A program made the translations under genes and the position numbers. Positions 1 to 64,000 of a stretch of 64,000 bases of DNA are shown here, one piece after another; within the stretch, counting starts at the first letter, position 1, and every line of letters begins with the position of its first letter. Below the pieces are notes generated by a model, which was given only the letters and a program-made list of their open reading frames with translations, had not been told where the DNA came from and did not search any database. Source of the DNA: Onchocerca volvulus (Eukaryota > Nematoda > Chromadorea > Rhabditida > Onchocercidae); the NCBI GenBank assembly GCA_000499405.2, contig HG738137.1, positions 6,758,001 through 6,822,000 on the forward strand, read 5' to 3'.

Positions 1-381
1 TGTAAAGAATCGCTTTTTCCAAAATAAATAGAATATGATTTCTTCAATATGACAGTTCTTCAATTTTTATTAAAATATTTGATTCAGAAATAAGCTATCA
101 TTATTAATTCTCGTGCAGCACGAATCATTAAACATTCATCGAAAAATAGGAAAAATTCAAAATTTATATATTTTAAAAGGAATTGTTTAGTTATTGTCGG
201 TAAAACCGAAATATTTATATAACAAATAAAAAGAAATAACCCGAATAATCTGTATAGAAGAATTTACTAATATTCTCAATCAAACTGAGTCACTTATCTA
301 TATACGGGCATTCCCACTATCTTCCGCTTTGCTATTAGAGATTATGGGCACCGTGTGAAATGTTAAGATGTCAATTGTCAG

Positions 382-722
382 GAAGGTTTCAAGTATGAGA
401 CTCGTGGGAACTTCGATATTGTCCTTGGACCTCATGACCAGTCTTTTGTATGACCAATGTGTGACCATCGCCCATCATCAAATCCAAAGATAAATCCATA
501 TATAAAAGGGAAGCTTTCGGGCAGCAACATTGGTGGAATCAACACGAACGGTTTTTCTACTTTGGGATAAACAATTCGCAGTCCTTTCAAGTCACTCTCT
601 ACTACATCGGCGTATTCAATCAGATCAGTCCGTTCAACATCACTATCAATGGGAAATCAATTTCAATCCAATATCAAAGCGATTTCAACGACAGGGCAAG
701 TTTAGTAAAAGACGATTATTAA
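382..722 (+). CDS. 3' end of an unrecognised gene, last two exons
   Basis: Two exons can be read: 382-447 (22 codons after a TTGTCAG acceptor, ending before GTATGA) and 525-722 (65 codons then TAA, after acceptor CGGGCAG). Both are phase 0, leaving a 77-base intron. The second exon encodes a hydrophilic stretch rich in aromatic residues and Asn/Gln (for example FFYFGINNSQSF) with possible N-glycosylation sites (NNS, NIT). A polyadenylation signal AATAAA follows at 856-861, which supports a 3' end on this strand. I do not recognise the family. The 5' exons would lie to the left of the window, or in 1-381, where I see nothing clear. The intron is short and its acceptor is not T-rich, so the junction is the weakest part. 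The longer frame through 530-823 is a shadow of this exon. Confidence 0.42.
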
Positions 723-855
723 TATCCTTTACATTTACCGTGCATTATTCGTTGAAATTCGCTACAAATTGGAGCGAACCTTTCCCTCTTTTTGACCCCT
801 TTCGTAACAGTCTCGTCAAATAGTTTCATTCTGTTGCGATTTCAAAACTGAATTG

Positions 856-861
856 AATAAA
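856..861 (+). terminator. Polyadenylation signal AATAAA
   Basis: The hexamer AATAAA lies 134 bases after the TAA of the preceding terminal exon and is followed by A-rich DNA. It fits the 3' end of the gene entering from the left. Such hexamers are common by chance in AT-rich DNA, so position is the only support. Confidence 0.4.
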
Positions 862-3357
862 AAAACAAAAAAAAAAAAAAGGAATACATGCTAACAATAA
901 TGAGTTGCCACTATCTTGCTGAAACTGAAGTCAATGATATGTACAAGTAAATGAGAGTTGAAAATGGGATGAAATTACAAATGGATGCAGAATGAAGCAA
1001 TAAAGATAAGATATCAATAGAGAAGAGATCTCTTTGAAGATTGCAAAAATGAAAGAGGAATTAATCCTCTGATGAATTCCAACCAATTTATTGGATTTTA
1101 ATTAGCCATAATAAAAGTCACTACATATTATTGAAAATTATCGGATTAACAGCCATCTAACATTGAATATAATCTCCTCTGGCTGATTTCATTGAAGCTG
1201 TTTCAAGATGAAATGGTTCATTCGGTTCTATCTTGTACCGGAATTATCAATATTATCCGGAATGTTGATTGAATCATTCAGGTTGCTTTTTTGTTTTGTT
1301 TTCTCACACAGTGCAATTACTTTTTCAATTCACATCTAATGAAATTAATTGAAATGGAGTTTCAAAGACATTTTCTTCTTTTTCGTAGTGGGAATGAATT
1401 AATGAGCTGCCAAGCATTCCATTCAGATTTCGTTACAATATTATTTATTCTCCAAGGTGCTGATAAAAAACTTTTCATCACTAATAATGAAGATAAAATT
1501 GAATGAATTATATTTTCAAAATAAAGTCCTTTCCTTCAAAGCTTATCCCTTTCACAGATCAAAAATTATCATTTCATGGAAGTGGTGCAAAATTTTGAAA
1601 AAAATTGGAACGAAATGCGTCCTCGCTGAAATTCCTTCATTCGTTTTCCTACACGATTTATGTTAAGATATGCCAGAGGCCACGACCAAGAAGAATAAAT
1701 TTCAATTCATTTGTTTGCGAAATTGAGAATTCGGTTTATTGCTTGAGTAAGAAAACTTTAGAGCATGAAATTCTCAGGGACAATTTATTTTCTCCTATCA
1801 TTCAAAATGTATTCTTTTTATAATTATGATTTAAAACAAAAATATTTGTTAAATTAATATTTTTGCTGTTTCTAACATAAAAGTGGCCAGGTTAAGGACA
1901 TCTTGCTGATATTTATCACCAAACTCAGCTAACAATAGCTTTAGCAAGTATTTTAACAACTACATACTTTTCTTACAGATTCCGAAGCTTTAAACCGGTT
2001 CAGTAACTTTTCACTCATCCATTGTGGTTTCCATTATAATGAATCCATCTCAAGATTAATTAATGACTCCTCCGAGAAAATATTACTCTTGACTTTTTAA
2101 TCTAATCACTTTAACAAAGAGAGTGATTAATGAATCCATCTTAAGGTTAATTAATGACTCCTCCGAGAAAATATTACTCTTGACTTTTCCTCTGATCACT
2201 CTAACAAAGATTCGATGTGAGAGTGATAGTATTGTTATCAGTTAGAGAAAGTGATCGTTTAAAAATGTTTTGGAGAGGTCCATGCTGCAAATAAATTACT
2301 TTGAGCATGCCAATTACATTCTCATGTGACGTGATGTGATGTAGTGAATGTATAATTGCTAAATCTCGAAATTAAATTTCACAAACAACAGAATGAGCAA
2401 TAAGTTATGTCCGATTTTAATGGATTTCATTTTGAAGAAAAAAAATGAAAATTTGTGTGAAATATATTTAATGTTTCCTTTTTCTCGTCAACGACCAATT
2501 CTGATCTTTCGTTTTTTTGACTTTTAATGCAAATGTAAATGAATTCATATTTTTTATCTCTAGAATGTGTCAGGAGGAAATACTTTCTAAAACAGCTTAA
2601 TTTTGACCTTTACAAGTGAGCGAAGAAAGAATCTAAGTTTAACAGCCTCATCTTGACTTGACGAATTTGAACTGACAATTTTGATTTCAAGAACTCTCCA
2701 AAAGCACTAAATGGATGAACTGAAAACAAAAGGAAATGAAAAAAGTAAAAATGTTTGTTAACCACTTCATGAACTCACTTCGGAACTACGGCACTAGTTT
2801 AGTGTAGTCTTAAAGTGAATTCATGGATATTTTATTACCACAAATATCTTCCAAAGGAGCATTTAAACCTCGGTATTTATAAAATATGCTTCATTTATGT
2901 CATCGTTGAAACTTTCCATCTTGGATGGAATATGGATCTCGTAGAGAATCGAATACTACCAAACGTGATAACTTTCCCAACTTATTTTTAATCCGAAAAT
3001 GCAAGAATTTTCTATGTGATCAATAGGAAATTGATTTTTTTTTTGCGTTCATTGCCATATAGCGCAGTCTTTTGGAGATCATGGCAAATAATGCGAAGAA
3101 CCAAATTATGTGTTTGTCTAATTTCAAAGATTAATGAAGAACCGGGAAAATTTTAACAAATGCATGCAAGAGAAAGAATTGAAAAATTTATCTCTCATAA
3201 CAATATTTAACAATAAAAACAATATAAGAATATTTACAAACATAAAAGATCTACAAAAAAATAAAACATACTGGATCTAAACATCAGAGATGTATGAAAT
3301 TTGAGACAGAATTCTGATAGTCTCCAGATAAAATAATTTCATAAGCTGATACATCTG
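862..3357. other. Intergenic, no gene seen
   Basis: Only short frames without splice-compatible partners occur here. The stretch separates the gene at the left edge (+) from RPC6 (-), so it is a convergent 3'-3' interval. It contains a roughly 91-base direct duplication at 2041-2226, listed separately. Confidence 0.6.
2041..2226. repeat. Tandem duplication, about 91-base unit, two copies
   Basis: The unit starting GAATCCATCT at 2041 recurs at 2132. Both copies share GAATCCATCT..AAG.TTAATTAATGACTCCTCCGAGAAAATATTACTCTTGACTTTT, interrupted by few mismatches, and then the looser TCTAATCACTTTAACAAAGA or TCTGATCACTCTAACAAAGA. High identity points to a recent local duplication. It overlaps no gene. 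Confidence 0.8.
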
Positions 3358-5170
3358 CTACCAACCTAACCAGTTAGCAAAATATTCACAATTTTGTGGT
3401 GATATGACATGACCTGGTTTACAATCAGCCACAACGGGACAATGGATACAAGGGCAAAGAGATGGAGCGCAACGGGTCACCTTAGTCATCAGGGCACGGT
3501 ACATGCCATCTGCACGTCGTTCGATAAAACCATCCAACAATGCTACTGAGAGGATACTCTCAATATCCGTGACATTGAGTTGCACACGACAAACACCTTT
3601 TTCGCGGATGAATTGTGCCACTTCGGTGGAACGAACAAATGCAAATTCGCGTGCAGCTGCAGGGTCATTTCTGTGATTATCCTCAGAAATTTTCCGTTTG
3701 CTCTACAATGTTTTTCTTACTGTTATCCTCAACACATATGATGCAAGCATTGATTCGAAGTTTAAATTCAAAATTAAGAAATTTAAATGTAACTCGCTAC
3801 ATAAGTAATTAAATGATATAATAAATGTCCGAAGGAAACTAAAAGTTTTTGGAAATAATTTTTAAAAAACTTTCCGAAAAATTCAAACTCTGTTTGAGTA
3901 AGTTTAAAATAAATATTAAACGAATGATCGTCCTGTTAATCAACCTATTCTTAGAGTTGATTGGGATCAATCCGAACTTTAATTTTTTAATCCTCTTCTT
4001 CATTTTGCAAAGTTAATCAACTATTTGAACTATTATGAAATTCTACCTGCAACATCGCAACACAAATATGTGCCAAAGTTTCAACGAACTGTGAATCCAG
4101 TTGTTGGTCAGAATAAAATGTTCCACCTGTTAATGATTCATCTGCCACTACATCATATAACATATAGCATTTTTTGGTCGTACCTACTGCCTGTAAAAAG
4201 ATGATCCTATTCTACATTTACCAGAATGCATTCACGAATTGATACTTGTGTTAAGAGAATGTCTTTTGATTTCAAGATTTTGTTTATGATAACGATTGTT
4301 ATATATAAGCAATGTAATTCAAGTACATTAAACTTTTTTAGAAATGGTGAATGGAGAAATACTGTGTGTTTTTCGGAAGAATCTTACTTAAATATTATTT
4401 AAAAAAGGTCCCGCTGAAGAGAAGATCAAATTTGACTAAGAATCGATATGAAAATAATAGATCTTCACTCATATATAAAAATTATGAATCAAAAGGATGA
4501 AAAGAAACCTTTATTGATTTAACAAGTTTGCGTTGTTCCAACACTTTCAGAACTTTACGCATTTGGGTCTGTGATAAACCAGTTCGGTCACGAATGTCCC
4601 GTATCCAAATACCTTTTTTACCCGATTCTTCAATTAGTGAATAAATCTGCAAAGAGTGCCATTTTAAATCTAAAGAAAGCAGGACATGAAAAATCGGTCT
4701 GAAAGCATTGAATGATGTGAAATTTAAGTGGGAAAGTTTAGTGAGAGATATCCCGAATACAAAACAAACAAAAAAAGGCCTTTTGGCTTTAATCAACTTA
4801 AACTACCTGACTGTCAAACCAGTATAATATTAATGTCATCCCAACAATCACTGAGATGAAAAATAAGCAAAAAAAAAAATATATATATATATCAAATTGA
4901 ATAACTGCTCACCAATTGTTCCTCGTGCGTGGCATCGGCAATTTGTGTGCCCTTTCTTAAACGTAGAATAAACGCACCTGGCGCATGACCAGGCAGCATT
5001 TCGATTTTACCCGATGATAACAAGGCATTGACCGCTTCGCCACGTGCTTTGACATCCATTCCCGCAGTTTGTTTCATCAAATCTTCATTACTTAAACCAT
5101 CCTCAACATTTGCCAAAATGGCAAGAACTTCTGCCTGTGTTGTACAGGCTTCCTCTTCTTCTTTGACCAT
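3358..5170 (-). CDS. POLR3F: RNA polymerase III subunit RPC6 (RPC39/POLR3F homologue)
   Basis: Four exons, all phase 0: 5170-4913, 4646-4509, 4190-4047 and 3681-3358, giving 287 residues (human protein about 316). RPC6 is the winged-helix subunit of the RPC3-RPC6-RPC7 subcomplex of nuclear Pol III, which helps open the promoter and contacts TFIIIB. The N-terminal winged helices span exons 1-2 (LSNEDLMKQ, then IRDRTGLSQTQMRKVLKVLE). Exon 3 matches the conserved block with GGTFYSDQQLDSQFVETL. The C-terminus keeps the four cysteines of the Fe-S cluster motif, C258, C261, C267 and C278, with the family's C-x2-C-x5-C-x10-C spacing, followed by the final W-containing tail. The start is the only Met before the conserved region. 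The exon 4 acceptor (TTTCTGAG) is unusual but is the only one I found that keeps the frame. Family assignment is secure. Confidence 0.93.
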
Positions 5171-8131
5171 ACTGATAAGATGGATAAGAGAATTTGTTAA
5201 TAATCCACTGCAGCGTTCATGAACTTAATGATCTGCAAGGGAGAAGGTAATGTACCATATCACACACCTAAGATACAAATAAACAAGAATCCAGAAAATG
5301 ACTGGAGTTAAATCTAATCTAGTTAAATAATAGTTGAGATTTCATTATTTCTATCTGAATTTCACTTATGAATCGTATATCTCAAAAGAGAATTTTAACT
5401 AGCAGAACCCTTATCTCCCCTATTTCCATTACCAAATGACCTTCTTAATAACGACTGCCAAACTTAAAGAGACAAAGCAAGAATAACTCTGAAATATCTC
5501 TTAATGGAACATTTAAATTTCTTTTTCCGTCAAGCAATTACATTTTCTAACTCTTCGTTTGAGTAACAACTTAGTCAGAGCCTTGAAATAGTTCCACTCT
5601 GGCCGATCGTCTGCGGATTCAATCATTTTCAACAAAAATAGCAATCAGAAAACATTTATTAAATAATTCCAATTTAAAAAATGATCCCAGAAGAAAAAAA
5701 AAAAACATATGAAGGAAAAATATGAATTACATATACGAAAAGAATTATATAACATTAAACAAATGAATAAATCAGAAGCAATCAATAAACATCATCACAA
5801 CAAATTTATTAATTGGACAAAAGGTAGAAGCATCAACTATACAAATTATTTTGAGCAAAGATGATTACAAAGAGAATAAAGCTAATGTTAAGAAAGTTTA
5901 CCTTAGCGATATGCAGCACCGTTTGGTGATAAATTTCGCAAACTGAAGAATTCTAAGCATCATTTCACATTTTAGTATGTTATAAAAGTTTAAAGGAAAG
6001 AGTACAACATTTAGCAGAGAAAATTTTACTAAACAACAGGAAAACTTTATAAAAAAAATCCCCAAGTTCTAAATTAGATAAAACGGAATTAGATTTAATG
6101 ATGTCATTAATAAATTAAATATGTTCATCCAAGAATTATCAACTCCTATATATATATATATATATCCGGCTATGATTCTCTCTCATTTCTCTTCAGAAAA
6201 TACTACTACTAGGCGCCAATAAAATAATTGCAATAGTGCATCTTACCACACAAATAATTTATTACTAATAACTTTCTTTCTTCTTCATTTGCATTTTCGC
6301 AGCATGAAATATCAGTTTTCTCCAAAATGACTCTGAAATAAATGATTTCAATCGTAAACATTCAATATGTGGCGACCGATTTCTTACTTCTCCACACCTC
6401 ACTTTCAAACTTTCATAAATAAAAATATTTGTCACTGAAACATATAAATCATTCCGATTTATACGACTTCCATTTTTTTAAACAATGAATCATTCCATCA
6501 AGTGTTCTGCCTTATAGCACAACTAAATATGAAATAATGCTTCTCCCTCAAACTGTCATCAAATGAGTAGTAATCCTAACAGCTAATATGAAATGCAATT
6601 TTCCACTAAAGGAAAAAATTACTTGTTTCTCATTTTTTACTTGCAGCATGGGGAATTTATGAATTCGAAATCAGATAAAAGTTCAACCTAAATCGAAAGC
6701 AAAATTACTTATATTACTTTTCGCGTGCAACATTTTCAGAACAAAACTATTTCCCACCAAACAAAAACATTGGTAGTAAGCAATACAGGTCACTTGTACG
6801 CATTCTGACAATCAATGATCCTCTAAGTCAACATCTTTACTTTCATGAACTTACTGATTTTGACTTCCAGACTAAGTTGAACTAAAGTGCATCATTATTA
6901 GACTATAGTAGCTTGTAGAGAGAAATCTAGCATAAAAAAACGGTTTTTGCAATGTTAAGATGACAAGAGAAAAAACAAAATTAGCAAAAGAAAGTTTTGA
7001 GTCTTTTTTCCATCTCCAATCACTAGCTTTTTCCATTTGTTTTCCTTTCCCGGTAAACAGAATGTAAACGAATGATTTTAATTTCATGTCTTTGACAGAA
7101 CAAAGTACGAACAACTTACATTGAGAAATCCAACTTTTCTTTACTTATTGATTTTCAAATCTTTAAAGGATCCGGGGCTTCTATGTTTTCTTGGATACTG
7201 CTCATTTGTTTGGTCATTATTATTTATTAATTGATTCATTTTTTTTCGGTTTAAACAAAACTTTTTTTACTCTGGTTTAGTTAGTTTAGTTTAGTTAATA
7301 AAATAAAAAGACCATAAAAAAAGACTTTTTCGAAGAAATCTCCAACTTTCCCTTGTTTTCTTTCTATGTTATATCCTAATATTGAAAAATTCTTTTAAAT
7401 CACATGATTTTTAAAAACTCTTTTATTTTATTTAATCAGCAATAACTTCTAAATTAGTTTGCTCTAATTTTGCTCTAAGAGCAAACCTATATTTGCTTTA
7501 TCTAATTGCTTTCTTTGATATTTACTGCTGCACTGATAGGAAAATGAAATCTTATTTGTAACAAGACAGTATTTTTCCAGAAGTCTGGTGAATTTTTCTT
7601 GAAATTAGCATAAATTTGAAAAAATATATCAGCTTTTCCTTCGTGCAAAATGAAGGAAATCCAATAGGATACTCACAAACTTTGACTTTTTGCATGGAAT
7701 ATATTTCTTCAAACAAGCGAATAGTTATTGGCAAAAAGAATATCGAAAATTCAATCATGAAAAATAATGAACTTTCTAGTTATTACGATAAAAGAAAAAA
7801 TAAACCATCTAGCTATAAAAGATGTTAAAAGTAATCTATTAGAATCATAAAATGTAAGTAAATAGAAACTCTCCCTTCTTTTTTGTTTTTTTTCTTCTTA
7901 TATTCTCAAACTCATTTCTGTCTTCTTTGCATTATCTTTAGATTTTTAAAAATTCTGCTTAATGTCTACCACGCTCAAAAAATTATATATATATGTACGG
8001 ACACACAGAAAATCAGCAAATAGGAAAAACAGATATCATCGCACCATAGGAAGAATAACAAAGAAAGCGTAAAAGTACTAACTCAATATAGCTCTTTGCA
8101 TAAAATCTTCTTTCGCTTACTTCTTCGACTT
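5171..8131. other. Intergenic between RPC6 and TCF25, no gene seen
   Basis: About 3 kb between the TCF25 stop and the RPC6 start, both genes on the minus strand. It should hold the RPC6 promoter and TCF25 3' UTR. A (TA)n run lies at about 6149-6166. The short frames present lack splice partners or family resemblance. The spacing is too wide for a typical nematode operon. Confidence 0.6.
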
Positions 8132-11100
8132 TTATCCCACTCCAGGCGAACTAGCCTGAGCATCATTATCATCATCATTATCAGTTACTCGATGCTCCAT
8201 TTCTCTTGTCTCTATTTCTTCTTCATCATTAACTTCGTTATCAGCTTCTCGATTGTCTTCTTCCCGGTTGTTATCACCACCATCAGCAACAGGCGCTTCA
8301 GTAACAAACATCCCGCGCAAAACGTTTAACACTTCCTCAATGCTTGTATTCAAGTGTTGAGCCTGAAAAAATGCAAAATTTACTAGAGAATGAAATCATA
8401 CGTAAATAATATATAAGGTGATCAATATTTGCACAAATGCACATACCTACTTTTCTATTCAAACACGAATAAACTGATTCCCCCTAACAATTTTTTCATT
8501 TCAGTTAATTAATTGATTAATCTTGTAAGCAAAGTAAAACAATAACAACTCAGCGCTTAGTGGAACCGTTAAAATCCATTCCGAAAATATTTATTTCGAG
8601 ACGTGTAGTTGGTATGATTATTATTCTTGCTTTTCTAATTTTTCGAAATATCTACTCAGTGATTCCATGTTTACTATCTTTGTTCTGAAGATAGAAAGAC
8701 TGAAAAATAATTCATCTTACTTAATAAAAACGATATTATTTATCATAATAATATCAATGTCATAGGCGTAATAAAATATGTCACTTAATCTGCCAACTGA
8801 ACAAATCACAGGTGATTTTAGAAACCCCTCTTTTAAATTTCTATTATGATTTCTAGTATCTTTTAGACTTCTTTTTAATGCTGCATATTAGAATTATATC
8901 TATAAATCGATATTTTGTTTTATCTCAATATTATCAATGTTCAATAATGAGCTCTTCCGTTGCATATCAATCCACTGCTTCATATACAAAAGATAATTTT
9001 CAATATTTCACATATATCATACTGAAGTATAAGAATTGTGCTAATAACATAATTTGAGATATTTCTTAGCATTCTAGATTCTGTTCATTTACTTTTGTAA
9101 ATATTTTCATAAATGCACTAATGAAAAAATTTTACCTTCTACCTAATAAAAAAATTTTTCAATAATATAGGGTTTCAGATATCTTATCAGAAATTTTGAG
9201 CAACGGACAAAACATGACTGAAAGAAACGACTTTAAATTGGATATTATATTGCAAAAAAAAATAATTCTGTCACTCATAATCTCAATTCCTCAATGTCGA
9301 ATATATTGACAGTATGCAGAAAGATAATTTAGAAATCGAATACCAGACAAGGCTACTCAAGTCCAGTCTAAACAGAGCTCTGCTAAGTTTAGTACAAATA
9401 CTATTAATCAAAGGCCGAATTCAGTAGACTAGACTTTAATATGAGAAACCTTCTCTTTTCTTTGTCTTTTTTGAATTTTATTTGAATGTTTCAAAAAAAT
9501 AAAAAAATCGCATGATTTTTATTATAAAAAATAGTAACGCATAATGAAAATTTGAAATATAAAGGTGATGATAAAAAGAATCGGATTTTGCAAGAAAATC
9601 AAGGATTCATTACTTTTTCTATTCTACATTCTACAAAAATATTTCAGCCCAAGTTTTTTAATCTAAGATGCTGTCTGTTGATAGCAGCTTCGCATTTTCG
9701 ATTCTTTTTTAAGATTCTGATTTAATGAAATACAAAGATAATAAGAAGCTTCTGATCATTCAATATTGGAAGAAGCTTACAATCTTCGTGATTTCATTTA
9801 TTGATTAAAATGAATAATTAAAGCAATTCTTCATTTAATTTCGGAAAGTGAATAATTTTTTAACTGAATAACTTGAACTTTTCATTATATTGCAACAAAT
9901 CATAAATTATTTCAATCCTTTTGTCACCTTGGTGATTTTAAAAAAAATTTAGATTAGAATTACTTAACTAAAATTTACTTGTCCAGTTGATCGATTTGAT
10001 CACAAAAGTCATTTTAATAAAGTGAAGAAACATTTTAGCAATCGGATCCTAACATCATTATGTTTATTTTTCCAGATGAAAAGAAGAAGGCAAATGGCAC
10101 CATAGTTTTCAGTGATCCACAAGACGTTACACTATCAAAGTATGCTGCACTTCTCACAATACTATATTCTTAATAATATTTATATTACTTAAAGTTATTA
10201 TGATAACGATATTTTGCAACCATGAAGTTAAAGAGTTGAAGTCTTAGCCTTCACATTATAGTTAAATAAATCACTGCACTATGAATCTTAAAATTTTAAA
10301 ACTAAGAAAATATGGGATATTTATAAAAGCAAAAATAACTGAAAGATTATCGTCTTACTATTTTAGCATTCCAACAGATTTTACATCCTGTCGTAAGGAT
10401 GCCCTTTATATGATTTTTTATTAAATGGAATAGAAAGAGATCCAAAAGACATTAAATTAAATGTATCGAAATCGAAGTCTTAAGATTCTAAATTCTATCT
10501 CCTTCGATTTCAGATATTTGTTATTTCTTTTAATCCTATAACAATCTTCCTCATTTGGATTACTTCACTCACAAATCGATTAACTCAAGATTTTATAATA
10601 CTGTTGTTGCTACATGTCTCGAAAGTATCTTAGATTGAATTTACCAATTGAGTATCATAGCAGTATAAAAAAAAATGTTGCTTATTAAAATTAAAATCAT
10701 TAAATAAATATAAATCAGTTGTTACTGATGAAAAAATAAGTTGCTACAATTGTTTTTCTTTTCAGATTTGCTCTCGGCGTCTCTATGGTACTCTATCTCT
10801 GTGCAATGTCATCTTTACTATTTTTATATGAGTTAATTAAGCCAACATTTACCTGGTCATAATTGGGCCAAATGGAATGTACCAATCCTGAAAAGAAGGA
10901 ATCAGGTAAAGAGTCAGGTGTATTCCTTCTTCTTGTATACATCATTTGTCCATTATATGGTGGTGCAGGATCTGATAGGATCCATTCTTCATTTCTCGTT
11001 ACTTCCCACAAATATGCATGTCGTTCGATATTCCGCGGTATTCCGACATAACATGTTTTCCTCCTGCAATAAGTTTCAAATTTTCCAATCATAATGGAAA

Positions 11101-14100
11101 CTTAGTGCTCTCTGCTTTTTCATTCCTTTATTCCGTCATTACCGTTAGTGCAGAAATTCCACATCATGGGTAGCTCTAAATCAATTAATCGAAAAATCTA
11201 TTCCGTTCTTTGTTATTATATTGCTGAAATCAGTTATTGCAAGTATCATTTCTGCATCTGCTCATCTAACAAATGCCTCCACTGATTTATTCCGCCCTTA
11301 TTTTATCATTTTTACATATCACTGAAATTAGCTATTCTTCGTAATGCTACATATTCTTTTTAAACCTGAAATGATTGATATCTATTTTTCTTTTTTTGAA
11401 AAATAGAAAATTTTGTTTTGATAACTCAAACCTAAGAAAGTTAAAACCCATTCTCCTCCCTCTCTTCTAAAGCGATGATGCTCGAAAACAGCTGAAATTT
11501 TCTCATAAAATTTTCTTTTTATATACCATATAGCTTCAAAAGCATTATCATTCTCTATTTTAAATATTTATCTTCCAAATTTTTATTCGCATTAATGATT
11601 CCCTACAAAACAGTATTACTGCAATAAAATAGTTTGTATTTATTTATTTTTTATTTTTTTCAAAGCATAAGAAAGGATTCAATTTTGAAAGAAAAGAGAT
11701 AGCTGTCCTAAATTAACCAATCATGTTTGACCAGAGTTTAAACAAAAGGGAAAAAAAACAATGTATTATGGAATGATTTTCCAAATCGCTTTAAATATCT
11801 ATAAAATCTGCCTAATTATAATGTTAAATGTTGAACTGAACACAGCATATTATGCAGTTTTTTGGTAAATTAAAATTCAGCAATTTGAGTTATCAACAGC
11901 TTAACCAACGAATGAAATAAAAGGAATAGTTTGAGATTCATCATGGGTACTCATTCAAAAAATGAATAGTGAGTATTTACTAATAACAAAATAGTCTAGG
12001 AGATTCATTTTATTTTTCCTATTTCAAAAAGGAAAAATTATAAAACAAAAAATCACATCTCCATATTTTAATCAGAATTTTGTCTTTACTGAGTGAATCT
12101 GAAATTCGAAAGGTAAAGTAAGGAATCCTAAATATTACGAAAAACTTGCAGCTTCTTCCATTCTGCAAGCTCGTCTTTGAAATTATTGAATGAAGAAACA
12201 GTAACTGTTGTGACTCCTTCGAGCCATGAAAGAACTGATGGATCCTCCAACCAAATCGACGAGGCTAGCTTTACATATATTGACGTGAGCAGTTTCATTC
12301 CCTCACTTTCTCTAAAAAAAAATTTCAAATTTCCACACTAAAACAATTATTTCTAACAAATACCAATATATCCATCTTTTTATCTAATTATTTAAAAAAG
12401 CATCTGTACAACAGATACAGTAGTTGTCATCAACGCGCATCTTAAACTCTTAAAGACTTATTACTACTTCTGATGACTTTGAAGTCCACACATCGATAAA
12501 TGGAAACTGAAACTAGAAAAAAAGTTTGGCTGTTTAGCAATTACTTCAGTTTAAGCCAGAATTCCTAGCAGGAAAATTTTTATCCGAAAATCGGAAATTC
12601 ACCTTTCGTAAGCTAGTGCACTTGTATGTTCATTATTTTCTATTGCTGGATCAGGCTGTACATTCATTGCATCCAGAAGTTTCAATAACACCGTTGGGAA
12701 ATGTCGGATAGCTGAAGAAATCTAAAATTTGTAAACATAAACAAAAATTTATGCCTATGTAGTTTGGTACTGCAATACTGTCTTGAAAGAAGATCTTGCA
12801 GAAGAAACTACTTTTCCAACTGCGAATGCAGCAGTTTCTGAATTCTGAATTGAAATCAATAATTTTAAAACAAACAGTCATACCATAAAGTCCGCAATTT
12901 CCTTATCTTCAGCTTTTCCACTTTCGCAAAAGAGAAAAAAACGGGCAAGAGCGACGGAATATGCAAAATTTGGAAGTCTATCCAAGTTTTTCGAAGTCTG
13001 AAAGTTAATATATGTTGCCATTTTCATATTTAATAAATTCCGAAAATCCTCTACTCCTATAATGATATTATCGATAATTCCGAGCAGGTATTTTCTGCTT
13101 TTTCAAACATTTGACTGATGATAAAACAGATTCTATCAGGCCATTTAATCAAACTTCATGTAATCATGCATGATTTCATTTTTCAGTGTTGATTTCTTAT
13201 TTTATTTCTTGGAAGAGATGAAATATTTATCGCCATACAATAAATGCCATAACATGTATTGTATTCAAATGCGGAATGAAGCCTAATGCTCTGAACTATA
13301 GCATTTTTCATCAAATGGTACCCGATATCATTTGTGAGTCACATTATAAAAAATTCTTGAGATCCATTACTTGTAAAGTATTGTATAGAAGAATTAGATA
13401 ATTATATTCCCGTGCTTTTAAAGCAATCATATCGATGGTTAACATTATGGCAAGTGGATCCGATATAGGATCCAGACGATATATAAGTCTGGCAACATGC
13501 AGAGCCGTTTTGAAACAATGACGATCTACAAGATTTCGCAAATGTCGATGAAGCAACAAGTAAAATGCTCGATTTTCGAAATTAGCATAATCAATGCGAT
13601 GATCGAAGTTGCTTAGTTGAAATCGTGGAGCAAATACGCTTTCACAGCAAAATAATCCACGTTCTACAAAATATATATTATGAATAAATCTTAAACATCT
13701 TATAAGTACAAATTTCTGTCTAGTAGTTTTGACCAGTTCCTTAAAATAGCTTCTTGAATATTTCTTAAATATTATTAAGCTTACAATAAGTTTGAAATAT
13801 CGAAATCTAAAGTTCTTCAAATAAGTTTGAAATATCGAAAGCTCACAAAAGGTTCAATTCTGAGATTCATGATTATGGTTCTATTAATTATAGGAAATGA
13901 GCACACTAAAGATCAGCAATCCGGATTAGAAATTAGAAATTAAATTAACAGAAACAAGCGTTATTAGCAACAAACGAGCAAGTAATAATTTTTGAAAATT
14001 TACCAATTAAATCACGTGATAATTGATAGTTTTCTTGTTGCCTCAATAATTCGGCCATAATAAGCAAACTGTCTAAGTGATACGGACATTCTGTCAAAAT

Positions 14101-16242
14101 ATTCTAAATCCATATTTGTTATAATTATTGCATGTTTATCTAATTGATGAATAGGCATAAACACACAAAAAAAAAAAAAAAAAAAAGAAAAAAAGTTCGA
14201 TTACTAACATTAAGATCATATCGAAATTTCAAGATGCCATATCTTAGTTACCGGATTCAAATAAGAAAGTTCAGTGTTCGATAACAGTACAGTTTCAACA
14301 ATCAATGTTGATACGATTTTAGTAATGATAAAGGTACAACTTTAAAACCACAGTAAAAGTTGATATGTTTTTAAAAATCGTTTTTGGGCAGTTCAAAAGT
14401 CAAAAGTCAAAAGCAGACCGATATCAAATCATGATTGAGTGATTCTGATGCCATCCAGAATAACTGCTGCAATTCACGATAATTAGCATGATGCGAAAAT
14501 CTGAACCAAAATATGTTATCTTCGGTATGATCTAGCTCCATTGATAAACCTTAATAGATAAATAATATAATCAAATCTTAAAAGAACAAAATGTAAAGAA
14601 ATAAGAATAAAATGCAGATATTAGAAAATTATTTTTTTTTTACCGTGATATATTGAAATTCCAATGCAAATCACAAGTTTTATATAGTCAGAGCTATTCT
14701 ATGTATAAAATTTTTCGTCACGAGTCATCCCTCATGACGAAAAATTCCCAAATTCTATAAAATATTAGCATAAAAGCTGGGGAATTCTTTCAGATATGTC
14801 TGATTCTTAAACACTGAAAAATATTTTTGAATCTTCTCAATCAGAATACATTATTTGTTTCATAATATACAATACAATTATAATAAATAAGAGGATAAAA
14901 GGGAAGAAAAATTTTAAACTGAGTCCACATAAATATAAAGTCCAAAAAATCTAATTAAAACATAAATGAAAAGCATAAATTAAGGAGACAAAACAGAAAA
15001 CACTTTACTCTTAAATGAAGAAATCCTTACCAACATTTTTAATTTCTGGCCAAGTTGATTTCTTTTTTACTATTTTACCAAAAACCACTCGCCCACGTTG
15101 AGTTGCATCTATGCTTCTTCGACCCAAGATAGTACGTAACTCATTCTCCACATTCAGCATCCTACTATCAATCTATAACAATTATTGTATCTGTTCACTA
15201 TATAATTTCTAGATCTATTTCACTATATATAATTTCATATTTAACTTCATTTCTAGGTCAAACTCACTTCCTGATTGGCTGATCTCTCTGCTTACATGAA
15301 TTATATTTTCTTTGGCTATGAATCTTCCGATAAATATCAGGCTTATCGATACAAGCATAAAAAAAAATTTCTTGTGCTAAGAGAAAATATTTCATTGTTG
15401 GATATGTCAGTTACATTATTTTTCATGAAAAATAGTGTAAAGAAATGTGATGGTGTACGGAAATAGTGTAAGGAAATAATTCTCTGAAAATAAGTAGTTA
15501 ACTGGTTAGAGATGCATAAAAATACCTTAAATAAGTCTCTCTCGAAGATCATATCATGGAGTTTAGAAAGTTGGGTTTCTTGCGAAGATACATCCAGCAA
15601 GTCCAAATCATTATCTGTATCCGTATAACGCACTTTCTTCTTTCCTTTCCTTTTTTTTTTCATCATTTTTTTTTCTTTCTTTTCCGATTTCTTTTCTACC
15701 GGTGGTTCTTCAACCAAACTAGAACTTTCATCCCCCCCTTCCCCAGATTCTTCAAGGAATTCATACCTGAAAAAGGTTAGAATGACAAGGACTATTAAAC
15801 CAAGACGAGACTTTCTACTTTCGCTTAAGAGACAGAGAAGGGTTTGAAAAAACATGAAACACAGTCATGTAAAATTTTTACTTCATTCTGATCTTTTCTT
15901 CATTCTGCAAATGATTTATATTTGACCTTTTATTTTAATTTTTCAATCAATTTAACGTTGATTTCAATAAAAGAAAGGACGGGGACATCGTAATTAGAAT
16001 GCTATTTATGGATTTTTTGTTCGTGGTATTGAAAAAAATTAGCTAGTACTTGATTCGGTACACTGAACCTTGAAATCTCTGAAATCTGTGAAACAAGAAA
16101 CTAACCTATTACATACAAATGTTCCCGATTTTCCTTCTTCACTTGCCGACTCGGAGCTTTTTTCCTCTTCTCGAACTGATGACTTCTCCTCTCCGATTGT
16201 CTTTTTTTCTTGTAAATATCGCCGCAAATGTTTGGTGGACAT
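8132..16242 (-). CDS. TCF25: TCF25/NULP1 homologue (ribosome quality control factor)
   Basis: Eleven exons: 16242-16106, 15766-15526, 15172-15031, 14549-14419, 14103-14004, 13663-13371, 12997-12884, 12721-12603, 12311-12150, 11063-10853 and 8362-8132. Phases agree throughout, giving 626 residues (human 676). TCF25 family proteins act with the Listerin/NEMF ribosome-associated quality control complex; the older name reflects a proposed transcription role. The N-terminus begins MSTKHLRRYLQEK, then an acidic/Ser stretch and a Lys-rich block. The conserved TCF25 core includes STWPEIKN, GLSMELDH, CPYHLDSLL, the FENRAFYLLLHRHLRNL region, LDPISDPLAIML, RLPNFAYSVALARFFL, IRHFPTVLLKLLD and GIPRNIERHAYL. 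The tail (exon 11) is acidic with Asp/Asn/Glu runs. Exon 9 to 10 needs a GC donor (CT|GCAAGT) to keep frame. The last intron (about 2.5 kb) contains a candidate gene on the other strand. Confidence 0.93.
8363..10852 (-). other. Last intron of TCF25, 2.5 kb
   Basis: This is the longest intron of the TCF25 homologue, bounded by donor GTAAAT and acceptor TTTTTTCAG. Apart from the candidate antisense two-exon gene near its 5' end (high coordinates), I see only AT-rich non-coding DNA. Confidence 0.6.
10060..10862 (+). CDS. Possible small membrane protein, antisense within TCF25
   Basis: Two blocks on the plus strand join in frame: 10060 (ATG) to 10139, or from a possible acceptor (TTTTTCCAG) at 10076, and 10766-10862 after a strong acceptor (CTTTTCAG). 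The joined codon is Lys. The product would be about 58 residues: a short charged N-terminus with KKK, then a hydrophobic helix (FALGVSMVLYLCAMSSLLFL), then YELIKPTFTWS and TAA. It resembles a single-pass tail-anchored or organelle inner-membrane microprotein, but I do not recognise the family. It lies in the last intron of TCF25 and overlaps exon 10 of that gene by 10 bases in antisense. Whether the ATG at 10060 is a true start or further exons lie upstream is unclear. No homologue was identified. Confidence 0.35.
14711..14744. repeat. Inverted repeat (hairpin) in a TCF25 intron
   Basis: The arm TTTTTCGTCA at 14711-14720 is perfectly complementary to TGACGAAAAA at 14735-14744, with a 14-base loop. 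It lies in the intron between exons 3 and 4. It could be a remnant of a small foldback element. No function can be assigned. Confidence 0.6.
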
Positions 16243-16649
16243 AACGATACTGTCGCTTGCAACTGCAATAAAAGTCCTGAACCATTCAACTTATAATTAT
16301 TTGGAAATGTAGTAGAGATCGAAAAGAAGTTTGAAAAATGGAGGGAAACCCATCCATCATATCTAAATTCTTATCAGTTTTTATCTTCTCATTGAAATAA
16401 ATTCTCCTACATTTAATCCCACTCCGAACCCCTACTCCCCACAATAAGCTGTTTTCCTGTCATAACCTTATCAGATTTGTTTCATTCCCTTCTCAATATC
16501 CTTACATCAATCACAGCGAGTCCGAACCCACCGAACACAGGTGGTTGTGCGAAGTTTATAGTCTGGAGGATGGCTATTGCAGCGCTGGGTTTTGGGTTTC
16601 TCACGTGTAGGGCAAAGCTGTTTCTCATCGCTAAATGGTTTCATAGGAG

Positions 16650-16915
16650 TTTTTGATGGTTTATGTCACGTCCGTGTCACGAACGTGACCTTGTAGGTAA
16701 ACTCATCCCGCTCATCAAGTAGATTATCATGCTAACTAAATTGCTTGGGTTCCCGATGGTTCGTGTCATATAAGGTCAAGTTGTCCCACTCAATAAATAG
16801 ATTACCATATTTGCTGAATAAATTGCCCAAGTTTCCGATAGTTCATGTTACGTAAAAATGAAGTTGTCTCACTCGGAAATAGATTGCCATGTTTATTGAT
16901 TAAATGTTTTACCTT
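16650..16915. repeat. Degenerate tandem repeat, about 85-95 bases, three units
   Basis: Units begin near 16653 (GATGGTTTATGTCACG), 16753 (GATGGTTCGTGTCATATAAG) and 16839 (GATAGTTCATGTTACGTAAA). Each then carries a TTGT..CTCAT/CTCA segment followed by AGTAGATTATCATG, AATAGATTACCATA or AATAGATTGCCATG, and a CTAAATTGC or similar end. Order and spacing of these blocks are kept, so this is an old tandem array inside the TCF25/RPL13 divergent promoter. Confidence 0.7.
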
Positions 16916-17147
16916 TCGAGATTATTCCTTCAGTATATGTCGAAAATTTCGATTTTATTGCGTATTTCTAGATTTTCTACTTATTGTTCACGTGAATTTA
17001 TTTTCTGAGATATAAGCTATGTGTTATTTAACTTCTAGAGAGTAGTTGTTTTTTCGGGTTCCAAATCTTTCTAAACAGAGGTTTTGCATAAGTTGAGATA
17101 ATTTGCGGTTGAATATATCAAATTTCCTGAATTAAATCTTCTTTTGT

Positions 17148-17149
17148 AG
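17148..17149 (+). other. Splice acceptor just upstream of the RPL13 start
   Basis: The sequence CTTCTTTTGTAG ends eight bases before the RPL13 ATG. A pyrimidine-rich acceptor so close to a start codon is what a spliced-leader trans-splice site, or a 5' UTR intron, looks like in nematodes. Which of the two applies cannot be told from sequence alone. Confidence 0.5.
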
Positions 17150-17157
17150 GCAGCAAA

Positions 17158-18112
17158 ATGGCTCCGAAAGGGAATAATATGATACCAAATGCGCATTTCC
17201 ACAAAGATTGGCAAAGTCGCGTGCGTACTTGGTTTAATCAACCGGCTAGGAAGGAGCGTAGACGTCGTAATCGGTATAAGAAAGGTCGAATGATTGCTCC
17301 TCGTCCCGTTGCGGGTTTATTAAGACCGGCAGTACGTTGTCCTTCTATTCGATACAACAAAAAGGTGAGGTTGGGTCGAGGATTTACTTTGGAAGAGCTG
17401 AAAGCAGCTGGGATCGGAAAACGAGAAGCTCGTACTATTGGTATTGCTGTAGATTACCGCCGTACAAACCGATCATTGGAATCTTTGCAGGTATCCTTTC
17501 TTGGATAATTATTTGTGTTACATTTTCTCAGAAACGCAAGTAGTATTTAGATCAACTTTACGTTTTTTTTTCCATGATGTCAGAGTTATGTAGAAGTTAA
17601 AAGTTCCTCTAGGTGAATAAAAAATAATCATTAAAAAAAGAATCATTTTTTATAAAGTCGAAGTACATAGATAATTTATTCGCTTAGTCATATTTCGAGG
17701 CGGATTTCATTTTTTTTTTTTTCAGCAAAATGTCAAACGTTTAAAGGAGTATAGATCGAAATTAATATTATTCCCGAAGAAATTAAACGCACCAAAGAAA
17801 GGAGATAGTACCGTAAGTGCTGCATACACCTTTTCTTCTCCGTTATTTTCGCATCACATATGTAATTTTGGGCTCACAAAGAGGTTGAATTTGCAGGCTG
17901 ACGAACTCAAGTTAGCTACACAGTTACGTGGAGTTGTACTACCTATCAAGCAAATTGTTCGTCGTGAGAAGGCTCGTGAAGTAACTGAGGAAGAGAAGAA
18001 ATTTAAAGTGTATTGTCATTTGCGTCGTCTTCGCGCTGACAAACGTTTGAAAGGTGCTCGTGATAAAAAAGCTCGTGAGGTTGCTGAAGAAGGTATTGGT
18101 GGTAGACGATAA
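17158..18112 (+). CDS. RPL13: 60S ribosomal protein L13 (eL13)
   Basis: Three exons, 17158-17490, 17726-17812 and 17897-18112, all phase 0, give 211 residues, the usual metazoan length. eL13 is a structural component of the cytosolic large ribosomal subunit. The N-terminus has [20 protein letters not shown], then [35 protein letters not shown] and [12 protein letters not shown], all characteristic. Exon 2 carries [17 protein letters not shown] and exon 3 [16 protein letters not shown] and [10 protein letters not shown]. The protein is strongly basic, as expected. The start has the family MAPK/MAPS beginning and a nearby upstream acceptor. Introns are 235 and 84 bases. The gene diverges from TCF25 and converges with the TPPP gene. 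Assignment is certain. Confidence 0.98.
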
Positions 18113-19420
18113 ATAATTTGTTTTCTTTTGAAGGAGTAATTTGGTTGTATGTTGTCCTGTTTCTTGATAAATTTTGTTATTTTTCCCGTTAAATTTTAAA
18201 CATATTCATTTTATATTCTACAACTTTACATCAGTTTCTTTTTTTGAAGAGAATGGAAGAATTTGAAAGGATTCAAAGTAGTATCCTTTCGATATGATAT
18301 CTTCATCTGATATCATATGTGCCACGAAAATATGTACTGGTCGATATAAACGGCACTTCATTTATCTTCTTTTTTACCGAAAATAAATAAAGTGCATAGT
18401 TAATAATGCGGAGACTTCGTGGATGCTTGCGATGGTGGATGTTAGATTGTTTAATCTGTTTCATTTCATTCATAAGGACGGCAAATAGTGTGGTGACTGT
18501 AATTATTGGTATGCATTTTTCATTTATTTTTATTTTATTGAAAGATTGTGTGACAAAAGTAGGAATGCCGGTCATAAAATAGAACTAAATGTCATGTGAA
18601 CAATTTTCAAGGCATAGGGTTATAAGTGGTACGCAGAAATCTAGCGGAAAATTGTTGGTCTTTATTTCAGTTAAGAAAAAAACAAGACTTTTCATAAATG
18701 ATAAAACGGATATGATACATAGTGTATGAATCATCGTACTAGAAATATGTGGCAAACGAAGAATACAACTGGCACAAATTTTGTTTCTAAACACGAGTAA
18801 ACAAATGGCGAAGAGGAAAGATATGACTAAAAATTCATGAATTTATTAAGAAGTTGGGAAGGCTTCTGCCAATTGTTTGCTCTTTTAAATGTAAATATTT
18901 GATCAAATTACATTAAGATCAACGAAGACCTGTAGATATATTTTCTGGTTAGAATCAACTTTTGCAATGAATTTTGCTCATTTGGCAATTTGTGTTTTTT
19001 AGAGAAACGGGAATTTTTGAGCTACCTACAGGAGTCTTCGTTTGTTATTTTAAAGTGTAGATTTAACGAACTGTACAAAAGCGCTTTTCCTGAATATGAG
19101 GATCTTATAATACGATAGAATTATGAACATTATTTGCTAATTGATTACGTTTTGGAATTACAAATATTAATTTAAATTCTCTTGTAAAGCATGAGGAAAG
19201 CCAAGTACGACGATAATCTTCGTAAGGCAATTTTCTCTGTGTGGTATATTTGACCGCAAAAAATGATCCAAGACTATCTCAATGTCCAGGTTCCTCTATC
19301 GTGAATTCAGTTCAATTTTTGTGTGCAGTTTCAAAATTATCACCTACTGCAGATGTTATCATCTAATCAGTTGGTTGCTCATAAAAGGCCCAAGAAACGT
19401 ATTCTCATGAATGGATGAGA
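18113..19420. other. Convergent interval between RPL13 and TPPP, no gene seen
   Basis: Both neighbouring genes end here, so this stretch should hold two 3' UTRs. It contains a perfect 10-base inverted repeat at 18292-18318. The short minus-strand frames around 18300-18800 show no family features or splice partners. Confidence 0.6.
18292..18318. repeat. Perfect inverted repeat downstream of RPL13
   Basis: ATATGATATC at 18292-18301 pairs with GATATCATAT at 18309-18318 across a 7-base loop. It lies about 180 bases after the RPL13 stop. Nothing shows a function. An AT-rich palindrome of this size may arise by chance. Confidence 0.6.
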
Positions 19421-21258
19421 TCATTGAATGTTTTTATGGATTTTATCATAGGTGTCCTTATTCTTATAGGCTGCTACATAACCGGTTTGCTCGACGATAT
19501 CTTCCCTACCAAGTTTCCCACGTCCTTTGCCCTCAGCATCGAAACGTTCTTTATGTGAACCGGTATATTTGGTATGATCCGTTAGGCGATTGTACACACC
19601 ATCAGCAGATGCTTTAGCGACACCTTTAAGCGATGGAGCTTCTAATTTTGATAGTTTCTCAGTAATAATATCCAATTCTTCCTGAAATGAAGAGATCCGA
19701 AAAGTATGGAAACATGAAGTAAGGACAGGAATATATTACATTGATTAGAAGATTAAAATGATATCAGTTGATAGCACGATAGCAAGTATTTCCAAATATT
19801 AGTGGAATTTGCTTTCTTCGTATAGCCTTGTTAATATAAACAACTGATCGATTGCTTCCCGTTGTAACTAAGGAAACAGAAAATATTGAATGAAATAAGC
19901 ACTGATTGATTGGCTTTTGAATTTGGCGATGTTTAACAAAATTTGAACAACTGAATAAGATTTCTACATTAGATTTATCTAACAAATTCGGATTCGTAAT
20001 TAAATTTGTTTATTGAAGAAATTAGCAAAACAGTCGAAAGCACCGAAATTTTAAAATAACTTACTTGTGGGTCCTTTTTGGTTGTTCGTGCTCGATCTTC
20101 CGCAACTGCTACTAATACATCTTTCGTCTCGTTAAAATTTGCCTTTTTTTTGGATCTGAAATTTGTGAATTAAGTAGAGAGAAGCGATTCACTTTTAAAA
20201 TGCGAAGAACAGTGATTTTATGGAGTTGATGTAAACAAGGATCGAACTCTGATGTTTTTGATAATCAATGATTTCTTCAGCCAGCAATTGATTTTTACTG
20301 CTCATAAAATATACAAATAATGGTGGTAACCGAGCGTTGGAAAACTTGAAATCGATATTTCTTCCAACAAATAAAAGGGTCTTGAAAATAAATTTCACAT
20401 TTCTAGCTGATTTTTGATGAGATATGCTTATTTCCTTTGGTGACATGAGAAAGGTTGTTAATCTTCCCCTCATAGTGCCCCAAATCTCGGTCTTCTATGC
20501 AATCAAGCTAAATTTAAAAAGTAAAAAAAGAAAAAACGGAATTGAAGGTTTAAAGTCACATATTTCTCAGTGAAACAGAAGGCTCCAGATATGAAAGTTT
20601 GAGTAAAATCAACAAAAATGTTTCACCCAGTAATTTTGGAAAAAGCGATTCCAGTCATTGTTGTGGTGATGTTTTTGTTATCAATCACTCCACCATCTTT
20701 CAACCATTTATCGAAATTTTTTCCTGTCATTTCCACCGCTGATGCATTACCAAATTTCACGAAACCTTCCCATCTGTAATTTAATCAATGAATCATTCGT
20801 AAAAGTTGTAATCATAGTGAAAGCAATTTAGCAGCAATTTCACGACAAATTTAGTTAAAGTAATAGATAACAGTAAGCGAATAGGTAACAGTTCTATCCA
20901 TCATCCATTATTATCAAATGCAAATTAGATATAAATATCTCAAGATCAAGAATTACAAGAATTTCTTTAGTTAAGCAAAACTGACAAATGAAGTAATGAA
21001 TTTACGATAGAAGAATATTTTTATAAGTTGCAAAACAATGAATGGTTTGCCTATCAATATCAAAATCAAGAAAAAGTTAAAAGAAAAAAGTTAGTTTCTG
21101 TAATTCAAAACAAAAAAAAAAAAAAATGATCATCAAAATTCATGCAAAACACATTTGTAAACAAAATCGATTTTTATAAAGAGTGAAAAGAAATTAACTT
21201 ACCGATGTTTTATTTCTTTCCCGTCCCACTTGAATTTGTATTCCTGTTTTTCGGTCAT
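19421..21258 (-). CDS. TPPP: p25-alpha/TPPP family protein (tubulin polymerization-promoting)
   Basis: Four exons, 21258-21203, 20773-20627, 20155-20065 and 19681-19421, phase-consistent, give 184 residues, close to short invertebrate TPPPs (about 180). TPPP proteins bind tubulin and bundle or stabilise microtubules in the cytoplasm. The core begins MTEKQEYKFKWDG, then WEGFVKFGNASAVEMTGKNF, KWLKDGGVID and ITTTMTGIAFSK. The hallmark C-terminal block is present: RLTDHTKYTGSHKERFD (about residues 131-146), GKGRGKLGREDIVE, and GYVAAY with TYDKIH. The long disordered N-terminal extension of vertebrate TPPP1 is absent, as usual in worms. The gene is on the same strand as SNIP1 but about 9 kb away, so an operon is unlikely. 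Confidence 0.95.
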
Positions 21259-24200
21259 GCTTTTTGGTAAAAACCCTAGAGAACTGAGATATATCCTAAA
21301 AAAACTGGAATATCCCAGAAAAGTTTGAACTATTAGAAAACGAAAAGCAGATAACAACGCAAGATGAAATAAAGTGATGATGCAAAGAATGATATAACTA
21401 ACTATTCATGTTTATTTTTAAAAGTCTATCAACAAAATAAATTAGAAGAAATGCTTGAAAATAATTGGAATTTCATGGCATGAAAAAGTGGAAAACGTTT
21501 TGAAGATTAATAATTGGGCCATCATGAGAATTGTGAAAATTGACAACAAATGGAGATTAAAATTTGAAAAAAAAAAAAGAAATTGTCGATTTTTTTCTTC
21601 TATTTAGATCTTTAACAGATCAGCAAAGAGTATGTTTAATCCCCTAATTTTGACTTTTTTTTTTTTTTTTTGATTTTCGAGTGACATCTCCCAAAACCAT
21701 TTCATCAATTTTATTTTTGAAAAAAACTGGCAGAATAATTCTAAAGTAAAAATATTTCCTTTACATTATAAAAATCTTTGTAAACTCATGAAAGCTATAA
21801 ACCTCGTTATAACAGTAATCACTATTAATGATTTCCGCTTTTTCCGTAAATTGACGTGTTTCATTTCTTCTCTTTATATCTATTCGAGACTACTGCCCTG
21901 TACTGTTCGAGATTAATGCCATAAAATATAAATAAACGGAAGGTTTAATAGTATATTCAAATATGCGAAATTGTTTTTGATTGTCGCTTATAGATAGCAT
22001 TCGGAATAGGAAGGAATAAAATAAGAGAAACATTCGTATAGGTCAAAAGTTACGAATAAGTAAAATTAGTTGAAAATGAAAATGCGGTCTGACCTCATCC
22101 AAACTCATTACCTAAATCATCTCTGACGTTGAAAATGTGAAGTCCATGCAATGTGTATAAGATATATACATTTGTGAAGCACAAATTGAAATTCATTTTC
22201 TTCCTTTCAAGAATAATAAGCTTTTATTTCGACGATAAGCAAGAGAACATTTTTTTTTTTTTTTTTTAGAAAGCAAAAAAGAAATAGCACTTTTGTGAAA
22301 TAGTGAAGTTCTGATTCTTCTGCTCATTATCACGAATGGAGAAGATGTGAATTGTTTCAAATTATTCGTGTAAAAAAAAAAAAAAAAAAAAAACTTCATT
22401 GCTTAAGTGAAAAGATAAAAGATACCTCCCCTGAGAGTTCAAAGTGCAATGTAGTACAGAAGAAAAGTATCGCAGCGCTAGATCCCTTCAATACTAATCT
22501 TAATGTTATCGAATAGAAATTATTGATTTTTTTTTTTTTATAAAGATTTCAAAAAAACTAAAATCACTGTTTGGATACTTTGTATTTATGGTTGCAGTTT
22601 AGAGAAAAGAATAAAACCGAAAAACCATAACATATACATTTAAAACTTGAAAACTGAATTTAAATTTCGATGCATGGAGAAGTCATAGATATAAATGCTT
22701 CTTTTTATAGCAACAGTGATTCCTTTCTCGAATAATCTTCTCATTATTTACAAGATTTTCTTTCTCTCTATTCAATTACAAATAAGTATTTTATTACCTA
22801 TTATTCGATAAGTTTTCGCAAAAATCTATTCAAAACCATGAGCTAAAGGCATTCCTTTTCAAATTGAATCCGTAAAATGCAATCAGGTAAAGATAAAGTT
22901 TCGGGATGAACCTTCGAGATAAATCTTCGAGATACCAGAGCTTTATTATCAAATTATTAAAGGACATCTGGTTTTCTACGGAATATTTGATTAGAAATTC
23001 TGGCCATCCATTAAAAAGTTTGTTGAAAATTCTTGATATTTTAGAAGAAAACACGTACTGTTGGAATATCAAAATGGAAAAGCGTAGCTTCAACGTCTTT
23101 CAGAAAAATAATGTATGAATTTCACGACATCAGTAGTTAAAAACTTTGCAATAATATGCAGTATTAGGATAATTGTGGATGTTTGACTTCCAATTCTGAA
23201 CTAATATTTTTGTAAAACTTCATTTCACTGTTATTTGTAAAAATTTCCTTTTATTATATTTAAAAAATCGAAAACTCGTGTGAGAATTGTTATGTTTGGA
23301 ATAAACCAATGTATGAGAAAAGAGAATAACTTTACAAGATTTTGTATGAGTTCCTTTGGTTGTCACAAACAGTGATCAAGCTAAGAGAATTTCTCAGCAA
23401 ATTTAAACTTCCTTTCATAACTGAGAATTGAGTGTAAACAGCTGCAAAAATATATAAATTAACTATTCAGGTGGAAAAATGTAATCGATCGTGAAGAAAA
23501 TGAAAAGTGAAAGTTGAAGGAAGTATCGTCTCGCAAGTGAAGCATTGATAATTGTTGCATAGAAAAACTTTCTTTTAATCTGTTGATGATTGATTTTGGA
23601 TAGAAATAAAATATGTTTGTTATGTCCTTCTAAATTGCAAAAACGGATAATAAACTGTTCAAGTGAAAGAACATAATCGACCGCGTAGACAGGAAGAACT
23701 TCTATATTCCCAGAGAACTAACTGAAGAAACATGTTGCCAAGAAAATTGATGTGAGGAAAAATATTGAGGATTATCTATCCAATTTCAATCATAGCTTAA
23801 TTTTTTTCAATTTCAAATAAGGAATGCTTTCTAGATTAATAAGACTGCCTACAACATTGTTCCTACCTCAGATCATGTAAACTGAATAAAAGCATAAAGT
23901 TGTAGACGTTTAGATGTACAATTGACATTTCGACGTCATGGGAGTTAAGATTTTGATGCACTAAACAACCATCCACTGAAATTAATTATTTTGCAAAAAA
24001 AAAGTGTACTATTTGGTTGGGAAGGAGAATACAACGAGCCCAACAAGTAACAAATAAATTTCATTGCTATTTACAGCTGTAAAAAAAAAAAAAATATCAC
24101 TAATGGAGTTGAGGAAGACGATGAGGCAGTGAGGATCGACGAAAATATAAACAATTAGGACCACAAACATAATCAGTGTTTCTATCAGCAATCATATGGA

Positions 24201-24929
24201 CAAGAAGGAAACAAAACAAAATAGATTATAATCGAAGGATTGTAGAAAGAAAACTTGAAGCAATCATCTTCTATTTCAATTTTTATACATTAAAATTTCT
24301 GGGACAGAAACTCAGTATATATGTGTGTCACGCATATATACATAAGCAGTTGGCCATATGTGCTATATTCTGGCTGTCCGAGAAGAGTACGAGACTAGTA
24401 GGCTATGGTTATCGATCAGTGTGACAAATGATTTCTAAATTAGGCTTTTGCTCAAAGCATTCAGCTATTGAGGAATAGAGAGATATTTTTTTGATTTGAT
24501 AAAATAAATACCGCACGAAGATGATATGTTCCAAAACTGTCTCGTTATCAGTTGTCTTTGAAACGAAGTGATTGGTTAGCAGCTTGAAATGGAAACTTTT
24601 TTCTGTCATCTTCATCCAAATTTTTTATTTCGAAAGGAGAGTTATTATCAAGAAATGTCTATTTTGTCAACTTTGTATCGTTACGCTATTTAGTCAACGA
24701 TCGATCGAATAATCAGAGCAGTATGAATTAGTTGTGTTTAATCTGTCCTTCAATCAGTCTGTCACTATTACAGCTTTGTAGGGTCAGTACGGTATTTACT
24801 TATAGCAACTGTGTTTGCAAGAACATAAAAAAATACGTAGAAAATTTAATTTTTATGTAATTTAAAAGTACAGGTAAATTTCGATAAAAGGGAGAAAATG
24901 AGAGAGAAGAGAGCAGAAAAGAAATAAAC

Positions 24930-25140
24930 TATCCATATAAATAAAAATGTAAATGTTCATTGTGGCTTTTGACACGACGTTTTCAATTTTCCATCGATTG
25001 ATTTGAAATTTTGAAACAATTTTGCATTCAAATAGGAGCGTGTTTTTATACAGACTTACCTACTTTTCTTTATCTTTCCATAATGATAAACATGTTTCCC
25101 GTCAAAACGCTCCGATTAACAGACAAACAAAGAGAGGTTA
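24930..25140 (+). mobile_element. Helitron-related fragment
   Basis: It starts with CCATATAAATAAAAATGTAA, the same leader as the 36.8-39.6 kb Helitron. It then has the shared module GTTTTCAATTTT..ATCGATTGATTTGAAATTTTGA, CATTCAAATAGGAGCGTGTT and TTTATACAGACTTACCTAC. The part at 25087-25133 (AACATGTTTCCC..CAAAACG) matches 33034-33078. I see no clear 3' hairpin, so the element looks truncated or mutated. Confidence 0.6.
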
Positions 25141-25181
25141 ACCAATCACTGATTCATTGCTAGATAATAATCGACAAATAA

Positions 25182-25385
25182 TCTATATAAATGAAAATGT
25201 AAATGTTCATTATGGCTTTTGACACAATGTTTCAAGTTCTTCACCGATTGATTTGAAAATTTGAAATAACGTTGCATTCGAATACGCGCGTGTTTTTATA
25301 TAGATAAACTTATTTTTTTTATCTGTCACAAGTGAACGGACATTTTTATTTATACAGATGCTCCGTATGGCTGGGTAACAGCTGG
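25182..25385 (+). mobile_element. Small non-autonomous Helitron, about 204 bases
   Basis: It begins TCTATATAAATGAAAATGTA after an A and ends CAGCTGG before a T, fitting the Helitron rules (5' TC, 3' CTRR, insertion between A and T, no target duplication). A weak hairpin-like stretch (GCTCCGTATGGC) precedes the end. The interior shares the module GTTCTTCACCGATTGATTTG, TTGCATTCGAATACGCGCG and TTTTTATATAGATAAAC with the large Helitron in the ICA69 intron. It has no coding capacity. Confidence 0.65.
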
Positions 25386-27434
25386 TTAATAATAAATTTG
25401 ATTAACGCACTGCAAATTGACAGCGATAGTTCATCTAAATGATTTCTAACCATAAATATCGCAGATATAGACAACAAAAAAGATATTCGGTTTTATCTGA
25501 AGTTTAAATAAATCTCGAACAAGGAGAAAGTAATTGTCAAATATCGAAATATGTAACTTAAAGCAGGAACAGAGAAAATAAAAAAATTAATATTACAGAG
25601 AAAATTAGAAACATAATTAATGCCAATCTCTGAAATTTTGAAATACTAATAGACTTGAAAAAAGAAATAAATAAATAAATATTAAGAAAACAAACAACTC
25701 GCTAATTTTTGCTGCAACAATAAAATATAGGAGCAGTTGGGCAAAGAAGATAATTTAAGAAGGTCAACATTTAAGATTTGAAATTATGGTTCATCCAGAC
25801 AATTTCCCAGAATATTACCGAGTGAAATAAAAATTCGATGAATTGACGAAATTGCAAGCTATAGGAATTACTCTCTGAAGATCCTGCAGTTATGTCATGT
25901 CCCATTCTTGTCCTTTATCCTCCTTTACTGCACTCTTTTCCTCGGAATTGTCACTAGTAGTTTCAGCTTTAAAGAGTATATTTCAATGCTATGTCGATAA
26001 TGGATGACAAAGAGAAAAAAGACTTGGAGAGATGAAGGAGAGCCTGTCTTTGATAGATTTGAACTGCAGCAATGCAGCCTGAAAAATGCCCTTGCATGAC
26101 ATGCATTTGCTGCAACTTTGTCTTGTTTCATTCAACGAGCATAGGTTTTTCACTGCAACGTCAATGTTCTGCCCTGTTGAGACATTACTGCAAATATTGG
26201 AAATTCAGAAATTCATGCTTATTGAATTGCTTAGCCCTTGGCTCTTAAACGACAAAACTAGTAATCATAAAGGATTGTTGTACCTACTCATATAGCACAA
26301 TTTAGCCGAAACTCATTTGTTAGAAAGAGGTGATTCAAGATGCTATTATCGTAATTTTATTAGAAATCAACTTGCCAAAAATCAAAGATGAATAATCAGA
26401 TCGAAAGATATTCGGATTGTTCTTATTGCGAATCGCTTACACTAAAATTCTTAATGCATAGACTGACAATAAACAAACGAAATCCTTAGGTATTCACGAC
26501 ATGCATGTAAAGAACAGGATCGAGCGGTAGCTATGTTTGTTGAAGTGACAATAAAAGAATGATGACAATGACATGCCCATTTATATAGACTTATTTAATA
26601 GTATCACTCGTGATTTATAAGTAATTGATGTTTTGTGATCAGTTAGTTGCATGGCGGAAGAAATAAATTCCTTTTCTATGCAGCCTAGATTTGTAAGAAT
26701 TAGAAAATAAGATTCCGCATGTGTGATCGATACAAGCCAGAAGACTAGTGCAAAACTATCAAAAAACTCATAATCAAGCAGCTAACAAAGGAATATGCAT
26801 GTGAATTGGTACTATCATAATTCATTTTACTTTTATCTCCATCATATCAAAATATCCTAATGAACTGGCTAATAAAAATGGATTAAGACGAATTATATTG
26901 CTAGAAAAAAATAATCCAAAAGTCCAACAAATGTCTTAATTGTTTTCTATAACCAAATAAATTGAATTTGATGATTTGTGATCTCTCCTGCATTCTCTTT
27001 CCTTCCACCACAATTATATAATTGAAATCAATAATTTTCAATTTCTTATAAACACTAATTCATCTTCTTCATTTATTAATAATACCAAATCCCATGAAAC
27101 TTATACTTCTCGGTATCAGAAAAAGGAAATTACCTTTCATTCCGAATAATATTACATATAAAGATTGCAAAAATAAGAGAAAGTGATGAGAAATATTTAA
27201 AAAGTAAACGATTAATTCATTGATCACATAATTAAATAAACGATTAAATATATAACACTGATCAGGATAATTAGCGATTAGTTTGTGGAGCTTCGTTATT
27301 AATGTTGTTGTCATCGTTGTTGTTGTTTGTTGCTAGGGCAAGTTGACATTATTTTCATCAGTTTCAGAGAAACATCGATATTACACAGCGTATATTAATT
27401 AAAAACATGTAGTAGAGATTCGTCCCACCCAATC

Positions 27435-27675
27435 AGTATCTGAATAAAACCAAGTAGAATTGATCTCTTCTCTTCACCGATATCTAAATAAAAACAGGTC
27501 AGATTGACCCCTTCTCTCCATCATTATCTAAATTAAAATAGGTAGAACAAATTTCTCTCTTCCAACGATCTCCAGAGGAAAACGGGCAACATAAATTCCT
27601 TTCTTCCCATCGATATTTAGATAAAAACAGTTGGAATAGATTTCTCTTCATCATATTCAGAGAAAAACGAGTGAA
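27435..27675. repeat. Minisatellite, about 44-base unit, six degenerate copies
   Basis: Units start near 27435, 27481, 27525, 27568, 27611 and 27653 (spacing 42-46). Each has a TATCT.AATAAAA or close variant, then CAGGT/CAAGT/TAGGT, GA.T or GAACA, and a TCTCTTC.. tail ending CATC/CACCGAT. The array also creates an artificial minus-strand frame. Confidence 0.75.
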
Positions 27676-30531
27676 AAGAACGCGTAACTTTTTCATACAA
27701 AAAAAAAAAAAAAAAAGCAATATTTGGAAAAAAAAATTGAATATAGAAAGCAATATTAGTAATAAAACAATTTTTCAAAAATAAACAAAAATACTGAAAT
27801 TTATTGATGAGAATAGTTCAAAAACAAAATTGTCAACTTCCGACTTTCAGGAAAAGGTACCATAAATATGTTAAATGAAAAAATAATGAATGATATGTGT
27901 GAGCTGGACAGCTGATGAGGAAATAAGCAAAATGAAAAGTGCAGACTGTGTTGTAAAAATTAGAAATTTGATAAACAAGGGGCACTTCGTGAAAATGATT
28001 CGTTGTTTTGATGAAACCAAAACAACGGAATATTCGCAAGGCAAGGCAAGATTAAAATATATTTCATATTTTTGAAGATTCAAACAGGACTAATTATTCC
28101 TATTTCTATGTTACAGACATATATTCAATAGCATTCGACTTAATTTCGTAAAGTTTTGGCTCATTTCAATTAGGTTTAGCTGAATGCATTTGCAACATGA
28201 ATATTGCATCAACAATTAGAATAACTTGTGCAATCGTTCGATTAATGACAGGTAAGATCAAATCCTGTCAGGAATTTTGAAAACTTTCGAAATGATAATA
28301 ATTAAGCTGCACCAAAGCAAATAAAATTATTAAAATCACACAAAAAAAAAAAAAAAAAAAAAAAAAACTGGATAACAAAGGCAACGAGATCAGAGTGAAT
28401 AGTACTGTGAAACTTCTCTTTGCCCACTTCTCTTCCCTTTCGTTTCATTTTCTCATCTAATCGATCGAAAGCATTTTCAATTTCCCAAAGCAACGCTGTC
28501 CCTAACCGGAATAACGTTGAAAAACATGCACACTTTAAATTGATTCGCAGTTTTATTATTCGATAATTCCCAGTTGATTGCATCTTGCTGATGAATTAAT
28601 AATTCATCATAATTAAATAAATTCAAAATTGAAAAGAAAAGAAGCTAATAAAGATGTAGTTTGCGGTGGTATATGCAATGAAATGCACATCTGTTTCACG
28701 AATGATTCGCTTTTCTCTGGTTTCCTTCGGTTAAAGAAATTGATTAGAATCAACAAAATTATTACCGATATTTCAAAGAAGGAAATGAGAAGGGCCCAAG
28801 TTGATGGATGATGAATGTTGTAGAATAGGACTATTGCCCAATGTTTACAATGGTTATTGGTACGAAAACCAAACAAATAGTTATTTCTAAAATAATTTCT
28901 GGAACAGGAAAGACTCATTTTCAGGTTTACTTATCATTGATGACGTTCTTTTGTTGAATTATATTCCAATTCAGATGAAATATAACCATCTAATAATCCC
29001 AACAGAACTGAAGAAAATCCTACATTGCATTCAATCTATCACTGATTGTATTTTCGCATATTTCCGAAGTACTCAATCTTTGCTGACATTTTTATGAGAA
29101 ACATGGTAAGCGAAATAATGATAAAACATCTAAAAAGCATTTTTCAACGAAAAGCAGCGTTTTATCTATTCTTTGGAATGATGAAATGCTCGATTTTAAA
29201 AACTTTGTCGTCTGATATGTAATACACATTTGCAATGTCGAAGTAATACTTGGTTCACGTACATCTTCTTATGTTTATTTTTAATTCAAACTGAACAGCT
29301 GCGAGAATCCTCAATGATAAATTTAAAATACAAGATGCCTAATGAATTGCTTTGTGGTAAGTACTTGAAAGTATTCATAACAATATTAAATATTCTTCAA
29401 TAAAAATAATATACAGACGTGAATTGAGTATTATCCAGATGATAATCTATACGAGATATATCATAAGATAATGTTTATTTATTAGATGAAATTTTGCATG
29501 CTTCGAAATTTTATTAAAATAGGAATTTCCTGTATATAGCGTTAAACTATTTATTTATTAATTAGTAATAACTAGAACCACTAATTACTAAAGCGAACGA
29601 ACAAATTCGTCCGACACCATGGTGTCATTGATTGCCTTTTCTCAATGGTTTCCTCACTTTGTACTATAGTATTTTCGGTACCATGCGTAAACCACTTATT
29701 TTTAAACATCTAGTGTTTCCGCAATATTAAGATGCGACATCTTAATGTCGCAAAAACATGTATTCCTCATCCAGAATAAAAAAAAAAACAAGACTTGAAA
29801 CTTCCATTTCTTCATATCAATTCCTGAAAAACTGACGGATTCTCCCGAAAGTTGAAAACTCCAGTCCTCTCTTCACAAGCCAAAAGTAATCCGCATGTAC
29901 ATTCATAGCATAAATAGCTTCAATGAGCTATCACAGTCACCAAAATTTCAAAAAGCTTTTTTTGTTCAATTATTAGTTGGCACTAAAATCATGATATAAC
30001 GAATTCTCCGTTCAGGTTTCAACCCAAATTTTTTATTTAGAAGCAAAAACAAGAATAATAGTTAACAATTAGCAAAAGATAAAAAGGAAAGAAAGGAAGC
30101 AAACCAAATTAGATAGATCAAAAAAATTCTGGCCAGAATTTAAATAAGGCAATGATTCTGGGAAAATTTCCTTGCAAAAAAGAAATAGATTCTTCCATAA
30201 ATAATGTTGGCCTTTATAAATTTTGAAACTTGAAATTACATAAAACAAAAAGAGTTTGTTTGAGTTTCAGATATGCTTTCCAGAAGCAAATCAGAAAAAA
30301 AAAAAAAAAGGAAAAATACATACATAAAGAAATAACAAGTTAGCTTCACGAATTCTCATAATTTTCGAATTGAGAAAATCTAAACAAAAAATTCCACTTT
30401 TAAAATTGATATTTAACTAACTCATCCTTCGAAACAAATCTCACAAAGTTGACTCATATTTTAAATTAACATTGAAATTCCAATGCAATGCTATAAAATA
30501 CAATTTAAAAGTTAAGTGAATCCAAATAACA

Positions 30532-33500
30532 TCAGGAAGGTGACAATTCTTCTTTCTTCACCATTTCCACATCTTCATCATTTGACTTTTCATTAAGTAA
30601 TACAAATTCTCGTGAGCTGAATCCAAATTTCAACACATCCTTCTCTCGCAATTCTACGAATCTGAAGAAATTTAATATAAGATGAGACAAAAAATAACTG
30701 AATTTAGTTCATGAAAGCTTGAATGACTTGTGATTCAGAGAAGGCCAAAAGTGGAAACAATTTCCTTTCTAGAACTTGCAATTCAAAAATGTTTTAAAAT
30801 TATTCTATTAATCACAGAAATCTCATGACAAATTCACCGTTGTGACTCGATACGTTCATTATTTAGATATGTACCATTCGCTGAATTGAGATCGATTATG
30901 TAAGGGCGTATACGTTTCACAGTTGTTCCATCAGGTAAATCCTTTGGTGTGAGACGGTATTGAAAAACAGCATGCTGTTTGGAACAGCTAGGATGATCTA
31001 CTGGAAGATCAGCGATTTTACGATCACGTCCGATAAGGTATGCTGATTGTCGATGAATATAGAGCACCGGTAACGCCTCATCGCCCTGTGCCATTCACAA
31101 CAATAAGATATGAAAAAAACAATGAAAATCAGATATCGAGATCGACTTATTTTACTGTTAATACTTCATTAAAAATGAAAATTTCAAATTAAAGCAAATA
31201 GAATGGAACAATTTTAAATTCTAAAAAGGGCAGTAATGAATGAAAAAAAATATCTTCAATCGAATCTAAAATTCTATTACAATATGACTTATGCATCGAG
31301 TTAATCATAAAGAATTAATTCTACATTAAAACCATAAAAGCAAAGAAATTTTCATGAAAAAATCCTTCATGAATATTAAAAATGAGTACCATTATTTCGA
31401 TTTTTACTGAAGCTCTGGAGAAATTTTAAACAGCAACCTTAAAAGGATAAAGACGCCAACGTAATTTTGGCATATGTGCATCGGAAGGTTCATTGTACTT
31501 GATAACAACACCTCGATAAGTATTGGTATCTTCAGCCAATTTCCCACTTGGTTCGAAATTTGGCTTCTCTTTTTCGATCTTTACTTTTTCTTTACTATCG
31601 TGATCACGAAGGCATTCATCAAATGGATTCTGCAGTCGACCACTAAAAAATATTAGCGTGGAAATAAGGAAATGAAAACTACTTATTGTCTTTCTGATAT
31701 TTCATCACATATGAAAATGTATACATGCGTGAGACAGACTTAGGAATGAAATTTTAAGTATTAACAAATTCATAAAACTTACGAGTGGTTCCCATCTACA
31801 TTTTTGAATCCTTTTTTCTGTGTATTACTAGTCGATAATTTTCTATCAGTTTCGCTGTCGAATTCCTTTTTTATTCCTGCAATATAGAAAAAAAAAAGTT
31901 ATTACTTAAGAAAGAAATATGTTTCTGCTAACAAACAATCTTGCTATAATCGAAAGGACATCAACTGATGCAATTTCTTCAGAAAGAGTTTGCTTTACTA
32001 ATTTTCCACAAAAAGCAAACTTTTTCTCTAACAAAAAAACTCTTAAGAAAAGTCAAATCTGTCATATTTACTAGCTTATGGATCAAAATGAACAGGAATC
32101 AGTACAATTAGGACGAAAATAAATAGAACACTTTTCAGAAAGAAGTGTGAATTACTTGCTTAGAATGAATTAAGCTAAGATAATTTATATTTAAGTCTCC
32201 TATTTTTCTTAAGAATTTAAGAATTGTAAGATCATAAAAATTTGATAATATATTCGATTCATAAGGCTTCACTCTTGTGCAATCCGTATTTGTCGGTTGA
32301 ATCCCGATTTTCCTCTATTCTTTCCTTTTTATAACTTTGCATTCTTTCCTTTTTCTTTCTCGACACTTTGTCACTGGAAAATCTTCCTGTAACATCATCA
32401 TCATCATTTCTAGATTTATGATATTTCCATAACATATTTCTCCATTCTATGTTTCAAGTCATCACTCAACAGGACAGTGTAACATACAGTGAATTTTTTA
32501 AATTGATCAAGAAAAAGGACAATGATGGTGATTTTTTTTTGTCACGTGGTAATTTAAAAGATAAAGAATACGAATGGAGATGAATTTTCCATGATATTCC
32601 ATCAATAAAAGCTTTTTTACCACCATATTCACCATCACCAAGAATAAGTCGCAAATAGAGTTTTTCGGAAGATTTTATTGCTTACAAACTTTCCACTATG
32701 GAACATTCCTGAAGTCCTTTCTTAAAGATAGCATGCAGTAAAAAATGAATGACTAAAAAATTTTTTTTAGTTATTCATTTCTTTTTGTTCTCTAATTTCA
32801 TGAATAAGCAAGAATTCCTGACTTATTTACGAAAATCCATTCCAAATAAATGATGCTTAAAAGAGAGTTCAAGTACTTGAGATTCATTTCGTTCTGTTAG
32901 GAATCTTAAAAACTATGCAAAAGATTAAATTAATAATGCTGTCGGAAAAATCCGAAAATTGATATAAACAAGGGGTGTTAAAGGTCATGAAGCGCGTAAT
33001 TTCAAACGTACCAATAGCCGATAACAGTAGGACAAACATGTTTCCCGCCAAAACGGTCCAACTAACAGTTAAACAAAGCAAGATCATGAGGCGCCTAATT
33101 GGAGATCAGGAAAGAAGGAGGGATTCCGAAAGGATATATAAGGATCGGATTTGGAGCAGAAGTATATTCTGATTCCGCTATTAGTCAACGAGCGCCTGCG
33201 TTTCTACAACAGTTTTCTACAAGATTTTCACGACAGACGCCATCAAAAACCATATAGTAAATATTTTCCTAATAACATCTACAGAGATTACAAATCAAGT
33301 TTTAAAGCCACTAAGACATAGCTGAAAACTCCCTGATGCTTCCCACTAAACATTTATATGGGTTTTTGTCTTCAGCAATTAAGCTGCCGATTTTCTTCGA
33401 TGAAGTTCGGAAATAAATGACTCAAAAGATAAGTTTTCAGAAAAGATTATTCCTGTCCATAGAGAGAATGAAAAATGGTGGTCAAGTGTGGTAAATCTTC

Positions 33501-33759
33501 ATCAATAAGATGATATACGGTCAAGGATCTCAACCAAAAAAAAAGAGAAAAACGAACCATAATGACTGGAGGAATGTGCTGAATGATGACGTGAAGAATG
33601 ACGATGACAAGTTGACGGTGTAGTAGATCGTCCAGTCTCTGTTGAATGATAACGTGAAGAATGACGATGAAAGGTTGAGGGAGTAGTTGATCGGCGAATT
33701 TCTGAAGAATGCGACTTCTCCGAACTACTTGAGCTACCTTTTCTGCGTCTACGCGTCAT
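30532..33759 (-). CDS. SNIP1: SNIP1 homologue (Smad nuclear-interacting protein, FHA domain)
   Basis: Six phase-consistent exons, 33759-33558, 32386-32273, 31876-31783, 31642-31438, 31085-30838 and 30661-30532, give 330 residues (human 396). SNIP1 is a nuclear FHA protein linked to SMAD/p300 signalling, spliceosomes and microRNA processing. The N-terminus is Arg/Ser/His-rich and contains two 21-residue repeats. The middle is Lys/Glu-rich. The conserved part starts at EDTNTYRGVVIKYNEP and MPKLRWRLYPFK. The FHA domain covers about residues 206-310: VLYIHRQSAYLIGRD (Gly-Arg 224-225), HPSCSKQHAVFQYR (Ser-x-x-His 240-243) and NSANGTYLNNERI (NGT about 275-277), ending KFGFSSREFVLL. These phosphopeptide-binding residues are all present. 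Exons 2 and 3 are short and rest mainly on phase. The gene diverges from ICA69. Confidence 0.93.
32741..32780. repeat. Near-perfect foldback in a SNIP1 intron
   Basis: AAATGAATGACTAAAAAA and TTTTTTAGTTATTCATTT form arms of about 18 bases with one mismatch and almost no loop. It lies in intron 1 of SNIP1. It could be a tiny foldback element or an insertion scar. No function is indicated. Confidence 0.6.
32975..33240. mobile_element. Possible transposon fragment in SNIP1 intron 1
   Basis: The stretch around 33034-33078 (AACATGTTTCCCGCCAAAAC, then CTAACAGTTAAACAAAG) matches 25087-25133 in the Helitron-related fragment. Flanking DNA is somewhat less AT-rich than the intron. Ends cannot be set. 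It may be a relic of the same family or of a passenger segment carried by it. Confidence 0.4.
33581..33706 (-). repeat. In-frame 63-base tandem duplication in SNIP1 exon 1
   Basis: Units 33581-33643 and 33644-33706 are alike with few changes and encode two 21-residue copies of an RSTTPST.HRHSSR.HS-type peptide. The unit length is a multiple of three, so the frame is kept. This expands the Arg/Ser/His-rich N-terminus of the SNIP1 homologue. Confidence 0.85.
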
Positions 33760-35602
33760 CTGAAATTTTCAAGTTCAATTTCTAGGTCCATTCGCCGTGT
33801 CTTGATGAAATAACAAAGGAAATTGGATCAATCTAATGTTTATAGTTCTAGTAATCACTGAAGCAAGTAATGAGAATCCTCTCACCAAGGAAATTCTACA
33901 CCTCTCCCGACAATCTTCCTCGCCACCGTTTCTAATAAGCTATATTACCTCTGCAATACACTTTTAATGCGGCCCCATCAGAGAGAATTTCATCTGTCTC
34001 CGTGAAAAAGGTATGAGAGGAGTGCCGTCTTTTGCAGTTGCTTCTCCTTCAAACTCCTCCTGATGACAGTAAAATATAGATAGAACGTGATAGCAGCATC
34101 ATTCAAGGTACTGTCCACTTACATCCTTTTCTCCTATATCGTACTCCTTTCCTCCTGTACAGTACACCCTTTCCTTCCTGTAATGTAAATATTTTTCCCA
34201 TTTTCAATGCTGAATACTTCAGGAAAGTGCATAGCAAAGGCTGGTGAATGGAAATGAATTCACTTCAGTAATTAGTTGATTATTGAATGGAAAGCATACA
34301 AATTAATAGAAAATGCAGAGAGAGACAGAAGAAGAAGAAAAAAAAAAACAAATGAAAGGCTCAAAAGGAAGATAAGCGGAGATTTGTTAGCTTAATTACT
34401 GTTGTTAACTGATTAATCAGCAAGTCCCCTATCAAAGGAAATATCATGGAAAAGAGCCCGCACCTTGACCATAGCTAGCTGGCGCCTAACTATTCTGCGA
34501 TGCTGCTCTGCTGCCATCCATCATTCATGAGCTCTTTCCATTGCTTCTGCACTTTTCACTCAGTTATTCTGCTATTTTCCATGTTCCTATAATCAATACC
34601 AAGCCATCAATGTGACTGAAGTATCTGCCCGAAAAGTCTGGATATTTTCGAGCAATTGATAAGCATTGGCATCGATTGTTGATTTTATATACTGAATGTT
34701 TTATTTTAATACTGAGCTCAATTGGATGTCTAATTATTTTTTAGGCACCAAGTTTTAGGCAAAAAAATTAGATATAAAAAGATAAAATTTTAGACAAACT
34801 AATCTGAGGTCTAATTGGCGGTTCAGTATTATTAGTTTTTTGCGGAGGTCCATCGAATGTTTACTACTCTTTAGATATCACTGAGTGATGCAATAATATA
34901 GTATTCTCATGTGAAGTTTTTATCTAAACTAAAAAGATTTTAAAACATTCTAATTCGACCTTTTTTCTGTATCAAGTCTTGTGTTCTTTTGAAAATAAAG
35001 TAGTACCGGGAGATAACGGAAGAACATTTGTCAATGATGTCATCAGACAGACCAAAGCTATCACATCAGATTAAGATATTAAACTTTCTGAAAAGAGGGA
35101 TATTGTTTAAAAAAAAGGAAGTGAAATTAAAGACATTGGAAAATGAAGTATCTAATTAGAAGTTGAAATCATCGAATTCGGAGAACTTTAGCGATAGTGA
35201 ATAATTTGGCTTTACTAAGGAATATAAAGAGTAAAAGTAGACGAAAATGAAATTAAAAAACACTGAACAGAGTTGACGTAAGGTGTTATAGTAGGAAGAA
35301 GGGCTCATTTGAAAAATGCTAGATTGAGTTTCATTTTTAAAACAAATTATTGGAAAAATAAATGATCGTAGAGTCAACTGAATGCAAAAAAAAAGGTGAT
35401 TGTTAGAAAAGTAGGAGTAAGCGAATGAATGAAATAAGAAATAGAAATAATATTGTCGCCAATGTTTATTTTTAATAATTTAATTCGAATCGTTGTTATG
35501 AAACGCTCATACTATTAAACTTTAATGTTTTACCAAAGAAATATGTTAAATAATGCAAATTTCGAAATGTCATCTAGGAATTGAAAGTTCTACGATAACA
35601 AG
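33760..35602. promoter_or_regulatory. Divergent intergenic region of SNIP1 and ICA69
   Basis: 1.8 kb between the start codons of SNIP1 (-) and ICA69 (+). It must hold both promoters. The part from about 33880 to 34570 is less AT-rich, with C-rich stretches. I see no further exon and no recognisable core element. Confidence 0.5.
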
Positions 35603-38600
35603 ATGGCTTATGCACGTCATTACGAATTGACTACCAGGTGATACTTTAAAATTGGAAAGAGTAAAATTAGCGAATCTTCTTTTCACCGTCACATTCACTA
35701 CTGTAGACTGTAAATATATTACTGCGACAAATTTACGATGTCATGCTCAATGTCAGCTGTACCACTCGATTCAAGCCTACTGGCCTTATTTTTCAATACC
35801 AAAGCAATCAGTCTTTTTCAATCTTTTTCCGGCTATTTATCTACTCTTTATTATTACGGTGACCTTGAATTCATAAGAACAGGTTGTTGAATATTTTATT
35901 AATTAACAATAATATTAACATCTGATTTTAGCGGTTTAAATTTCGATCGTTTTGTGGATCAATTTGATGAGCCTACATTGAATAAAATGCGCCAGCAGTA
36001 CTGGACAGCTAAGCAATTAATAAGGAAAAAACTGGGAAAGAAGGTTAATAAGACTTCCCTTGATTGCAAATGATAATGTTGTTGGTCGGAAAAACTTTCA
36101 AGTAACATTTCAAAATGAAAAGCAAAATTTGATTGACAAACTGCATTTTTCAGGAAGATGAACATTTGTTAGCTTCAGATGCGGAATTTGATACTAAATT
36201 AGCTCTCTTTCGATTCGTTCAAGAAACATCTGATCAAATGCTTTGCTGCATCGATAACTATCAACATTATCTTAGCGGTATTTTTTTTAAGTGAATACAG
36301 TCATAATTTTGCAATAGAATTTTCATCAAAAACTTAAAAGTTGTTGGTACCACTATATTTTGCGATCAATCACTGTTATAGAAGAGAATGGCAAAGTTCA
36401 GCGTTCAGCTATTTTATAAGCTACGCTTTATATTTCGAAGTTCTGAAAAAGAGCTGTCATCAAAAGTTGAACTCAGGTAGTTATAGTTATTAAATGTAAC
36501 AAAAATTTTCTTTAGAATTAGTGCAAGTGGAATTTGAATTGAGTAAAATGTTGAAAGATGATGGTGGAGCAGAAATGACAGCTGCCGGTCGTGTTATGGT
36601 CGCTGTCGCCAGGGTTTTGGCCCTTTCAGTGCATCATAGGTTATTTCTGAACATATCTTCTGTCTTTTAAATTCATAATCTCATAACAAGATCACCTTTT
36701 ATCTCCTTTTCAAATAGTGATCAAAATTTTTTTTTTGAAGTAAGTTCGAAGGCTTAGAAAATTTTTCAGTTATTTCGCTCTTTTAAAATTGTCATGAACC
36801 AATCTATATCCATATAAATAAAAATGTAAATTTTCACTCTTAAATCTGTCATAAATAAAACCAGCCTAAAATCCCCGAAAGTTCTTCACCGATTGCTTTC
36901 AAATTTTGATACCACCTTGCATTCGAGTAGGCGCACGTTTTTATATAGACATATCTACTGTTTTCTATATGTCATACATGTCATATATTCTACATGTCAT
37001 GCGGTGACAGGTAAAAGTAAGTGAGCGGATTGAATTTTTTGACCATATCCTACACCTCACTTTAATGAACGGACAGAATTTATTGACCACGCCTTTATGA
37101 TCGGGCAGGGTTTATTGACCATACCTTTATGAGCGGACTGAAACCTATTTTCTGCATTAACGGGAGCAGGCCACGTGCACAGCACACTTAAGTAATTTAT
37201 GGATTACTTTTCTGACTTCGTGTCTTGGTTTGCCTATTTGTCGTAAATGTTCGTTGTTCATTTTGATATAGCGTTTCAAGTTCTTTAACTGATTCGATTG
37301 ATTTGGAACTTTGATACAACGTTGCATTCGAAAAAGCGCGTGGCTTTATATAGATATACCTACTTTTTTTGTACCTCTCACATCTGTGACAAGTAAAAGT
37401 AAGTGAGCGGACTGAATCTATTATCATCCCTACTTTCTGCAAAATGGACGTGGCCTTCAGTATGCAACGCTCAGTACGCCCGGTAAAAACAAACGCGTAT
37501 TGCAGTGCAACGTTCTGTCAAAATTTCGAAGCAAAAGGTAAGAACTTTCGGAGATTTAAGATTTTAAAGAAAGTTTCGGGTCTAATTTTAAATTCATTCA
37601 TAAGATAATTTCGAGAACAGTTGAGGTGCTATCTATCTCATCCAAATAATGCCTCGCAGAAGAACAAACTTAAGTCGTTCTCGCGCAGCGGAAGGAATGC
37701 GACCATTAATTTGCAAATCAAACTGAGAAAGAACGGTATCAGCGAACGAACGGAAAATATAGAGAATGGCTCAAATACGATTGGAGCGATGTGAAGTCAG
37801 ACTTGAAGATGCATGGTTGCGAGTATGGCCGATAGTAAATCGATCTACTCCTGCTTTGTTTGATGTAGAATTGTGTTGTGAAAACACAAGTGGTCTTTTG
37901 TCTTATGTGCAATCAAATGTTCCTAAGCTAATGCTGGAGCAAAAAGGGTATTTATGATTAAATAATGCAAACTTTCAATAACAGAGTTGGAGAAATCTTC
38001 ATAGATGCTCCAGAAGGAATTGGTAAAACATCTCTAATTGGATTGATTAGGACAACAATTAGATCCGAAAATGGCACTTGCATGATCCAAAATAGCTGCG
38101 AAATTGCTGCCGATATTTCTAGGTGGAAAAACTGCTTATTTCACTTTGAAATTGCCATTAAACATGCAATTCACTGAAATTCCCACGTGCAACATTTCCA
38201 AAGCATCCGGCGTGGGGAAAGTATTGCAAAATATAAACTTATTATTTGGGATGAATGCACAATGATTCACAAAAAATCTTGATTGATCATTGCAAGATTT
38301 GCGTAGAAACATCAGACCATTTGGAAACGCATTAATATTGCTTGAAGGAGATTTCAGGCAAACATTACGTATAATTTTTTGATTATGGACGAAATAAATG
38401 CTTACTTGAAATACCCTACTTAATCGCGATATGTAAAGACGTTAAAATTAACTACAAATATGTGTGTACAGCTGCAAAACGATCGATCAGCTAGGATATT
38501 GTTATCTCAATTATTGGAAACTGGGAACGGAAAGACGCCGGTTGCTCTGATTTCAGGACGAATTTCATTGCCCATCAATTTTTCAATTTAATGACGTCAA

Positions 38601-41600
38601 GAGAAAAATTGGTTGAAAAAGTATTTCCCAATATTCAAATAAATTATAAGAATCGCGATTGGCTGAATGAACGTGCTATTCTTGCGGCCAAGAACAAAGA
38701 CGTCGACGAACTTAACAATATCATTCAGTCTAACATTCAAAACGAGGCAATTATATACAATACCGTCAACACTGTTGCGGAAGCAAATGAAGCGGTTAAT
38801 TATCTAACAGAATTTTTGAATTTACTCGATCTACCAGGAATGTCACCGCACGTACTGCGATTGAAAATCAGCGTGCCAATTATCATGTTGCGAAACATCA
38901 GCCAACCAAAACTTTGCAACGGCATGCGCTTGCAGTTAAAAAATTAATGAGCAACGTCGTAGAAGCAAAAATTTTGACAAGAATTTCCAAAGGTGAAGAT
39001 GTCCTCATTTCTGGAATTCCTACAATTCCAACGGATATGCCATTCTACTTTAAGAGACTGGAATTCTTAATTCGATGGGCGTTTGCAACCATCATCAACA
39101 AAGTTCAGGGTCAATCTGTAGAATTGTGCGGTTTAGATATAGAGACGGATTGCTTCTCACATGAACAATTAAATGTTGCGTATTCTAGAATCGGCAAACC
39201 GGATAATCCTTATATCTACATAGACGATGAAACAACAAAAATTACTGTACATCTACGAGCATTGTGAAATTGATTTTCCCCAAAATCAGGAAGAGCGGTT
39301 TTTCTTTCCTTTTTTTTCCATTTAATCAAACTGAGCCACTGCAACGCGTGTATATAAAAAGTGCGCGTATTCGAATGTAACGTTGGATCAAAATTTCAAA
39401 ACAATAGATAAGAATTTTCGGGGATTTTAGATTTTGAACTATTATAGATAAGGCGCGTGTTTAAGAAATTTCAAAGATTTAAGATTTTGAATAAACGAAC
39501 CCTTACATTTTTATTTATATAAACTAGCTGGAGCCGGCCACACGAAGCGTGGTCAGGCACAGCTAGTTTATTAATAAAATCCACAAAACTTAATTGCTAG
39601 ATTACAAATTCGAAATCCTCTATTACGATTCTTTGGTGAGCTTCATGTTTTTACGGAAAGAGCAATTTTGGATTGTGCTAGTACAGTGGATGCTGCGGAA
39701 AAAGCCAGGACTGAATATAGAGGATCATTATTATGGATGAAGAAAACAAGTAAAGAGGTTAATCACTATAAAACCTTCTAGATTGAGATTTTCAAATGTT
39801 AGACAATTTCTACTTGCTGTGAAAGTATATTTTTTTTTATATATTTTCATTGATATATTTTCATTCAAATATTATGAATTCAAATACCTTGCAAATAATC
39901 TGTGTGACTTCTGAAGGTTCTCTATAATCCACTAGCGACTTTTAGTAATTCTCTAATTGGTAATTTATCAAGAGTTCATCGTACTAAAACATTTCTCTTC
40001 CCTTTTGATTCGCCCGTATTTTAGCTTGATCCAGATGCAGAAAATATTTTGGAAAAGTTTCGCACAGCACAGAATGTTGTTAGACGAAATAAGGAGAAAT
40101 TGGATAATTTAAAATTGGATACTCTTCAAAAAGTGGATTTATTGGTCGCTAGTCGCTATAATTTGTTTTCGCAGGTATATTATAGCTAATCTCATTCTCA
40201 AATTTCGAGATAAAAAAGAGATATCTTCTTTTTTTTTTTTCTACTTAAAGCTCAATTTTTACAAAGGTTTGCGAATAGTGGGATGATAGCCCAATCGTTG
40301 AATCATTCAATTCAATTTGTCATTATATGTAGTTATATCATATTATAAATCAAACAGATCAAATGTAGAACTGCAAATAATTTCGAGAAAATACAAGTTC
40401 TACATGTCATATATGTTTCTGTCAGTTTTCCAAACAAACAATAATTTTTAATTGAGAAATGCACTTCTTCAAATGTTCCATTCATTTCATTAGCTGAATT
40501 TATTCTTTTTTGAATATATTCTCTTTTGATTTCGAAAAAAAATGGATACACTTAAACTTTATTTTTTTCCTAAAATTAATTATTATTCTGCACTTTGCTT
40601 AATATTCGGTGTTTGACAAATAATATAAAAAGGCTAAGGATTCTTCAAAATTCTCATCTGCTTCTGTCAGATTGAACCTTTGATCTAACGGTTGATATAA
40701 TGAATGTCTTTCCCAAAGACCGAATGATTTCTGATCAAAATAACTCAGAAAATTGCATATTCTGTTTGATTTGACTTATGATTCAGATTAATAATTTAAT
40801 TTATTGCATTGCTTTGACAGTTGCTGGAATCGTATCAGAAATTATTGTACGGTTACTACGAGCAAACAACGTTGGCATATGAGAAAATTTATGATTTTGT
40901 GTCCAGTCGTAAGCATTACGAATTTGAAGTACTAACGGTACTTATTTCCTAAATTCATACTTTTTAATGACGTAGGATTTAAAGAATTTTTCAAAATATT
41001 GATTCCAGTCAAAAGACTAACCAATTAGATTAATAGTAAATAAATTCTCCAAAAGAAGTGAAATATCTAACGATTTTTGTAGGATTTGATTGAACCTTTA
41101 AAGGAACTTGATTCAGGGAATGATGATCAAATTACAACTGTAGAAAAAGGATCCGAAAGGTTGTCTATTTTATACAATTGAACTTTTGAAAAAGTTTTCT
41201 AGTAAGAATATCATTCACAGAACTGATGAATAAATTTTTATAATTGATCATTGAATATCTTTCAGCTTAATTGAGCTCGATGAATGTGAACAGGAAATGG
41301 AGCAAGTGCTACGAGATTTAGAGAATCTGAATGGACATGATTTATTGGACAATCGAATTGAAAGCCCACTGGGCTTACTAGAAGAAAGTCAAAACGGAGA
41401 CAACGGTGAACCAAGCGATATGCCAAAGCAAACATTAGTATCAGTTGAAGCAGATCCAATAAAAGAAGTATCAAATACCACAGTCCCAGCAATAGCTCCG
41501 CCACCAGGATGGAAATCAAACAGAAAAGGTAACTTCGAGTTTTAATCTTATGAGTTTTGAAATGGAAGATCTCAAGTGTCCGAAAGAATAATAATATTGA

Positions 41601-42228
41601 AATTTTGGCATGCAATACGTATTCAGCGCGGTATTTAAAAAAGATTTTAAAGTAATTTATGAGATTGGCGAGACTGTAAAGATTATTGGATATTACGGAT
41701 GCATTCTGATTGCATTCATTGCAGAAACAGCCTCGGAAAGGATGAACCAATGATAATACCACTCATCATTCCATTAATCTTTTTAGCAGTTCGCCGTCCA
41801 TCCGATCTAATGGATTTACTATCTTTGGATGATACTAATTCTGATTTAAATTCATTTGCATCCGACTGGTCAAAGCTAACAGCAAATCTAACTACATCTG
41901 ATGCAGTAATTTTTCCATCTTCTGTTACGCCATCTTCGTCATCATTAACCCTACCATCGCAGCTGCTGCAGTTTTCTTCTACTGAAAGCAGTTTCCCGAA
42001 TCCTTTCGCAGAATCCACTGATCCGAATTTCGATGTAAGTTCAGTATTGAAAAATAATGAAATAATACAGTTTCCATAGTAAAACTTCAAATGAATTAAA
42101 TTTTAAATTTGATTCTTAGATGTTTGTTAACAAAATTTAAACCATTAAGTTTGCAGGTTTGGAAAGGATTTTTGAAAGAATTTGAAACAGCTGCAGTCAG
42201 TTATAGTGGAGTGTTTAAGAATTGTTGA
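35603..42228 (+). CDS. ICA1: ICA69/RIC-19 homologue (islet cell autoantigen 1 family)
   Basis: Eleven phase-consistent exons: 35603-35637, 35932-36043, 36154-36277, 36516-36639, 39601-39757, 40025-40174, 40821-40937, 41083-41159, 41266-41528, 41787-42034 and 42157-42228, giving 492 residues (human 483). ICA69 is a BAR/arfaptin-homology protein that binds Rab2 and curved Golgi or vesicle membranes and supports dense-core vesicle traffic; the worm orthologue RIC-19 acts in neuroendocrine secretion. The BAR domain spans about residues 12-260: NKMRQQYWTAKQLIRKKLGKK, KKEDEHLLASDAEFD, AAGRVMVAVARVLALS, RNPLLRFFGE, RTEYRGSLLWMK, ELDPD and LQKVDLLVASRYNLF. The C-terminal half is acidic/Ser-rich with PSDLMDLLSLDD and the closing WKGFLKEFETAA. 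Exon 1 was chosen because its ATG and AG|GT donor fit the phase of exon 2. Intron 4 carries a Helitron. Confidence 0.94.
36802..39566 (+). mobile_element. Decayed Helitron transposon in ICA69 intron 4
   Basis: The 5' end is TCTATATCCATATAAATAAA after an A. The 3' end has a hairpin (CCACACGAAGCGTGG) then CAGGCACAGCTAG before a T, matching the Helitron rules of TC start, CTRR end, a hairpin about 10-15 bases upstream and A/T insertion. Inside are a leader frame and helicase fragments in the same orientation as the ICA69 gene. A module of about 85 bases lies near the 5' end (36866-36955), again at about 37265-37370, and inverted at 39350-39430. The element ends only 34 bases before the exon 5 splice acceptor. 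It sits entirely within the intron, so the gene should still splice. Confidence 0.85.
37649..39267 (+). pseudogene. Helitron replicase/helicase pseudogene, Rep part missing
   Basis: A leader begins MPRRRTNLSRSRAAEG at 37649 and stops after about 25 codons; another frame (37766-37957) starts MAQIRLERCEVRLEDAW, as in Helitron N-termini. The coding then passes straight into a PIF1-family helicase. Walker A appears at about 38004-38040 as APEGIGKTS, with one Gly of the usual GGxGKT replaced by Glu. Later fragments are 38591-38947 and 38914-39267; the last ends with INKVQGQSVE and LNVAYSRIG, the conserved late helicase motifs. The rolling-circle Rep (HUH) domain that should lie between leader and helicase is absent, pointing to an internal deletion. 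Stops and frameshifts break the rest. It cannot make a working transposase. Confidence 0.85.
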
Positions 42229-42661
42229 TTCGGATGATTGCCCAACTTCGTACTTCTTGCAAGTCTTGAATGTTGCTTTCTTTATGTTTGTAAAATGAAA
42301 AGCTCAAATATTTTTTAAGTTTTATATACGTATTGGTGAAGAATTAAACATATTGGAATCAAATGATACCGATAATTTAATTTTTTTTCCTCCTTTTCAC
42401 ATGAATACCAATTTTTTATGTAAAATTGTTGGAATGCGAAAAGTTGAAAAATGTAGAAGAATTTCATTTATTCTTTATAATATAGGGCATCTTACGATAA
42501 GAGGGATTTTTCATGTCATTCGTCAAATATTCCGTGATAAAATGTTCCCTCTCATTTCAAAAAGCAAAGTTTCGAAACGATAATCCTTTTAATCTATTTA
42601 TTTGTCATTTGATTTCCAAAAATTCCCAATGAAAGTAAATGGATGCGTTAGAAATACCACA
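42229..42661. other. Convergent 3' interval between ICA69 and the coiled-coil gene
   Basis: About 430 bases where two genes on opposite strands end. It should contain both 3' UTRs. The plus-strand frame at 42353-42583 has no family features and lies in the ICA69 3' UTR. Confidence 0.6.
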
Positions 42662-44044
42662 TTATAGATACTTTGGTTTCCGCTCCGAAATTTTCAGTAA
42701 TGATTTCAGCAGACGTTCGTTTTCTTCTTGAATTCTTCTTTCTTTATCACGCTGTAAAATTGATGAGGCTATTTTAATGTTGCAGGATTTAAAATGATCA
42801 CTTCAGGAAAAGCTTACCAGTTAGAACCAGAATTAACAAAGATTAACCATTAATAATGCTCATATTTGGTGAAAACAATTTGTATAAATAAAAAATTAGC
42901 AATGCGAATATTAGCGAACAGTATAACATTCAATAAGAAGTTGAGATGGAAAGTGATAGTTATTTCCAGCCAGAAGGACAGGAAAATGAAATAGGAGCGA
43001 AAAAGAAAGAATGCTTAAATAACAATTAATAGGATTCTGGATGAAGTGATACCTCCTATTGTTCAAATTCAGTTGGTTAGAAAGAAGGGATTCCGTTTAT
43101 GATAGAATTTGGGAAAAAAAGGCACCTTTCGTTCCTTAATTTTGATTGAGCCGTATTGATGGATAGAAGAAGAGTCGAAGTGGATGTTGAAAATCTCGGA
43201 AATTTGCGGAAAAAATATTTCGGAATTTCGGCAATTTCAAAAAGATTTAAAAATTAAATGATTTACTATCTGCAGTTTTTTATTGTTCGGAGAATTTATG
43301 ATGAAAAAATTCAAGAATTTAAGAATGATGAAATGCAACAACTTTTTGTAATGACATTCTTGGGCATCCTGACATTGATTTGGATCGAGGTCTGGTTTCA
43401 ACGACAGGTTTCGCTTTCAGTACCTTGAAAATAGTTAAAGATTAGAAATCTTAATAAGCGAATTTTGAACTTTCAAAAAATGTTATTAAACGAAAGATAA
43501 AAATTCAAAAACGAAATAAGACGCATTCATCTTTTAAATGATTAATGTAAATATTATAGACACAAGATGAGAAATGTAACCTCGAAGAACTGACCAAATG
43601 TACATTTCACAAAATTCTACATTTCATGAAAAATGGAAAAATTAGAAGCTCATGAAAAATTAAGGAATAAATTTGAACAGAATTTAATGAAAGAAATCAA
43701 TAGAAGTTTGAATTTTAATATGAAATTCATTGAATTTTGCATACCCTTTCTTTGTGCTTGATAAATTGATATAGTCTCTCGTGATGTTGGATCAAATTAT
43801 TCATTGCTGGTTTCGTAGATGTTAAAATATCTAAAATGACAGTTATTTAAATAAATTCCACTATAAAAGCATTTTCCACGTGAAATTCCAATTAGAATCA
43901 TTAGAATTTGAAATTTATAAAACGAAAATAAAAGTTGGTAATCTTGCCGAAGAGAAGGTACTAATAATGTGCGAATGAATGATAGCTTGAAGTTACTGCC
44001 AATTTCGATACATAAAATAGCATCACCATGGAAACAACAAATAG
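42662..44044 (-). CDS. 3' part of a coiled-coil protein gene, perhaps CFAP97/Hemingway-like
   Basis: Three exons join in phase: 44044-43997, 43830-43745 and 42751-42662, with a TAA at 42662-42664. Acceptors are GCATTTCAG, CATTTTAG and TTTTACAG; donors are GTAACT and GTATGC. The last 60 or so residues are charged and helical, with LIQHHERLYQFIKHKER then RDKERRIQEENERLLKSL, LKISERKPKYL and stop. The ending, an EN-x-x-LL coiled coil followed by a short basic tail with P-x-Y, recalls the C-terminus of CFAP97/Hemingway-type proteins, but this is a weak resemblance. The first of the three exons is short and least certain. Exons further upstream (higher coordinates) were not found, so the start is unknown. 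Confidence 0.5.
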
Positions 44045-47000
44045 CTGAAATGCAAGCCATTCTTAAATTGCTTATTGATTCAATTATTATTTCATGCGAA
44101 AAAAAAAAAAATTATGATTCCAGTTTAAGATTTTGATTTATAGCTAGTAAGTTCTTTGATTCATAGACTAATTAGTTTTATTTTCTGACTAATTAGTTGA
44201 TTTCTAGTCTATTTTCTGTCTTTTAACTGATCAAAATTTCTATCAATATATCATAATCATTGTTATCTGATAAGCCAACAAACATGAGAAAGTGATTAGA
44301 AGTTTAATTTGCTATTTAGAACCAAGAATATGTGGGAATTTTTCTTTTTTTCTTAAATAATAATAAATGGAAGTATCAGTAACAAAAATACAGTCCAGAA
44401 ATTGCAATACTTCAAACCGACATTATAGATATTGCATCTTCCCAGCTAAATTACCCTTTCGGCACATTTTGTTGTACATATTTCGTCAGAATGATTGATT
44501 CAACGAGAAAATTCAGCGGCAAAATTCTACAGTAATTCTACGATAATTCATTTTACTCGGCGAAATTTCTTGCACAATCATCCATTTAACTTCTCTTTCA
44601 ACTATGATAAAGTATGATTAGATCAAAACATAGAGAAGTTGAAGAAATGCTGCAACAGTTCTAATGGTAATCTTGTTTTGCATCTTTCCTTACTCCACTT
44701 TCTGATAATTATGTAGTACGGATCTTGCAGAAATTGATCTCCAGGAGAGAAGAAAGCTCATTGTCTGAAGAAAAAGCTCATTATCTTTTTATTACCAAGT
44801 GCATTCGAGGATAAATTAAAATGAATACATGCGTAGTCTTAAATGAAAACTCATTTTTGTCTCTTTTTCAGTTGTGATTAAAGTATATTGAGTATTACCA
44901 ACCATGTTGGTCATTACTTTGGTTTTGATAAGGCTCGAAGAAGTTGCATTTCTGTACTATCAATGTCTCCGACTTCATAATTAAGCAATGATTTTCTGCT
45001 TTTTAGACAAATATTATTTGACACAATTTTAAGTTTCTATTTCTGAGCGCTTATCGCATAAACTTTTGTGTGATAATTACTCAGAAATGGAAATTTAAAT
45101 TACATAGCGATGTCGCGAACCAGTCAATATGGCGATACTAATTTTCTTAGGCTAAACAGTGGGTATCGAGAAATTGTTCCTGACAAATTTGATTTGTGAA
45201 TGCCCAAAAAACAATTTTAGCTATTTTATTTTAGCTTAACTTATAGTCTTAATTCATTTTTTGCGAAATCCTTTTTGTTTCCAGAAAATAAAATGAGAGC
45301 TGAATTATTTGGGTCTAAACCTTTTTTTTGGCCCAAATGATTAAATCAGTTTTTTTTTCTGATATTTCAGACAAGAATTTCACGGTTACAATGCTATCAA
45401 ATTGATTTTGAAATCGTAATAGTTGTTTTTAAAGTCAAATCGCTGAAATTGCGGGATATTTCTGTTGTTCCTTCATAAAAAATAGCTTCATGATAAAAAG
45501 AAGCTAGAGAAAAAATGAAATTTGACGATATATAAACATATCATTAAAAAAAAAAATGAATATTTGTAATATAAAGACTCAAAAAAGATTTGCCCAATTA
45601 ACTGAGAAAATTATTCCTGATTTCCGTATTCTTCTTTTGGTCATCTATCTCATCATTTTTTAGATATTTTCTGTCAACAATTTCATTGCTTTCCATTTTC
45701 AACTTACCAAATTTAATTAAACTCCATTTGCCTAACATCCATTTCTTTTCATTACGTTAACAAAATCATTGATTCCTTACTTTACATATTTTTTTTTTGG
45801 ATTATCATTCCTACTGGAAAATAATCAGCGGATGATGCTAACATAATTTATTCTTCATGTTAGAACGTGAATTTTCAAGTAATTGTCAAGCAACAGATTT
45901 ATTGAAATTAAATAAAGTATGATGAAATTGTTTATATTTAATGTGAAATTAGATGATCAAATACCATATAAGATATGATAAAAATATGAAGAAGTTGTTT
46001 TTCTAATATGATATTTTTCGTTGAAACTTTTGTGGTTTTTTTTTATCAATTACTGTTTTTCTACAAGCGCAACATTCTGTGTTTTCATGAATACGACATA
46101 ATTGGAAGAAATGTATGTTCGTTGAAAATTTCGCTTTCATGGAAATTAGCATGCTATTGTCTGGAAATGTATGTCTTTTAAACTTTATCAAGATAAATGT
46201 TATCAGTTCCGCTTTTCTTCTTACGCTAAATTTGACATTCAAATCGTTGTTTTATTCGTGTTTCTTTCTCATAAATTTAGCACATTTTAACAGTTTCTTG
46301 TACAGTTTGGAAAGTCAACATTTCAAATTATTCGTAAGAAAATTCAGACAATTTTCAAAAGACGATAATTAATTAAAACTTTGTCACTAAATGTGTCCTT
46401 CGTTCGCTATTCCATTCCTTTGTCTTCTACCATCTTCTCATTATGACTGCATAATTCACCGATTATGTCCTTGAAGTAGTTAGTACTTGTGCAGTATTAA
46501 GTGATAGCTGTTCAACCCACGAATAGCTCCTAATTTTCTACTAAATTTTAAAATCTCCCAACTTTCGTATAGATAATTATTCTCGTCCCTTAATTAGCTT
46601 TCATATAGCGCATAAGTCTCAGTTTTCAGATGGACTCAACTGGATGATACGGTTCAAACTTCATCTTTGCTCTTGCTCAAAATGTTTTAGTTAGAAAATT
46701 GTCAAGAGACACTCAATAAACTCTTCATAATTTTTCCTTCATTTCTCTCTACAATTCAACATCCATTCATGCTAACAAGGCCAAGAATTGCATGTTAAGT
46801 ATCCTGTAGAGCAATCCATCAAACATCACTTCTTTAATTAATGCTAATCCAGTCATAACTAAACTGGAAGAATTATCGTCTTATTTCCAAAAAAGCAGAC
46901 CACACAATGATATCATTCTCACGACTTACGATATTTGCCTTATGCAATGAATTCGAAAATGCGTCAAGAAATCAGCTTTTTAAATTTCTAATGTCAAGAA

Positions 47001-48790
47001 ACTTTAACATCAATTTCGAAAGATTTAGATTTTTGCAGTTTCAAAATGACGAAAACAAACTAGAACTGTTACTTCAAGCTGGAAGATCGGAGTAGACAAA
47101 TTAAGTATGATTGAACAAGGAAGAAGAGAAAGCCTGGCTATTTTCGAGGTATACGAAATTCAGCATTTTACGTAATTTTAGGCTTTTTTGCAAGAATATG
47201 TGTGGGCTTTTAAGCCATCGGAAGTTATATTTAGTCATTCAGTGCTGCATGCATGCATGCTTCATAGTTTTCATGCTCATGTGCAAATTCACATTAAATA
47301 ATTATTTCGCTTTATAAAAGAAAGTGAGATTTCGTCAATTTAAACAAATGAAGCACCGACAAGAACAGTTGGAGAAATGAGGAAGATATTTTAAATTCAA
47401 ATATTCTTAATTCGAATTGTTCGCAATTCTACTCTATAAATTCATACATCTGTTTCCCTTATCCATTTTGTGCTTCATCATGCATTCTTTCTTAAACTTC
47501 TTGTAAAATATTAGAGATAGTTATTTCAAATTGCAAATTTAGAATATAAGTAATTTGCATAATAAATTCACAATCATCTTTTAATGCCAATTTCCATTTT
47601 CCTTCGAGATTGACACATACAACTACACGATAAAAGTTGGAAGTTGCAAAGTATTCTATAAATGGCAGATTTAAAGTTCTTCTTCCTTCATCGACTAATC
47701 GTCCCGTTGGTGCCATCTTCGTTTTGCTCCTTTCAGCTCCCAACTATCACTGATTGATTGACAGTGAAATGCAATTATACCTTCACTTCGTTTCCTTTCA
47801 AACTTTTCAAAGAAATTTTAGATTCCTTTTCTTCAAATTTTACTTGCAACACTTTGCATATATAATGTTTAAAAATCAATAATATCTCTTTGAAACTTTC
47901 GCTCCCTTTAACTCTTTCTTCTATCAATCAAGATAATGTTATGGCGAGTAGTAGTGAAACGAATAGTAATAATGAAGTGATTATTGATGATTATGATAAT
48001 GAGATAGTGATAGCAATGGCAATTATCGTAGTAAATTGAGGCAAATGGCGATCATCTTGCTCATTTCTAAATTGTGAATAATGACTCGAGCACTGAAGTT
48101 ACAACAAAATTACAAGGCTCGATCCGATAGGTTTGTAAATATTATGCAATAACAATAGTTACCAAAGAAATTTAGATGGAAACTGATATATTAAAATCTC
48201 TCGTATTGATTATTCCTCAGCTCTTAGTGTTTCAATGTTTTATCATTCAAAAGATGGAACGAATGGCAAATCATCAAAGCAACGCAGTTCATGTACACTG
48301 GACGTAGGTTCATTTGTAATAATTAAGATGTTAAATTAATGTGTTGTGAACTTCGAAAGAGTGAAAAATTCAGGTCAAGCCAGTATAATATGTTAATATA
48401 GTCCTGATGTCTTTGATAAATTGCACTACAATATCTTTGATATTTGCAATTATAATCAAATTGTTAGATGATAATTATGATGCAAGTTGATAAGATCCGT
48501 AAACAATTATTAAACTTTAGAGACAACTTCAAAATGAAACAATACTAGAAAAGATTGGCTGAATCCTTCTTTGTACTTCGCTCTTAAAACAAGATCATAA
48601 CACATATTCAGTCCATTTTTCAAACCGATAAGCTTTCCTAACTGATTATTTAATTAATCATTGTAAACAAGCAGTGCTTTTTCTATCACTTTGATTATAT
48701 CCCAACTTGATCAGAACCTCTATCACTGTTATCACCACCTGCTGACTACTTGGTTAGAACATTTTTGAGACTGAAAGGGAAACTTTGCAG

Positions 48791-49180
48791 AAAGTATTGC
48801 GTGAATCTTGCAAAATGAATTCAAAGATTCAAAAATCAAATCGTTGATTCGGAAGACGAAGACAACAGCTGATATAATGATATGTAAACAATGCGATGTC
48901 TACATACCAGAACAATGCGTTCAAATTGTAAACAATTCGAGTAATAGACATGAAGATGATGGAATTGTTTTGAAACTATGAAGAAAATATTGCATGAATC
49001 TTGCAGAATTAAACATGAAATCGTTATTGAGATTACGGGAGATGGAAACAACAGCTGGTTTGATGACATGTAAACATTGCTATATCTACATAACAGAAAA
49101 ATGTGTTCAAGTTGTAAACAATTCGAATTGTAAACAATTCAAGTTATAAACAATTCGGATAGTAGACATGAAGATCACTG
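48791..49180. repeat. Tandem duplication, about 193-base unit, two diverged copies
   Basis: The first unit runs from about 48791 (AAAGTATTGCGTGAATCTTG) and the second from about 48984 (AAAATATTGCATGAATCTTG). Shared in order are AAATCGTT, GACAACAGCTG or AACAACAGCTG, GATATGTAAACAATGC or GACATGTAAACATTGC, TCTACATA.CAGAA, TGTAAACAATTCGA and TAGACATGAAGAT. The second copy has an extra local triplication of TGTAAACAATTC (about 49112-49165). Confidence 0.75.
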
Positions 49181-49749
49181 AGCTGTTTTGATGAAGATAT
49201 GAAGAGATGTTATTTTGATCTCTATTGTTATTTCATTTAATTACATATTACATGAGCAAGATCATTATCACCAACTTCTTTGATGATCATTATCAGATTA
49301 TGGAGCGGTGCGACCAATGATTACGTAAGATTACGTACGTAAGTTCTTAGTATGATATCTCGTTAAATTAGTTCAATTTAAATTAAAATCGTTGAAAATA
49401 AGGCATTCCATGAAAAGAGCTCTCACACATGTGATCTTCAAAACTAATTAGTGAGGCAAAGAAGTGATCGAAAGAATGAGTCGATTCAATAAGTGGTCAG
49501 AGTAAGAGACAGTACTTATTATTGTATCGGTTGGATCGAATCGGATTGAATCGGATCGAATCCAACCAGATCAAGAAGTAACGACATATCCATGCAGTTT
49601 ACTGGGAATGTCACCATCGATCGGAATAAATTTTTGACTAAGCAAGGGGAAAAGGAGGGCAGAGGGTATTGCCTTCCTCATTATATGCGCATTTCCTGCA
49701 GGATAAAGCGCCTCTGCAAATCATTCAATATTCCTTTAAGCTCCCTCAA

Positions 49750-50000
49750 CGATGAATAGATATGTATGTGTCTGTGTGTGTGTGCGCGCACAGAGCGAGT
49801 GCTTGCAGGCTGGCATGCACCGTGCACCGCGGGTATCGCTGCGTGCACGAGGGGTTAGCAGGCCTGCCTGCAGGAGCAATCGTTCTGCTTGGCTTGCTCT
49901 GTCTGCAAGTGCGTGCTCCCCCCGAATTCTGACCTCTTGTTATGACTGCTTGCTTGGCGGTACACATCACCCTCCTCCTCTCCCCCACCCCCTCCTCGTC
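49750..50000. promoter_or_regulatory. GC-rich island, possible promoter
   Basis: A GT-rich run (TGTGTCTGTGTGTGTGTGCG) leads into GC-rich DNA with many GTGC/GCAC, TGCAGG and CCTGC motifs and a C-rich tract (CCCCCCGAATTC, then CCTCCTCCTCTCCCCCACCC). It stands out sharply in this AT-rich window. Similar though smaller GTGCA-rich patches precede the SLC25A10 and claudin-like genes. It may be the promoter of the membrane-protein gene at 50849 or of the MTSS1-like gene. The long frames it creates on both strands look like composition artefacts. Confidence 0.4.
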
Positions 50001-50848
50001 TCCTATCAATTCCAACCATTTCTGAAATTTGAAATCTATCAATTCACTGTTAAATTCTTCGCAGATCAGGTGTTTTCTTCGACGGTAATCTCAGTAAAGG
50101 ATACATGGCGGTAGGAACTCGAGATTGATTTCAAACTTGACCTGACTATCTCAGGTTGACCTATGACTTCATATTTTAGGTAGAAATGTTTGCACCAATA
50201 CGTCTTATCAGTCATTCCATCAAATTGATTTTCGTCCTTCCTATTTCTTTTGCATTTTTTAGCAAAATCCTTAATCAAACTTAATCGCAGCCATAAATTT
50301 TGAACTTTAAAAACGTCAGCACATACATATTGCTTTCATCGTTATGTCTTAGCAGCTATGCTGGAACAGTAATAGTAGATTTTCCTTTTTCGCTATTTTT
50401 TGAAGCTGCCGATGGAAGTGCAACTTTTTAAAACAATTTCTTAATGAATTGCTTACAATTTATGAAAATAGATTTCATTTGGCATTTTTTGAAATTATTA
50501 ATTGCAATGGCATCTTGCATATTTATAGATACATTATTAAGTCACTACCTTGTCGTGATGGATCCCAACTGGGGTCATTTGAATGTGAAAAGTTAAAGTA
50601 TTTTAATTGAAGAATTTTTTTCGGTTAATTTTTTGGTTACTTAGCTATAATAGCAATCATTATGCCACATAAATGAATAACCGTCTTGTTTCTGCGTAAT
50701 TTTTGCAAATGTTTCATTGTATCCATTATTCCGAGATATTATCCCGAGATTTCTCAAATTAGATAATTGTATAAACCTTATTTTATTACGGGGACATATT
50801 CACTGAAATTTATATATATCGATATAAAATATGCTTGGTGCATTACAG

Positions 50849-51400
50849 ATGGAGAAGACCGGTAGTTTGGGTTTTCTTGGGAGGAATTTGTCTGTTTATG
50901 TTATTTACAGAAGTTTGCTTTCTGAAGCTTCCCGAAGGGTTTGCACATTATTCCCCACAATGACTTTATGAAATATTTTACCATAGTCCATAAGATTGAT
51001 TCACTATCAGTTCTTTTTTTGTTTTGAGAAAATAAAATTGTTGTAGTGTGCCTTTTTTATTCTTTCATTTCAAAAACTTGTTTTATTTCAAGGATTTTTG
51101 CCCTTTTTTTTGACAATTTTTGTGTAATATCTTTTAGAGCTATATAAGGATAGCAGTCTTTGCATTTCTCTTGGAGTTATTTTTTCTCAGTCTTGCTTCA
51201 GTAAAGGCCTAGCACCTTTATCACTCTGAGAACTTGAATCGTTTTATCAGAAAACTGTTGATTGCATAACTGATCATAATTATTTTACTGGTTTCAGTTC
51301 GGCTTGCATTTACTACGATCAACTCAACAACAAGCCGGTAGAAGATTCCCGCAGTATTCGTCAAATCATTCCGCTTAATCTCTCTGCTGATGAAATTTAG
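50849..51400 (+). CDS. Fragment of a membrane-protein gene, two exons
   Basis: Exon 50849-50938 (after acceptor CATTACAG, 90 bases) and exon 51298-51400 (after GGTTTCAG, ending TAG) join in phase through a Gly codon. The first encodes basic residues, then a hydrophobic helix (VVWVFLGGICLFMLFTEVCF) and KLPE. The second encodes SACIYYDQLNNKPVEDSRS, a short polar part, and LNLSADEI before the stop. A basic flank before a single helix suggests a type II signal anchor, yet only about 38 residues follow. The upstream exon with the start codon was not found. I do not recognise the family. Splice phase and the clear helix are the evidence. Confidence 0.4.
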
Positions 51401-52437
51401 TTTGTGATAAAGCTGATTTATTCTTTTTCTTATATATGTCAATTTCTTTATTCAAATTTGAGAGCAGTTTAAAACTAAATTTCAATCAGTAGCAGAGTAA
51501 AAATTGTATTTCGATTGTAATACATTTCATGTCAATATGTGTTGCAGGAAAGTGTCATAAATCAAATTTGAAAAAAAAAAAGTCAATGGAAGAAAGAGAG
51601 GAACAGGAAAATTAGGATGTAAAGGACGGCTTCCTTTCTTTTTCACCAGCGTTCAGAAAAAATTCTCCCTGTGCTTTGTCTTTGCATTTGTTTGGCATGC
51701 AATTTTGTTGCATCTTTCTTGCAGTAATAATTACAATTTCTAGTCACTTGGGAAATGTTCTGGTTTTTCGAGTGCAACTATGTTATCTTCAAGAACTTTG
51801 CTAAATTGTGTCAGGTTGTTCGATGAGAGCGAATTTCTTCATATTTCAATTCAATTTAATTCGATTTTTCATTTGCACTAAGTTGGTAGTCTCCCAGCAG
51901 AACCACTTTATCTTTTTGAGGAATATAAATCACATTTCTTAGAAATGTTCCGTTTAGATGCTTGCATTATGCGGGATACTGATTCTTCAGGATGAAGTAG
52001 AAGAATTTCACAGCACGATGAATTAATAAACGAAGAATGGGCGACTTTATCTGTTAACCGTTACTTTAGCTTCATGTCACTTTTTTTTTTTTGTGATTTG
52101 TTAATATCATATATGCTTATCGCTTTTCATACTGTTATATTTCTTCCCGTGCTGTCGCTAAAATTGGTTTAATCAATTATTTATAATAATAATGCGAGAT
52201 TATTATTGGTTTTCATTCCAGGTGCTATTCGAAGAAAACGAGAAGATATGCATGTATTATATAATTCATTATCAGAATTGCTATTGATGTCCTGCGATCT
52301 TTCATAAAGTTTCTTATCATCTTTTTCAATCTTTCATACTTTCCCACTCTGTCGTACAGATCTTTTTTTTTTTTTTTTTTAATATCGGGTGATCAGCACT
52401 GCAAATCTAAAATCAATAGTACCAAAGAGCCCGCAAG
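51401..52437. other. Intergenic upstream of the MTSS1-like gene
   Basis: About 1 kb of AT-rich DNA before the first MTSS1-like exon, with a T run at about 52363-52380. An acceptor-like GTGATCAG at about 52390-52397 precedes the ATG by some 40 bases and could serve trans-splicing. No other gene is visible. Confidence 0.5.
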
Positions 52438-55400
52438 ATGGATTGTGACGCCGAATTCAGTGCATTAGTTTCCACGTATCAAAGTGTTGTACATGACATG
52501 AAAGTATGTTTCATTTTCTTTAGTATTCTGACAATCTTTCATTTCGAATGCTCATAAGATGAAAATAGATGTGTAAAATTTATTTTTTAAAAATGAAGAG
52601 TGAGAATAAGTTACGCGTTTTATATATTAATATTCAGGATAAGAAATGGAAAACTCTTGAATAAGCTCTTTTTATCAAGGATTAAAAATTAACTAATTTT
52701 GTAAACAGAAAAATGCATGGCTCAGATTGAAATGCTATCTCATGAAATCTCTGCTCCACAATTATAATAGAAATTCAGATACTGAGGTTATCTATGATAT
52801 TTCAGTCACTCGTTGATCAGAAATTTCTCATGCTCGACAAATTTTTTTTTTATAGTTGACGTATCCGGCGTGGGACAATGTCGCTCAGAAAGCTCTCAAA
52901 CTTGCGTCACAAATAAAATCAACGTTGATTTGTATGAATGCTTTCATTGATGCCATACAAACTGTTGGTGATGTTGCCAATAATTTGAAAGGTATTTTTA
53001 ATGGTTTCTGTTTTAGTGCAACTCTCCGCTTGCATCTTATCTTTATCGTTACAAATGTTAAATGAATTGGTACTGACATTTCATTCCGTGATTTCGGTAA
53101 TTCAAATCGATATCATATTTGAACCCGTTTTTCTACAATACTTATGCCAGTTTTGGAGCTTTAGTCATGAAAATGAATTCTCCGCGAAAGAAAAGACCCT
53201 TGGAAAATAATCTTTATATGTTTCGAAATCATCAAAGAATGAAAAATTCTACTTCCTGAGTCAATTTCTTGGAGATATTTCTTTTAAATAAGTTAAGTCA
53301 ATTTCTTTTAAATAAGTTGAACTGTAAATTCGCCTGCAAAAATTATTTTTGCATATGAAAGCCTTCAAGTGCAATCGATTTGTAGTTATCTGTAATTACT
53401 GAATATGCAACTAAACTACTGCTTATTGTCACTGAAATTTCATAGTCCACTTGTTTTGTTTTGTCCTCCATTTTCTTTTATTCCGTCTTATTATAAATCT
53501 TACTTATTCGCTTTTTATTCTCTTTATTTTGAATATATTTGCTGTTTGTTTTCGCAAATTTTCATTCGATCAAAACAATTAATTCATCTTCAAATTCTCT
53601 GCACTGAATGACCTATGAAATTTTGGTGATTTGGGTAAATTAAAAGATAAATTCAGAGGAATTAATGAAATGTTTTTAGGTGCCACTCGAGATATTGGTG
53701 CATGTCTTACACGTGTTTGCATGAGACAGCGATCCATCGAAAATCATTTGCGTGGTTTTGTGGATTCGCTAACTGATGATTTGGCCATGAATTTGCAGAA
53801 TAAAAGTACTCATTGGAAACAACGAACTATGGAAATGGATCGAAATGCTAACAAATTTTGTCGAAAGGTGAATTGTAAGGTATCTTGCCGTATATTCTGA
53901 GATTCCTTTCTTACATTACCGTTTATTCCTGTTTAACTAAACAAATACACCAGATTTCAAAGTTCAGTACCTTGAAATTCTTGAATTAAGCACTTCGAAA
54001 TTGATTCATATGCATTTTTCTGATTAGTTAACAATGAGAATGACCCAACTTCTATTTATTTATTCACAATTTTGAGGAGGCTGAAATTTCAATTATCATT
54101 CGACAAAGGAATTTAGATTGGGTTCTTTGAAGCGCAGAGACGAAACTTTTTATAAGCACGCTCATTAACTGTATTGCCAGTAGATTGATTGGTAGAGCTC
54201 AGAAGACAAAATTTTATAGCTCTGACAGCTTTTGTCAGGCTGTATGTCTAGGCCATGCTGTAGTCCTTTTTCTTGCAATTTAGGAGATATATCTTCTAAT
54301 GTTAATGTTCTTAGAAATGATGATTTCAATTGGTCGATACTATTTTTTAATGAATAATGAATGATATCTTTTTTGGAAATAAATAATATATATTTTATTT
54401 TCATCATAGATCCGTTCACGTAAAGGTGGCATAGATTTAAGTGCCGTGAATGAGCAACGTCGTATTTCTCAAGCCTTGCTAACCGAACAACGAAATCAGA
54501 TGTCATTTTTTGTCACAGCTTTGCTTCCTGTTCTCGTAAGTACTTTACCAAAACATACTTCATCTTCTCTTAATATTATCAAACCATATTTTTTATTCAG
54601 TCTTTTCTTTATCTCGTGTTCTCAAATAGGATAGGGTCAGTTGATGTCCTATCGATTTTCTAAAGATTATTTCTTCATTCTTAGTATTCTTTCTGGTCAA
54701 CAATGCTATAGTTTGAGATGTTATACTTCATTTGAAATATCAGTACATTGTAAGATATATTCTAAGCACTGAAGAAACTTCTTTGTATTGATGGAATATT
54801 TAAGAGTGGTACCTCTCAAACAACTGTAAGTATTTGTTTTTACTGAGATTTCTGTAATGTCATTTTCTTGAAATCCGGTACTATTGATCATAATGATTAT
54901 AAATTATCAGACCACAAAAAAATTAATTTTGTTTTCGTATTTCAGAACAGTCAGTTGGGTCTTTTAGACGAAAGCAGTCATCTTCGGCAAGTAACAGATC
55001 ACTTAAATGTCACAGTTCGATCTGGCAGGGCCACAACAATCATTGAAACTATTTTAAATGACATACATCAAGGATCAGATAATTCGTGGCGTAGTTGTTT
55101 GTCCAACAACGCCAATCGATCCTTTTGCATTTACAGTGGTGATGACATCTCAATTAGAGCACCATCGCCAACACCCAGTACATGTACATGGCCAACTGCT
55201 GTGACTGGTAAGGCTTTTTTAGATCTAAAATGAAAAAAAGTTAAACTATGCTTGTTGCCGAATTAATCTGTTTGACTTAGCTACTCCTTGAATTTCCATA
55301 CATATTCTATGATTTCAGTAGGCAAAACATGCTAAAGTCTTTGACTTACCCAAAGATCCGAATGTATGTACATTCGGCTGTGAAGTTATTGCTGCAAATC

Positions 55401-57099
55401 ATTTTAATTTATTTAAGCATTTTTGAGACAAATCTCAATGTGACAATTTGATATTTCGGAAATTTCAGGAATTATGTATCAAAATCTCTGTTACAAATCT
55501 AAAATGAATTATCCTTTTGAAACACGTATCATGCATCTTCTTTTAAATTTCAGGTTTCGCATCCGATACGAATTCATCATCATCAATACGGGCCCATACG
55601 ATATCAGTAGTAGAACAGCCACGACGTACCCTGCTTAATTCTCGAACTTATACGCCTCCATCTCCATTACAACCATTGGAATTTGCACTAAAAAAACCGC
55701 CTCTACCCAAAAGAAATATCTCTTCCTCCAGTTCCACGATTTCTGTTATTCCAGATTTTCATGGATCATCATCTTTTGGAATTGATAAGGTGATATAAAT
55801 TTTTATCACATCATTCCTCACTTTCTGATGTACATGATATTTTTAAAGAATTTAGCATCTATGATTAATTTCAGGATTATTGAAGCTGTCAGTTATATCA
55901 AAAATGATTTGATAAAATTAAATAAAAACCGCTTTTTTTCAATTTTTTTTATTCTTCGATGGTCTTCCTTGTTTTGTTTTGTTAAAAATTTATATTGGTA
56001 TTTTTTCTCCTCATGCTTCTGATATTTTTATCAGTAAAATAAACAGATCGAATTTGAATAATTGATGATCTTTTTAGCCCTTTCATCATAAAGGAACTCT
56101 GATGTCATCTTCGTCGGCAGATGTATCAAAAGAATCAATGTTAAGGCGACCAGGAAGACCATTGAGTTTTGCATGCGAAGATGTAACAACGCATCCAAAC
56201 GGGACATCTACTCTAACGCATAATGGTCATGTGAATAATGACTGTTGTTCAGAAAACGATGGTTAATTTTTATTTATTATTAATTGAAAAATTCAGTTTT
56301 TGAATAGAAAGATCAATGATTTGCAGCGGCGAGATCTAAAATTGACCACGGTCGAATTATTTTATAAATTTCATATCTCAATAATTTATTTAATTTTATA
56401 GGTTTCAGTTTTATAGATTTCAATTTCAATAACTTATTTAATTTTGTGGATTTCAATAATTTATTTAAATTATTTTATAAATTTTAGTGTTTTAATGACA
56501 TCTATTTTGCGAAGCATAATATCTATAATCATGGATTCAAAATATTTCCTTTTCCAAATTGTTTACAGAATCATGGAAATGTGAATGAAACTTATCACTT
56601 TATACATCTTTTCTTTTGTTTGAATGTGGCTTATACCGTGATTGCTTATCGGAAGTATTTTTTTTGCTTTTCCAGCAAGAGATCAAGCAAAAGTAAATGC
56701 ATCATTAATTGCGGAAACTATTGAACAGATCGACAAGCTTGGCTCGGAACTTGATTCCTATTGTAACACAACGTCCGTTTCTATGACACATCAAACGATT
56801 CGCCTTCGTTCGGGTAATTTTCATTATTTTAAATAAATCAAATCCATATATATATTTTTTTCTGATTTTATCACTGTTTAATGTTGTAGAGAATTGTAGA
56901 TAAACCTAATTTAGGTAGCTGTAAACCGCCACCACCACCAGAACGTCGTAATTCTACAATCACTGCGGCAACACCAACAGCTCCATCAGTCGCCGAGATA
57001 CGAGCCGCCGGCGGTACCACAGGTTCATCTGATTATGCATCATCAATTGCTTCATCTAGTGAATTTGGTCGTGATCAATTCTCGATGCGATATGTTTAA
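52438..57099 (+). CDS. MTSS1: MTSS1/missing-in-metastasis homologue (I-BAR domain protein)
   Basis: Nine phase-consistent exons: 52438-52503, 52856-52991, 53680-53867, 54410-54535, 54946-55207, 55554-55789, 56078-56261, 56676-56813 and 56915-57099, giving 506 residues (510 if the alternative donor at 53880 is used). MTSS1 proteins bind PIP2-rich membrane through an IMD (I-BAR) domain and couple it to actin. The IMD starts MDCDAEFSALVSTYQSVVHDM and continues YPAWDNVAQKALKLASQI, NAFIDAIQTVGDVANN, ATRDIGACLTRVCMRQRSIE and ALLTEQRNQMSFFVTALLPVL. Compared with the human IMD, about 30 residues before the last helix are missing. The C-terminal half is Ser/Pro-rich with KPPLPKR and KPPPPPERR. I found no WH2 actin-binding motif at the end. 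The gene converges with SLC25A10. Confidence 0.9.
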
Positions 57100-58566
57100 T
57101 GGTGCGTTATTGTTGTAATAATTGTATTGACAACTTTGGTTAAAAGTATCTTAATTGTCAAGAATCTATTTGGGAAACATGGAATTTAAAATCATTTCAA
57201 AAGGGAGAAGAAAGAGAAGTTTTTCACGACCAAAATGGAAAATTTTTTTAGATGGGAATATATTCTTGAAAATTCTAAGATCTGTCCTGAAAAGCGTATT
57301 ACCGCATTCTGTTGTGAAGAGTAGATGAACTGTCATTTTTCAAACGTGTCAAAATTTGCTTTCTTTTTTTCATATATTCATCATCCTTATTGCCATGTGA
57401 ATAGAAGCAAGCTGCTTCTTGTTTCAAATTTTTTATGGCCCTTTTGTCATGTTTTCAGGGGGCATGACATTGTTGAGCAGTAAACGTGGAAAACGCGCAG
57501 TGAAATGAAAATTTTAATTGGGTAAAATTCCATGTTTATTGCGAAAAAAGAAATACAGTTAAATCATAATCGTAATGTCACTGCTACTAGATGATTATTT
57601 TTATAGAAAAATGAAATATAGAGTTTTGCGCAGTTTGAAGATAAAATTATGCCTTTAGCTAAAAGTTGATTTTGTGGGATTTTTGATACTCGTCACAAGC
57701 ATCTGGAATTTTTCATAACAGAGAATACTTATCGTTGTTTGTCGCCACTTGACTTTCCAAATTATCCATTTTTTGTTTGTATTATATTTTTATTATTTCA
57801 CGGGAAAAGATGTGTCTCATGCTTGTCTATCCCAAAGTTTGCTTATTTGTAGGCCATGGGTTTTCTTTCTTGTGATGTATTTGTAACATTCACAGGATTA
57901 TTCCATTCTTCTTACCTCTTTGTCTTATTCGATTTTTTGTACATACATGTTATAGGATACGATTTCCTTTGCTTCTAACTATCTTTATTTTATTATTGGC
58001 GATAAATAGGAAACTGTGCTATGCTGTCTCATGTAGATTGCAATAACTGTTATCATCATTTAGGACTGTTTAAGGTAACTGCACTACTCCGTTGTACTGC
58101 ATGACTAAAAGTTCTCGTAATCTTTATTTGGAACGCAATAATATAGGAAAGACGGTACGTAACTATCGATGTTAAACAACCAATAACATAGTCATTACAA
58201 TTAATATAGGCCAAATACTTGGACACCTGGACAAAGGAACAAAAAAAACATGACCGATTAAAAATGGAAAGTCGTAGAAATTGAGGCTGTTGTAATTAAC
58301 ATCTTTATCATTACTCTTAAAAAAAAAAACTGAAGATATCCCAAATGCCAATGAAATGAATACTAATCCACAAATACAAATACTTACAAGTTTCGATTAA
58401 GAGTTAACGTCTGCATGAATAAATTAAATATTCGAAAAAGCGACTCTTTCCTGGACATATTTTTCTTTTCATACAATTCATTTCAAAAATATCGACAAAA
58501 TTTCAGATTTTTGTGGTAGGATTGGTTTAAATTTTGCGGAAACCGTTTTTTACATCTTCATTTACT
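57100..58566. other. Convergent 3' interval between MTSS1-like and SLC25A10
   Basis: About 1.5 kb holding the 3' UTRs of two converging genes. A further 3' exon of the MTSS1-like gene could be hidden here, but none was recognised. Confidence 0.55.
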
Positions 58567-61372
58567 TTATTTCGTTGGGGAATCTCGAAAATAACCAAAA
58601 TTCAAACGAAGCTGTTCCAAGAAAATGAATGTAAGAATAGTTTGTGGAGCCAATCGAACCCATGCCGGTATAAAGCCCTGCAAAACAATCTCATATTGAA
58701 TTATTCCATCTTTATAAACTTATGTATTAGAAAATAAATTAGATCCCTAAATGATCACCATCTCAAAAGAATACAACAGAAAAAACGAATGATTCACCTT
58801 AAAAAAGCCAGCTGGTCCAAGTTTCGCAGTATATAAGAAACAAGACAAGATACCCTGCAAATATCCACCATTTCATTTTCACTTTAAATTTAAAGTACTT
58901 GTTTTAGAAAAATTATTAAAGCACTTTATTTAATAATTCAAAAAAGAATTATTGAAGCACTCGATTATTATTATCCCTAAACTCGAGAGAGTTTCAATAC
59001 TATGTATTATTACGTGTTACTGGTTTAAAGCCATGTAACAAGTCAGGCCTCTTTGCTTATTTCGTATATAGTGGAGGAACCTGATTAAAAAGGAATACCA
59101 AATAATCAAAAAAAAAAAAAAATTTACGCTGAACTGGCCCGGTTTTGCGTTCATCATACGTGTCTTCATAACATCTAGTGGCTGAGTTAAAACTGTTGCA
59201 ATCGACGCCTAAAATAAAATTTCTTTATTCATTTTGTGCGAGTTTTTGTTAAATATAAGTGAAATAGCATTAAAGAAAGAAAATAATTTTTTCCCATGAT
59301 TTAGCATTCTTCTTCATAATTTAAAATAATTTGATTATGAAGAAATAATATATGGTACCGCAGCAAATGAAGATCCGAAATGAGTCGTTGGAGAATCTTT
59401 GAAGTAACCCGTTGCTATAGCGATTTGCTTGATTTGATCATAAAACGACAATTGACCAATGGTCATGAAAACAGCTCTGGATGTTGCCATTGCGGCTCCA
59501 TTGAAAAGTTTAGGGATGCCTTCTTCACGCATCACTCGAAATAACCCATCAAATGCGTGTTTATAATTTCGGCGTTCTGCTGGCGATAACTAGAAACAGA
59601 TAATATAAATAAACTTTCAAACCAATGTCTAACTAATTAGTCAATATTATCTTTTGTTCTTACAACTGCGAAAGATTTCAATATGCTACGTTCAAAGTTA
59701 GATCTATAAATCGATAATGCTCAAACATATTGATGCTTAATTTTCTTGATAATTTTATTTTAGAATAAAGTCATATGTATATTAAAATGATATTTGTACG
59801 AGTCCATCAAGAAATAGGAGTAAAATTCGGCGGAAAAAAATTCAATTTCATAGGATGAGCTAAAAATGCTTTAGTCCTGTTGAAAACAATTTTATCGGCA
59901 TTTGCAGTTTTTTTTCAATCAATAACCTAACAACTGCAGAGTAATGCTTTAGCATTTCAACTAAAGCTTTTTTATTTCTGCCATTCTTTAAAAAAAAAAA
60001 GTCTTCTTTGTACTCGTAAATTCCTGTAGAATCAGAATTTGTGATGAAATATTGAAATCAAAAGATCTTATAGCATTCTAATGTACCAAAAAGAAAAAAA
60101 AGTGAACAATGGATACCTTCATATCATTTTGCATGCGCACATTAATCATATCTCCAGGAGTACCAACGAAACCTCCACACGCTCCGCTTATCCCCGCCAT
60201 TGCAGCCTTCTGATAGAAAGGAATAGTACTTGAATCTACAATGCGTTTGAATCGAGCATTTTAAAACAATGACATTTATTGTACTTTACAAATAAGTATG
60301 AATAAATAACTGAAAATAGGAAGCGTAATTTCAGCAACAAAAAGTTATAAATCATCCAGCCATCTTACGTAGTATAAAATAGTATGATTTAGTTAGTTCG
60401 ATTATTCAAGTCATACATTTCCTAAGTCTAGAAAAATTCTGAAATTCCAAACTATTTCCAAGAATTGTATTCGATAACTATATGGAATATCTATTATGTT
60501 ATTATATACTAATATTTCTTTACACATATCACCAGACAATTTTTAACATTCAAAAAAGCACATCTTCCACAACGATCATATTTAGCAGCATAAAAACGGC
60601 TGTTAAATTATTCTCTTCAGATTTATTCTTTAAATAAGCTAGTATATTTCTGTCTATTATTAAAGTATCCTTATCGAAAACCGACAAACCTCCGGGAAAC
60701 TGCTTCTTCAACTCCTCGTACATACCAAAACGTGTCAAAGAATATGTCATCTGGAAACATGAAATATGATAGCGATCTGTCAGATTACGCATTCCGTTGT
60801 TATAATCATTGGATACATTCAATTTTATCTCTAAGGTAAGACTGCTTTTTCACCTACCAATCTCACTTTAGGGATAAAACTAAAAATCTCTTATCCTAAC
60901 GAGTATACAAAATCGTTTCCTTTAAATGATCTTTGAAAAATTTCTCATGACCATACATTTTCTGCGCAAATTCTTAAAAGCCACATAATTATGATAACTA
61001 CTGCTACATTTTCCATGACTATTTGGTACTGAAGCAGAATTATCAGAACGGCTAATTAATTAATACAAATAAAAGATGTTTATATCATGCCTGTCTTAAT
61101 AGAGAAGCTGAAATGCCGTTATAGAGACCTCGAATGCCATCGCTTCGAATGATTTTCATAGTCATTTCAAGAATACCAACCTTGCCATGCTGTTGAGTTT
61201 GCAAATGTACCTAAAAAATGTTATAAATGAATGATGGCAGCCTTCATAAATGCTATAATATTTGACTAACCTTAAGTAAATCAAGCGGATGCGTGCACAT
61301 TGCTGCACCTGCAGATGCGGTACCACCGAAGTACCATCGACTGACACGTTGTTCTTTGGGTTGAGCTGACAT
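58567..61372 (-). CDS. SLC25A10: Mitochondrial dicarboxylate carrier
   Basis: Eight exons, 61372-61271, 61210-61091, 60750-60690, 60235-60117, 59589-59359, 59208-59128, 58854-58798 and 58677-58567, give 293 residues (human 287). The carrier exchanges malate or succinate for phosphate and sulfur anions across the inner mitochondrial membrane. Three carrier repeats are clear: PLDLLK at 29-34 with VHLQTQQ, GTPGDMINVRMQND (Pro 121) and QPLDVMKTRMMN (Pro 221). RVSRWYFGGTASAGAAMCTHP, SASLLRQMTYSLTRFGMYEE and LTFIFLEQLRLNFG are specific to the dicarboxylate carrier rather than the oxoglutarate carrier. The second signature lacks the final Lys/Arg, as in other members. Exon 2 ends CAG before GCATGA, so intron 2 appears to use a GC donor. 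The ATG is in the expected place. Confidence 0.95.
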
Positions 61373-63753
61373 TATCCCGAGTATCTGTAATATTCGCTGA
61401 AGATATGAACGATGCTAAATAGAATGATTAATCCGATCAAGCAATAGTGCTCATTTCAACCAACCACATATCTCCTGGGAAACGATTGAGGAGTTGCCTG
61501 ACCTCTCAGAAACTTTCATCCGAACTGATCTTTGCCTTCAAATCAATACTTCATCGATCAGGAACGATGAACTCCCCTTACAATGGCTATTTCTATTTCT
61601 GTTAAGACAATCTACTTGTCTTCCTCCGAACATATGTGCATGCTACTGAGATAGGAGAATGGCACGATGCTCGCTTTGTCGATTGATCGCTATAGCCGAA
61701 TGACCTTTCTCGAGAGAAAACTGCTGCGCACTCTGCTTGCTTTACCCTTCTCTTTGCACACATACGTATATGCGTGCACATAGCGTGCAGTCGTGCATTT
61801 AACATGCACTTTGCTATCTGTCACACCTCTCAATACTCTCCAGCTCCCCACTAACATGCAGTGCCAATATTGACCATCATCATGGGGATAATTAATATTC
61901 TCGTATATTATTTATAGTCTATTAGCCTTATTAATTAATTCAAATTTAAGCTTTCGAGTTAAATTAAAAATTCTCAAAATACTAAACTTTACGCTCTAAG
62001 CGCAAGTCAAGCGTCAAACGCAAGCGCAGAACAAATACTCATAAACTAAGCTTGTCTGCCACTATTATATACATTTCTTCTTTCTCATCCCATTTCCCAA
62101 CCGTTATAGGCTAGAGCGTACCCGAAAGATTCGATAATTTGCATATGAAAATACTATTTATTTATTTTCAGAAGAGAGAAGAGAAGACGAGAGGGACCAT
62201 TGATTTGACTGTTATAATTTCAATAATTCTCAATAATGTACTTTCAGCGTTATTCTCGAATATCTTCGAGGCATTGATAGATTGTTCTGTACTAAATTCA
62301 ACAGATCGATAATGGCGTCATCATCTCTTCCATTTTAACCGACGGAGATGAAAATTTATTTAAAATGTTTCTTTGCCTTTCATATTTCTATGTTTCGGTT
62401 ATTTCTTATAATACTGTTACAATTAACTGCTATAATTAATTATTGATGATTAATAAATAATTTAGGAGATGATTAATAAATAATTTGGAAATTCATCTCG
62501 ATTATGGCTACGGATTGGAAGTCTTCAAATCGTATTTATGATCTTCTTCTACGCAATAGTATGGTAAGATTTTATACCACACATTCATCCAGAAGGTCAT
62601 CTGCAAAAATTAGTTCAAATTTTAAAATATAACACCTGCCGTCATTTCATTCATTCTCCTCGATTTGTGAATTTTGAGAATGTGTTGCGCGTTTTTATTT
62701 TCAAATACTTTGAACCAGTCGTATCGCGCGGTTATTTCAAACTTCTGTTGATAGGTATGCCATTCGGTAGTGTTTATCTGTGCTGTCTTGGCAGTTAAAT
62801 GCGCTCTTTTGTTAACGTCTTTTTATGAGAACTTGCGAATATTCAAAATGGTTGATGTATGCTTTGCAATAAGATTCTCAGTATGAACCAACATTGAGAT
62901 GTGAATGTGTCTGTTCACACATACCTGTGCAGTGCATGCAGTGTGTGCAACTCGTTTGTGGTCCTTGACGATGACAGCGCTCCACCAGTTGACAACCAGT
63001 CTCAAGCACTGAGTCATTTCTGAGCTGCGCTCATCACTCTATTATAATTTGCATAGAAATTCAATTATTATATAAATTTTGACTTTGAATAAGCTAACAA
63101 AGAGCCTTTGTCATGAAATCGTCTAATCCTTTTACAGTAGTATTTATAAATAATTGTCAGTAATGTTTACTATTGTACGATGATACCGATGGTTACGGAA
63201 CTGTAGTTTAAAAAATTTAAGTCGATGTTATTTCAGATATTTCGTGATCTGAAATAAAGATGTCTCATTGAATGCCAGGAAAGTGTATAACATTCTGTCC
63301 CAAATGACAATTCGAGGTTGATCAAGAACGAGTCTTCAAAGAAACAATAGTCGAATTTAGGTTTTTCTTTAAGCGATTTATTTCCCCACCAATATTTTTT
63401 AATCAGATGGCCTCGACTATTTTAGATGGAAGTCATATTTTATAATTATTATGCTGCAGGGAACAGTTCTTTATCTTCTAGAAATTTCTTAAGCTTCCTT
63501 AAATTGACTAATATTATTTATTTTCAAATTATTCCACTTAAGTTCTTGTTGGATTGTCGATAATATCTGAAATGATGCATATTAGTTTTAATGAGACTTT
63601 TTCAAAAATATGTACGTATGCCTTCAAACACCGTAACTATATGATGAAGAAAGAACGATCCATAATTCTTAATCTTTGTTTGAAAATACTCATTTCGGGA
63701 GTTTCCATTAGGATTAAAAGTTACTAACTTGTATTTTTATTTATTTTAGAAAT
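61373..63753. promoter_or_regulatory. Divergent intergenic region of SLC25A10 and the claudin-like gene
   Basis: 2.4 kb between the start codons of SLC25A10 (-) and the claudin-like gene (+). Two patches rich in GTGCA/TGCAC/TGCATG occur at about 61600-61812 and 62880-63010, each nearer to one gene. No exon was recognised; frames in these patches look compositional. Confidence 0.5.
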
Positions 63754-64000
63754 ATGGGTAATGCAGAACATAGGACAAAGAAGGCAGTATTAATTGGTTC
63801 TTTGGTCTTACTTCTTATTGCTTTGGGTATATCTGTCGTTTCCGTTCTATCGCCCTCATGGCAAGTGGTCGACATACGCGAATTCCGTGCACAACATCAT
63901 GTAAAAATTTTTTATTATTTTGCTTATTTTCGTTTGTTTCTTCTCTCTCTTTTTTTCAATCTCTTTTATTATCTTTTCGTTCATAATAATAGGGTTGTGT
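63754..64000 (+). CDS. Claudin-like four-helix membrane protein, N-terminal part
   Basis: The first coding exon is 63754-63900 (49 codons, phase 0, donor GTAAAA), after an acceptor TTATTTTAG five bases upstream of the ATG that may be a trans-splice site. A second exon begins at 63993 after ATAATAG with Gly-Cys and runs out of the window. The N-terminus is MGNAEHRTKKAV, then a hydrophobic helix (VLIGSLVLLLIALGISVVSV), then LSPSWQVVDIRE. A first helix followed by an S-x-SW motif and then Cys in the first extracellular loop fits claudin-like proteins, such as the nematode Clc-like family. Only about 52 residues are visible, so the subfamily stays open. Confidence 0.6.
   Translation, partial: MGNAEHRTKKAVLIGSLVLLLIALGISVVSVLSPSWQVVDIREFRAQHHVKIFYYFAYFRLFLLSLFFNLFYYLFVHNNRVV

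Follow-up and report, generated by a model that had tools for sequence, protein, structure and literature searches.

A Rep-less Helitron in an intron of an Arfaptin-family gene of Onchocerca volvulus shares its deletion junction with scattered genomic copies

Background

Transposons commonly spread shortened forms of themselves. Helitron1 elements are recognised by TC and CTRR ends, and Helitron2 elements by asymmetric terminal arms and a 5' hairpin, according to the available part of PMC3627910. In the canonical Helitron 10-12 nt separate the hairpin from the 3' end, as stated in the accessible portion of PMC5148889. The lepidopteran Hel-2 unites TC, CTAG, A/T flanks and subterminal inverted repeats in one element (excerpts of PMC4344730), so that ends mixing Helitron1 and Helitron2 marks have a precedent.

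Here we describe an element found in the window, a stretch of 64,000 nt of the Onchocerca volvulus genome (C2:6758001-6822000), and its relatives across the genome searched, which comprised 94.7 Mb in 115 contigs. The element resembles Helitron1 in its 5'-TC, CTAG-3', A/T flanks and 3' hairpin, and in the Rep and PIF1-type helicase of its genome relatives. It differs from Helitron1 in two respects: the hairpin stem contains the terminal CTAG instead of standing 10-12 nt upstream (as in the consulted portion of PMC5148889), and the element bears inverted repeat arms. With Hel-2 it has in common TC, CTAG, A/T flanks, a 3' stem-loop and subterminal inverted repeats, all occurring together; yet the Hel-2 consensus, as far as the excerpts of PMC4344730 go, is of ~250 bp and carries a microsatellite, whereas the window copy keeps a broken helicase. 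A description of this family was not found in the literature searched, which included few papers in full text.

Results and discussion

Host gene and position of the element

The Helitron makes up ~2.76 kb of a host intron of 2,961 nt, running from a GT donor at 36640 to an AG acceptor at 39599-39600 (Table 1). Exons on either side of the element correspond to successive parts of the Arfaptin-like domain (profile positions 2-25 and 24-64 upstream, 107-160 and 160-209 downstream), and the host gene is of the Arfaptin family; the upstream frame 36500..36639 had no Pfam match of its own. The preliminary description had placed the element in intron 4 of ICA69/RIC-19. Its location in an intron of an Arfaptin-domain gene stands; neither that gene name nor the numbering of the exons was confirmed. 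The protein reading HHR, continued across the intron by LQIRNPLLRF, resembles ICA69; a PDB search with the host protein returned no match, and ICA69 is a putative name that fits the Arfaptin domain.

Table 1. Coordinates of the Helitron, its parts and the neighbouring host exons, in window positions
Feature	Position	Strand	Basis or remark
Upstream exon of host gene, open frame	36500..36639	+	Sequence, frame; acceptor not fixed; donor GT 36640
Non-autonomous, Rep-less Helitron	36803..39566 (start 36803 or 36809)	+	Ends and genome copies
5' terminus TC (family alignment) and 5' arm of asymmetric terminal inverted repeat	36809..36832	+	A precedes
Subterminal repeat unit, forward copy	36866..36964	+	
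Further subterminal units	37295-37369 forward; 37484-37568 and 39356-39438 reverse		
N-terminal leader of Rep-helicase frame, broken	37649..37827	+	
Filler of ~10 nt at deletion junction, Rep missing here	37828..37837	+	
Broken PIF1-type helicase	37838..39271	+	Collinear with many copies
3' arm of asymmetric terminal inverted repeat	39503..39520	+	18/18 bases complementary to 36812-36829
3'-terminal hairpin, stem takes in final CTAG	39520..39566	+	T follows
Downstream exon of host gene	39601..39757	+	Arfaptin-like domain positions ~107-160; splice sites read from sequence

Termini

The element had been described as starting with TC after A, from position 36802. TC after A is correct, but 36802 is the flanking A itself, and TC is present twice, at 36803 and again at 36809, each time after A. 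The family 5' core starts TC(T/C)ATATAAATAAAAATG and aligns in the window to 36809. Because the 5' end is AT-rich, a pattern search was required; a genome search with 36802-36870 by itself matched the window alone. The core pattern gave 231 genome matches with at most three mismatches, against one for the reversed control. The hexamer TCTATA, which lies between both window TCs, stands 5' of the core in 18 matches among those listed, the window included, in a list sorted by mismatches that favours TCTATA; this makes a 5' end longer by 6 bp, from 36803, possible. Among motif matches without a preceding hairpin end, the base before the 5' motif was A in 29 of 35, T in four and G in two (background frequency of A, 0.33); once six matches resembling degenerate 3' arms were dropped, A preceded 24 of the remaining 29.

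At the other end, the reported hairpin and CTAG before T were recovered as such, with CTAG at 39563-39566 followed by T. The hairpin predicted in 39519-39570 has an energy of -16.7 kcal/mol (z -6.49; none of 200 shuffles did as well), and its stem covers the terminal CTAG together with four bases of flank. T follows CTAG in all 20 family 3' ends placed by script, or in 18 without the plus-strand ends of L038 and L042, where tandem hairpins were read backwards. The script left 66 anchors without a placed end: behind most of them there is no hairpin start, and these resemble 5' arms read backwards, while some are real 3' ends missed by the pattern, among them that of the window, which was read by eye. 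CTAG is missing from the 3' end of several family copies, e.g. L010, L011 and L026.

Some copies carry a tandem double hairpin at the 3' end. By eye this was seen in 12 of 38 distinct loci (L012, L015, L019, L022, L027, L029, L030, L031, L033, L038, L063 and L072), and by script in nine loci, including L042, which is outside the 38 judged by eye. In L038/L080 (C3:19307103-19310286) and in L042 (C3:9021195-9024719) a CTAG 3' end abuts a 5' end, TCTATATA, and such head-to-tail joins are what rolling-circle read-through would give. L086 has a similar 3'-to-5' arrangement with six bases between the ends.

The 5' arm of the inverted repeat lies at the very end of the Helitron and the 3' arm directly before the hairpin, and both arms are present in many genome copies. 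It should be added that a subterminal unit of ~75 bp occurs in both directions within the Helitron, and that several other copies hold at least two units.

Asymmetric inverted repeats with the 3' arm just 5' of the hairpin are a likeness to Helitron2/Helentron elements (PMC3627910, PMC4067079 and PMC5148889, each in its available parts), and the first of these sources gives the same arrangement for Helitron2; on this ground the element might be assigned to that group and not to canonical Helitrons. The TC and CTAG ends and the A/T instead of T-T target speak against it, as does the 5' end of the window copy, which forms no hairpin (-1.6 kcal/mol, z -1.17, a value reached by 30 of 200 shuffles). 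The eight pieces scanned, all of which come from a broken deletion derivative, gave no endonuclease match. We regard such an assignment as unlikely.

Coding remains and the missing Rep

Within the element, the leader frame runs directly into the helicase, as first reported: an open frame at 37763-37957, 64 aa long, spans the junction. The helicase is broken into stop-to-stop pieces, of which four in eight had a Pfam helicase match; three of these matched PIF1 weakly (E 0.0033-0.06), short of the curated cut-off, the fourth matched the Pif1 2B domain (E 2.5e-13), and the remaining four pieces gave none.

The absence of Rep, also proposed in the preliminary description, was borne out by several searches. 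None of the 150 scored among 209 genome candidates for PF14214 fell in the Helitron. A Rep frame of 519 aa from L041, the longest that we looked at and one that carries HxH and YxxxY motifs, gave nothing better than E 1.9 when compared with the element. Seven Rep-containing proteins, taken from the 120 best of 2,902 matches, were used in tblastn: six aligned to the Helitron, all of them beyond the Rep part, one of which (P0036) also matched weakly at 37486-37650 (E 0.005), and P0003 had no match to the element.

Elsewhere in the genome there are Rep frames that carry both the HxH and the YxxxY motif, and leader, Rep and helicase follow in order in the genome relative L039 and in C38 around it. 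An intact full-length Rep-helicase frame was not seen among the matches scored (150 of 209 Rep candidates). A frame of 4,035 aa was reported among them at C28:22594; we suspect it to be a run of N, because L052 shows all six frames open. L041 has the leader in common with the window copy, but groups with L040 and L044 with good support in the leader tree; its place outside the window's part of that tree suggests that it may represent a sister family. Among the 120 best of 2,902 matches, relatives of the L041 Rep come from insects, spiders, hookworm and frogs.

A deletion junction common to at least eight loci

The Rep deletion is not private to the window copy. A search with 37640-38060 gave 398 first-look candidates, 40 of which were scored, and eight of the 40 are collinear through the junction of leader and helicase (the window, L055, L056, L057, L058, L059, L061 and L068). 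Their 10-nt filler lies within three mismatches of one 10-mer in seven of the eight loci and at five in L059, and it is absent from both flanking sequences in the aligned Rep-type loci. Among the matches listed, six leader loci lack the junction and their leader continues otherwise, and other copies have a different sequence before the helicase. Rep was not found in the seven other junction loci within ~1.5 kb on each side.

A genome search with terminal sequences, suggested earlier as a check and run in part, showed many loci that share the 5' or the 3' end with the window. Among the junction loci, a 5' end after A, with flanks unlike one another by eye, was seen in the window, L056, L057, L059 (where TC reads AC), L061 and L068, and was not found in L055 and L058. 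Both ends are present in the window and L057, and L058 has the 3' arm with a degenerate end, which gives two or three copies with both ends in eight. No 3' end was found in the retrieved stretches of L056, L059, L061 and L068, and in L055 the 3' arm lies at the edge of its stretch. Past the junction, L059 contains an inverted stretch; it may be a recombinant. DNA identity of the window copy to its kin is 77-80% in the coding remains and reaches 86% at the 3' end.

The same junction at eight loci, with a similar filler in seven, indicates that the deleted form most likely spread and was moved in trans. We consider it probable that the window copy is a fossil non-autonomous Helitron from a family in which one founding deletion occurred and the deleted form was then copied in trans; the earlier suggestion of an internally deleted copy once mobilised in trans is thereby supported, the junction being present at eight scattered loci. 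Our confidence is tempered by the small number of copies with both ends and by the position of the window's leader in the tree described below.

Phylogeny of junction copies

A single origin of the junction, when put to the trees, was not supported and was partly contradicted. In the helicase tree one clade of all eight junction loci was rejected (p-AU 0.0046); without L059, a single clade of seven was not rejected (p 0.239). The leader tree, which covered seven of the eight junction rows, neither recovered nor rejected a single clade (p 0.224), and the nearest rows to the window in it, L075, L083, L072, L008 and L005, are all without the junction. The junction label changes four times on the leader tree, against a mean of 6.4 in shuffled data (7 of 500 shuffles as low). 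Mean identity was 0.81 among junction copies, 0.82 between junction copies and others, and 0.85 among the others.

These results give some room to the reading in which the junction founded no lineage, and either arose repeatedly at a hotspot or was passed between full-length copies by recombination after insertion. The rejected clade of eight and the affinity of the window's leader with loci lacking the junction would fit it, and so would the short similar stretches CGATC and CTGC, present in the leader and before the helicase, and the other breakpoints seen in other copies. Separate events would not be expected to leave a filler that is alike in seven of eight loci and lies in neither flank, and with L059 removed one clade is not rejected. 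We hold an origin without a founding lineage to be rather improbable, and recombination between copies may nevertheless have spread the junction.

Other derivatives in the family

A second helicase-only lineage with another breakpoint comprises L062, L064, L067, L074, L079 and L080. In these six loci the helicase is preceded by ~600-900 bp of other sequence that they share; each of the 15 pairs is 79-85% identical there, and no Rep match was obtained in that stretch.

Three further loci (L013, L014 and L020) retain Rep and have the N-terminal part of the helicase deleted at a common breakpoint; counted on the L041 frame, their Rep is kept as far as residue 327-329, and the copies resume near 38745-38752. 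Loss of either half, Rep or helicase, thus occurs in the family, which speaks against a special role of the retained helicase. The idea of a special preference for keeping the helicase is rejected on account of these Rep-retaining loci.

Proposed history of the element

Under the preferred reading of a founding deletion and copying in trans, a deletion in an ancestral Rep-helicase element, sealed with ~10 nt of filler, would have fused the leader to the helicase start, with Rep being lost. The deleted form kept the element ends, so the Rep of fuller relatives could act on it: it would have been nicked, copied by rolling circle and inserted between A and T. One copy entered the host intron on the strand of the gene and decayed, as its broken frames and its divergence from kin show. 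The Helitron is presumably spliced out with the intron and is most likely without function at present.

A present function, in which the 3' end of the Helitron alters splicing of the host gene, could be imagined from the strong predicted hairpin and from the distance to the acceptor exon, 34 bases as originally reported (the next exon runs from 39601). An AG acceptor is retained in the right phase, together with 34 nt of host intron, and the copy is old and broken; on these grounds an effect on splicing seems very unlikely, and the host gene is probably unaffected. It is likewise very unlikely that the family forms a divided transposon, in which helicase-only and Rep-only lineages each multiplied with products complementing one another in trans, and neither would need an intact Rep-helicase fusion.

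Conclusions

The window element is an ordinary, old deletion-derivative Helitron, to which the present analysis adds the common breakpoint and the context of its family. The ends of this family mix marks of Helitron1 and Helitron2, and detectors built for a single type may therefore call such elements poorly. The internal breakpoint provides a heritable marker, by which the movement in trans of a Rep-less Helitron becomes testable in a nematode.
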